A stretch of 64,000 nucleotides of DNA. Source: Lamellibrachia satsuma (taxonomy: Eukaryota; Annelida; Polychaeta; Sabellida; Siboglinidae). The position numbers and the translations under genes are program-made. The stretch is from positions 1,128,501-1,192,500 of the forward strand of contig BSQZ01000072.1 in assembly GCA_033239005.1 (NCBI GenBank), written 5' to 3'. Shown here piece after piece: positions 1-64,000 of this stretch (the first letter of the stretch is position 1; every line of letters starts with the position of its first letter). The notes under the pieces are model-generated. The model saw only the letters and a list, made by a program, of their open reading frames with translations. It made no database searches and had not been told where the DNA came from.

Positions 1-208
1 TTGGTAGAATGTCCAACAGTGTGCTAATTTTCTCACTTTTTGTGTGACAACTCTGGCAACAGAACACATACATTTGTTAACGAGAGTTCTGTGTTCGGCA
101 CTGACGTTATTCCTTTGTGTAAATCAGTGTTGTATGGTAAGTGGATAACAAGCTTGCGGATAATTACAGTACGGCATGTTAATATGAACGTATGCACCAT
201 GGTAATAT

Positions 209-400
<192 letters not shown>

Positions 401-1497
401 TGTTAGTTTGTCTGCTTGTTTGCTTGCGTGCGTCCGTGCGAGCGACCGTCCGTGCGTGCGTCGTCCATGTCGGCTTTATTTTCAATAATCTACATTAATG
501 CTAATGACCTACCTTTATTTCGTCAATCTTGTCATCTGACAGGACATTCTTCTCAATAAGAAGACTCCAGAACGTTTCACCTTGGTAGATGTGTCCCAGT
601 AGATAGATCCTATTGACTTTAAGCAACGCGCGGTGCAACTGATTCATGTTGGAACAGTAAAATGTCACTTGGCAATCGGTTGCAAGTTAGACGTGTGTTT
701 TCGGTAAAGCTGTTTGTCAGCTGCACATGAATTATATTGTACCCGGTTTGTCTCCAGGGAAGAGTTTGTCTGACGCGTGACACACTCAACACGCTGTGCT
801 CACCTTCTAGCCACTGATCAATCACAACGTGATCTGACTTACATACTTAAGTATCGTGTCATTATTGTCTATTATGAGACCATAATACGTGGAATTTCCG
901 TATGACTCATACGTGGTTATATAAATTGGCAGCTTATCGGAACACGTTTTAGCAGCAGCTGATGCATCGCCGATATATTTTTTTATAGAAACAATTGGCT
1001 TTGTGAATCCACGACAGGATTTTAAAACGTGTCAATGCGTGGTATTTTATTTGGTATATATTCCGGAAGACAATTTATGCATATTAAATATGGCTTACCT
1101 GGTAGGCTAACATTCAGATTACATACGCAAAATAAAATAACACTGTACATCACTATAACAATGCTTCCTGTGGAACAAGATATCTAAATCAGAACAATTA
1201 TGATTACATTGTCAAAAATTATTTTCAAATTTATCGAACTCTATGATACACATTGAATTATTTCATAGGATTATATTTTCTTTTCAGTGAAACTATTATA
1301 ACACACATGTATCTCTTCTAAAGCTGTTATTTCTTATTGTAGATCAATGAACAAGATCCTTTTATTTAAATGTAAAATCCCAATTGCTGTTGGCAAAATA
1401 AACGTACCATAACAACTATTGGAATTTTGTGTGCTGTTACGGCACAACTTTACTTTTACATAGATGAGTGTTTGATATAAAACCAACTCTATTTCAG
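401..1497. other. No gene seen
   Basis: AT-rich sequence without a supported exon. Short frames here lack splice or family support. Confidence 0.6.
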
Positions 1498-1666
1498 CGA
1501 GCGCGCTATTGTGTCAGTAGTTAACAGCGACCATTCTAAACATACGTTTGTGACATTATTCCAAGATAGCACGCGCAAGCTGATGAGCTTTGGTGCGCAG
1601 AAATGTCAGATGATCTTGGGAGAACAGACGACAACATTGGAGAAGTTAGAGGAAGAGTGTAGCAAG
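1498..1666 (+). other. Orphan candidate coding exon
   Basis: A 169-nt open segment has a good polypyrimidine acceptor (CTCTATTTCAG) and a plausible donor (AGCAAG|GTTAAG). It is less AT-rich than its flanks. The frame reads ERAIVSVVNSDHSKHTFVT, FQDSTRKLMSFGAQKCQMIL, then a Glu/Lys-rich stretch. I do not recognise the family. It may belong to a gene to the left or to a noncoding transcript. Confidence 0.35.
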
Positions 1667-1734
1667 GTTAAGAGTTCAGTAACTAAGAGTTCAGATACAA
1701 CTTCTTACTATTTGTGCTTAGCGTTTGCTACTTG

Positions 1735-2275
1735 ACCAAGTTCATTCGGTGTAATTGCGCGGTCTTCAATCAAATATGAATAGGTACCAATTACCTGCGA
1801 TCTCATAAAGCAATCCATTACCACAATACAAATGTCACTGTATGAAACATTTGTGAAGTAAGGCCTGTGGCTATAAAGCGGTCAGTTCCATTACTTCCTC
1901 CTCTGTATGACTCCCTCAGCTGGATTTCCCAGGGAAAATTTGTCTTGGCGTGAGTGCCCGTCTATACATAGAATGTGCTCAGCTGAATTGTGGTGTCGCC
2001 GTTCTGTGCTGACAACGCTGACTTGTGTGTGCTTGTATGGCATGTAAAACGTGTACATGTAGCACAATAACGATAAACGTTCAGCGGCCCTGCTTATAGA
2101 GAACGGCAATCGCTGTAGATATCAATGCTCAGCAGAAACTACAATTGGTCTATATCATACCAAGTTCATTCAGTGTAATTGGGTGGTCTTCGATAAAATA
2201 TGAATAGGTACCAATTACCTGCAACGATATAAAGGAATCCATTGCCACACTACAGGTGTCATTTTATGAAACAAA
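1735..2275 (+). repeat. Direct duplication of a ~115-bp block
   Basis: 1735-1852 and 2158-2273 both read ACCAAGTTCATTC.GTGTAA ... AATATGAATAGGTACCAATT ... with about 85% identity by eye. A GTTTGTCT.GCGTGA-containing block near 755-790 and 1930-1960 suggests a larger duplicated unit. Confidence 0.75.
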
Positions 2276-3164
2276 TACTCTCCAACAACTAATTTTGTGA
2301 AAAGTATTTGGATCTCACTCTTTGCTTGGCCAGGAGAATTTTTCTGTTATACTATCATTGTATGCTATAATTGCTGCTAGTCACTGTGCGTTGTATTTTC
2401 TTGTTTGTATACGCTGTATTGTCTTATATGTATTTTAGTATGCTGTCGTCGACAACAATCTGTGAACGCTTATAACCGTCAAGGCATAGAGTTACTTCCA
2501 TGTGTATGGATTTTCGCCCTTCACGCACTCGGTTAGGGCGCCCACAAAACGTTTATATCAGCCCCCACATTAATCCGGCACTGCATAATACGATATTGTT
2601 GTTTGATTGTACAGCAGCTGGCGTGGGTCAGGCATAGGACAAAGCTACATCGTGTTTATGAATGGGACTGATTTTCATCTAAGATAATGTTATTGGTACA
2701 CACCTCCTGCGGCCAGTGCATTATGTTTTGATATTAGGCATAATGATACACAGCTGGTCTTATTCTTCACAGGGAAAATGTTTGCTGCAACAACTGAATT
2801 TGAAATCATCGTCATAACTGCATGTACATTTCAACATAAACACGAATTTGAAAAGAAACCGCGGAACACGATTATACCTCTGAAATGCAATACCTCATTC
2901 GCTACCGTTCAGCTGCGCAAAATAGCGTTTTCAAAAGTTGGAACTGTAATTCAAGCGGATGTCTCGTGTTTTAAAGCACTGCGAATAAAAAAAAGTTGCA
3001 TTGTAACCGATATTAGTGGAAAAGAGGATTGTGGGAGTAGAGAGAAACGAACTGAAATTGAGTTCTTGGAAGATGCCACAGCGTGCAGCTAGAGATCGGG
3101 CGAAATGGCGGAAGTTATTAAGTGCCTTATACACCAACTAGGGTGCGAAGAGGAAAGGTAAATA

Positions 3165-3210
3165 ACTTAAGTAAGTAAGTATAAGTAAATAGGTAAGTAA
3201 GTAAGTAGTG
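3165..3210 (+). repeat. (TAAG)n microsatellite
   Basis: Interrupted TAAG/GTAA tetranucleotide run. Confidence 0.9.
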
Positions 3211-3839
3211 GATTCTTTGAATGTTACTGATTTGTATGACATCGTGCGCATATACTTGTTGACGTGTGTCGACCTTTGGTTCCAACATGGGAGCGAAGTC
3301 TGTCCATCTGTCTGACTTGACATCGTAGCACGACAATCAGTTGGTGGCACGTGACGTCTCCTCAGCGTACAACGAGTGTCCGATGGCGACCAGCACCAGG
3401 AGGCAGCGTGAAACGGGCATTGGCGAGATATGGCAACATATTTCGTAAATAAACGCCAGAGGGCTGCGTGGAATGGGCATTATGATATCTTGGAAAATAT
3501 GTCGTAAATAAGCGAAATATGCCTTTTGAAAAATGCTAGCTTTCTTACTGAAAAAAGAGGAGGAATTTTAATTATCATTTATGTTTCAGATAATTGTTTA
3601 CATTCACATGTCCAGAACTAGGCTTTTGTACACATATTTCTCATTTGCACACAAGCTGCTGTATGTCCCACGTGACTAGCGTAAATTAGTCTCCAATCAT
3701 ATATGAATAAAAAATAAGATAAATAAGTGTTTTAGTGCTATGACATTTGTGTTCCAATTTTCTTCAGCAGCATTGCCCTCCCTTCTCCCAGTCCAACCTG
3801 TATTCACCCAGTCACACCTCGCTGAATATAATTAATTGA

Positions 3840-4345
3840 CGTCTTTTGATGATTGTTCTGATATAGAGTATCAACGAACTCCACCACGTAGTTATTGCCA
3901 CATTCCAGACGTCTTCGTCGGGATTGTACTGATACATAGTATCCACGAACTCATACGACATAGTTCTTACTTCATTCCAGACGTCTTCGTGTGTTGTAGT
4001 TTATCCATGTGGTAGGAGTTCGTTGATACTCTACATAGGTATAGTCCCCACGAAGACGTCTGGAATATGGTAAGAACTTGGCACAGTCCTCACGAAGACG
4101 CGTAGAATGTGGTAAGAAGAACATATGGAATTCGGTTAGAACTATGTGGTAGGAGTTTGTGGATACTTTGTATAAGTACAGTCACACGAAGACTTGTGGA
4201 ATGTGATAAGAACTATGTTGTTAGAGTTCGCGGATACTCTGTATCAACACAGTTGACAGGAGTTCGTTGATACTCTATATCAATACATTCCCCACGAAGA
4301 CGTGTGGAGTATGGTAAGAACTATGTTGAAGGAGTTCGGGGATAC
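3840..4345. repeat. Head-to-head inverted minisatellite
   Basis: A degenerate unit of about 90-130 bp (GGAGTTCGTTGATACTC ... ACGAAGACGTCTGGAAT) occurs about twice in reverse orientation (3850-3990) and about four times forward (4010-4345). The two arms face each other across about 4000, so the block could fold into a long imperfect hairpin. Confidence 0.7.
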
Positions 4346-4736
4346 TCTATATTAGCACAGTGGGGATTGAACCAGACCATCTGTCGGGGGCAGCAAGACT
4401 GTCGTTTCATCAACACCGCTGTCTACTCCAGTGGTGATACGTCCACCAGGAAGGCGTACCAAGACACGAGACATTCTGGATCTGTATTGGCACATGTAAT
4501 AGTGCATGGTGGTTGGACCTTATATGCTACCTATTGACTATGTCAAGTAAACAAGCGTTGCATCGGTGTCGCTATAATGCTATATCATGTAACGCTGATT
4601 TTGCTAGATTATTAAGTATGCTTCCCGACCAATTCGTGACTTGTGTTGAGGTCTTCATATACTACAGTTTTCATCACACATTTTGGTATTTAGTTAGGTA
4701 GCGGCATCTCTACTATATACCAATATATAATATGTG

Positions 4737-6336
<1,600 letters not shown>

Positions 6337-6436
6337 ATGGAGATATTTACCTTTACGTTCAAGCTCCGCGTTACTGTTATTTCATTGTTTCTGATAATCG
6401 CCACTGAAGACTTTGTTAGAGGAGCCTTTCCATTAG
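6337..6436 (+). CDS. B3GLCT: B3GLCT exon 1 (signal peptide)
   Basis: It encodes 33 residues plus one base (phase 1). The ATG at 6337 is followed by a basic residue pair and a hydrophobic run ([11 protein letters not shown]), as expected of an ER signal peptide. The donor AG|GTATGT follows at 6437. The single leftover G joins AA of exon 2 to make Glu, and the resulting sequence runs straight into the conserved [11 protein letters not shown] block. The open frame continues upstream of the ATG, which I read as 5' UTR. No promoter element was identified. Confidence 0.78.
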
Positions 6437-9400
6437 GTATGTAGCGATTCACTACAACTGTTACGCAGGGTTTTGTGGCTGATGGCGAACGCATGTAAAT
6501 CGTCGAATCGCCTGCGAGCACGAAACTAAAACGGTTACAGAATACAGGTTCGGCGTTCATTGATGCGTGGCCGTTGAAGTTGTGTACTTTGCATTTACTG
6601 GTTGGGGGCAATGTTTATTTTGATAAAGAACAATTGTGATATTGAGAGAAATTTGGACAAACGTTCACAGATACTAGTTATTCTGACAGCCGCCAACTGT
6701 CATTTTCAAACTCGGTTTATTTTCACCGAATATTCAATATTGTAATAATACAAAATACATGGATGATGATCAGGGAAACTCCCATTAATAAGACATAACA
6801 TGTCGTTAGCATGGGAGCACCGTAGATATACAAAACCATAACAATACTAATATATTATATTAAAAAAATACTATATAATAGTAATACTACTAATAATAAT
6901 TTGAGTCATTAACTCTTCGTCGATGTGTAAAATATATTATTAGCTATGTACAAGTTATAAATGTATACTATACAAGTGACTATATATGATGTTGGCAAAT
7001 ATAATAGTTATGTTTTCACAGTTGTATGCATAATTATTAAGAAAGTATTGTTTTACTCGGATGGAAAAGCCATATAGGCTATGAAGTTTTTCAGTAATAT
7101 TATCTGGTCTATTGTTAATATTAACAGGTGTAGTTAATACTAGTTATGCTGTATCTAATACATTTATTTGCAAACACATGATTATTTCTGGATATAAACG
7201 TGATTTTGCAGTCGTGTGTCATACTCATACTGGTGTATTTCAGAAGTTTGTGTATTTATAAGGCATGTTATTAAAATATTCTGGTGGCTGTTTATTTATT
7301 AATTTATGGTACAATTTAAGTTCTTGAAGTTTAAGGATGTCATTGACTTTCAACAATTTAAGCTCATTATAGATAGGTTCAGTATGTGCATTATATTTGC
7401 TTGACGAGATTATTCGAATTGCTTTTTTGTTTAAATTTTGTTGAGCTTGATAATCCCAAACCAGTATACCATAATTTATGTGAAGTGTTATGAATGAGTT
7501 GTACATTGTCTGTACAATACGCTGTGGTAGCAAATGTTGCAGTTTATTTAGAATTCCATTGCTTTTAGATACTTTGTTTATTAAGTTATTTACATATTAA
7601 ATTATTGTTCCAATAATTTGCAAACCAGGCTTTTTTACTTTCTTTTGAGGCATATGGAAAATCGTAACTTCAGTTTTTTGACATTTAAGCCAATCACTTA
7701 TCTTTGTTAGTTCTTGGTTTACATTACTATTGAAGTTACTGGATCGTTTGAAAATATTTAATGTACTGGTTGTGGTCGTATCATCAGCATAAGTTATAAA
7801 ATTGAAAAGATCACTGACGATTGCTAGATCATTAATATATACATAATGAACAACAGAGGTCCTAATATTGACCCTTGTGGAAGACCAGTGGTAATATCTA
7901 ATTCTTCAGATGTAATGTTTCCAAATTGTACATATTGTTTACGATTTTATAAATAATTCTTAATCAGATTAAGTGCTGTGCTATTTATGCCACAATACTT
8001 TTAGTGTATCTATGAGTATTTTATGATCAGTAGTGTCAAAAGCGTTTGACAAATCAAAATATATATATTTATTGGGTGAATGATTTGTCCAGTACCTGTA
8101 TGATTCTGTCTACAGTTTCTAGGGTGGCAAGTTCAGTTGAATGTTTCTAATAGTAATACCACATTGGCTACTAAAGTATAACTTCATGGTGTGGAAGTAC
8201 TCATGTAGCTGTTCAAACAAGATTCAACATTTTTTTAAATAACTGGTATGAATATCAAGTTAGGATAAATTAATAAAGTTAATCCCTTCTTCGATAATCC
8301 GTTTTTTCCGTAATTCACATATTTTTGTGTGGGAAATTGGAACAATCTTGATACACTATATTTGTTTCATTATTCCATGTTTCAACAATCTGCATGCTTC
8401 GTTAATGCAGCCAAATTCCATGGCATGGCCATGGGCATGGGCCATGCCCCCATGTGACCTAGATGTGCTGAGATAGATGAGACATGACTCATATTATAAT
8501 ACATGATATGACGGCCGAGAAGGTCCATCACTGTTGTGTGCTGAATTTGGTGAAAAGTGATGCTGCGATAGCAAAATGACAATGTGATGGAGCGATGGCA
8601 CTACGATAGTATTATTGCCTGTGTTGCATGATTTGCATCACTTCATCGCAGACCTGGGGCCAAGTACATTTTCATGAGTAGAATACATTGGTGATGGATG
8701 AGTACAAGTACATTGCTTAAAGCTGACTACGAGTACATTCTCAAAAGTACGAGTAAAAGTACAAGTACAATTTTTTTGGACATTTCCATTCCCAAACATA
8801 CAGTTACCTTTTACGAACTCCTCCCTTTTTACAAACATACGGACATGGTATGACTCATTCAGTTTTTGCTTGGAGTCCCTTTTTAACTACAATTAAAAAT
8901 TCATAAACCACATGCTTTGATATGATAATTCCCATCAAGCCAATATCTTTGTAGTTAGTGTACCAGTGACTAAACATTAGTTTAGACAAAAGCCCCTCTG
9001 CATAAAAGGCCCATGGACAAACACCCTACAATCTAAATACAGTGCTGTACATACTTATGATAGGAATAAAACAAATTACCCTCTTGTCTGTCTGGTTGGC
9101 ACCATCTGTTCATTTACACTGAAGTACAATACTTGAAAGCATGACATTTTGGTAAAGGACACTTTGGCCCTGGACGGTTGTTGAACACCTGATATATGAC
9201 ACCCATTGTGCATTGTTGGTTGTGGTATTTCATGATTGGACATGATGTTTCATTTTGAATAAATTGTCACTTTATAATGCAACCATAATTCATATTCATT
9301 CAGCACACGCATCTACTTAGCATAACTTTCTAACAACTGTCCATGGTTGGCAGGTTCTGACAGGACGGTTTCTACCATGGTTTAAACCATGGTTCCAACC

Positions 9401-11382
9401 ATCTCACCAGAAATACCTTTCTGACATCAAAATGTCAGAAATTCGGTAGAGAAACTACATTTTTGAGACATTTTCTTTAAAAAAATTATTGCATGCAATT
9501 TTGTAATTTGTGTATTAAATGAACAATGTAATTCATTAGTAACCTGTTACATGTCATATGCAATTACAACGTTTACCCTGTGCAGTTTATTATTTTCTAC
9601 CAATTTGTTAGCAGATCTATGTACTTGTTGCAGCATGTTTTCACTTGGCAGCTAGCTTTTAAACGAGCAGGACAGGTGTCGATCACAGTGAATCACAATT
9701 GGAAAAGCATGAAAGAAGTTGGGTGGGTGTAGGTGCATACCAGTAATAACATTGGAGAGGAAGGACTTTGAGGGACTGTGTTAGGACTGTGCACAGACCT
9801 GTGTGGCTGTGTCAGTAAGCCAATTGGAACTGTACTGTTGTACTGCTCACAGCTGTGAGCTGATGATGAGCTATGCATAGCTTCATTGTGTGAGATTAGA
9901 CAAATCAATATCAAAGAAAGATTCAAGGCAGGTCCAAGCAATCATTTGAAGTCCCAATTTCCAGAGCTGAACTATCAAGTGAGCTACAACTAAATTTTGT
10001 AAGAGTATTGTCTGAGCTTGCTTTTATCATGTGTACCTCTCTGTGCTTGATGGAAAGGTATGAGCTGATTGGCCCAATGCTTTCTACCTAGCAAGTTGCT
10101 TGGCCAGCCACCTGTTGCTACACCTTCACACAGAGATACACTGTTACATGTGAAAGAAGTGCACATTGATTAATAGTGCTGCGTGCACAATGTTTAAGGA
10201 TGGCAGATTTGATTTTTTTTCATTTTTTGTATTTATTATCATTATCTATATTGCTTAAAGCTACAAGTTGTAGTATTTAATAGGATGGCTATTTGTACCT
10301 CTAGAGCAACGCCTTACAAACTTTTTGTGAAGCTCGTATATTGCGATGTTTTGGCAACCATGGATATAATGCTGTAAAGCGAAATGTAGTTTTATATTTT
10401 TATCGTTATAATAATATATTATTGATTAAAGGTTTTACACCCAAACATTAGTATCGGAATGAAGCCATTCCTACCATTGGCAGACAGGTCACACGATACC
10501 ATTATACCAGTTTGGGGAAGCCATTACATTCGCTTAAATCACATTTCCAGATCGTAGCAATAATTTCTAATTCTACTGCGATGCCAAACGGACTTTCTGT
10601 GAAGCTCATATGTTGCGTTTTAAAATGAAATTCATAAGAATTTTCGTAAGGGTGAGCATCTGTCCGCGTTTTCATTTCCTTGGTGAGCAACTGTCCAGTG
10701 TGCATCTGTCAGAGCACCGTCAGAAATCCTACCCTGCAACTGTCTCTTATAGTATTCTTTCAAATAGCTCGATCTAATATTAGATATAGTAACATTACAA
10801 GACAGGTCATATTGAATTTGGTTAATGTTATATAAATAAAAAAAAGTCCAAAACAAATGCCAACTCGAGGAATACTGAGAAAGAAGTTTGAAATGTGCCA
10901 CTACAGAACAAAAAAGAAACTACAGAAGCAGGAAAAGGAACAGAAGACACTGCGTGAGAATCCAAGGATGAGCATAAAAAAACACCCATCATTCCAAAGA
11001 AATTGAAGGCTAAGAAGAAAGTTGCTGTAAAGAAGAAGAGAAGTAACATGGAAATGATTTTCACAACAAGATATTGACCGTGTTAGCTGTATCATGAAAT
11101 TGACACATTTCAAGTAGAGGAACATGGGGCAGTGTTGTCAATAATTTGACATGTAGGAAGAGATGTCCGTATCACATGTTTAATTGTTTGAACGTTCTAC
11201 TCATTGTTCTGTTTTATTCTGAAGTGTCCGTAGTCCCCTTGAGCCAAAGTGTCCGTAGTCCCTTTGAGCCAAAGTTATCTTTTAAATATAAGGCATTGGA
11301 GAATACTATACAAACACTATAGATTATTTGTGTTTCTATAATCAATAGGATTGTGCTTATTTAACAAACAAATGCAACCATG

Positions 11383-11441
<59 letters not shown>

Positions 11442-14400
11442 GATTTAACATTGTGTAGGAATAATGAGATATTTTAGTTCTGAAATATACAATGACATTG
11501 TGTCATAGTTAAGAAATCACAGCAGTCCTTATTTGAATTTTATTGAATTAACAGATTATAATTTCACACAAAATAATAGTTTGTTTTATGTTTTCTTCTG
11601 AAATATGAAGATTGTTATTGAAGATATTATGTTTTGTAGTCTCTGTAGCCAACTTAGCCAAAAAGCAGTCGTAGCTATAAGCACTGTAGATTACAGAGAA
11701 TGCTTGCTATGCAAACTATATGCTTTGTTTATGTTTGTCTAATGCAGAAGTTGATACAAAATCAAAATACAATGAGCTGACTGCAAATATAACAGTATTG
11801 TAGAAACATGTGGGAATGCTAAAACATTTGGGTTTTTCCAAACTTGTTAATAATATTGTGTAATCATTAAAGTATCACAATATAGTGCTCTGTTACAGAT
11901 TTTTTCATAAATAAATGATATTTTGGCCAAAACAAGTTAAGTCGCTAACTTTTTCATGTGAATTATGAATGCTCTCATTGGAATGTTCCCAGACCTTCCA
12001 ACATTTTACCAATAAAAAGCAGAAGATCTTCCTCTTCCTGTAAAAAAAAGACAGAAGACTTTTTCTCGAAAAAACAATCAAATTTGATGATACTGAATAA
12101 CGACGTGAAGAACATAACAAACATTATATGCAGTTTATTTACCATCTCAGACAGCTGATTGCCAGTGCAGACTACATTATATCCATTATCATAGGTGTTT
12201 CCTCGCCACACATTCAGGTCTCAGATGACTGGTCTGTTGTCTTCATTGTACAACTGGTGGTACTCGCAGTCCACGTTGATCTTGCAGTACAGCAGGCTAC
12301 ACAGCGTCTCTGCACTTAGTGATGCTCGGAACTTCTTGTCATTCTTTGCCTGGTCGTAGGGAAGGATGACTAAAGTTTTCATGAGTGCAGACAGGTGATT
12401 GAACCTTACCTGGCCACCCCAGCTCTTCAACTGCAACACCGCTCATCCACCTCGATGAACTTGGGCAAATCTGTGGCTACCTGGAAGTCCATCCATTCCT
12501 GAACGGTGTTATCCAGGTCATCATCCGAAGTGCCAGGGACAAACTTCTCAACTAGAGACAGCACTGAAAACAAAATGTTGAACCATGTTTATAAAATCAT
12601 AAACATTTTCTTCATGAAAAGGTTAGAAAAGCACATGGCTCATGAAGATGAATGACTGCTGTACAGCATAAAACATTAAATGATGCAGTCTCTTCCACAT
12701 TTTGAAAAAAAATTATTTGTCTTCTGTTTATCTGAAATTATTTTTAGATAAAGATATGGACAACACACACGACATGGTATGTAAGTGCAAATATATTTTT
12801 AAGTGAAAACACATTAAACTAGCAGTAGTCAGAAAGTGTATTAGAATTTAGAATCCTTAAAATAAGCATAACAGCTGCTTTTAAATCATTAGATCTATCA
12901 GTTACCAATAGCAGCCCTTACGTCTGTTCGCTGGGTTGAGCAGCGGCACAGTCTTCAGAGCCAGAGGCATATTCATCTCAAAACTTTGCGGCGTAGTTTC
13001 TTTTTCGTCGGTGGATTGCCTCCGTTCTCTCCTGTCATTTTACCCATCTTGCTTCGTGGCGCAAGGAAACAACTATTCACAACTAACAACACTTTCTTTA
13101 ACAACGAACAAAACCTTAAAACTATAAACGAAAAAGTTCATGAGGATTGAAATTCGCTGTAAACAGAGACTTTAAAAATGGCGGGGTGAAAAAATATACG
13201 GAGAAAATGTTTTACTGCAGTATCATTCGTTGAAAAACAACGCGCCACCAAATGGCGGAGTTTCAAACCATTTAATAGAACTATTACATGATTACCTCTT
13301 AAGAAACTTGGTAGTATTCGATCTGAATATTTCAACAGAACTTCTTAATTTTCAATAGAACCTCTTAATTTTCTGCGTTCACCGGCCAAGTCCGAAAAAG
13401 CGGAAGGTTTTCAAAACGTAGCGGAAAAGCGGAAGATTTAAAAAAAAACGGAAAATCGGAAGATCTTCCGATAAAGACTTGGAAGGTCTGATGTTCCATG
13501 CGTGTCCACTCCACTCATCCACATTTCACCTCTAGTGCAACACCATGTGTACACTGTCCACCTGATTGTGCTCTATCATCTGGATAAGCAGACCGGATCA
13601 AACTAACTGTGTTCTTAAAATGACTGCAGAATGAGTCACATAAAGACTAGGTAGAGTTGGAACAGGCAATCTATGTAAAATTTTATTTGTGCAATTCCAT
13701 AGATGACATGGATTTTCAACGTTATTTGAGATCATATTTGTATAATAATCCAATCTGGCTTTAGTGTGTTGCAGTAGTGTCACTGGTTTGAATAACGTAC
13801 TAATTCAACATAAGGACGACACCTTTTAGATTGTAAAATTTCAGGAGTCATCCACAAACTGGTGGTTTTTTTACACAGATTTGGTGGTTATCGGGGCGTG
13901 TTTAGTATGTAGTATTAGTATGTTTAGTTTAGTGTGTAAGTACAGCCTTGAGTACATGATAGTATTATTTACACAAGTTGGACAGGTGTCCCTTTGGATC
14001 TCTGATAAGGTCGGATTTAAGAATATCAGCCTTGAAAGCGGCTAGTGTTCTGGAAAAATTAACATCAACAATGACTGTGTGGTGGTCTGATAAGCCATCA
14101 GAAACTGTTAGTATCTGGATATTGTCACATGTTGTGCAAATTGTCACCAGGTCAAGCCAGTGGCCACAAATGTGTGTAGAGAAAGTCACGTTTTACGTCA
14201 AATGTGGTTAGCATATCATCAAAGGTAATGGTTACTGCTGTTTATCCAACTGAAAATAAAAATCACGAAAAATATAAAATTCAGAATGTAGAGTTGCCAA
14301 ATTTTCCAGCAAATCCTTAAATTCTTCAAAGAAGTTGGCTGGCTGTCCATGAGGTTGATACAGACATACAAACAATTTTGAGAAAGAAGAATCTTAAATT

Positions 14401-17400
14401 TCAACACATGGATTCAAAAGTAGAGTAATCAGGGATTAAACTTGAATTTACTTTGAAATGGTCCGATAATAAAATGCCAACACCACCACCTCTTCCAACT
14501 GAACGTGGTCAGTGATGACAAGTATAACCAGGTGGCGAAATGTTATGCAAGCAGCAGTGTCATGTGGTCTTAGCCAAGTTTCAGTGATTGCAGCCCGCTA
14601 AATTTTTAAAGGATAAACCTATTAGTATTATCTTATAATAAAACCTAACCACAAGTAAACTGTAATACATACATATTGTTTTATTAAATAACATAACTAA
14701 AAATAATATATGAACATTGTATCATGTCTACTAGTTTGCTGTCTACTACTGTGCTGGACGAGTTCTTGAAATCCAGCGCAACCAACTGCTTAAAAAATAA
14801 TAAACTTTATTGTCATTACTATTAAGTATTACAACATATTGTTATATATGGCTTTAATTTATTGGCTTATGGTTAGGGTAGGAGATTTGTTTATCTAACC
14901 CTAACTTAACCCTAATGCAAACCATAACCCTAATTTAAGTTGTTAATTGAATTAGCTCAACTAAGTTAACTTAATTTAATTAATTAATATTACCAGTAAG
15001 GGCAGTTAATTTGGTATTTATTGATATTTCAATTAAATGTCACCCACAGGCAATGACACCCAGTAGCATTTCCAGCAGGTCATTCAGGCAGGCAAGAATT
15101 GGAGGGAAGACAATAGAATGTCCACTGGTAGGGTCAAAGGGTGATTAATCATGGCTTGATTGCATCGGCAAATATGTCTAAAGTAAACATTTGGGACTGG
15201 CTACTTCCAGCCAAGTGAACTTATGGGGCAATTAGATATGCAAAAGGCTACATTCATGCAAAAAATGTGTGTCTGTAACATCTGTATTCTGTATGTACTA
15301 TGTAGTAGTAATATATACTGTGTAATGCGTGTACTCTGTATGCAATACTATGCATTGCTATTATATGAAATGTCCCTATTAAAAGAATGCACATTATTAA
15401 AATTATACCATTGGAAGTCCCATTATTGAAAAGAGGTTAAACTACATTCCAATATATAAAGCACTGGTGTCATTCATAATTCCATGCAAGGTCTCGATTT
15501 GGAACTATGTAATACTAAAGAAATAATTTTAAACATTCATTAACCAGAAATACAATTTATAATCAGTTTTTATTAATATAAAAAAATCTGGCTTTTGTAT
15601 TAATATTTTTATTAGGCCCAGGCCTGGCCTGGCCCACTCACGCCCGGCCCGGCCCGGCCCAAGCCCAATGTGTTTAATATTTTTTCAGGCCCGGCCTGGG
15701 CATGCATTATGTAGGCCCAGGCCCAGCCAGCAAAATTTTTTTAGGGGCCCAGCCCGCAGGCTGCAGGCCAGGCTTGGACCCAAAGCCCGGCCCGTGCAGG
15801 GCACTAGTAGGCCTATAAGAATCACCGGCCTACATACGCATTCTTTTACCGTAATATTTGCCATGGACATGGGGGTCTAAGACCCCCCTCCATGGCCGAG
15901 GGGGGCCTTGAGACCCCTGCAGGATCCGCTGCTAGATTAACAGAAATGTCAAAAATTAACCATATAGGCACTACTAGAGTTGCAAAATAGTGGGACCAAG
16001 ATGTTATAGAAAAACAAATTTGGTCCTTGATGGGTTTGGCCCATGGGCTGAACCACTTGTTTTTTCGTAAAACCATGGTCAAAGTGTTTTTTGCTTACAT
16101 GGGCCGAACCTACCGTGTATACAACCATTGCCAGCTGGCTCCATTGGCCGGAATAATCATACTTATTCTCATCACTATTTTGCCAATCAGATGCCAATGT
16201 TGCCAATTTGCGAATTGAATTTAAATTGAATAAAAATGAATGAATTGAATTAAAATTTATCCTTTTTGTCAGTACATTGAATTGGAATTGATAAAAGTGA
16301 ATTGAATCCAACTCTGATCATACCTGTAGAATTTTAGTATGGTTACATAGTGCAATTGTATGTAATTATTGTAATAAATATTGTATATTAAATTTGGTTG
16401 TACAACCATATATATTTATTGTAATAAATATAGTGTATTAGATTTGGTTTGTACAACCGTATATAATTATTACTTTGTACCGTAGTATAACCAGGCGACC
16501 ACCGACATAGTCTTGCTTATTGCTTACACAAGAACACACGAAGAGAGTCTGGCTCCAAAGAGAAGGTTCAACTTCAACAAGTTCCAGCAGCCAATCAGTG
16601 GCATTATCGAGATTCTACACTACAAAATTTTTTGGCATGATTAAAATTTTCAGTGTGACAGTTATGTCAATATCAAAGTTTAAAGTTGATTCGAATTGCA
16701 ATGTATAAACTCTTATTTGATGAATTATCGTGAGAATAAAGCAGCAGTGCACATGTACATGCATAAAAGGTACAATACAGTGTTAGAATTGATAACAATA
16801 ACAATGACACAAATACATTTAAATGAAATATAAGAACAAACAAATGTGTAAACTGCCAATTTCTGATCAATGTACTTCATTTGCAGAACCTAAAGATATT
16901 ATCTTTGTTGGCCTCAGTCAGCCAAATGCATATCACAAGGGTCGAGCAGAGGTTTTCCGGCAACATTTGGAAGAACAGTTCAAAGACTTGAAACATGTAA
17001 GTTTATGATATGTACGTACATCATAAACAATTGTGACACTAATTTTGACTGCAACGTTGATAAAATATTTGAAACATCCAATTAATTATCTTCATAGTTT
17101 TTAAATATAAAAAAATATTCTTTTGAGCATGAATTGGAACATGCAAAACGATGGTACTACTTTAATTTTATGAAAGGATAACACAGAACTTTGTAAATAA
17201 AGGAGTCTGTTTTCAAACAGTATGGTTATCTCTCTCAAAATTCATCAATAATTACAGTTTGTCCATTTATGGTTTAAATACAACATCCTCTCTAGCATCC
17301 CTGGCTGCATGATTTGGAGGTATTGTTATTGAAGTGTACAGCTCTTACTGGTTGGCAGTACTTCTCCACAGCACTCTCCAGGACAATATTTTGACCTTCA

Positions 17401-20400
17401 TTGTGACCTCCTGTGTCCAATTTAGTTTACCGTCCAATTCAGTGTGTCATTCCTCTGATTCTCCGGCTGTTTCACTGCTGCCTCCCAAAGCAGTTGTCTT
17501 AGTGGGTCATATGTTGTGAAAGTGCAAATTATCACCCATATCTCCATGTATGACAACACAAGATCTTGAACTTGAAACTGTTTATGAGATTTAACAAGAT
17601 TTAACAAGATTTGCCATCCAAGCTAAAGGCCCAGATGGCAAGTGGACAAGGAAGCCATTGGCTTATCGAGAGTCCAACAATGTTCACCTACTTATAACCC
17701 GCCCTCCTGATATATGTGTCAACCTTGTTTTTAAACATATTCATGCTGCTAGCAGCGTTGACCAAAGGATCTTAATACTATCAGTGTGTGGTGGGGGCCA
17801 TTAAATATGAATGTGCATTCTATATTATGTTGCAGCCAGAGCAGCCAGTGATTCACCTTTTGCATGAGATATGGCCCACCACAGGGTCATGGACAATTCT
17901 TCCCATTCTACCTAGGTCAGTCGTCAGTCACCAAATTAGACATGCAACCAGTGTGCATCATGTTTTATGAGTTAATCATCAAGGGAATGTTTTATCATTG
18001 GCACTAAATGCTAGGATAGAATTGCGACTGGAGCATATGGCTCAGCTTTCTCTGCAGATAAATATACATCTGTTTTTCCAAAAGAAATTCATGCATTTTA
18101 AATTGTCGTGTAATATTGCAATGCAAAAATTAGTGATGTATCACTATTTAAACGCCCTTGTGAGACCCATTAGGGTAATTTGTGGCTACGATTGTGTCAA
18201 TTGACTGTCACTCGGCTGTGACTTTGAAGCAGTGGACATAGCACTAATCTATTTGAGTGTAGTGATAATTTTGCTGTAGCATGCTACGTGTGCTTTATCT
18301 GGAATAAAATGCAATTTATATCATTGTTCTAAAATGGTGTTGTGCAAGTGTATGACAAATGTGCGTAGAAAAAACTGTTTGATTACAATCTGGGTACATG
18401 TCTAGATGAGACATGTTTCTCTCTTCATACGTATCACTAGCTGATGTCTGCATTTCTTTTTTTGTAGCATTCTGACTGTTCATAAAACACAGAAGTGGTT
18501 GTTTGTCAGTGATGTTGAAACAAGACTGAATGTGACAAAATTACTGCACAGTTTGTCCAGCTACAATCATGATGAGGTAATGTTTTTGTCCTATATAGGT
18601 TTGATATTGTGTGCATTCTGTATTTATGAACATCTCTTCATTTGCTTTTTTGTTTTCTATGTCTTAGGCTCTTAGCGTAATATGTTTGTTTTGTTCAGCA
18701 GTGTATCACAAGAGTTTCATATTTGCATCTACCCAACAAGGCCTGATAAATTGCAAAATAGTCTCAAATGTGCAATATCTAAGGAAACAGTCAGGGTAAG
18801 GTTCCATTACGCCCTAGACTGTTTAATTTTAAATGTTTCCTAAATATTTGACAGACCTAGACAGAGGAACAGGACATTGCTTTAGATATCTGATTAAATA
18901 CTCACTTTATGTAATAAATAATGCATACATTTATTTTATACAATCAACAACGCAAGCTAGATGTAAAGTTATGAAAAGGCCAAATGAATGATGTTTATTA
19001 AGGGTGTGATGATGCATTTCATGATGGACATGGCAATGTAATTTTTTACATAAGTTGACAGCCACTTGTCAACAGTAAATGTGTTATACACATTCCGAGT
19101 TAGTTTCTTGAGCAGACTGGGTGTGATGATGGACAGCATGTCTTATAAGAATCATACCAGTGTGGTTGTGTGTTCATGTGTACAGAGCCTGTTTATTGGA
19201 AGGGGTCTGCATGACAAGGATGCTACCATCATACACCATTTTAGGCGCCCAGACAACCCTTTTGCCTTTCCTGACTTTGCTGCGGGCTTCCTGATGAGCT
19301 CAGAACTCATTAAAATGTAAGCGAAATGTTTTACTGCATTTGTCATTGAAATTGGAGAGTGGTTCAGGTGATGAAGGAAAGTCTCTTGGTGACGCCACCC
19401 AGTTTTGGGAAGAGAGTTTTTTGCGGGATGGAAGTTTGTTGCCAAATTAATCTTAGGGTGAATCAGTAATGTTTTATCAGGTTGGCAGTGTTCTCCACAG
19501 TGGAAGACAAAAATGGTGCTGCAAAACTGTCACAAAGACCTTATTGTATGCTTATATTAAATTTGTTTTTAATACTTTTTGAAGTGTTGCACCCATCCGT
19601 GCTATACAACGCTTGCATAATTTTTACCCCCAAAAAATATGCCTAATAAGTATCATTACTTGATGGTATTATTATTGTGACAGAATCACTGATAATACTG
19701 TTTGATTATTTCCATCAGTGTAAGTGAAAGACTGATCTCAGTCAAGCCGAAATCCGACTTCTCCATTGATGTAAAATATGAGGTGAGTAGAATATTATCT
19801 TGTGAATATCTAATATGCAAGAGAAGCCATGCCATAACTAACAACAGTTATTAGTAGGCTGGTGTAGTTCTAGTCTATTCTATTCACTTTTAGTCTAATC
19901 TGTTCTCTTCATGTATTTGATAATCTTTTTTCCTGAAAGATTGATGTCAGGGCCACTATTTGTAACGTTTGTGAAGACTGATTTGTGTAAGTTAAAATAG
20001 TTTTGGATTTTGGATTTGCACTAGTCAAACATTTAGAAATGATTAACCTTGGGAAATTATTAAATTTGGGACCTCTAATAATATCATGGATATGTGCTGC
20101 TTTCTTTCAGCTTGCATTATACATACACAACAAAGGAGAGGGTGTTCTACTGACAGAGGTGTCTTTCCTGTGTGCGGCTGAACACCAGCAAGAATGTGCC
20201 ACAACGTATCCCCTCAAGTTCCCTGACTGTGTGAGTACTCGCTTCCTTCTCCTGGTCTGCCTCTAACTTGTCGCACGCTTACAGCCCTCTGTCTATTATA
20301 GACACCTGTCTACTGCGGTCCCAGTATTGTCTGCTATACCCAGGTTATTCTGAACAGTGCATCAGAAAAACATAGGAGATAAACTACACCATCTCTTGAT

Positions 20401-23400
20401 GGATTTCTGCTTCTCTGAAACTCATAGATAAGCGAAGTGCATGTTTAATTTAGAGAATCGCTGGTGATGATGGTGCATACAAGTTTTCAGTAGAATTTTG
20501 TACGTTTTCAGTAACTCACATACTATTACTTCGAACCTCGTGACTTCAACGACCCAGAAATACTGCCTACACAAACTGGTGGCTTAGATTACAATAAAGT
20601 TTGCTTATTTTGCTGGTCGCCTAAACTTATTAGTGCATTGGATTGCTTTATCCAATGATACATCAGTGCATGCATCATACAGTTTAAATTTGGCACTACG
20701 TTATTTTGCACAGCTTTCTTGCTTGAGCCAGAATTCACTGCATCCACTGCCTTTAATTTAAATGACATGAAATATTCCTTTCTAGCAATGGCGGTATTTT
20801 AGTTTACAATGGCATGGTGATTTGATGACATTCCTGAATCATTCCATAGAGGCACCATGCGTAGGATAAAACAGTGGCGCCACATTGAATTTTGGCAGCA
20901 GTCTAACTTAAGAGGCCGATTTCACCGCCATGCAGATAATTCACTGAAACGACTGCCTTTATTTTACATGATATGGAATATGTCTTTCTACAGTAGAACG
21001 TCCAGCAATGGCAGAATTCTCATCTAACTGCCATAGACGTTACAGTGTTTAGTTGCGATGACTTGGCAATTCAATGACATGGTTCCCGAACTATTATTAT
21101 TAAACATTTATAACACGCCATGTATCTCTGTGAAACACCTGCTCAAAGGTGCTACAGTTGTACATGTATAAGTAAAGTATGTTAAAATGAGCTAAAACAG
21201 ATTAAAAGAATAAATTAAATGAGCTAACAGGTTAAATAACTAAAATAAATAAGGTGCTTAAATTAGTAAATAAATAGGTAGAGTAAGTTAGTTTAACTAA
21301 TCACAAATACATAGATCAAATGTGTAGCTAAAATGTCACTGGAATATCACTGCTGCAAAGTGCAAAGTTGCACGAAAGCCTGTCAGAACAGATGTGTCTT
21401 TAGTAATGGCAGTGGAGTCAGGGCATTCCATGGAACCGGTCCAGCCACTGAGAACGTACGGTGGCCATACTGCTCCAAGTGATATCTAGTGACTGTCAAG
21501 TAGACCTTGTTAAGACGATCGAATTGATCTGGCATCGGCACGAACGATAAGTATGTAGGGCTGAAATGGCCCTACATACATATCATTCCCTAGAGGCACT
21601 ACGCACAGGATATAACAGTGGTGCCGCACTGTGGACTTTGGCAATTTTGGCCGTTTTCACCCCTGTTCAGAAAATCGGGGGTTCATGATTCAGGCCATGT
21701 CTGAGAAACTAATAGATGCACACCCAAGGCCTTTGCACTCGTGCACTGAACGTCTATCGGGTGAGTGGAGAGGGATTGCCAGGTGGTAAGACGGTAAAGG
21801 TTGATGATAGGAGAGAAAGGGGGCATACTAGTAGTGTGCAACAGGAAAGGAGCTTTGCCGATGTAGTATCACAGGGGAAAGCGAGGAAAGCTCGGGTATT
21901 TATGGGGGATTCCATCATTAGGAAAGTGGATAAAATTGTAAATAGAGGAGATGACATAACAGTATGCCTACCAGGGGCAAAAGTAGAGGATATAGCAGAG
22001 AAGGCAGGACAGGTCATGGGTGGTGGCACGGGAGGTGCTGTTCTCGTGCATGTGGGAACGAACAATGCAGATAAGGAGGGAACGTCAGCCATCATTGGTA
22101 AGTACAGGAGGTTGATCAAGACACTCAAAGAGGCACGAGTTGGGCAGATCGTATTGTCGGGGATATTACCAATAATGGGAGGCAGGGGTGAGGAATATAG
22201 GAACTGTAGAAGGATGGCGATCAACACACAGGTACAGAAGGTATGTATGGAGGAGGGAGTAGGCTTCGTAGACATGTGGTTAAACTTTGTGGGAAAGAGG
22301 TGACTTTTTCATGAGAGATGGACTTCATCTGACAGGGAAGGGCGCTGCAGTTCTTGCGTGTGAGTTTGTTAGAGTTGTCGACGAGGGCACAGGTACCATA
22401 GATTATTTAAACTAGATGCGCAGGGGGAACTGACAGAGAAAACTCAAAGGAGTACTACTACAAATACACATCCAAAGAAATGTTCACCAATAATTTCAGA
22501 CAATGAACTTAAATGTGTATGCTTAAATGCCAGGAGCATAGTAAATAAAAAAGTGAGTTAGACATTATGGTAGCAGATATTGATCCTCATGTAATAGGCA
22601 TCACAGAATCATGGGCAAATGAAGATATAGTAGATGCTGAGTTAGCACTGACAGGCTATGTAATGTTTAGGAAGGATAGACGAGAAAGAAGGGGAGGTGG
22701 AGTAATTTTGTATATTAAAGAATCTATCCAAGCATATGAAATTACTCTGAAAAGTGAAGCAGATAGTGTGGAAGCAATTTGGTGTAACATAGTTACCAGG
22801 AACTCAACATTAACAATAGGAGTAGTTTATCGTAGTCCTAACATAGGAGAAGAGGAAGATGTAAAATTACAAAAGGCAATAGGGAGGTGAGCAAGGGAGA
22901 ATGTGTTATAATGGGTGATTTTAACCATGGCCATATACAATGGGAATCATTAGAGAGTGCTGGAGGTGACGACCATCAGTTTCTACTTCTAACACAGGAT
23001 TGTTTCCTTACTCAACATGTCTTGGAACCAACCAGAGGTGGGAATGTGTTAGATTTAATTTTGTCTTCTCAAAATGAATTAGTTGACAATGTTAAAGTAC
23101 ACGAACCTTTGGGTTCAAGTGACCATAACCAAATCCATTTTAATATAAAAGTAAAAACAGGAATACATATAAAAACAATGGAGGAGGAACTTCAACAAAG
23201 GCAGATATAAAGTGATGAGAACATATCTAGCAAATATAGATTGGAATAATTTGCTGAAGAACAAGACAGCAACAGAATGCTGGACTTGTTTAAAATATGA
23301 GATTGAGGGCATTATTGAGAAATTTATTCCATTAAGAAAACAAGGAAAAGATCCAGGAAAAAACACCTGTCAAAAGAAGCTATTAGAAAAATTGCTCACA

Positions 23401-26400
23401 AACAGATGCTGTGGAAGGTCTATAAACACACTGGAAATGTAGAAGACTACACCAACTACAAAGAGGCACTTAACCTAGCTACTACTGAAATTAGAAAATC
23501 TAAAAGAACCTTTGAACAAAAATTGGCAGGTAATATAAAAATGACAGCAAGAGTTTCTATGCTTATGTAAGGAGTAAACAGAAAGTTCGAGATAAGGTCG
23601 GACCACTGGAAAGCAACAGTGAAAACATAATTTCAGATGGGTTCCAAATGGCAGAGGTCCTGAATGAGTATTTCAGCTCAGTTTTTACCACAGAAGATAT
23701 CAGCTCACTTCCAGTTCCATTAACTAAATTTGAGGGCAATACATCAGAATATTTAGGGCAGTTATTTGTAACTCCTGAAATGATAGCAAAGAAAATTAAG
23801 AAGATGAAAGATAATAAATCACCTGGAGTTGATGGGATACCACCAAAACTGCTAAAGGAAATTGTTGATCAAATTAGTACACCACTTGCAAACTTATTTA
23901 ACTTGTCACTAGAAGAAGGAATAGTTCCTTCAGAATGGAAAGAAGCAAACATTACGCCGCTGTTTAAGAAGGGATCGAGGAAGAAGCCAGAAAATTACAG
24001 ACCAGTGAGTTTAACATCAGTTGTATGTAAATTACTTGAAACATTAATTAGAGACCACATGGTGGAATTCCTCATAAAACATAAATTAATAAATACATCT
24101 CAACATGGATTCCTAAAAGCAAGGTCATGTCTAACCAATCTCTTATGTTTTTTAGAAGAAATTACAAAGTGGGTAGATCACGGGTCACCAGTGGATGTTG
24201 TCTACTTAGATTTTCAGAAAGCTTTCGATAAAGTGCCACATCAAAGATTGTTACTTAAACTAAAAGCCCATGGTATAGGCAATGATGTAATCAACTGGAT
24301 AGAAAAGTAGCTTACACACAGAAGACAGAGAGTAATAGTAGATGGTAAGATTTCAAACTGGAAATCTGTTTTGAGTGGGGTACCACAGGGATCAGTGTTA
24401 GGCCCTATACTGTTTTTAATATATATAAATGATTTGGAGGATGACATATCTAGCAAAGTACTCAAATTTGCAGATGACACAAAGGTATTCAGAAAGGTTA
24501 CTAATGATACAGATAAACAAAGTTTACAGGATGATCTAGAAAAATTAGTTAAATGGTCAGAAAAATGGCAAATGTTATTCAATTTTGGGAAGTGTAAATG
24601 TATACACATAGGACATGGAAATATGGATGAGGAATATAAAATGGGGGATGCTGTACTAGGTAGAACCACACAAGAAAAGGATTTAGGAGTAATATTTAAT
24701 GCTGACATGAAAGTTTCAGAGCAATGTGGGATTGCTGCTTCGAAAGGAAATCAAATTCTAGGCCTAATTAGGAGAACTATCACGTATAAGGAGAAACATC
24801 TAATTGTACCCCTGTACAAAGCAATAGTTAGACCACATTTGGAATATTGTATTCAAGCATGGAGGCCATATCGTAAAAAGACATAGATAAGCTAGAAAGA
24901 ATACAACGAAGAGCAACTAAGATGATTCCAGAATTAAGAGACCTTAGTTACGAAAGTCGCTTATTACAATGTGGTTTGACAACACTAGAGACCAGGAGAC
25001 TAAGAGGAGACCAAATAGAAGTGTTTAAAATAGTGAACGGTTATGAGGATGTTGATAGGAATATGTTCTTCAAACTTAAAGAAGGCAGTAGAACCAGAGG
25101 ACACAAAGCAGCATTAGTTAAGGAGCAGTGTAGGTTGGACATGAGAAAGTACTCATTCTCACAGAGGGTGATAAATGAATGGAACAAACTGCCAAACGAT
25201 TGTGTTAATGCTAGTAGTGTGAATATGTTTAAAAATAGAATTGACAGATATCTGATAAGGGCGGGCTACACATAGATGTGAAAATTGTTGGACTCTCGAT
25301 AAGCCAATGGCTTCCTTGTCCACTTGCCATCTGGAACTTGTTCGAGATGGCAATCTTGTTAAATCTTGTTAAATCTATACGGTATGTCATTTAGAAGAAG
25401 TATAAAATGTTAAATATATTTTATGTCACCAGTTTTTGTCTTTACCGTGCCAAACATGTCTAGCACACATATGGGTTGGTCTCTCAGGAACTGCATGGTA
25501 TCCTTATGTGTTGGTACTGATAGGTTCACTGCGCATGGTCACATTGGTGCCAAGGATTTGGCTAGCATGGTTTAGCACTGTCCATGATAATTATAAAAGG
25601 TTCCACACCTCTGTGACCTTCTCTTTCTTTGTTTGTTTCTTTCTTTGTAATACTGTAGATGCCCCGAGTATCAAGGAATAAACTCTACATGGGGAATAGC
25701 GTGTGGAGCGAGCGCTTTTCCAGTGATTTAAAAGGCAGCGGTATAAAAGTTACACTAAAACTTAAAAGTTAAAAACAACAATAAAAAATAAAAAGTTAAT
25801 ACTCGATAAAAGACAATGCCATTGATCTATTTTGATGATTATATGTGGTGCCCATCCATCCCTTCAGTGAAGACCTGAATGAGGGTAGGGATGTAGCTGA
25901 TGATGCTTTACAGGTACACTGTTCCAAAGTCAGATTGATGATGGGAAGAAGGAGTGTAGGTATGTGTCAGTTTGAGAACGGAGAATTTGGAGCCTTATTG
26001 GTGTTACCTGTGATACCGTATGATCTTAATTTGAGGAGGAGTCTCTGATGTGGTACTCTGTCGAAAGCTTTAGACAGATCCAAGAGGATCATGTCCGCCT
26101 GACCTTTATCGATTTCATTTGCTAGGTCGTCAACCGTGAGGATTAATTGAGTTTTGCAGGAGCGTTTCTTGCGGAATCCGTGTTGGGCATCCGTGATGAT
26201 GTTGTTGAAGTTGAGAAGACTTGTAATTTCTGACCTCACAATGTGTTCCAATAGCTTGCAACATATACTCATCAGGGAGATGGGCCAGTAGTTTGCGGCT
26301 TCTCTCCTGTCTCCCGTTTCAAAGATGGGTTGGACCAGTGCATGTTTCCAAGATTGCAGGACTTGGCCTGCTGCGAGAGATCTGTTGAACAAGAGGGTCA

Positions 26401-29400
26401 GTGCAGGTGCGATCTCTTTTGCTAAAAACTTGCACACATCCTTTTCGCTGAGAGTGATATCAGGCATGTCTGGATGGGTGTTTTCATCAAACTTGGGCAT
26501 ATCATCAAGGTTTTCCATGATGAAGACTTTGCAGAACTGAGGATGTAAGCCATGGCCTTACTTCCTGTTCTTTGTTGGTACATTCTTCTCCATCATGGTC
26601 GTCAGATGCTGGTGTAGAGATTGCCAATCTGTTGTATTGTACAATCTGTTTCAAACTTGGTGCAAAATTTATCGGTGTCTTCATGAATGGCAGCGAAGTA
26701 GGTTTTCTTCCAGACGCTAATTTTCCTTGCAATAGGTATGGCGTCAAGTCCTCGGAGCCCAGTATCACCAGGACCGTGGACATGAACCAGTAAGTGGTTC
26801 AGAACCCCCAGAGTGGCCTGTATCATGGCCTTCCAGTCCCTCAACTAAGCAATCTTCACTGGGCATGTTGCAGCATCTGAAGTGAAGTAGCGAACACGTT
26901 GAGTGTGAATACTGCACCACACCCACTGCCACATTACATTCATCAAACAGGGAAACAGAACAAACAAATGAAACAGTTTACACTTGTCTCTCTCTGTAGT
27001 GGTTAGATGTTTAATAGTGACAACAGATATTCATTTTGTTCTTTCTTGAGCTTGCCAAGTATAAAAGGCTTGCCCCCTTCTGGGCGTCGCCACTGACCTT
27101 GTTATAACGTATGGGCCTTTCGCTGTCTTCTTTGGGCCAAGTGTTAGTGGAGGAAGCTGAGAGTTTGTATATTTGCCTTCTCTGCCATTTTCAGTCTTGC
27201 AAATGAACAGTGAATGTCTTCCTTTCTAGCAGTGGCACATTCTTAAGGCAGTGGAAAGACGGGTAGTTGAAACATTATTGGATGCAACGTTATAATTTGT
27301 ATCATTGCATTGTCTGTGTAGACACAGCTAAAACTACCAATCAGAAAACAAACGATCATTATGTGTTTTAATTGACATTGTTAGCTCTCAAGGGACTTGT
27401 TTTTATTTCTGGATATATTTCTGAATATCTCAGTCTTCATCCCACCGCAACATCAATCTATTAAATAATCATATTATCATTCAACCGTAGTCGTAAGTTG
27501 GTTTGTTCAGCCCTGGTTCTTTTATTTCACTTATTTGGCAAACATTCTGAGAGAAGTAAACAGGAACAACAAAATGTTGTGGAATAAAAAAGACAACAGT
27601 TGCTTGAAGTGGATGGTTGTGAATAACACAGTCCACCGACTTTCATCTTGTCAAAATGAATACTTTGATATACTGTTGTGAAGATGCTGTAAATCAGAGA
27701 ATGCACAAACACAATAACTATGATTCTATGATATCATGGTAGATCACAAGGAAATTACATTGAAAAAAGAAAAGATCAACAAATCTTTCCCACACACCAT
27801 ATCACCATTACCACAACTTGATTATATATTCTTGATCGGAAAAGGGACTGTCTTTGGCACCATGCACCATGGTGAGTGGTACAAACAATTTACCCCTTCA
27901 CTGACTGACCACTGCTACCACACTTCCCCAGGCCCTCCAGTGTAAACTGAATGACAGATCAGTGACACAAGACAACAGTGACAGGTGACATTTTCTTTAA
28001 TTTGTTCACCAGTTTATGGGCCTCATTGATCATTCTAATGCAGTTAACACATAGGCCCATGCCGAATGAACAGTGTCTTCCCTGACAGAGACGTTGTCAT
28101 CTCCCACTAGCACACTCAACTTATTTGTGAGTTCGTTTTGTTCCCATTTTTTAACCACCTAATAGATGTAGATAGATCTCCACGGCTGTCTATTTAAACA
28201 ACAAACACACTTAGGTTTCATGCATGGTGTTGTCTGTGAAATGGACACCACCATTGTTGTTGTGTATAGTTGATGGATGAGTCCTGATGGCCTGTATACA
28301 GCAGCACAGCCACTGCTTCATCACAGTCATAAATCAAGGAAACAGGAAAAAAGCAAATCACACATTTCACACTTGTCTCTCTGTACTGGACTGGATATTG
28401 ATAGCATCATGAACACTGTCCTTTAGTTTGATCCTGTGAACGTAAAATGCTTGCCTCCTTCTTCTAGAGGCCACCATTGACCTCATCGTGACATACTGGC
28501 CTCCCACATGTTTTCCTTTGGCCAATTAGCAGCGAAGAAAGGTGAGAAAGTCAAGAATCATAATGTCATTCAACTGTGGTCATAAGTTCTTCCTTTCAAT
28601 CCTGGTTCTCTTTATGATTTCATGGAAAAGTAAAGATAGAAAAAAATTCTTCAAAAAAAGAAGAGTTCACAAAATCTTATTTATGTTCCTGAATAGTGTA
28701 GTAGTCATTGTGAATTCTTTGTGACAATAGTAGTATCATGGTTGTGGACGTACTTAGACTTAGTGACTGCTGTGTCTAGAGACACATGTGGCAGTCAAAG
28801 TGCTGCACTTGGATTGATCAGCAGCTAGCATCCTGACGTCACTCCATCATCTTCTACTGACCAGCTGTAGTGTAAGTCAATGGTTTGGCACCAGTTCATT
28901 CTCATTGTGGATTTGTCTTTATTTGCAAAGTAGGTTGTTGTTGCCCCAGTCCATGTGCTGCCAAGACATGTGGAATATCTACTTCCTGGGGGTATCATCT
29001 AATTCTGAGCGCTTTTGTTCCGATAATTTCTCACAAAATCTTGAAAAACATGAACCAAGTATGTACGTGACTAAGAACAACTAAGTTGAATATGAACAAC
29101 TAAGTTGAATATGAATTGCGCAACCAATTGATCTGGTTATTGAAAAAAAGAAGAATTCACCAAATCTTACTTATGTTCCTGCAAGGTGGATTTTGTCTAC
29201 TTATATTTGCTTTGCTCATTTTTCCTTAATCCATAGAAAGCACTGGCTTCTGCCAACTTTGCTACTGCCTGCTCCAGGTTTGTGGTTGTGCTTTCTTTTC
29301 TTGGCTCCCGCACTGTGTCATATAGTCACAGCATCACTGCATCACTTTCTGCACTATCTGTAAGGCCTCATGCCCCTTGCTCAGCTCATGCGTCAACGTT

Positions 29401-32400
29401 TCTCAAATGTAACATATAACTTTGTCAAGTCACAAAGGTGAAGCGACGAATAGAATTCACATAACTGCCAGTGTATGGGCAATGCTTGCACTGAAAATGG
29501 AGGGATTCAACAAATCTCATCGCCTGCTGTTCTCTCTTCAGCCCTGGCAGCACACTGACAATAGTAATTGTGGTGTCTGTCCAGTGACATGGCTCTATCA
29601 GCATGTTGATCCAAATAGAGCACATTCAGCAGGTCACACCGGCTTGTCATGTGCAGTGTATGGGCTTTTGACCTTGCCAATGCAATCACCATCAACCAGT
29701 TCAGTCCGTCTGGGGAACATGCTAAATATGGCGTGTGGTTGAAAACACATATCCCACACTGGCAAAGCTTCAGATGAGATCTTGTGGCACACTCATCTAA
29801 TGCAACACTCATGCTTTACCAATTTGTTCGATCAGTCCCGCATTTGTTTTTAGAAGAACTCTCCCTGCATACGTCCAACAATCTGATTTTTTTCCTTTTT
29901 GAGGGATCTGGATTTGTATGCAACACTGCACCCTTTTCTGTTCATCATGGTGTTGACTATTGTGGTTCTGTAGTTTTGTTCGTGCGTGATAAACATCATC
30001 TTTGACCGCCTCACTGCAGAGGTGCACAGTAATCATGTGACTGTGTGGACGACCGTGATTGTCTTCTGACCAAGGCGATGACTTTTTTCTAAATCGGAGA
30101 CACCGATGTCTTCCAATCCCATCTTCTTCATAGTGGCAATCACTAACTCATTCGTGATTTCATCTTTTACTTCCGGGATGTCGGAGATGTGGAGGTTAGG
30201 ATGGGGTGTCACGCCAGGCATCCCAGGTAGTGTCCCCTCCTTTACTCCCAGGGCTGTCCCTTCAAGCCCTGAGGTGTCACACCTGGCATCCCAGTGAGTC
30301 TTGCCCTCCTTCACCTCCAGGGCTGTCCCCTCAACCCTGGGGTGTCACACCAGGCATCCCAATGGACTGTCACCCTCCTTCATCCCGGGGTGTCACACCA
30401 GGCATCCCAGAGAGTGTCTCCTCCTTCACCCCCTGGGGTTCGTCATGGCAGACCAGAAGAGCTTATGCTGGGGTGCTTCTTCTGAGTCAGTGCAAGAGGT
30501 GGTGCTTCTAAGTCAGTGCAGGTTGTGCTTCTGAGTCAGTGCAAGTGGTGCTTTTGAGTCAGTGCAGGTGGTGCTTCTTAGTCAGTGCAGGTGGTGCTTT
30601 TTCTGAGATGGTCTGAATCAGTGCAGGAGGTGGTGCGTCTTCTGTGTCGGTCTGAGTCAGTACAGGAGGTGGTGCTTCTTCTGAGTTGGTTTGAGTCAGT
30701 GCAGGAGGTGGAGCTTCTTCTGAGTTGGTCTGAGTCAGTGCAGGAGGTGGTGCTTTTTCTGAGATGGTCTGAATCAGTGCAGGAGGTGGTGCTTCTTCTG
30801 AGTTGGTCTGAGTCAGTGTAGGAGGTGGTGCTTCTTCTGAGTCGGTCTGAGTCAGTGCAGGAGGTGGTACTTTTTCTGAGATGGTCTGAATCAGTGCAGG
30901 AGGTGGTGCTTCTTCTGAGTTGGTCTGAGTCAGTGTAGGAGGTGGTGCTTCTTCTGATTCGGTCTGAGTCAGTGCAGGAGGTGGTGCTTCTTCTGATTCG
31001 GTCTGAGTCAGTGCAGGAGGTGGTGCTTCTTCTGCATCGGTCTGAGTCAGTGCAGGAGGTGGTGCGTCTTCTGTGTCGGTCTGAGTCAGTACAGGAGGTG
31101 GTGCTTCTTCTGAGTTGGTTTGAGTCAGTGCAGGAGGTGGAGCTTCTTCTGAGTTGGTCTGAGTCAGTGCAGGAGGTGGTGCTTTTTCTGAGATGGTCTG
31201 AGTCAGTGTAGGAGGTGGTGCTTCTTCTGAGTCGGTCTGAGTCAGTGTAGGAGGTGGTGCTTCTTCTGAGTTGGTCTGAGTCAGTGCAGGAGGTGGTGCT
31301 TCTTCTGAGTCGGTCTGAGTCAATGCAGGAGGTGGTGCTTCTTCTGCATCGGTCTGAGTCAGTGCAGGAGGTGGTGCTTCTTCTGAGTTGGTCTGAGTCA
31401 GTACAGGAGGTGGAGCTTCTTCTGAATTGGTCTGAGTCAGTGCAGGAGGTGGTGCTTTTTCTGAGATGGTCTGAATCAGTGCAGGAGGTGGTGTTTCTTC
31501 TGAGTTGGTCTGAGTCAGTGCAGGAGGTGGTGCTTCTTCTGAGTCGGTCTGAGTCAGTGCAGGAGGTGGTGCTTCTTCTGCATCGGTCTGAGTCAGTGCA
31601 GGAGGTGGTGCTTCTTCTGTGTCGGTCTGAGTCAGTGCAGGAGGTGGTGCTTCTTCTGAGTTGGTCTGAGTTGCAACGTCCTTGGCCCATGTTGCTCCAC
31701 TTACATGATCCAGTCTGGTGTGCATGGTGTACCGTACACCTTCGGCATCTTTGATGGGGAAGGCTGAAAAGCAGATACTAGGTATATAGTAGAGAAGTTC
31801 CAAAAGTGGATCCCAAAGCTGCAGTAATTGACTTACATGACTTACTTGACTTAAAAACATACACCATAATAATAATAATCTTTATGTTTCACAATGATCA
31901 ATACAGAATTATGATAAGCATCATATACAAATACATTCTGTTCTATTTATGACATGCTGCTCTGCTGTCAATAGTGGGAGCCCAGAATCATTCCTAATCT
32001 TATCACTCAGTGGTGTTCCTCTCTTTTGTTGTCCTTTGAAGTCTGGTTTGTATACTTGCCTAATGATGTTATCTCTTTGTAAACAGCAAACATGCCCAAA
32101 CCACCAGAGTCTTCTGTGTCTGATGACATCTGTGATAGATTCAGAGTGTTCTCTCTGATCTTGATATTTTGTAGTCTGTTGGCACTGGTAACACCTCTCA
32201 AACACCTCAAGAGATTGAATCTCCTGTGATCGTAGCGTCCAAGCCTCCATATCATAGATTGCTATTGGCAGTATAAGGACTCCATGTAATCTGGCTTTCA
32301 GTCTTGTTGAGATGCTTTTTTTGAAAATATATTTTTTTTCTGAGTCTACCAAAGGCTGCTGATGCTAAGGCTATTCATTTACTAACATCTCTGTAGACAG

Positions 32401-35400
32401 TAGTATGTTACCCAAGAAGCAGAACTCACTCAGAGTCTTGAGTTCTTTGCCTTCCAGAGTAATACGCTTATCCGATGAAGTGATTACCTTGCATTTGGAG
32501 AAGTTGATTTTCATACAACATTTCCTACTGGCAGCATGTAATTCTTCAGTTGTGATTTGTAGCTTCTTAAACATGGTAGACATAATCATTGTGTCATCTG
32601 CATATCTGATGTCAAAGGTGAGGTTGGTATCTAGCTTAAACTTCTTGCAAAAGCTCTTCAGGTCTGCCATGACAAACTCCAGGAACAAACTGAACAAGAT
32701 AGGTGATAACAAACAGCCCTGGGTCACTCCTATTTCCACTCTAAACCATTCTGTCAGTTGATCATTGATGACGACTGCACATTCAACAGTATCATACATA
32801 GCTTCAATTAGTGATGTAATTTTGGGCTCCACCCAGTAAACCTCAACATCTTCCACAAAGCTCTTCTCCAGATAGTGTCAAATGCAGCCTTGAAGTGCAC
32901 AAAATTGAAATGCAGCAGGACCTGGTGCTCTTGTGCCTTTTCCATGATCTGTCGCACAATGAAGATAACTACTGTCCCTCTGTTCTTCCTAAATTCAAAC
33001 TGATGCTTTGATAGATGTGTGTCAATTTTGTCATCTATCTTCATGAGTATCATCTCGCAGAAGACCTTACCCGGGATGGATATCCGGAAAATTCCTCTGT
33101 AGTTTGACAGGTTAACTTGCACCCTTTTTTTATTGGGTTGATCATACTTCAGCTCCAATCTGTCGGTAGCTTTCCATGCTGTATTGCATATCTTCAGGAG
33201 CATCTCAGCCATCTCCTCTCCTCCCGCTTTCAAAACTTCAGCCATAATGCGATCAGCTCCAGGTGCTTTCCTTGACTTCATTGCTTTGACAACCTTCTGT
33301 AAGAATGGTGGCCCAACCAGTCCTGGGATGTTATCTTGACTTCATTGCTTTGACAGCCTTCTGTACCTCCTCTAGTAAGAATGGTGGCCCAACCAGTCCA
33401 GGGATGTTATCTTGACTTCATTGCTTTGACAGCCTTCTGTACCTCCTCTAGTAAGAATGGTGGCCCAACCAGTCCTGGGATGTTATCTTGACTTCATTGC
33501 TTTGACAGCCTTCTGTACCTCCTCCAGTAAGAATGGTGGCCCAACCAGTCCTGGGATGTTATCTTGACTTCATTGCTTTGACAGCCTTCTGTACCTCCTC
33601 TAGTAAGATTGGTGGTCCAACCAGTCCTGGGATGTCGGAATGTCGTCAAGTGCTTCCTCTGATCTTAGCCAGTTTGTGTTAAGATGTTTCTCAAAGTATG
33701 TTTCTCAACATTTTAACACCTCATCTGGAGCTGTTTTAGATTTCCGTCAACATTCTGTGCAGCCATGAGATGTTTCCATGGCTTGTTGCTGAGTTCTCGC
33801 ACATTTTAAAACAAATTACGGAAGTTGTTTTTCCTGAAATCCTCCTCCATAACTTTTCCTCAAGTTGTTTTCTCTTGTGGGTTATTGCTTTCTTCACTGG
33901 TCTGTTCTTATCTCTATGTTTCACGCATCTCTGAGGTATTCTCCAAATACTCTGTATGTGCCTTTCGCGTTTCCTTACACTCTCTTGCTAGAATTGATGG
34001 AAGATTGACGACCTGCTTTTTACCCCTGAATCTTACCAGATTCTCAGTGATTTCATATGTTGTCTCTTTGAAGTCTAGCCAGAGTTCCTCCACTGGTATA
34101 TCACCAAGTTCCAATAGATGTTCAAAGGTTCCACCAATCTTCACATGGAATTCTTGCCTTGACTCTCTATCACAAAGCTTATCCACATCGTACGTCTTGG
34201 CTACTTTCCTGTTTCATCTTGAAACACAGGGTTTGACGTCTATATTTACTATGAACAGGAAGTGATATGAGCCAAGTGCTGCTGATCTGTATTTCCTACA
34301 GTTCTTCAGCTAGCCTTTGAGTTTCCTCTCGACAAGAATATAGTCAATTTGATTCATCTGGTGAAATTCATCACTCTCCTAATGTTGACATGTTGAAACA
34401 CTGATTTGGCAATGAAGAGATAATTTATAGCACAACACAGCAGCTGTTGTTGTCTTCTGTCATTCGCACGGCCCAGTCCAAACTTTCCAACAACTTCTGG
34501 CCATGAAGAATGTTGGTCGTCACCCACTTTTGCATTGAAATCTCCCTGAACCTGTAGTTCTTCGTCCTTTTGGACGGCACAGATCTTTAAGGTAGCTTGG
34601 GCAGCTAACGTGTCGATTTCTTAATTTTTTTCTCATAACATCCTATGAAATATTGAACTGAACGTCGACACCAGAAATAATCGCCACATTTTGCCAATCC
34701 ATCCTTTAAAAAACTGTCCTTTTGGAAATCCCCCTGACTTCTTGGAAATGCTGATGATGTTTCCATTGTAATAACCGTGTGTGCTTAAATCTTCAAACCA
34801 GCTTTATTTTCTTTCAATGTGAATGCAGAACATATCATCTGGTTACTGTGATTCCAGTACGCATTAATATTATATCTACCTAACTAAATCACGTCCTTAA
34901 ACCAGCAAATGTCAGTGCTAACGTAGTTTATTGTGACCTGGTGACCCCACCACATAACGGTCCAATCAAAGTGATCAGAAACATGCCTTGCCATGTGTTT
35001 GTAAGATGGCTGGCATAACCTGATATCATAGATGACAACACATTACAAATACAGATTCAAGGGCCATTGTGGCAGCAAATTAATGACACATGTCAATATT
35101 AGAAATGGCCGTTGTGTTTTGTCAACAATATGTAAAATGCCAGTGAAAATTGTCACATTTCAAGCATGATACACGTATCTATCGACATTTCTGTTATCAC
35201 TAACATTCAGAAAACGTTACCTAATTCAGTTTTTTTTTTAAGAACTACAACACTTACAATGCTGCAGTTTGGCATGTCATTGCGTCTTACATGTAGGCAA
35301 CATTACACGAATTTGAATTACGATTGGTGAAGGTTTGTGTCAAAAATACACTGCCACTTTAGGCTGTAATTCAAATTTTGCTTAATTTATTCATGGTGGT

Positions 35401-38400
35401 GTAGCAGACGTAATTTGTTTATATTAATCAACATTTTCTTCAAAGTTATCAGTGACACTGTCATATTTATATGTATGTCATTTATTTCTTTGGGGATTTT
35501 CTCAAGACGATATAATTTCACATTTTATGGCAACTTTTTTCACATGTACCAAAAAAATGTTTAATCTTGTAACATAACCAAATAAATTGAAAACAATTTT
35601 TTTTATTAATCTGGAATATTATATAATATTTCAACTGCAATCTATGAAGAAATGGTTAATTTATCTTAAAAACTTCTATTGAAACTACTAAATTCACTAC
35701 AAGCATATAATAACCACCCCAGCTACCTTAACTGTAGCAGACCCAAGGAGTCTTGATATTGTTGACCAGGGTAAGATGAGTCTGGTGCATATACCTGGAT
35801 GATGTTTCGCACACCAGTTCTGTCACTAATCATCCTCAGAGAAACGGTCTCGTAAGAAAGTAGACCATTCACATACTCAGACGAGAGGTTTAGTGCCACA
35901 CTTTGTCTGTGGATGCCAACTTCTCTTCCCGAGTGAAAGATCATGTATCTATTTTGCTGAAATGCCACATCCACATCACTAATCTCACTGGCAGATTATG
36001 GACAGCAAGATCAAGACTGTGAGCCACCCAGTGCACAAGCCTGTGAGCCATGCAGTACACAAGCCTGTGAGCCACGCAGTGCACAAGCCTGTGAGCCATG
36101 CAGTGCACAAGTCTGTGAGCCATGCAGTGCACAAGCCTGTGAACCATGCATGCACAAGCCTGTGTGTCATGCAGTGCACAAGCCTGTGAGCCATGCAGTG
36201 CACAAACCTGTGAGCCATGCAGTGCAAAAGCCTGTGAACCATGCAGTGCACAAGCCTGTGTGTCATGCAGTGCACAAGCCTGTGAGCCACGCAGTGCACA
36301 AACCTTTGAACCCTGCTTGTATTCACTCAGTGTCTCAGGCCTTGCCCTGCTTGTATTCACTCAGTGTCTCAGGCCTTGCCCTGCTTGTATTCACTCAGTA
36401 TGTCAAGCCTTGCCCTGCTTGTAGTCGCTCAGTGTCTCAAGCCTTGCCCTGCTTGTAGTCGCTCAGTGTCTCAAGCTTTGCCCTGCTTGTAGTCGCTCAG
36501 TGTCTCAGGCCTTGCCCTGCTTGTAGTTGCTCAGTGTCTCGGGCCTTGCCCTGCTTGCATTCACTCAGTGTGTCAAGCCTTGCCCTGCTTGTATTCACTC
36601 AGTGTCTCAAGCCTTGTCCTGCTAGTATTCACTCAGTGTCTCAAGCCTTGCCCTGCTTGTATTCACTCAGTGTCTCAAGCCTTGCCCTGCTTGTATTCAC
36701 TCAGTGTGTCAAGCCTTGCCCTGCTTGTATTCACTCAGTGTCTCAAGCCTTGCCCTGCTTGTAGTCGCTCAGTGTCTCAAGCCTTGCCCTGCTTGTATTC
36801 ACTCAGCGTCTCAAGCCTTGGCCTGCTTGTATTCACTCAGTTTCTCAAGCCTTGCCCTGCTTGTATTCACTCAGTGTGTCAAGCCTTGCCCTGCTTGTAT
36901 TCAATCAATGTCTCAAGCCTTGCCCTGCTTGTATTCACTCAGTGTGTCAAGCCTTGCCCTGCTTGTATTCACTCAATGTCTCAAGCCTTGCCCTGCTTGT
37001 ATTCACTCAGTGTGTCAAGCCTTGCCCTGCTTGTATTCACTCAATGTCTCAAGCCTTGCCCTGCTTGTATTCACTCAGTGTGTCAAGCCTTGCCCTGCTT
37101 GTATTCACTCAATGTCTCAAGCCTTGCCCGGCTTGTATTCACTCGGTGTGTCAAGTCATCTGGCACTTTTACAGATAAGAATTTGGATAAATCTTAAAAA
37201 TGCTGGGAGGGCCACTTGGCCATGCCCTGAACGTCATCCATCCGGATGTCATGCAGGGAGGGCCACTTGGTCATGCCCTGAGCCTCATCCAGCCAGCCGT
37301 CATCCAGGGAGGGCCACTTGGCCATGCCCTGAAAGTCATCCAGCTGGCCATCATCCAGGGAGAGCCACTTGGCCATGCCCTGAACGTCATCCAGCCAGCC
37401 GTCATCCAGGGAGGGCCACTTGGTCATGCCCTGAGCCTCATCCATCCAGCTAGCCGTTATCCAGATTGATTGGATCTGGCAACACAGTGGTCATTGGCCA
37501 CCAGCTTTGACCTGTACTCTGAGAGCAGTTGTCTCTTGAAGATATCCAGCTGACAAGCAATAAATGCCCTATGGAGAAGCAAAATCACAATCAGTAAACA
37601 CAAATTGTCAGACTAATGCTGTCAATGATAATCTTTTTGTGTAATAGATATGAACTGCTGAGCCTTAAAACGAATTATCAGATTTTTTGCTTTGGGGAAT
37701 GTTTGATTCAGACAAAAGATTCATCCATCAGAAGAAGTTCATATCGGGGGTCAGCTTGTCTCTTTCTCATCAGATACAGTATTGCAACATCATAAACTCT
37801 GGTGTTACATCAAATAGACTCCTTCAGTCCATTATTAATATAATTTGGAGATTTCCTATTTTCCTTCAACATATCAATTTAATTTTGAATATTTTGATGG
37901 AGCCAAAAATTAAAATACATTTATGCTGTTAAAAGTAAACAGACCATAAACATAATAGGAATTAACTACTTTTACTAATTATATACATGTCCACCTTCAA
38001 TTCTAGTAACGAGAGTGGTGTCCTCCCACAGAATATCAAGAACCATGTGCATATCCACGGCTTCTCAGGTTGTGGACCTCCTCCGGTTTTTGTGTGTCTT
38101 GCCTCTTTCTCTCAAAGGGGCCCTTTGTATATCTGTCCTTTCTTCCAGACATTGGCCACTGACCATATTGAACACCCATTAACTGAGACTGCGGCGGCAG
38201 CCTCAGCCCACAGTGCCTTCTCTTTTTGCATAACTAAGATTTGCCTTGAAGCACATACGAGTGCTGTTGGTATAGTTGGAGACTTCCACATCTGTGAAAT
38301 TTGCTTTGTGCTACTCCACAGTACTGTTTCCGAAAGAATCCATAATGATAACAGTTGCTAGGCAACAGGGATGCCGTGATTTCAAACCTAGCGAGTTTCA

Positions 38401-41400
38401 TAGTTTATTCAAATGTTGCATTGTTTCTGCTAATATCACACTGTATACATGTAATATATGCACAAGCGTACTTAAAAAAAACTACATTCAGCCAATGTAA
38501 AAAAAATTCAACTTTTTTGCTACAGTACTATTTCCTGCATGCCTACCTTTTACTGCAGTATACAGGGATTTACCATTTCAACCTATCTAGGTCAGTTCTG
38601 CGTTGGCTACACACCAATCAAGATATAAATCTATTAACATTCCACATCATGGTAACCTCACCAGACGGGTCACCATGTACTATTCCATCTGAGTGGTGTG
38701 TTCTTCATTCCTTCCCGTGAAATGATTCATGCAAGTTATTTATATGTTTTAGATCCTGTTTTGGGAACCAAGTTTTCATTGTAGGGCTAATTACTTCCTA
38801 GCACCTGAGTGTTTATGGGTTCAGCGGCAACTAAGAGACCCATTTAACGCAATATGTCACTGCTGGCCAAGTAGTGTTGATCAGCTTGCCATACTAATTC
38901 CACAGTGATAACTTATTAAATTGAACTATCTGTTTGGTTGTCCCTGCAAATAAACCCACTATAAGATCAGGTACCGTTTCACTCGGATTCTTATCAGCTC
39001 ATTAGCTTGATTTTTTACTATTTAAAATAAATTTTGCTCGAAAATTTTTTTCGCAAACAATAAATCGTAGAAACACTCCTAAAAATGCTTCTTATTAAAG
39101 GATAGACTGCTTTTGTTCACAGCGTCTGTTTTACAGCACTGACATTGATAAATCGATGTGTGTGTTTGCTGTTTTATGCACGGGTTTTATGGCATTTGCG
39201 AACGTCAAGGTTGTTTGCGAAACATTTGTTATTAAATTTTGACACAACCTCGGTTGAGGTTGTTTATTATCAGCCACTTTTTCTCAACTTTTTTATTTAT
39301 TTTGCCCAATTGTGCACACTTTGAAGTGTATGATGGAAATTTTGATCATTAGCCTATGTTGGATTTATAGAGCTTGTTAGTGAAACATGTTGAAAACACT
39401 CCTTAATTTTAACAAAGGATTCTGTTTTATAATAGATTTTCCTTATGAACTGATTTTCTTTGTGAAATGGTCCCCAGATCTGATCAGATGTTTGTCAGTT
39501 TAGGTTCTCTTCTCTCCACCCCCCAACAGAGACCATTTCTTGCCAGAGATCATGTGACATGAACACTGCTGAGTTAGGACACATGTATACTGTGGAATGA
39601 AGCATATTGGTAATAAGATGAAAACTTCTATGGCGCCTAAGTCATTGGATATTCGAGCTCGCTAAACAAAAGGCAATCTTGAAATTCAATTTGATTCAAT
39701 AATTTTATTCCCGAATATTACATCTATATGAAAGACTAGACTATGACGATTAAAGACTAGATATATAGCATATTTTTCCAGTGATCACACAGTGGTGATG
39801 TGTATAATTCATCACTGTTCATAATACTTTGGAATATTGCATTACCCGACTTAGCTATACACGTCATAAAACTATACACATTTTTCCTGATCAACTTTTT
39901 GTAGGTGGGTAATCCCCGTGACACAAACATAACTAGCGCTACAATTCCTCGGTTCATTGCACAACAATCTAAACACATTATTGTATGCTACACATAATTT
40001 TCTAGTTGATTCTGGTTTATAATTATGCCATAACTGATATGTATAGAAAGAAGTACAGTACGATTTAAACAGAGTACATTTTACATCTTCAGTACACATA
40101 TAGAATTTTTTAATCAAGGCATTACCCTGAGCATAAATTCTCTTATACTGCCTAGCCATATCATTATCTGTTATACTGCCTAGCCATATCATCATCTGAT
40201 GTACTGCCTAGCTATATCATCATCTGTTATACTGCCTAGCCATATCATCATCTGTTATACTGCCTAGCCATATCATCATCTGTTATACTGCCTAGCCATA
40301 TCATCATCTGTTATACTGCCTAGCCATATCATCATCTGTTATACTGCCTAGCCATATCATCTGTTATACTGCCTAGCCATATCATCATCTGTTATACTGC
40401 CTAGCCAATTCATCATCTGTTATACTGCCTAGCCATGTCATCATCTCTTATACTGCCTAGCCAATTCATCATCATCACTGAGAACTTCAGTGAGAACATG
40501 TCCAAGCTATTTACATTTATTAACTCTTGTTAATATTTCATCATTTAACACAACAAAGTTTGGCATATGTATATCTTTGAACTTTTTGCAGCAAAATGTC
40601 ATAACATTACTTTTGGTACTGTTGTATTTGATATCATGTTCTAGACCATAATCTGAACAGCCAGACAGCAACATTGATAAACCCATGGATGAGGGAGCCA
40701 AGAGCACTAAATCATCAGCATACATCAAATGATTAATTAATGCTGCACCTATTATGCATCCAGCATTTACATTATTTAATTTTTACTGAGATCATCCATG
40801 TCGACACAAAAAAGATACAGGGAGAGAATTCCTCCTTGACATACACCAGTAGTAACAGAAAAACTGTCTGACATGATATACTTCCAGCGTACATACATTT
40901 TTTTAGTAGTATACCAAAATACTAGAATTCTAACTACATACAAGGGTGTGCCCCACTTTATGAGTTTCTCAACTAAAACAGTGATTTACGTGATCAAATG
41001 CTTTGGATACATCCAAAAAACATGAAAATACATCACTATTCAAACTACAGTATTTTAATACAGCCTCCTTGAAGGCATATTTATACATATCTGTACTGTG
41101 TTTAGTTTTGAAGCCAAACTGATTGCTACATGTAGTCAAACTGTAAGCAATACGATCATAAATTAACTTCTCAATGACTTTGGACACAGTACTGACTAGA
41201 GCAATGGGTCTGTAGTTACTCTTACTACATATGCTAGCACTTTTGTTTTTAACAATGGGCACAAGTACAACATATATCATAGATTCAGGTAAATACCATG
41301 GACAAATAAACTAGTAAAACACATAGATAACAGTGGAATTATTGTCACTGCAATGTTTAAGATGCTCCGCATATATACCACCCAAGCCACAACTCTTACT

Positions 41401-43683
41401 GTCTTTCAGATCTGTTATGGCCTTATAATCTCAGAGTGTGACACTTGTATGTCCATTTCATATTCAACATTTTTACAAAGATTATTTACATCTTTGTCTT
41501 TGTTTAAACGATTAAATAAATCCTCAGTGAGATTTCCACATATTAACTATGTTATGCGACCCAGTCACACCATCACTGACGTAAGGAAGAGACAAATTAC
41601 TATTATTCATCAGCTTAATTTCTTTCCAAAATGCTTTGTCATTTTTACACAAAAGTTGTTATGCAATCAACAACACAACACAGATATAGAGATATGAAAA
41701 GGCCAAATGAATGACGTTTATTGTGGGGATTAAGTGTAAGCCCACTTGTAAAGAAATGTGGGCTCTACAACCAGGCTGACTACTCCCAATGCGAGCCTCC
41801 TGGACGTCGGGTTCAATAGAGCCCACATTTCAACATATAAAGCAGTAGCAGTATTCCTAGAACAAATAAAAGAAACAATGGCATTACTATTGTCATAGAA
41901 CACCCTTAAACCAAATAGCATAATGCCCTACATGCTATCACGCAGTCTATGAATACAACTATACATAGTAAAATGTCAGTTGGTAACTCAACATTTCTCA
42001 GGCGTATTTCTGACTCTCTCTCTCTCCCCCCCCTCTCTCTCTCAGCCAATTAAATTTCACGGCTACAAATAAATTGCCCATTTTAATCACCAATTTAACG
42101 TCTTTCATTAATTTCTGCTGCTGTTTTCACCTGTACAGATACATGGTTAATCTGATTAATTAATTCTTGCACTGACTGCTATCTAGCAACATAGAGCTAA
42201 ATATTTTAGTATGTAAAAAACTTGATTGAAACACATGAAGACATCTGAATAACAGAACAAACTGGTATGCATCAGTCTGGCCGGCATTCAGCACATGTGG
42301 ACATAATATACACAGAAAACTCATCTATTTGAATCCTTTTATTTTTAATTAATTTTCTTTCTATGGAATATAAGTGTTATGTATAGTTTCTTATTATTCA
42401 TTATAATATGTTTCAAAAATAGTATAGTTGTACTTACCTTTATTGGTGATAGATGATGGCAGATTAAAAATCTTCTGTTTTTTACAGAAGCATGTGTTTT
42501 ATTAATAAACAGAAAAGACAAATGATTGTGGGATATATTACTAGCAACCTTTTTATATAGAGGGCAGCACTGTCACAAGTAAAAACATAATAGTGCTGCC
42601 CTCTTTATTACGTCTTTGCAACTAATTGATATATGTCTTAGTAGAAGAGAAAAATCTAACAACTGCATTGTGCCTCGCGTTACGGTATCCTTTTTGTGAT
42701 TCGCATTACGTGTGACTCGCGTTACACATATTCAGGGTCCAATATCATAGTATAGATAGACTAGACACGGATGTTGTTTGTATCATTGAAATTCAATCAA
42801 TGAAATTTAAGACCATTTTCCCTGTTTTCATGTAAATGCCCCAAAGGCTGAGGGTGCTTTAGCTCGCAATCTCTCTTACCATCATTAAATTACATGCTAC
42901 TGGCTGTTAGCAAGACATTGATGGTGGTCACAAGTTGTCTCATCATACATTGGCTTTTGGCAAATATTCCATAATGGACTGGATCTGGTTTCAGGGTGAA
43001 CCAGTAAGTGAAGACGAGGTGTTTGTGGCAGTGAAGACATGCAAAAAATTCCACAATACACGAGGCAAGAAACCAACATAGTTTCTTCGATTGCACAAAT
43101 ACTGATTATTTGTGGTTATATTAATACTTGTTGAAAATGTTATTTTAACATCTCATCTCACTGACATTAATATAGACGCAGTCTCGATTTCGTTTGAACA
43201 TTACATCTGATTTATTAACTATGTCTTATAATAAGGTGTGTTTGTAAGGTATTTGTAACAGTACTGAAATTGATATCTTCTGTGATGAATTACAACTTTT
43301 GTATGTGTGTGTGTTGCAATCAAATTCATGTTGTAGTTCAGAAAACACATTTTAGTTTTCCTAGTCCTTATTGTGTTGAGAAACCACTACAACAGTTGTA
43401 ACTGTGATAAGTAATTACAAATACAGTGTAATATGAACATTATAATTTAGTTTTTACGAGCGTATGTAATTGTATTAAACCATTGTAATTGAGCTCAACC
43501 CTGGCAACAAGAATGTATGAATTCACCTAAAACACTGTTTAAAATGATCAGTAATGATCCGTGTAATCTTCCTTTAGAAAACACTGCAGCTGCACTAAAC
43601 CTATGAACCATTGCAATTGACCCTTTATGAAGCATTGTAGTTATTGTTTTTGAAGCATTGTAATTAAGCATTTTTAAGCATTG

Positions 43684-43747
<64 letters not shown>

Positions 43748-44216
43748 CAATTAAATTATATGCACTGCAAATGTTGCAATTGATTTTTATGAAGATGTGC
43801 AATTGTAATGAACACTTGTAATTGAACCCAACCCTCCTCTGGAATATGTAGACAGTAATTAATCGTTAATTTATTAATCATTAATTATTGATCATTTTAT
43901 TTATTTGTGGTCACTAGTTGTATCTTACATCCATGAATAAGCAGTCTTATATAATAAGCAGTCTTATGTAATAAGCAGTCTTATGTAATAAGCAGTCTTA
44001 TGTATATTTTCCTACGTGTATTGCACAGTGCCTGTTGTGCAGAAGACGTGGGGTAAACAGACAAAGCACATTGAGTACTACAGTGAAGAGGCTGACGAGT
44101 CCATTCCAACCATCGACCTGGGAGTGCCCAACGCAGAGGGCGGTGAGTGCAAGAGTTAGTCCAATGGTTTGGCTGAAACTAAATAACAAATTTGTACAAA
44201 TGAGCTAGCATCCTAT

Positions 44217-44247
<31 letters not shown>

Positions 44248-44339
44248 ATTGCTTGCTTGCTTGCTTGCTTGATTGCTTGCTTGCTTGCTTGCTTTCTTGC
44301 TTGCTTGCTTGCTTGCTTGCTTGATTGCTAGCATCCTAT

Positions 44340-44382
<43 letters not shown>

Positions 44383-44398
44383 ATTGCTAGCATCCTAT

Positions 44399-44444
<46 letters not shown>

Positions 44445-44445
44445 T

Positions 44446-44481
<36 letters not shown>

Positions 44482-44868
44482 GTCCTCTTCATGTGGGATC
44501 ACACATAAGGTCAACAAAAAAGAACACCAATGTTGCCTGTCCATTGCAAGCTTCGTCACCTGGCCCCAACTCCACCCAAGGGCCTTAATCTCCCGCTCTA
44601 CTGATCTCCTCCACGTCTCCCTAGGTCTCCCCCTTCGCTCTCTTGCCACCAGGGGTCCAGCGCAAGGCCACTGTTAGAATGGATGTCAGCGGCATTCTGC
44701 AGACGTGTCCGATCCATTTCCATCTGCAGCGTTTAACCTCGAGAGAGATGGGCTGCATACCTGTTCTTTCATGGTTTTCCGTGTTGGAGAGCATCCTATT
44801 TACATGTGATTATATAAAAACTAAAGTTATGATTATGTATATTTCTTTAATATAAAGTAGTTTGTAAC

Positions 44869-44899
<31 letters not shown>

Positions 44900-44908
44900 G
44901 TCTGTCTC

Positions 44909-44945
<37 letters not shown>

Positions 44946-45743
44946 ATGTACATCTGTCTGTTCCCTCACATCTCCATCAATTTTGCATGTATGGGGCAGA
45001 CATTTTGTAGGCGTGCATGTGGGCCCATGGTGTTGGTTCATACATTTTAAAATATTCGAAATTCCCCCGGGAGTAGGGATATTACGAAGACATTTGACAT
45101 AAATTATGTAACAGAACAATAGTTACGTACAATTGTTTGCAACGCTATGCATGTTTCTACCATTGTTACGTGACCTACGTCAAGCATCCACTGAACGCGG
45201 TTAGTATGTGATAATAATAAATAATGATAAATATATTTTATAAAGCACAATTTCCTTGAAAGCTTAATGCGTTTTACACACAATGTAAAGAAATTACAGA
45301 GAAAACTGCTAAAACTAGAAAAAAATAAAGGTTAATTATTGAAATATATGCTGTACACCTGTCATATCTGTTTGGTTGAAATCCATATTTTTTACTTGAA
45401 ATTCTGTGTAAAGCCTTGTAAATCTATATAACATGTTCCATTGGTTAATCAACCTTTAGCAATAACATTTCTATCGAATGTTGCCATCTATCAGGCTATG
45501 AAATATGCCTACATCAAACGAAATCCACTAGGCTTCGCCAGAAATCTGCCTAGAATAAAAAATTGCGTTTCAACCGCTATAAGTTTGTTATTCAGTTTAT
45601 ACTTGTCTGATGAACACAAGAAATAGGTACTTTGTCACGATTTTCCCATTTTAGACAAATCTGTATCACAACAGGATACGGCTGTGCACCTAAAAACAAT
45701 CTGTAATTGCATATATTATGGGAAATTCATACAAGATGGCAGG

Positions 45744-45805
<62 letters not shown>

Positions 45806-48800
45806 ACTAAAAATTTTAAATAAAATAAAACAATTCTGAAACCATGAATTTCATCGCAGTCATTACGTCCTGTGTGTCCAGGTCACTGTGCCAAGACATA
45901 CGCCATCCTTGTATGCGCTGTCAGGCAGGCCCACATCGCAGTCATTACATGTCTTGTGTGTCCAGGGCACTGTGCCAAGACATACGCCATCCTTGTATGC
46001 GCTGTCAGGCAGACCCACATCTCAGTCATTACATGTCTTGTGTGTCCAAGTCACTGTGCCAAGACATACGCCATCCTTGTACGCGCTGTCAGGCAGGCCC
46101 ACATCTCGGTCATTACATGTCTTGTGTGTCCAAGTCACTGTGCCAAGACATACGCCATCCTTGTACGCGCTGTCAGGCAGGCCCACATCTCAGTCATTAC
46201 ATGTCTTGTGTGTCCAGGTCACTGTGCCAAGACATACGCCATCCTTGTACGCGCTGTTAAGCAGGCCCACATCGCCAACAAGAAGTGGCTCGTCATTACT
46301 GATGACGACACTCTCCTTAGGTACGCTTTTTAATATTCTTTTTTATTATCATGATTATTTTTGCTATCATGCACTGGAAAACGTCACGTGATCTCATTAA
46401 CACCTGTCTTTAATCAACTTTGTCCACAGTCCACAAATTTGTCCTTTGTCTACAAATTTGAATTGTTCACAACTGAAATTTTTGACAGCTGTTTGTGAAT
46501 GTTCTGATAGTCATAAACAGATAATGTTCAAATTATGTATAAAAATCGTGGTTCATTAAAACATGTTTTGGGCGGTTGAGATGTTACCTTAGGTGTAGTT
46601 TTTATATTAATATAATAAAAGCGATGAGTTGCTGTGTGTGTGACAGTGTCCCCCGTCTGAGGAGGTTACTGGCCTGCTACGACCCTACGGAGCCCGTCGC
46701 CCTGGGGGAACGGTATGGGTATGGGGTCAATGCCAACTATGGATACGACTACGTGACAGGTGGAGGAGGGTGAGTTACTCCTCTTACCAACTTTGGTTAT
46801 GGTTGTTGATGAACATGGTATTTTTCATTCTTCAATTGGGGGTAAAATTAACTGGGGAAATGGGTTAAAATTAATTAAATTGAGAACTAGTGGTTACAAT
46901 TAATTAAATGTGGAAATATGGTTAACATTAATTAAATGACGGAATAGCAGTTAAAATTTATTAAATTTGAAGATAATTTTGTTGCACTTTGATGCTGTTT
47001 ACCCTTTGCATTTTGTGATAATTAAGTAGGTAAGTTGTCATGTGTCAAACCAAGAATAGGTGTATACAAATATATTTTAATTTGGCGAGCGAATATTGCC
47101 AGAATACCACACTCATGACGTAGGGTTATTGTGATATTCTTAATTGTAGTTGCAAGAGGCTGTGTTTTAGTAACTCTTGCAGGTGCATAGGCCGAAAACC
47201 ATTACTTTTGTTTCCCCTTAAAGCTGTGTGAATCTAAATACGCCATTTTGCTTAGATAGAAGTGCCTGACAGGTAATAGTACAGATCTTACAAATGATGT
47301 GATTAAGGAGGTTGATTTAGAAGCCTGGTTGTGTATTGTGCAGGTTATAAATGCTGTGTCGCAGCATACAGACTTTAAGGTGAATGATCATGCATGTACG
47401 TGCACCTTCTCCAGGATGGTCTTCAGTCTGCCGACCGTACACCAACTACTGAGCTGTCCCTGCGGCGCTCCCAACTCTCCCGACGACATGCACCTTGGCA
47501 TGTGTCTCAAGCGCTTCAACATCCCTGTCACACACAGCCCCCTCTTCCACCAGGTATGAGATCCCTGTCACACACAGTCCCCTCTTCCACCAGGTACGAA
47601 ATTCCTGTCACACACAGCCCCCTCTTCCACCAGGTATGAGATCTCTGTCACACACAGCCCCCTCTTCCACCAGGTACGAGATCTCTGTCACACACAGCCC
47701 CCTCTTCCACCAGGTACGAGATCCCTGTCATACACAGCTCCCTCTTCCACCAGGTATGAGATCTCTGTCACACACAACTCCCTCTTCCACCAGGTAAGAG
47801 ATCCCTGTCACACACTGCTCCTTCTTCCACCGGGTAAGAGATCTCTGTCACACACAGCTCCCTCTTCCACCAGGTACGAGATCCCTGTCATACGCAGCTC
47901 CCTCTTCCACCAGGTATGAGATCTCTGTCACACACAGCTCCCTCTTCCACCAGGTACGAGATCCCTGTCACACACAACTCCCTCTTCCACCGGGTAAGAG
48001 ATCTCTGTCACACACAGCTCCCTCTTCCACCGGGTATGAGATCTGTCACGCACAGCTCCCTCTTCCACCAGGTATGAGATCTCTGTCACACACTGCTCCC
48101 TCTTCCACCAGGTATGAGATCTCTGTCACGCACAGCTCCCTCTTCCACCAGGTATGAGATCTCTGTCACACACAGCTCCCTCTTCCACCAGGTACGAGAT
48201 CCCTGTGACACTTAAGTATTGGTCAAATAATTTAAGAAACTATTCAATTATTTTGACCCGATCCTCTTCTTCATACTATAACATAAAGCTATTCAAAATT
48301 TCCAGTTACCCAATCTAATTATCAAAGTTGATTCTTTTGATGATTTTAACAAAAGTATGCATTCTGCATTGCATGTATTACTTGTACTATTCTATATTGC
48401 ATGCATTACTTGTACTATTCTACATTGCATTTATTACTTGTACTATTCTACATTGCATGTAGTACTTGTACTATTCTACATTGCATGTATTACTTGTACT
48501 ATTCTACATTTCATGTATTACTTGTACTATTCTATATCGCATGCATTACTTGTACTATTCTACATTGCATGCATTACTTGTACTATTCTACATTGCATGT
48601 ATTACTTGTACTATTCTACATTGCATGTATTACTTGTACTATTCTACATTGCATGTATTACTTGTACTATTCTACATTGCATGTATAACTTGTAGTATTC
48701 TACATTGCATGTATAACTTGTAGTATTCTACATTGCATGTATAACTTGTACTATTCTACTTTGCATGTATTACTTGTACTATTCGAACATGACAAATTTA

Positions 48801-49039
48801 AAAGTCCATGAACCTGATTCATGATGAGCTAAGTGAATTGAGGACGTAGTTTCAAGTGTCTGGCGTGTGTTGTACAGGCGAGACCGGCTGACTACGCCCC
48901 GGGCTACCTCAGCTCCCAGCTGCCGGTGTCCTTCCACAAGCACTGGAACTGTGACCCACTCAAGGAGTACACGCAATGGCTGGCCGCTGATGACGACCGC
49001 AGTGTCGACACAACAAAAGAACCACACCTTGAGCTTTGA
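6337..49039 (+). CDS. B3GLCT: Beta-1,3-glucosyltransferase (B3GLCT/B3GALTL), complete 13-exon gene
   Basis: Joined exons: 6337-6436, 16887-16996, 17836-17915, 18468-18576, 19186-19316, 19719-19782, 20111-20230, 42995-43064, 44029-44142, 46218-46320, 46647-46769, 47415-47553, 48878-49039. They total 1425 nt (474 aa plus stop) and every phase agrees. Known family role: this GT31 enzyme of the ER adds glucose to O-fucose on thrombospondin type 1 repeats. Visible landmarks: hydrophobic N-terminus (about residues 12-22), [36 protein letters not shown], a metal-binding-type DDD near 328-330, LGERYGYG near 353-360, [13 protein letters not shown] near 396-403, [15 protein letters not shown], and a C-terminal HLEL resembling an ER-retention tail. 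Nearly all blocks align with the vertebrate protein without gaps, from memory. The N-terminus is shorter than the 498-aa human protein. Exons 10 and 12 carry tandemly reiterated splice junctions. Intron 7 is 22.8 kb and intron 8 has a GC donor. Confidence 0.93.
7240..8165 (-). mobile_element. LINE reverse-transcriptase fragment
   Basis: Minus-strand pieces in order: [43 protein letters not shown], then a thumb/C-terminal segment [11 protein letters not shown] and [16 protein letters not shown]. Frameshifts separate them. The order and motifs are those of a CR1/Jockey-group ORF2 lacking its endonuclease. It lies in B3GLCT intron 1. Confidence 0.85.
8166..11387. other. Intron 1 sequence, no gene seen
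   Basis: Mostly unique AT-rich sequence. A tract rich in AAGTACA/GAGTACA motifs (8655-8780), starting near CAGACCTGGGGCCAAGTA, resembles one end of a hAT-type nonautonomous element, but no matching opposite end was found. Confidence 0.4.
9374..9393. repeat. 20-bp perfect palindrome
   Basis: ACCATGGTTTAAACCATGGT is self-complementary. A related CATGG-rich stretch lies at 8420-8455. Confidence 0.8.
11388..11438 (+). repeat. (TA)n microsatellite
   Basis: About 25 TA dinucleotides in B3GLCT intron 1. Confidence 0.97.
11990..13490 (-). mobile_element. hAT-like DNA transposon, internally deleted
   Basis: The ends are inverted copies of CAGACCTTCCAA, flanked by the direct repeat ATGTTCC (11983-11989 and 13491-13497). 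This fits a hAT 8-bp target duplication with one base lost. Subterminal GGAAGATCTTCC-like motifs occur near both ends. On the minus strand an ATG at 13047 starts a lysine-rich exon with a donor near 12923. A second exon after TTGTTTTCAG (12566) encodes a decayed hAT dimerisation region: [19 protein letters not shown] and [16 protein letters not shown]. Two frameshifts and most of the transposase are missing. Confidence 0.75.
13598..14590 (-). mobile_element. LINE endonuclease fragment
   Basis: Minus-strand pieces: [47 protein letters not shown] and [18 protein letters not shown], the typical endonuclease order ending in SDHH. A linker follows ([14 protein letters not shown]). Stops and frameshifts interrupt it. 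No reverse transcriptase is attached. Confidence 0.8.
14591..15617. other. Intron 1 sequence, no gene seen
   Basis: AT-rich. Degenerate telomere-like motifs (TAACCCTAA and its complement TTAGGGT) cluster at 14870-14940 and could form a small hairpin. Confidence 0.4.
15618..15830 (+). repeat. GC-rich GGCCC low-complexity island
   Basis: Runs of GGCCCAGGCC/CCCGGCC motifs in an otherwise AT-rich intron. Composition changes abruptly at both sides. Frames here are likely artefacts. Confidence 0.75.
16345..16475 (+). repeat. Short tandem repeat, ~62-bp AT-rich unit
   Basis: About two units sharing TATTGTAATAAATAT and AATTTGGTTGTACAACC-like blocks. Confidence 0.6.
16887..16996 (+). CDS. B3GLCT: B3GLCT exon 2
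   Basis: Acceptor TTTGCAG|AA and donor CAT|GTAAGT. It encodes [16 protein letters not shown] followed by [15 protein letters not shown], matching the N-terminal lumenal domain of the B3GLCT family (human counterpart region around FVIQSQSNSFHAKRAE). It enters in phase 1 and leaves in phase 0. Confidence 0.88.
17588..17765 (-). mobile_element. 5'-truncated CR1 tail, same family as 21716-25378
   Basis: The reverse complement of this stretch matches the last ~170 bp of the CR1 at 21.7-25.4 kb, including the terminal GATTTAACAA repeats and the segment GGCTTATCGAGAGTCCAAC. It ends just upstream of B3GLCT exon 3. Truncation from the 5' end is typical of target-primed reverse transcription. Confidence 0.85.
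17836..17915 (+). CDS. B3GLCT: B3GLCT exon 3
   Basis: Acceptor TTGCAG|CC and donor AG|GTCAGT. It encodes [13 protein letters not shown] then [10 protein letters not shown], matching the family motif around GAWTILPLLP. Phase 0 in, phase 2 out. A reversed CR1 tail lies just upstream at 17588-17765. Confidence 0.88.
18468..18576 (+). CDS. B3GLCT: B3GLCT exon 4
   Basis: The polypyrimidine-rich acceptor TTTTTTTGTAG|C joins the AG of exon 3 to give Ser. It encodes [19 protein letters not shown] and [16 protein letters not shown], aligning with the EEETR...KLLETL block of vertebrate B3GLCT. NVT is a possible N-glycosylation site. Donor GAG|GTAATG; phase 0 out. Confidence 0.9.
18948..19012 (+). repeat. 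Short dispersed repeat shared with 41667-41725
   Basis: Both contain CAATCAACAAC then ATGAAAAGGCCAAATGAATG and .TTTATT. The second copy lies next to a perfect inverted repeat (41753-41831). Confidence 0.65.
19186..19316 (+). CDS. B3GLCT: B3GLCT exon 5
   Basis: Acceptor TACAG|AG and donor AT|GTAAGC. It encodes [17 protein letters not shown] and [16 protein letters not shown], the most conserved N-domain block of the family (HDEEATIIHH and PDFAAGW in vertebrates). Phase 0 in, phase 2 out. Confidence 0.93.
19719..19782 (+). CDS. B3GLCT: B3GLCT exon 6
   Basis: A 64-nt exon with acceptor CATCAG|TG and donor GAG|GTGAGT. It encodes [20 protein letters not shown], matching the KSDFTIDLKHE region of the vertebrate protein. 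Its single leading T completes an Ile codon with exon 5. Confidence 0.9.
20111..20230 (+). CDS. B3GLCT: B3GLCT exon 7
   Basis: Acceptor TTTCTTTCAG|CT and donor TGT|GTGAGT. It encodes [17 protein letters not shown] and then [13 protein letters not shown], matching LYIWDKGGG...CATT...LC of vertebrates. Phase 0 on both sides. It is followed by the giant intron 7. Confidence 0.92.
21716..25378 (+). mobile_element. CR1-type LINE, near full length, decayed
   Basis: ORF1 (21716-22414) encodes an SGNH-hydrolase-type domain as known from CR1 ORF1 proteins: GDSII (Ser block), VGTNN, and DGLHLTGKG (His block). A one-base frameshift near 22302 separates the His block. ORF2 (about 22500-25275) has an AP endonuclease ([25 protein letters not shown]) and a reverse transcriptase ([42 protein letters not shown]). 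It is broken by frameshifts near 22555, 22888, 23205 and 24885 and by an in-frame TAG at 24308. The 3' end carries two copies of a TTGTTAAATC unit, as CR1 elements end in short direct repeats. It lies in B3GLCT intron 7. Confidence 0.9.
25800..26844 (-). mobile_element. LINE reverse-transcriptase fragment (minus)
   Basis: Minus strand shows [53 protein letters not shown] and [18 protein letters not shown], the first half of a CR1/Jockey-group RT. An upstream linker is visible in other frames (26505-26844). After the RT breaks at about 25970, a short C-terminal-like segment ([12 protein letters not shown]) follows, suggesting an internal deletion. Confidence 0.8.
26870..28740 (+). repeat. Diverged direct duplication inside intron 7
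   Basis: Blocks recur in the same order at about 26935/28319, 26990/28370, 27065/28445 and 27475/28558 (for example ACACTTGTCTCTCTCTG-like and TCATTCAAC.GT.GT.ATAAGTT-like). The spacing of about 1.1-1.4 kb suggests an old duplication or two copies of one element. Confidence 0.6.
30060..30190 (-). mobile_element. LINE ORF1 fragment
   Basis: Minus strand reads [20 protein letters not shown] then [16 protein letters not shown]. This pattern (variable helix, then D(I/L)..SHRLG) is characteristic of L1/I-type LINE ORF1 proteins. It is short and not attached to an ORF2. Confidence 0.6.
30200..30440 (+). repeat. Degenerate GC-rich minisatellite
   Basis: Four blocks of GGTGTCACACCAGGCATCCC with spacers rich in TCCTTCACCCC, at irregular 48-69 bp spacing. 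An ORF1-like LINE fragment (minus; [20 protein letters not shown], 30190-30060) borders it. Confidence 0.8.
30480..31675 (-). repeat. 39-bp minisatellite (13-aa unit)
   Basis: About 30 copies of a 39-bp unit; on the minus strand each reads TQT(D/N)SEEAPPPAL. Because 39 is a multiple of three, several frames stay open on both strands. Variation between units falls at a few fixed positions. Confidence 0.95.
31705..31763 (-). other. Candidate internal exon inside B3GLCT intron 7
   Basis: Minus strand: acceptor GCTTTTCAG|CC and donor CAT|GTAAGT flank 59 nt encoding [19 protein letters not shown]. The same frame continues into the 39-bp minisatellite, giving a 433-aa open frame (31860 to 30559). 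That length follows from the unit being a multiple of three. The exon-like segment itself looks genuine but I cannot identify the protein. It could be a nested gene or captured exon. Confidence 0.3.
33280..33640 (-). repeat. 76-bp minisatellite inside RTE-like LINE
   Basis: Landmark TTATCTTGAC recurs at 33331, 33407, 33483 and 33559, an exact 76-bp period. The unit is LINE coding sequence ([20 protein letters not shown] on the minus strand). 76 is not a multiple of three, so the array destroys the frame. Confidence 0.93.
34587..35731. mobile_element. TTAA-flanked insertion (piggyBac-type signature), nonautonomous
   Basis: About 1.14 kb of AT-rich sequence interrupts the RTE-like LINE. It is bounded by TTAA at both ends (34587-34590 and 35728-35731). 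Short imperfect inverted ends GGTAGCTTGGG and GGTAGCTGGGG lie just inside. Removing the insert plus one TTAA rejoins the LINE reading frame exactly (LLQ then LKICAVQKD). No transposase frame is visible inside. The terminal bases differ from classical piggyBac, so only the TTAA target is diagnostic. Confidence 0.7.
36018..36311 (+). repeat. 24-bp minisatellite
   Basis: About 12 copies of CACAAGCCTGTGAGCCATGC plus AGTG. Open frames across it reflect the period being a multiple of three. Confidence 0.95.
36312..37162 (+). repeat. 34-bp minisatellite
   Basis: About 25 copies of a unit containing CTGCTTGTATTCACTCAGTG and TCTCAAGCCTTGCC, with alternating GTGTCTC/GTGTGTC variants suggesting a higher-order 68-bp period in the right half. 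Confidence 0.95.
37204..37450 (+). repeat. 51-bp minisatellite
   Basis: Five copies of a 51-bp unit containing GGGAGGGCCACTTGGCCATG; the minus strand reads a 17-aa unit around [11 protein letters not shown]. Confidence 0.93.
37463..37549 (-). other. Candidate exon-like segment, unidentified
   Basis: Minus strand: after GCTTGTCAG the frame reads [20 protein letters not shown] then [10 protein letters not shown] and a stop. Codon-like composition and the acceptor suggest an exon or exon relic. It borders the 51-bp array at 37204-37450. No family was recognised. Confidence 0.22.
37551..39756. other. Intron 7 sequence, no gene seen
   Basis: Unassigned. Frames at 37987-38361 are open but show no splice signals or recognisable family. 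Confidence 0.4.
39757..41280 (-). mobile_element. LINE reverse-transcriptase relic with internal minisatellite
   Basis: Minus strand order: [104 protein letters not shown], then a 28-bp array, then [17 protein letters not shown] and a C-terminal domain. All core RT motifs are present but stops and shifts occur. It lies in B3GLCT intron 7. Confidence 0.85.
40140..40465 (-). repeat. 28-bp minisatellite derived from LINE coding sequence
   Basis: About 12 copies of TTATACTGCCTAGCCATATC plus ATCATCTG, one copy 25 bp. The minus strand reads DDMARQY, identical in origin to the flanking LINE segment [10 protein letters not shown]. Confidence 0.93.
41753..41831. repeat. Perfect 15-bp inverted repeat
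   Basis: GAAATGTGGGCTCTA (41753-41767) and TAGAGCCCACATTTC (41817-41831) enclose 49 bp. It may be a small fold-back element or hairpin RNA-coding DNA. Confidence 0.7.
42559..42604. repeat. 13-bp inverted repeat with 20-bp loop
   Basis: AGAGGGCAGCACT (42559-42571) pairs with AGTGCTGCCCTCT (42592-42604). It lies 390 bp before exon 8. Confidence 0.7.
42995..43064 (+). CDS. B3GLCT: B3GLCT exon 8 with GC splice donor
   Basis: Acceptor GGTTTCAG|GG. It encodes [20 protein letters not shown] then NTR, the start of the GT31 catalytic domain. Reading on reaches a stop (TAG at 43080) and no GT donor fits. Using CGAG|GCAAGA leaves one G, which with TG of exon 9 gives Val and the continuous segment [15 protein letters not shown]. 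This aligns gap-free with the vertebrate protein, so a GC-AG intron is strongly indicated. Confidence 0.9.
43689..43744 (+). repeat. (TA)n microsatellite
   Basis: About 27 TA dinucleotides in B3GLCT intron 8. Confidence 0.97.
43936..44003 (+). repeat. 17-bp tandem repeat before exon 9 acceptor
   Basis: GCAGTCTTAT recurs at 43941, 43958, 43975 and 43992 (17-bp period). It ends 25 bp before the exon 9 splice acceptor, in the branch-point region. Confidence 0.9.
44029..44142 (+). CDS. B3GLCT: B3GLCT exon 9
   Basis: Acceptor TTGCACAG|TG and donor GGCG|GTGAGT. It encodes [20 protein letters not shown] and [14 protein letters not shown], matching the family block ending SIPTVDLGIPN. A 17-bp tandem repeat (43936-44003) lies just upstream of its acceptor. 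Phase 1 on both sides. Confidence 0.93.
44219..44789 (-). mobile_element. 5'-truncated RTE-like LINE 3' end with (GCAA)n tail and target duplication
   Basis: The minus strand encodes a LINE C-terminal domain ([46 protein letters not shown], ending HEED plus stop). A 260-bp AAGC-type tetranucleotide tail follows directly. The insertion is flanked by AGCATCCTATTT at 44207-44218 and 44790-44801. Two more copies of that 12-mer occur inside the tail (44330, 44389). It lies in B3GLCT intron 9. Confidence 0.85.
44870..44943 (+). repeat. (CTGT)n microsatellite
   Basis: CTGT tetranucleotide run with two CTCT interruptions. Confidence 0.96.
45478..45712 (+). repeat. Dispersed repeat D2, copy 1
   Basis: Matches 53190-53400 along ~200 bp (shared blocks: CTACATCAAACGAAAT-like, TATAAGTTTGTTATTC-like, GATGAACACAAGAAA, TACTTT..TCA.GATTT). 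Function unknown; likely a nonautonomous mobile element. Confidence 0.7.
45755..45805 (+). repeat. (AT)n(GT)n microsatellite
   Basis: TA run followed by about 10 GT units, 75 bp before the exon 10 junction array. Confidence 0.95.
45853..46241 (+). repeat. B3GLCT: 84-bp array: exon 10 3' splice site and exon start, five copies
   Basis: Exon-start positions recur at 45882, 45966, 46050, 46134 and 46218, exactly 84 bp apart. Each unit holds ~24 nt of intron end (CATTACATGTCTTGTGTGTC) and the first 60 nt of exon 10. Copies 1, 2 and 5 keep CAG|G acceptors. Copies 3 and 4 read CCAAGTCAC, which moves the AG by one base. The duplication edges share CATCGC in intron and exon. Confidence 0.95.
46218..46320 (+). 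CDS. B3GLCT: B3GLCT exon 10 (DDD motif; last of five junction copies)
   Basis: Acceptor GTGTCCAG|GT, donor CTTAG|GTACGC. It encodes [17 protein letters not shown] and [14 protein letters not shown], including the presumed metal-binding DDD. I chose the fifth acceptor copy because it is the only one giving a family-length product. Acceptors at 45882 and 45966 would also splice in frame and add 112 or 84 residues, since the whole 45872-46333 frame is open. Confidence 0.88.
46647..46769 (+). CDS. B3GLCT: B3GLCT exon 11
   Basis: Acceptor GTGTGACAG|TG and donor GAGG|GTGAGT. It encodes [20 protein letters not shown] then ERYGYG and YDYVTGGGG, the classical GT31 acceptor/donor-site segment ([13 protein letters not shown]). 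Phase 2 on both sides. Confidence 0.95.
47415..47553 (+). CDS. B3GLCT: B3GLCT exon 12 (donor copied about 17 times)
   Basis: Acceptor TTCTCCAG|GA and donor CACCAG|GTATGAG. It encodes [33 protein letters not shown] and VTHSPLFHQ. Its last 33 nt plus 7 nt of intron form the unit of a 40-bp array that fills the next 650 bp. Reading past the first donor hits TGA at once, so use of a downstream donor copy would truncate the protein. Confidence 0.93.
47521..48205 (+). repeat. B3GLCT: 40-bp array: exon 12 end and 5' splice site, about 17 copies
   Basis: Each unit is the last 33 nt of exon 12 (ATCCCTGTCACACACAGC ... CACCAG) plus intron GTATGAG or variants (GTACGAG, GTAAGAG). Every copy keeps a plausible GT donor. 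One unit is 2 bp short. The final unit runs into intron at ATCCCTGTGACAC. Confidence 0.95.
48230..48870 (+). repeat. Dispersed repeat family D1, copy 1
   Basis: Shares blocks with 50830-51135, 54790-55270 and (reversed) 62165-62590: an ATCAAAGTTGATTCTTTTGATGA-like block, then GATTTTAACAAAA, then a terminal block GATGAGCTAAGTGAATTGAG. In this copy the middle is a 28-bp minisatellite. Confidence 0.6.
48350..48785 (+). repeat. 28-bp minisatellite
   Basis: About 15 copies of ATTGCATGTATTACTTGTAC plus TATTCTAC. It sits inside a dispersed repeat (48230-48870) present elsewhere in the window. Confidence 0.95.
48878..49039 (+). CDS. B3GLCT: B3GLCT exon 13 (C-terminus, ER-retention-like tail)
   Basis: Acceptor TTGTACAG|GC. 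It encodes [36 protein letters not shown], and ends PHLEL followed by TGA. The human protein ends REEL; HLEL occupies the same place and fits the loose KDEL-type retention consensus. No clear polyadenylation signal was identified just downstream. Confidence 0.93.
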   Translation, partial: ARPADYAPGYLSSQLPVSFHKHWNCDPLKEYTQWLAADDDRSVDTTKEPHLEL

Positions 49040-50423
49040 GTCTCATACTCTTGTCTGTTTCCCACACATATCAGAAATATGTGCAAATTACCATGCATAG
49101 ATGTTGGAAGCATTTCAATATTGGGGGGGGCGAAGTTGGTGGCTGCGAGCCATGACCTCGGATGGAGGTCATGGTCACATGCTCCTGCCAAATGTGTGCC
49201 TGAATTCTAGCAAACATTGAGGAATTATTGAGAGTCAAAGTATACTCAAACCCACCACCCAAACTATTGGGAGGATCCACCCAGTTCCAACGCCTATGCC
49301 CTGGTTTAATAATAATAATAATTGCACAAAAACTTCTATCACACGTAAATGCTCAAAAAACCAACCTGGCAGGCACATCAGATTGAAAGGGAAAGGCAAT
49401 CTCGAAATCGATATACATGTATAATGTTAGTAGTCAACTGATTACAAGATGCCATCTTCATGTGAAATTTCCGCAACATGTTCGTATCGCAACCAGGGGT
49501 GGGGCCAATTAGACAAAATCAATTAGTTACTTTTCATTTCATTTATGCTCCTAAAATGTTTATATTAATTACAATGACACCATTACAGTTACAATGATAC
49601 ATGCTTTATGTGGGATCATTTGTTTATTCCTAAAGTTTACTCAGGATGTCTTTATTATATGGCGTGTTGCTGAATTTGGATGTTCTGTATACGATTGACA
49701 AAGATGTAATGTACTTGGTGATGTTTGTATATTTTGATAGGTTTTTCAGGTGAAGTTTGTCATAAAAAATACTGTAGTTAATTGTAATTTATGTAATTAT
49801 TACAATTACATCAAAGAAATTAGTTGACATCAGAATTAATTATTATTACAAATATGGCATTTTGCATGTAATCGATTAGATTTATTTATACCCTGCTGAT
49901 GCTTAATGTTGATACCTTGCAGATGCGTAATTGCAGAAACCTGAGCTTGTTTGCTACAAGAACACACAAAGAGTAACTGTTGTTAAAGGTCATTTAATAA
50001 ATGCATCGTGATAATAAAATACATGTATCGATGAGAAATAGCTGGTACAAACATGTTCATTGAGAAAAATATTGTGTAAATCAATGAGATATAGCTTAAT
50101 CACCAATACAAACTAACTCATAGAGAAAAGCAATTATTAAATGACATGTAAAAGTAACATAGGTGGGGCGATCATTTATCCCACCAGGCCTCCAATACGG
50201 GAGGCCCCAACCCCCACCCCAGGATTCTAAAATATTCATTTAAATTTACATTCAAGTTTACATTGAATGGAAGAAATTATACCTTAGCCTATTTACTGGC
50301 AACGAAGATGACTAATTTTATGAACCATTATTATGAAAAGGTATGTTGATGATTGCACCAAAGCCTGGATGTTCCCATGTCTGGGGGAAATGTATTGTGT
50401 ACACAAAGTTTGGTTGAAAGTGG
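49040..50423. other. B3GLCT 3' flank
   Basis: Presumptive 3' UTR and intergenic sequence between convergent genes. A GGCCTCC/GGAGGCC hairpin lies near 50190. No gene seen. Confidence 0.45.
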
Positions 50424-50640
50424 TTGTTGGGATATCACTACACTAGACGTATTTTATCACTACTTGCTATTGGGGGTGTTGGGATATCACTACACTAGAC
50501 GTATTTTATCACTACTTGCTATTGGGGGTGTTGGGATATCACTACACTAGACGTATTTTATCACTACTTGCTATTGGGGGTGTTGGGATATCACTACACT
50601 AGACTTATTTTGTTACTACTTGCCATTGGGTGCTTGTGTT
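50424..50640 (+). repeat. 52-bp tandem repeat, about 4 copies
   Basis: GTTGGGATATCACTACACTA recurs at about 50426, 50478, 50530 and 50582. Confidence 0.93.
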
Positions 50641-50829
50641 ACCTTGTGTGTATTTGCTTGCAAGAAGCAAACAGGTAATATTTATTATTATGCCAAGGTT
50701 TCTTTGTGGAATGTAGGAGTGCAATATTATGGAAATGTCAGTGTGTTGTTTGTTTTTTGTCAACTTTATTGTGTGGCGTGTGCAGCTGAGTTTGGGGTAG
50801 AGTGGTACTATTTCCCCGTTAATTCCACT

Positions 50830-51135
50830 GTAGACACTTCCTCGATTAAATTTTTTTGCTCGTCTTATATTAGAATTGATTCGCAAAATATCAAACTTGT
50901 ATTCACTACGAAGGGTTACATCGTTTGTGCAGATGTATCATTTAGTTTTGAAAAAATCATTGGACATTTTGACTAAGCCTAACTTTTACAAGTTACCCGA
51001 TCTAACGATCAAAGTAAATTTTGTCGATGATTTTAACGCAGTCTTAAACCGATTGCATATATTTCTGTTCACACACAACAGATGTGAACATGACTCGCAA
51101 TGAGCTCCATGAATTGAGGAGGGAGTCTTGATGGT
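50830..51135 (+). repeat. Dispersed repeat family D1, copy 2
   Basis: Contains ATTCGCAAAATATCAAAC, TTACCCGATCTAACGATCAA, GATGATTTTAACGC and CAATGAGCTCCATGAATTGAG, in the same order as the other copies. It has no central array. Confidence 0.6.
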
Positions 51136-51162
51136 TTAACTGTGATTTATACATCTCGATTA

Positions 51163-51460
51163 GGGCTCGGTGGTTAGAGCAACTGACTGTCAGTCAAGAG
51201 GACCGGGGTTAGAGTTCACCATGCTGCTGTTTAGAAGCTTAGGTAACTTTGTTCCCCCCACTTAGCCTTTTGGTCCCTTCTGGTGTGCCGGGGGAAGTAA
51301 AAGATCTTACACAGGGTAAAAAATGTGTCCTGCTGTGGACTCCCATCTCAACCACATGAGTCAAGGCAGAAGTGTCCACGACACAGCTCAGCCAATTCTG
51401 TCAACTACCTCACGTGAGGACATGGTTGGATGAGTGAATACAGCTGAGTGAACTAAAGTA
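51163..51460 (+). mobile_element. Probable tRNA-derived SINE
   Basis: The segment begins GGGCTCGGTGGTTAGAGCA, an A-box-like tRNA D-arm, then GACTGTCAGTC as an anticodon stem-loop-like palindrome. GGACCGGGGTTAGAGTTC follows as a B-box-like T-arm. About 230 bp of non-tRNA body follow. A functional tRNA is unlikely because the acceptor stem does not close. Confidence 0.55.
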
Positions 51461-52969
51461 GCAGACTGAAAAAAGTTGCCCAAGTTTCTGATGACTGAAT
51501 GAATAATGGAGATATGTATTCAGACTGACATGCAAGTAAACTCTCGTTTTTATGATCGAAGACTGCAAGAAATACCTTCAAAACATCACATGTATATTAA
51601 GTTCTTTATATATTAGCAAATATTAGGTAATTTAAGTGTACATGGCTGAATATTAAGGATAGGATTTAAATGTGCTCACATGCTACTGTGTGCTAATGTT
51701 TGATGCTTGTGACATTTTGATCAAATTATACCTGGTGAATATATGTGATATATATATACATAATACAGCTTGCAGTGGGTCTTCATTATAGCCTGCAACC
51801 CTGTCAGCAGGTATTGTGTGTGTCCGTTGTGTACAGTTATGGATTCTAGCAACATTGGTACGTGTGTAGGACACAAGATATTTTACACATGGTTTATATA
51901 TCGCATTAGTGTGCAATATTAAAGGGTTTCTAAACTTGTCCAGTGTCTTTTTTAATTTTACATTTCCTCTACCTCTGCAAAGAGACAAATAGTATAGGTG
52001 TTGTTTCTCACAGGTAAAGTGAACTTAAAAAGTCTATCAACAATATATTGATATAACAACTATTGCAGACTAGCAGCTTAGTGATGGTTATTACTGTTAG
52101 TACTTGCAATACACACAGTTGACGTTACAAATACTCTACCTATCTGGTAATTAATTTTGCAGAAAAAAAATCTAACAAAATTACTTCGATGATTTGGCAT
52201 AGTTTTACCTCTCTTCTATGCCAAAAATCTCTGTGTTCATGGGTAGACTTATTTGGCCAAAATATTCCTAATATATTATTAACTAAATTTCTTGCAGGTA
52301 AAACTTAAATTTCATCAAGAACCTGGATCGTTAGTCCATTCAAAGACTATTATGATTATATAGCACGAACATAAGTAAAACAACCATAAATTGTAAGACT
52401 GGTTAACTCGGTTTTCACAAATAACATGCTACAAGGAAAGTAGTATGCATATTTTATTCATTTTACATAAAATTAATAGTATCCCTTCTTCATGGCACTA
52501 ACACCTATAAATTTAAACACAGATACAAAAATAATGTTCACGCTTGAATAATGTATCATCTATTCCTTATATTAAATAATTATTCAAGTATAGTCTAGCA
52601 TTCATACCTGCATAGAAACCAAAAAGTAAGCCAAGACTTTCTCCCAACCCAATTTCATAGTATGAATCCTAAATAATACAGTAGTATTCGTGAATTGTAC
52701 ACTGACATCTGCACAGGTGTTCCAAACTAAACTGGGATAAACATTAAATACATATTATGCAAGCTCTCCATTCAAACATGCATGGCAGTTGTAATACACT
52801 GTTGGCAGTAACGCAGTCAGTCGGACTGAAACCACATGACACTTCCATTGACCATCTAAGTTCTGATTCCAAAGCAGCAGTCTTCAACAAGATAGACCAG
52901 CCACATTTTTAGTTGAAAGCTGCATTTTTGACTTGTTCTGTATAAACCTATATCCAACTACGTGTCACC
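51461..52969. other. Intergenic sequence, no gene seen
   Basis: AT-rich, unassigned. A diverged relative of the RhoGAP 3' repeat occurs near 52850-52900. Confidence 0.45.
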
Positions 52970-53190
52970 ATCCATCTGATCACGTGTCAACATCCATCTG
53001 ATCACGTGTCACCATCCATCTGATCACGTGTCACCATCCATCTGATCACGTGTCAACATCCATCTGATCACGTGTCAACATCCATCTGATCACGTGTCAA
53101 CATCCATCTGATCACGTGTCAACATCCATCTGATCATGTGTCACCATCCATCTGATCACGTGTCACCATCCATCTGATCACGTGTCAACA
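52970..53190 (+). repeat. 22-bp minisatellite carrying CACGTG
   Basis: About 10 copies of CATCCATCTGATCACGTGTC plus AA/AC. Almost every unit holds the palindrome CACGTG. It abuts dispersed repeat D2 at 53190. Confidence 0.94.
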
Positions 53191-53402
53191 TCCATCCGGC
53201 TACGAAATGTTCCTACATCAAACAAAATGCGCTAGATTTCACCGGAAATTTGCCTTCACAAATAGGATTTGTAGACAGCAATTGCTATCAGTTTGTTATA
53301 CGGTGTTACATTTTTGTGATGAACACAAGAAAATATGTACTTTAATCATGATTTGTCCATTTGAAACAAATCCATGGGATATGGCTGTAAACCTGCTATA
53401 AA
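53190..53402 (+). repeat. Dispersed repeat D2, copy 2
   Basis: Second copy of the repeat at 45478-45712. Its left edge CATCCATCCGGCTACG resembles the unit of the adjoining 22-bp array, which probably grew out of it. Confidence 0.7.
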
Positions 53403-53464
53403 TCTGTATTGCAAGGAACAGGAAATGTGTACATTGTGGCAGAACTGACAGGAAATAGTCTGGG

Positions 53465-53622
53465 ATCATGGTCTACATCTTCATCTTGATTCCAAAGTAA
53501 CAATCTTCTACAAGAAGAGTTGTCTGGAATTATACATTGACCATATACATCTTGATTCCAAAGTCGCAATCTTCTACAACAAGTTGTCTGTAATCGTACA
53601 TTGACCATCTACATCTTGAGGC
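53465..53622 (-). repeat. ~65-bp repeats of the RhoGAP C-terminal end
   Basis: CTTGATTCCAAAGT (53485, 53551) and CTTGAGGCCAAAGT (53615) are spaced 66 and 64 bp. The last is the coding end (FGLKM) of the RhoGAP. A diverged relative lies near 52861. Confidence 0.8.
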
Positions 53623-53822
53623 CAAAGTTGCGCCCCTTGGCTCGCAGGGTGAGAAAGTAGTGTAGAATGGTCGTCTGCATCATAGCGTCCCTGGCGCCCT
53701 CTGAGAACAGGTCGACACTAACAGCCAACGGCTCTGTCTTGGCAGCCGGCTTGAGCAGCGTTGGACCAAACACAGTGGATAGGTTGTTGATGGACATCTT
53801 GTTCTCTGCAGCTTCACTCACC
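53609..53822 (-). CDS. ABR/BCR: RhoGAP last exon (end of GAP domain, C-terminus)
   Basis: Acceptor TGTTGTAG|GG. It encodes VSEAAENKMSINNLSTVFGP then TLLKPA, a divergent tail, and ends NFGLKM plus TAG. The conserved NKMS.NNL.TVFGPTLL block holds the Asn residues that stabilise the switch regions in RhoGAPs. The last codons are part of a ~65-bp unit repeated downstream. Confidence 0.93.
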
Positions 53823-56800
53823 CTACAACAGACACAGAGCTTAAGTTACAGGTTCTCTAGTTTACACAGACACAGTGTATAGAACATACAAAGTACCTCA
53901 TTTCTATGGCTGGTTGTGTTCACCTTTACTGTGGGGTTAATTGATATCATGCTTAACAACTGTGGTTTGTTGTCACTCAGGGGTCAGGTTCACAAGGCTT
54001 TAGATGCTATAGAAGTTTTATTATTAATTACTGTGGGCTTGTTACTGATAATTACTGATACAAATGGTGGATCTCCAGTATTCTACAATTTTACTGTTGG
54101 AAATAATGTATGTTCCATATTGTTCTATTATAAGTCTTGTAGTTTATGACAGACTGATGGTTCACTGATCCTGTGAAACAAAGCACCAAACACCACTGCT
54201 TTAGATCACATTTTCTAAAGCAAACTCCTGCACTAAGATCTACGTATTCTGAAAATTCATAGAAGAAAAGTGTGGTTAATTCTAAGCATATGGGGGACTT
54301 CTTTAAAATCTACCTGTGAAAGATAAATCAGCTGTACATTGCAGTGATCCATTCTACAATCTGGTTACTAGTCAACAAAATGTCATCTGCCAGTACTATG
54401 ATTTTGATTTTGTGTCAACACAAAGTTACCATAAGCTACATTACGCTATACAGCCATCTACATTAAGCCACACAAGTCCCATTATTCTGGGGGCGAGGTG
54501 TTTGCCCCAGTATTGGGTTAACCCTGAGAAGAGCCCACAGCCTGGACACAATGTGACTGAGGGTTGACTGTTCTCATGAACCGTACAATGATTTTCATTG
54601 GTGAATGGAACGACTGTTTCACAGATACAACAACACTGTTTCATCTACAATGTATTATTATGTAATACAATGTACTAGTTTGTAATACAATGTATTAGTA
54701 TGTAATAACATATCAGTTGGTTAAAAGTAATATTCCCACAAAGTGTTACTATTATGATCTTTCTAATATTTCTTGAATGTGCTTAATCAATTCGATTTTT
54801 TGCTAGTCTCATTTCAAATTTAGTCTGCGAAAAACCAAACCTACCTAGTATCCACTACAACATGCTAGCTCGTTTGTGCAACTATTGTATGTATTTTTTT
54901 TAAATCATCAGACAAACTATTAAATTAGTTAATGCTTGTTCAAAAATCGAAATGCTGAAAAATCACGATTTTGTTCCTTGGTGAAATTTTTTAACTTTGT
55001 CATTTGATCGGCGAGAGGATGGAGGTCACGCCCATGATCAGCATTGACCCCACAGTGTTTAATATTTTGGATATCTATTATTTTGATCCTTACCAGATCT
55101 AATGACAAAAGTCAATTCTCTCGATGATTTGAACAAAACTAGGCATTTTTTTTATTAAATCAACTGTGAATGTTACATAAACTATCATACACTACATATC
55201 TGGACACCAATGAACCAGATTTGCGATAGGCTAAATCAGTTGAGGAAGCAGTTTTAAATGCATGATTTGGCGCTGAAATAAATAAAACGCCAGTATTATG
55301 ACATATCTAATTAGGGCATTAAAAGACAGACCAACAAATATGCCAGTGTTATGACATATCTAATGATAGTTTTAGGGCATTAAAAGACAGACCAACAAAT
55401 ATGCCAGTGTTATGACATATCTAAAGATTGTTTTAGGGCATTAAAAGAGACCAACAAATATGCCAGTGTTATGACATATCCAGAGATTGTTTTAGGGCAT
55501 AAAAAGACAGACCAACAAACATGCCAGTGTTATGACATATCTTGTGATTGTTTTAGGACATTAAAAGACAGACCAACAAATATGCCAGTGTTATGACATA
55601 TCTATTTATTGTTTTAAGGCATTAAAAGACAGACCAACAAATATGCCAGTGTTATGACATATCTAGTGATTGTTTGAGGGCATTAAAAGACGGACCAACA
55701 AATATGCCAGTGTTATGACATATCTAGTGATTGTTTTAGGGCATTAAAAGACAGACCAACAAACATGCCAGTGTTCTGACATATCTAGTGATTGTTTTAG
55801 GGCATTAAAAGACAGACCAACAAACATGCCAGTGTTCTGACATATCTAGTGATTGTTTTAGGGCATTAAAAGACAGACCAACAAATATGCCAGTGTTATG
55901 ACATATCTAGAGATTGTTTTAGGGCATTAAAAGACAGACCAACAAATATGCCAGTGTTATGACATATCTAGTGATTGTTTTAGGGCATTAAAAGACGGAC
56001 CAACAAATATGCCAGTGTCATGACATATCTAGTGATTGTTTTTGGGCATTAAAAGACGGACCAACAAATATGCCAGTGTTATGACATATCTAGTGATTGT
56101 TTTAGGGTATTAAAAGACAGACCAACAAACATGCCAGTGTTCTGACATATCTAGTGATTGTTTTAGGGCATTAAAAGACAGACCAACAAATATGCCAGTG
56201 TTATGACATATCTAGAGATTGTTTTAGGGCATTAAAAGACAGACCAACAAATATGCCAGTGTTATGACATATCTAGTGATTGTTTTAGGGCATTAAAAGA
56301 CGGACCAACAAATATGCCAGTGTTATGACATATCTAGTGATTGTTTTAGGGCATTAAAAGACGGACCAACAAATATGCCAGTGTTATGACATATCTAGTG
56401 ATTGTTTTAGGGCATTAAAAGACAGACCAACAAATATGCCAGTCTTATGACATATCTAGTGATTGTTTTAGGGCATTAAAAGACAGACCAACAAACATGC
56501 CAGTGTTCTGACATATCTCGTGATTGTTTTAGGGCATTAAAAGACAGACCAACAAATATGCCAGTGTTATGACATATCTAGAGATTGTTTTAGGGCATTA
56601 AAAGACAGACCAACAAATATGCCAGTGTTATGACATATCTAGTGATTGTTTTAGGGCATTAAAAGACGGACCAACAAATATGCCAGTGTTATGACATATC
56701 TAGTGATTGTTTTAGGGCATTAAAAGACGGACCAACAAATATGCCAGTGTTATGACATATCTAGTGATTGTTTTAGGGCATTAAAAGACAGACCAACAAA

Positions 56801-59800
56801 TATGCCAGTGTTATGACATATCTAGTGATTGTTTTAGGGCATTAAAAGACGGACCAATAAATCTTCGCTTTTAAAGGTGAAATACGTTTTTCATCGGGTG
56901 ATTTGTTGGAATGTGGAATTCCCATTTCATAGAATTCTTGACGGTCAACAGACTAGAGCAGCAAAGAGTCAAACACTAGGTGTAACATTGTTAATTTAGA
57001 TGTATGTCAAGATGGAAACATTTAGAAAAGTAGGGCATTTTATGAAACCCCAACTTACTATATATTAGTTAACCAATGAAAATCATTGTACATTCCATTT
57101 AAATACTGAGATGTCATACCTGACTAGATGAGTGAGCATCAAGTTGACTGTGGCCAGGTTCTGATGGGGCAGTGACAGCAGCAACGACACCATACACTTC
57201 TCCTTCGCTTCAGGGTCCGACAGACCTACGCACACACAACCTTGGTTAGCCTCCATGCCCCACAGGCTACACACAGGAGTAATGACACCATATGTTTGTT
57301 TCAGGGTCTAACAGACCTACAGTGACAGAAGTAACAACAACATACACTTCTCCTTCACTGCAGGATCTGACAGACCTATGCACACACAACCTAGGTTAGC
57401 CTACACGCCCAACATGAATGCTGTGTGGTCCCAGTGATAGAGCACACACAACTTCTTGTAACACTTCATGTGCAGTGCAGACAGCCACATTCTTGGCTTA
57501 CAGCTTTATTAGAAGGAAGACTGAAGATCTAGTAAACAAAATGTCAAAGAAGACCTGAGTTCTTCATTCTCTTTCTAACATGTCAATGTTTAATAAAAAT
57601 TGTTTCTATGTGTGCTTCTTCCTTGGCAGAGCAGCTGTCCCTCTCCACTTTGGGGGCGGGCGCTGACACAAGGAACCAAGGAAGGCGCTGACTTCTGTCT
57701 TGAACTTGTCTCTCTCCCTGATTTTAACACTTTCCTCTGTGAGTTCATTTCAGAGGTGAGAGGCAGTTGCTAAGAATGTCCTCTTATGGCCAGCAGTGTT
57801 TGAGGATGGAATTGCCACAGCAGCTGTGTGGTGAGATGTTGATGGTGGCTCTGTACTACTGGAGGACAGGGTAACATGCTATTGAGTTGGGGCATCTCCA
57901 TGTTATATCTGGTGGAACAATGTGAGTGCACTAACTTGTCTTCTCTGTGCTAGTGGTTGTATGGCATTCCTGCTAATTCATACTGTAATATGTTGCAAAT
58001 GCCCTCCACCAGGTCTAGACACTTACTGGTGCCCTCCACCAGGCCTAGTAACTTACTGGTGCCCTCCACCAGGCCTAGTAACTTACTGGTGCCCTCCAAG
58101 AGGTGTGGATAGAGGTGGTCAGTAAAGAGAGCCTCTGGCAGCTCTCTGTAGTACAGCTTCAGTAGACACGTCACAACGTGGATGTCTGTGTCAGGCAGCA
58201 GCTGGACGGCTCCTCGGCTGTCTGTAATACAGGTCTACCTTGATCTTCACTGATATATACTATGCATTCAGATGGTAAAATATGCTCTATGCACCCATAC
58301 ACATAGGTATGTCATCTGTCATCATGATAAACATATCAGATGATTTCCCGCTAAATTTCATATAGAACCTATGCAGCTATTGGTCACCAATGATTACATG
58401 CCTGCCAATGAGGATTTCGCATAAATCTACTCAGTACTTTTCTTCAAATGTTGGCAACTCTGGGTTCGTATGTAATAGTGTTTAGGTGAATGTATATGTT
58501 CAACCACAGAACTTTTTTATTATATTCATACCTAGTATAGTATCCCCCATTCTACAGTAGTGTTCCTTTAACCTGTGCATATACATTTATATTTTCCAAA
58601 ACTAAGTAACAACTGCTATTTTCAGATGATAATAATTACTTAGGTATGATACATACTTCTCTCATATGCCTTCTTGAGTGACTGTATCTGCCCAGAGAGT
58701 CCAGAGACACGATACAGTCCAACTTCACTGAGTCCTGCACAGACAATGACAGTCAGAACAAGTTTGATATCAAATGGTACATTTGTGAATTTTATGCCGG
58801 TTGAGATTGTATCCCCCTGTAATCAGTCGAGACCGTATCCCCCTGTAATCAGTCGAGACTGTATCCCCCTGTAATCAGTCGAGACTGTATCCCCCTGTAA
58901 TCAGTCGATACTGTATCCCCCTGTAATCAGTCGAGACTGTATCCCCCTGTAATCAGTCGAGACTATATCCCCCTGTAATCAGTCGAGACTGTATCCCCCT
59001 GTAATCAGTCGAGACTATATCCCCCTGTAATCAGTCGAGAAGGTGGCAGAGTAGCACTAATAATCGAACAAGGCTGTAGGCCACATCCGTCCGATTATTT
59101 GTGCTTCTCTGCCAGCCATGCATCAACGACGGTTACAGGGGGATGCAAATCACAAATGTAGCATTTGATATTTATTCCACACGCCTAATTATTTTAACAA
59201 ATTCAAAGTTGGGGACCGTGTTCTCTATCAGTGCAATTGGGTGTCATTCAGTTTTAAAACAATTCAAACGTTCATCTGCCATTTAGTATGTGATAACCGC
59301 ATCAAAACGTAAACAATTGTTCTGTCATCATCACACATGCCATTTTCTATGCGACGACAGCGTCATAACGCAAACAAACAGATATGCCGTAATCACACAA
59401 ATACAGAGTAAACTGAATGCGTGTGTAAGATGAGACATATTAGAATAATAAATTCAACCATTTGGCCAATAGGAGGAAGCCATTCTTATAAACGGTACTT
59501 TCTGAGACAGCTAGGTAAGACAAATGAAACAGTATCAGAAATATTACTGTTCAAAGGTTTAGTAAATTATATTATAGTGAAAAATGTCAAAGTAACATAT
59601 ACAGACGACTCACCTCGTTTCTCTACCTCCTCGATACAGCTCGTCACAATGATTGGAACTTGTACACCTTCTCGTCTGCAGACAGGATACATAATTTATT
59701 TTTTAAATTTATTTATTTCCCTTTGCGATCATAAGATTGAATAGAAATAAAATGGGCAAAATATATGAGTTTGTTACATTTACATGCACACATTTTATGT

Positions 59801-62800
59801 TGAAAAATATTTTAAGCAAATTAAAAATCAATGTATATAAAATAAATAAATGAATGGAACAAAGGTACACATTAAAAAAGTTATTACAATGCATAATGAC
59901 TAAATATGGTATTATCTACATCATAAAATAATGTCTATCTCTGAATAACTGCTACTAGTTAAACAGGTAATAGTTGATCAAACAGTACCATGCACAGTAA
60001 GCTGACTGCAATTATTATTATTCAAGCAGACTAACAATATGACATGTTGTAGTTATTTAAACCATGAATTAAAATATAAAATTTTAATATTGTTTTAACC
60101 AGTAAAGTTGATTCCACTAATTTAATTTAAAGGTTCCTCAACAATTCATTGAGCCCACCACGAATTATGTTCATAGAATGCAGTGGAGGGTGTAAACAGT
60201 TGTGTCCAGTCGCTTTAACAGTAGTGTGTGAACAGTTGTGTCCAGTCGCTTTAACAGTAATGTGTGAACAGTTGTGTCCAGTCGCTTTAACAGTAGTGTG
60301 TGAACAGTTGTGTCCAGTCGCTTTAACAGTAGTGTGTAAACAGTTGTGTCCAGTCGCTTTAACAGTAGTGTGTGAACAGTTGTGTCCAGTCACTTTAACA
60401 GTAGTGTGTGAACGGTTGTGTCCAGTCGCTTTAACAGTAGTGTGTGAACGGTTGTGTCCAGTCGCTTTAACAGTAGTGTGTAAACAGTTGTGTCCAGTCA
60501 CTTTAACAGTAGTGTGTAAACAGTTGTGTCCAGTCGCTTTAACAGTAGTGTGTGAACAGTTGTGTCCAGTCGCTTTAACAGTAGTGTGTGAACAGTTGTG
60601 TCCAGTCACTTTAACAGTAGTGTGTAAACAGTTGTATCCAGTCACTTTAACAGTAGTGTGTGAACAGTTGTGTCCAGTCGCTTTAACAGTAGTGTGTGAA
60701 CGGTTGTGTCCAGTCGCTTTAACAGTAGTGTGTGAACGGTTGTGTCCAGTCGCTTTAACAGTAGTGTGTAAACAGTTGTGTCCTGTCACTTTAACAGTAG
60801 TGTGTGAACAGTTGTGTCCAGTCGCTTTAACAGTAGTGTGTAAACAGTTGTGTCCAGTCGATTTAACAGTAGTGTGTGAACAGTTGTGTCCAGTCGCTTT
60901 AACAGTAGTGTGTGAACGGTTGTGTCCAGTCGCTTTAACAGTAGTGTGTAAACAGTTGTGTCCAGTCGCTTTAACAGTAGTGTGTGAACGGTTGTGTCCA
61001 GTCGCTTTAACAGTAGTGTGTGAACAGTTGTGTCCAGTCGCTTTAACAGTAGTGTGTGAACAGTTGTGTCCAGTCGCTTTAACGGTAGTGTGTGAACGGT
61101 TGTGTCCAGTCGCTTTAACAGTAGTGTGTAAACAGTTGTGTCCAGTCGCTTTAACAGTAGTGTGTAAACAGTTGTGTCCAGTCGCTTTAACAGTAGTGTG
61201 TGAACAGTTGTGTCCAGTCGCTTTAACGGTAGTGTGTGAACGGTTGTGTCCAGTCGCTTTAACAGTAGTGTGTAAACAGTTCTGTCCAGTCGCTTTAACA
61301 GTAGTGTGTTAACGGTTGTGTCCAGTCGCTTTAACAGTAGTGTGTAAACAGTTGTGTCCAGTCACTTTAACAGTAGTGTGTGAACAGTTGTGTCCAGTCG
61401 CTTTAACAGTAGTGTGTAAACAGTTGTGTCCAGTCGCTTTAACAGTAGTGTGTGAACAGTTGTGTCCAGTCGCTTTAACAGTAGTGTGTAAACAGTTGTG
61501 TCCAGTCGCTTTAACAGTAGTGTGTGAACAGTTGTGTCCAGTCGCTTTAACAGTAGTGTGTAAACAGTTGTGTCCAGTCACTTTAACAGTAGTGTGTGAA
61601 CAGTTGTGTTCAGTCGCTTTTCACAGTAGTGTGTGAACAGTTGTGTCCAGTCACTTTAATAGTAGTGTGTGAACAGTTGCATCCAGTCACTTTAACAGTA
61701 GTGTGTGAACAGTTGTGCCCAGTCGCTTTAATAGTAGTGTGTGAACAGTTGCATCCAGTCGCTTTAACAGTAGTGTGTAAACAGTTGTGTCCAGTCACTT
61801 TAACAGTAGTGTGTGAACAGTTGTGTTCAGTCGCTTTTCACAGTAGTGTGTGAACAGTTGTGTCCAGTCACTTTAACAGTAGTGTGTGAACAGTTGCATC
61901 CAGTCACTTTAACAGTAGTGTGTGAACAGTTGTGCCCAGTCGCTTTAATAATAGTGTGTGAACAGTTGTGTCCAGTCACTTTAACAGTAGTGTGTAAACA
62001 GTTGTGTCCAGTCACTTTAATAGTAGTGTGTAAACAGTTGTGTCCAGTCACTTTAGTAATAGTGTGTAAACAGTTGTGTCCAGTCACTTTAACAGTAGTG
62101 TGTGAACAGTTGTGTCCAGTCACCTTAGTAGTAGTATGTGAACAGTTGTGTTCAGTCGCTTTAATAAAAAAGTATGTACTTTTGTTGAAATTATTGAAAG
62201 AATCAACTTTGATCAATAGATCTGGCAACCTACAAGAATAGCTATGTCATAATACAGAATGTTACAATATATAGAATGTTACAGTATGTTACAGTATATA
62301 GAATGTTACAGTATATAGAATGTTACAGTATATAGAATGTTACAGTATACAGAATGTTATAGTATACAGAGCTGGAATATGTTTGCCCTTTTTTTACTGT
62401 ATTTTGAAGGGATCTGATAAAAAAGTATTTAATAGTTTGTTCTTTGATGTCATACAAAACTAATCAACATATTTGCAGAGACGAGTTGGAATGTTGTAGT
62501 GGATACTAAGTAGGTTTGATTTTTTGCAAAATTATTTGAAAATGACAGAAGCTACAAACTGAATTGCAGAGGCAGTTTTAATGTTACAGATACATTGCGT
62601 TTTATTATGGACATATGAGAAGTGAAGACAGACATCGTCATTATTAATAAGAAGCCTATTAAAAGTCTTGATGATCAATTTCATTCTCTGACACTAACTG
62701 GATGACAAGATAACCATTAGGCATCATGTCACCAAAGATACATATGGTGACAATGACATTACTGGAAGTTTCATACAAGAAGGAACAAATCAGAGATAAA

Positions 62801-62917
62801 TACGTACGTTGCAACGACTCCCAATTTGACCCCAAATATGCCACCTTTCACTGCAGATGGAGTTCTGCTGAGAGTCTGATGACTGTTGATGTACTTGAGA
62901 GACAACGTCAGCTGCAC
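53609..62917 (-). CDS. ABR/BCR: BCR/ABR-type RhoGAP, 3' six exons (5' part outside window)
   Basis: Joined minus-strand exons in reading order: 62917-62808, 59675-59614, 58734-58657, 58221-58087, 57225-57120, 53822-53609. They total 705 nt (234 aa plus stop) with all phases consistent. Known role: RhoGAP domains stimulate GTP hydrolysis by Rac/Cdc42/Rho GTPases. Landmarks: VQLTLSLKY and GGIFGVKLGVV (segment linking C2 and GAP domains in BCR and ABR), PIIVTSCIEEVEKRG, EVGLYRVSG with the presumed arginine finger, LKLYYRELPEALF, LSDPEAKEKC, and NKMSINNLSTVFGPTLL. The combination of a FGVK block with a GAP domain near the C-terminus points to BCR/ABR rather than other RhoGAPs. Upstream exons for the DH, PH and most of the C2 region must lie beyond 64000. 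Confidence 0.9.
54790..55270 (+). repeat. Dispersed repeat family D1, copy 3
   Basis: Contains CCTAGTATCCACTACAACAT, GATCCTTACCAGATCTAATG, GATGATTTGAACAAAA and GATAGGCTAAATCAGTTGAG. It is followed directly by the 61-bp array. Confidence 0.6.
55285..56868 (+). repeat. 61-bp minisatellite
   Basis: About 25 copies of a unit containing GGGCATTAAAAGACAGACCA and ATGCCAGTGTTATGACATAT. Blocks of variants (A/G at AGACRGACC, ATATGCC/ACATGCC) recur with a higher-order period of about six units. It fills the last RhoGAP intron. Confidence 0.96.
57120..57225 (-). CDS. ABR/BCR: RhoGAP exon e
   Basis: Acceptor TGCGTAG|GT and donor TCAG|GTATGA. It encodes LSDPEAKEKCMVSLLLSLP and NLATVNLMLTHLVR, matching LSDPVAKESCMLNLLLSLPE of vertebrates. 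Two degenerate copies of its acceptor and exon start lie upstream (starts at 57375 and 57316). Confidence 0.92.
57286..57410 (-). repeat. Degenerate copies of RhoGAP exon e 3' splice site
   Basis: On the minus strand the acceptor and exon start (TAG|GTCTGTCRGA) occur at 57225 (used), 57316 and 57375. The 57375 copy reads LSDPAVKEKCM then a short hydrophobic run and a stop. The 57316 copy reads LLDPE. Confidence 0.85.
57620..57860 (-). mobile_element. LINE C-terminal fragment
   Basis: Minus strand reads RTFLATASHLWNELTEESVK and DKFKTEVSAFLGSL, the typical (F)..A..LWN.LP...-type tail of LINE ORF2 C-termini. A frameshift is needed to join flanking parts. It lies in the RhoGAP intron between exons d and e. 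Confidence 0.55.
58002..58100 (-). repeat. ABR/BCR: 30-bp array: RhoGAP exon d end and 5' splice site
   Basis: GGAGGGCACCA|GTAAGT on the minus strand recurs with exon ends at 58087, 58057 and 58027, plus a partial fourth unit. The 10-aa unit reads KLLGLVEGTS without a stop. Confidence 0.93.
58087..58221 (-). CDS. ABR/BCR: RhoGAP exon d (donor present in three tandem copies)
   Basis: Acceptor TATTACAG|AC and donor GGCACCA|GTAAGT. It encodes LLPDTDIHVVTCLLKLYYRE then LPEALFTDHLYPHLLEGT. The spacing to exon c equals the vertebrate protein. Two further identical donors lie at 30-bp intervals downstream (exon ends 58057 and 58027). Each would add 10 in-frame residues, so this end is the conservative choice. 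Confidence 0.9.
58657..58734 (-). CDS. ABR/BCR: RhoGAP exon c (arginine-finger exon)
   Basis: Acceptor TCTGTGCAG|GA and donor AGAA|GTATGT. It encodes LSEVGLYRVSG and IQSLKKAYER. The Arg in GLYRVSG is the expected catalytic finger of RhoGAP domains. A 26-bp array (58800-59035) fills part of the intron upstream. Confidence 0.92.
58800..59035 (+). repeat. 26-bp minisatellite
   Basis: About 9 copies of GTAATCAGTCGAGACTGTAT plus CCCCCT. The unit is also the left arm of a fold-back structure (59036-59150). Confidence 0.95.
59036..59150. repeat. Fold-back (MITE-like) structure
   Basis: GGCAGAGTAGCACTAATAAT and, inverted, GGCAGAGAAGCACAAATAAT lie about 20 bp apart. Outer arms CCCCCTGTAATCAGTCG and CCCCCTGTAACCGTCG extend the pairing. 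The left outer arm is the unit of the neighbouring 26-bp array. Confidence 0.7.
59614..59675 (-). CDS. ABR/BCR: RhoGAP exon b (start of GAP domain)
   Basis: Acceptor GTCTGCAG|AC and donor CGAG|GTGAGT. It encodes REGVQVPIIVTSCIEEVEKR, the first helix of the GAP domain (PYIVRQCVEEIERRG in vertebrate BCR/ABR). Phase 2 in, phase 1 out. Confidence 0.9.
60185..62165 (+). repeat. 36-bp minisatellite (12-aa unit)
   Basis: About 55 copies of GTGTGTGAACAGTTGTGTCC plus AGTCGCTTTAACAGTA. Open frames on both strands (387 aa plus, 220 aa minus) arise because 36 is a multiple of three. It lies in a RhoGAP intron, between exons a and b. Confidence 0.96.
62165..62590 (-). repeat. Dispersed repeat family D1, copy 4 (reversed)
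   Basis: Reverse complement contains CTTAGTATCCACTACAACAT, CAGATCTATTGATCAAAGTT and TTCAACAAAAGTA, in the family order. The 36-bp array begins where other copies carry their central region. A short TAGAATGTTACAGTA tandem repeat lies inside (62250-62365). Confidence 0.6.
62808..62917 (-). CDS. ABR/BCR: RhoGAP exon a (C2-GAP linker)
   Basis: Acceptor GATTCAG|GTG and donor CAAC|GTACGT on the minus strand. It encodes VQLTLSLKYINSHQTLSRT and KGGIFGVKLGVVAT. The BCR/ABR family has the corresponding sequence immediately before its GAP domain. Phase 0 in if the preceding exon ends in phase 0; phase 2 out. Confidence 0.85.
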
Positions 62918-63034
62918 CTGAATCACATATCATTAACACCCGTAAAATTAAACTCCACATACAAAGGAAACGGGATTCTCGTTTGCGAAACAGTCCAATT
63001 AAACAAATAACAGTATATATTTTTATGTGGTTAA

Positions 63035-64000
63035 TTAAAACACATCTGGGCAGTGAAGATGTTAAAATGTATATAGTTTATACTATGTAACACATCTGGG
63101 CAGTGAAGATGTTAAAATGTATATAGTTTATATTATGTAACACATCTGGGCAGTGAAGATGTTAAAATGTATATAGTTTATACTATGAAACACATCTGGG
63201 CAGTGAAGATGTTAAAACTATATAGTTTATACTATGTAACACACCTGGGCAGTGAATATGTTAAAACGTATATAGTTTATATTATGTAACACATCTGGGC
63301 AGTGAAGATGTTAAAATGTATATAGTTTATACTATGTAACACACCTGGGCAGTGAATATAGTATATAGTTTATATTATGTAACACACCTGGGCAGTGAAT
63401 ATAGTATATAGTTTATATTATGTAACACACCTGGGCAGTGAAGATGTTAAAATGTATACAGTTTATATTATGTAACACATCTGGGCAGTGAAGATGTTAA
63501 AATGTATACAGTTTATATTATGTAACACATCTGGGCAGTGAAGATGTTAAAACGTATATAGTTTATATTATGTGACACACCTGGGCAGTGAAGATGTTAA
63601 AATGTATACAGTTTATATTATGTAACACACCTGGGCAGTGAAGATGTTAAAATGTATATAGTTTATATTATGTAACACATCTGGGCAGTGAAGATGTTAA
63701 AACGTATATAGTTTATATTATGTGACACACCTGGGCAGTGAAGATGTTAAAATGTATACAGTTTATATTATGTAACACACCTGGGCAGTGAAGATGTTAA
63801 AATGTATACAGTTTATATTATGTAACACATCTGGGCAGTGAAGATGTTAAAATGTATACAGTTTATATTATGTAACACATCTGGGCAGTGAAGATGTTAA
63901 AACGTATATAGTTTATATTACGTAACACATCTGGGCAGTGAAGATGTTAAAACGTATATAGTTTATATTATGTAACACATCTGGGCAGTGAAGATGTTAA
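63035..64000 (+). repeat. 50-bp minisatellite, continues past the window
   Basis: About 19 copies of a 50-bp unit with CACATCTGGGCAGTGAAGAT and GTTAAAATGTATATAGTTTA, with two shortened units near 63350-63420. It is upstream of RhoGAP exon a. Confidence 0.96.

Follow-up and report, generated by a model that had tools for sequence, protein, structure and literature searches.

The window, by which we mean the whole stretch of 64,000 nucleotides from Lamellibrachia satsuma analysed here, carries a gene for the Fringe-like glycosyltransferase B3GLCT, of which we traced 12 exons from 16.9 to 49.0 kb. When the four exons from 46218 onwards (Table 1) are joined, they encode the C-terminal half of the protein: the product matches the beta-1,3-glucosyltransferase of PDB 12em (E 4e-65) and the Pfam family Fringe (3.8e-37), and the homology extends over the catalytic domain with its DDD motif. 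This confirms the gene identity proposed in a preliminary description of the locus, in which the exon at 46218 was called exon 10; that numbering cannot be confirmed, since 12 exons of the gene were located in the window. Two of the exon boundaries of B3GLCT are covered by tandem arrays, one at a 3' splice site and one at a 5' splice site, and a third array lies over a 5' splice site in a RhoGAP gene on the minus strand. The preliminary description of the acceptor array mentions neither of the other two, nor the amphioxus precedent discussed below.

Table 1. Positions in the window of the B3GLCT exons, the three splice-site arrays and their parts.
Feature	Position	Strand	Basis
B3GLCT exon upstream of the acceptor array (...PNAEG, donor G|GTGAGT)	44029..44142	+	
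84-bp tandem array over the B3GLCT 3' splice site	45852..46275	+	TRF and unit alignment
CATCGC microhomology, left copy, intron side, 6 bp	45852..45857	+	
Decoy acceptor AG 1 (exon start 45882, in frame)	45880..45881	+	
Decoy acceptor AG 2 (exon start 45966, in frame)	45964..45965	+	
Copy 3, AG shifted (CCAAG, frame altered)	46049..46050	+	
Copy 4, AG shifted (CCAAG, frame altered)	46133..46134	+	
B3GLCT exon with the exon-proximal acceptor (encodes ...ITDDDTLL)	46218..46320	+	
CATCGC microhomology, right copy, exon side, 6 bp	46270..46275	+	
B3GLCT exon after the array exon	46647..46769	+	
B3GLCT exon, its 3' end giving rise to the donor array	47415..47553	+	
40-bp array over the B3GLCT 5' splice site (17 copies of exon end + GTAYGAG/GTAAGAG)	47521..48211	+	TRF
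Last B3GLCT exon	48878..49039	+	
30-bp array over the RhoGAP 5' splice site (ACCA|GTAAGT, 3 copies, in frame; last exon base 58087)	58000..58098	-	TRF

The acceptor array has a period of 84, 5.1 copies and 95% matches in Tandem Repeats Finder, and unit alignment places its exon starts at 45882, 45966, 46050, 46134 and 46218, i.e., exactly 84 apart, in agreement with the five tandem 3' splice sites first described. Each unit joins 56 nt of exon, rather than the 60 nt given earlier, to about 28 nt from the end of the intron (...GTCATTACATGTCTTGTGTGTCCAG). The exact repetition reported for the intron end holds for the spacing but not for copy 1, whose intronic part is 2 nt short. The AG is in register in three of the five copies and displaced by one base in the other two, copies 3 and 4, as had been noticed; AG|GT occurs at only two copies, with weak donor scores. 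Positions 45848 to 46333 form an open read-through frame without a stop. The earlier claim that acceptors 1 and 2 lie in frame is thus upheld: their use would add 112 and 84 residues, respectively, to B3GLCT. The insert would not fall just before the DDD motif, as had been stated, but 27 residues to its N-terminal side.

The donor array is built differently. Its units end in CAG or CGG, the adjoining bases are GTAYGAG, GTAYGAA or GTAAGAG, and the GT is present in all 17 copies. Each of the 16 downstream donors leads to HQV and a stop, so the first donor (47553) is needed for the full protein, and 3 of these 16 decoys (47793, 47833 and 47993) outscore it. In 14 of the 17 copies, the authentic one included, the boundary is a CAG|GT dual site, an AG|GT core in a context suited to donor as well as acceptor use, and these 14 take ranks 1 to 14 among the 411 AG|GT sites of the window (both strands) by joint acceptor and donor score. 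This ranking could be taken to favour a regulatory role for the arrays, e.g., sequestering splice factors or pacing the removal of the intron, a reading that we regard as highly improbable. The 14 dual sites have a common origin in the exon end CCCCCTCTTCCACCAG|GTATGAG, and because the copies share this one ancestor the ranking counts as a single event and not as fourteen. Among 11 B3GLCT exon ends, one other (17915) also scored high as an acceptor, in a scoring where 44143 was used for 44142 and the positions of two minus-strand ends were likewise wrong.

The donor array is also a run of AG|GT sites that may be able to serve as donor or as acceptor, and in this it resembles the dual-specific sites of polyubiquitin. 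In the excerpted text of the study of UBC and VCX3A (PMC10809524), the dual-specific arrays likewise consist of tandem units delimited by AG|GT and capable of donor and acceptor function; our array differs in lying beyond the exon's own donor and in having a period that is not a multiple of three, and its dual use is putative. The same excerpts argue that excess repeats can be spliced out, and dual-specific sites are there reported as enriched in human introns with tandem repeats (PMC10809524). The 40-bp units run from GT to AG, and in principle a second round of splicing could restore the normal mRNA from a mis-spliced product.

The third array lies over the end of an exon identified by its Pfam RhoGAP match (6.7e-09, minus strand), where donors 2 and 3, if used, would add 10 and 20 residues in frame. 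Another array (26 bp, 9 copies, 58803-59040) stands directly upstream of the RhoGAP exon near 58735, also on the minus strand.

All three arrays are bounded by short direct repeats: CATCGC at the acceptor array (6 bp), ATCCCTGT at the donor array (8 bp) and TGGAGGGCA at the RhoGAP array (9 bp). Random pairs drawn at the same distances within this repeat-rich window equalled these lengths in 2.2%, 1.7% and 1.0% of draws, respectively. The edge repeats fit a microhomology-mediated duplication at each array, and the interpretation of CATCGC made in the preliminary description thus holds. We think it probable that the acceptor array is a splice-site minisatellite which arose in this manner, that the exon-proximal site is spliced and that the extra copies are neutral intron. 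A tandem duplication between two CATCGC, of which the first stands at the intron end and the second within the exon, would have copied the 3' splice site together with 56 nt of exon, and slippage or unequal exchange would later have altered the number of copies. Splicing would take the acceptor nearest the body of the exon (46218), and in the companion arrays the first donor, at 47553 in B3GLCT and at 58087 in the minus-strand RhoGAP exon. All further copies would then be intronic and drift neutrally, with a normal mRNA. In each of the three arrays, exon definition, i.e., pairing of the closest sites across the exon, would pick the proximal site; the exon is shortest with the proximal pair, and the presumed preference therefore fits this model.

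Such arrays are known from amphioxus, where they were called mirages. Both B3GLCT arrays are minisatellite-like repeats that span an exon boundary, and they carry AG (acceptor) or GT (donor) splice signals in their units. In the available portions of the amphioxus papers (PMC3087553, PMC3902484), the mirages of Adh3, BflGb6, BflGb9, TnC and PGBD5 are likewise repeats over splice sites, with decoy AG or GT and variable copy number. The closest likeness is to BflGb6, in which an intron end is joined to an exon start and two haplotypes have 6 and 3 units (PMC3087553). In the parts of the globin paper at hand, RT-PCR results and the Adh3 data suggest that mirages do not interfere with splicing (PMC3087553). 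The present case differs in occurring in an annelid, in affecting an acceptor as well as a donor within the same gene, in its unequal expansion in a tandem paralog, and in being known from sequence alone. The gain of an intron in a potato RdRp gene, to judge from the excerpts of its description (PMC4974935), also involved duplication of the 3' end of an intron with the adjoining exon start; a new intron arose there within the duplicated region, whereas none is evident in the B3GLCT array. The open-licence literature that we found on repeats across splice sites, as represented by its accessible text, consists only of the amphioxus globin and PGBD5 papers, and we found in it no annelid case. An earthworm metallothionein paper, in its accessible part, describes intronic minisatellites and duplications of the fourth exon. 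As far as this literature goes, mirages are new to the annelid phylum, though of a kind already known from amphioxus. This extension from cephalochordates to an annelid suggests that they may accompany minisatellite-rich genomes generally.

Strength alone does not determine which acceptor is used. Scored with splice-site matrices, acceptors 1 and 2 reach 3.3 and 4.3, close to the authentic acceptor 5 (4.3), while the shifted sites reach -2.1. This similarity would suit partial use of acceptors 1 and 2, giving in-frame length isoforms with 28-residue repeats before the DDD motif (at most four extra here, eight in the paralog described below). We consider such isoforms unlikely. The top two of 91 protein matches are both from L. 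satsuma: P0001 (91% over 100% of the query) and P0002 (99% over 70%), two annotated proteins that disagree at the arrays. In view of these matches an amphioxus origin of the DNA was discarded. In an alignment of 19 proteins hand-picked from the matches, 18 have a single copy, including Ridgeia and the L. satsuma paralog (rows P0001 and P0028), which identifies the last copy as coding. P0002 is the only one of the 19 with three copies, in frame, and counts in favour of isoforms. It starts at acceptor 1, differs from the window product outside the array by one residue (last residue aside), and has the C-terminus FHQV, as from read-through of the first donor into TGA. Because it ends exactly at the read-through stop of the donor array, the model seems to have been misled by both arrays, which suggests that splice-site arrays can mislead gene prediction. 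AlphaFold models the last copy of P0002 with confidence (values of ~92-96) and gives the two extra copies ~40-53; the lack of a confident fold for the latter also speaks against isoforms, but it weighs little, given an alignment without homologs of the extra copies. A further protein, P0092 of Ridgeia piscesae (annotated B3GLCT), has two long repeat stretches (YQDKQVSDTATPVL and HRHLSITDTSPSQTPL) that resemble translated minisatellites.

Misassembly of tandem repeats is frequent, and the copy number differs between the window and P0002, as it would if the repeat had been collapsed or expanded in assembly. The individual copies of the acceptor array, however, bear differing variants in the unit alignment, three copies also occur in another L. 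satsuma record, and the paralog carries its own array. The differing copies and the separate protein indicate more than chance or a simple slip of assembly, and an artefact is very improbable.

A partial tandem duplicate of B3GLCT, of the P0001 type, lies ~70 kb upstream (L004/L005, C72:1098501-1118500), with matches to the last six exons within the 20 kb examined. It has both arrays: nine acceptor copies, and 22.6 donor units by Tandem Repeats Finder, i.e., ~22 copies. All nine acceptors keep the AG and the frame is open throughout, which again could be read in favour of isoforms, since the frame is open in both paralogs. Splicing at the last acceptor and the first donor nevertheless gives P0001, known here as a protein record, at 218 of 219 residues. 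The donor array of the paralog has decayed, with 22 gap events in a wraparound alignment and 12 sites that still fit GGTANGA, and this argues further against regulation. Length is unstable between the paralogs, as in the amphioxus mirages: 5 versus 9 acceptor copies, 17 versus ~22 donor copies, with 3 acceptor copies in P0002. The peculiar first unit, 2 nt short, is common to both gene copies, from which the acceptor array is probably older than the gene duplication, with its copy number changed afterwards; exchange between the paralogs is the alternative. In the coding copy of the paralog, a TGG codon is shared with intronic copies 4-8 and an ACT codon with copies 6-8, which points to exchange of coding with intronic units. 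With 3 to ~22 near-identical splice sites, and with numbers that differ between paralogs, these natural arrays make it possible to test directly which of several near-equal sites the spliceosome takes, and also how introns are created from dual sites.

We found no coding constraint on the read-through units. The 12 units of the two genes hold 14 distinct variants (10 nonsynonymous, 4 synonymous and no stop), against a neutral expectation of ~70/27/3%; there is no departure, with little power at n=14. Chance would leave the frame open more often than not (P = 0.57 for a 30-nt stretch, and P = 0.65 for no stop among the 14 variants), which speaks against isoforms. We also considered the lack of indels in the read-through units as evidence for selection on the frame and rejected it, because 4 of 8 other arrays tested in the window are indel-free as well. 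Of the three options first offered (choice of the last site, isoforms with reiterated segments, or a polymorphic allele), choice of the last site is the best supported, by the single-copy homologs, the P0001 product and the neutral-looking variation of the units.

Placement gives no support for special targeting of exon boundaries. In the window, with 27 merged arrays covering 17.6% of the sequence, 3 arrays cross the 30 splice sites versus a mean of 2.7 by random placement, or 3 versus a mean of 5.3 when counted as sites under circular shift, with a few of the 30 positions 1-2 bases off (17916 for 17915; 58085 for 58087). Splice sites are thus struck at or below the chance number, a further point against regulation. 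We also sampled the genome (735,336,914 bases in 279 contigs). A splice-site array was found at 1 of 30 Ras-family loci, the best 30 of 142 matches, searched to 40 bp from the match (L025, donor, 27 bp), and at 2 of 25 proteasome loci, all the matches, searched to 60 bp (L038, acceptor, 45 bp; L045, acceptor, 63 bp). Three candidates were dropped: in L040 and L060 the acceptor lies ~40 and ~34 nt from the array, respectively, and in L023 the array is within the protein match. Sampling by the myosin head gave no loci.

The period is divisible by three in 5 of 6 independent mirages versus 29 of 74 among the remaining arrays (P 0.047 by Fisher's test, post hoc; 30 of 75 if the intronic 30-bp array at 21185, left out of the control, is counted), which would fit in-frame isoforms. 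Decoy use would nevertheless give a stop in three of the six (the 40-bp array, L038 with 45 bp and L025 with 27 bp), so we treat the excess as a lead only. A broader conjecture, that splice-site minisatellites are common genome-wide, that decoys are used at a low level, that selection keeps in-frame units and that intronic turnover feeds coding exons, seems to us unlikely.

Several smaller features were recorded around the gene. The exon end at 43064 has a GC donor (CACGAG|GCAAGA; 43064-43070), the next intron looks GC-AG, and the same is found in the paralog, after which comes a second partial match to the last B3GLCT exon. A 17-bp array of 4 copies (43936-44004) ends ~25 nt short of the acceptor at 44029 and contains several AG. 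Pieces of a reverse-transcriptase retroelement lie at 22549-25275 in the large B3GLCT intron (Pfam RVT_1, 1.4e-14 for 23534-24310), with a near copy (96-97%) in the intron region of the upstream paralog. On the minus strand, a 39-bp minisatellite at 30559-31881 forms a repetitive open frame of 440 residues and is probably intronic.
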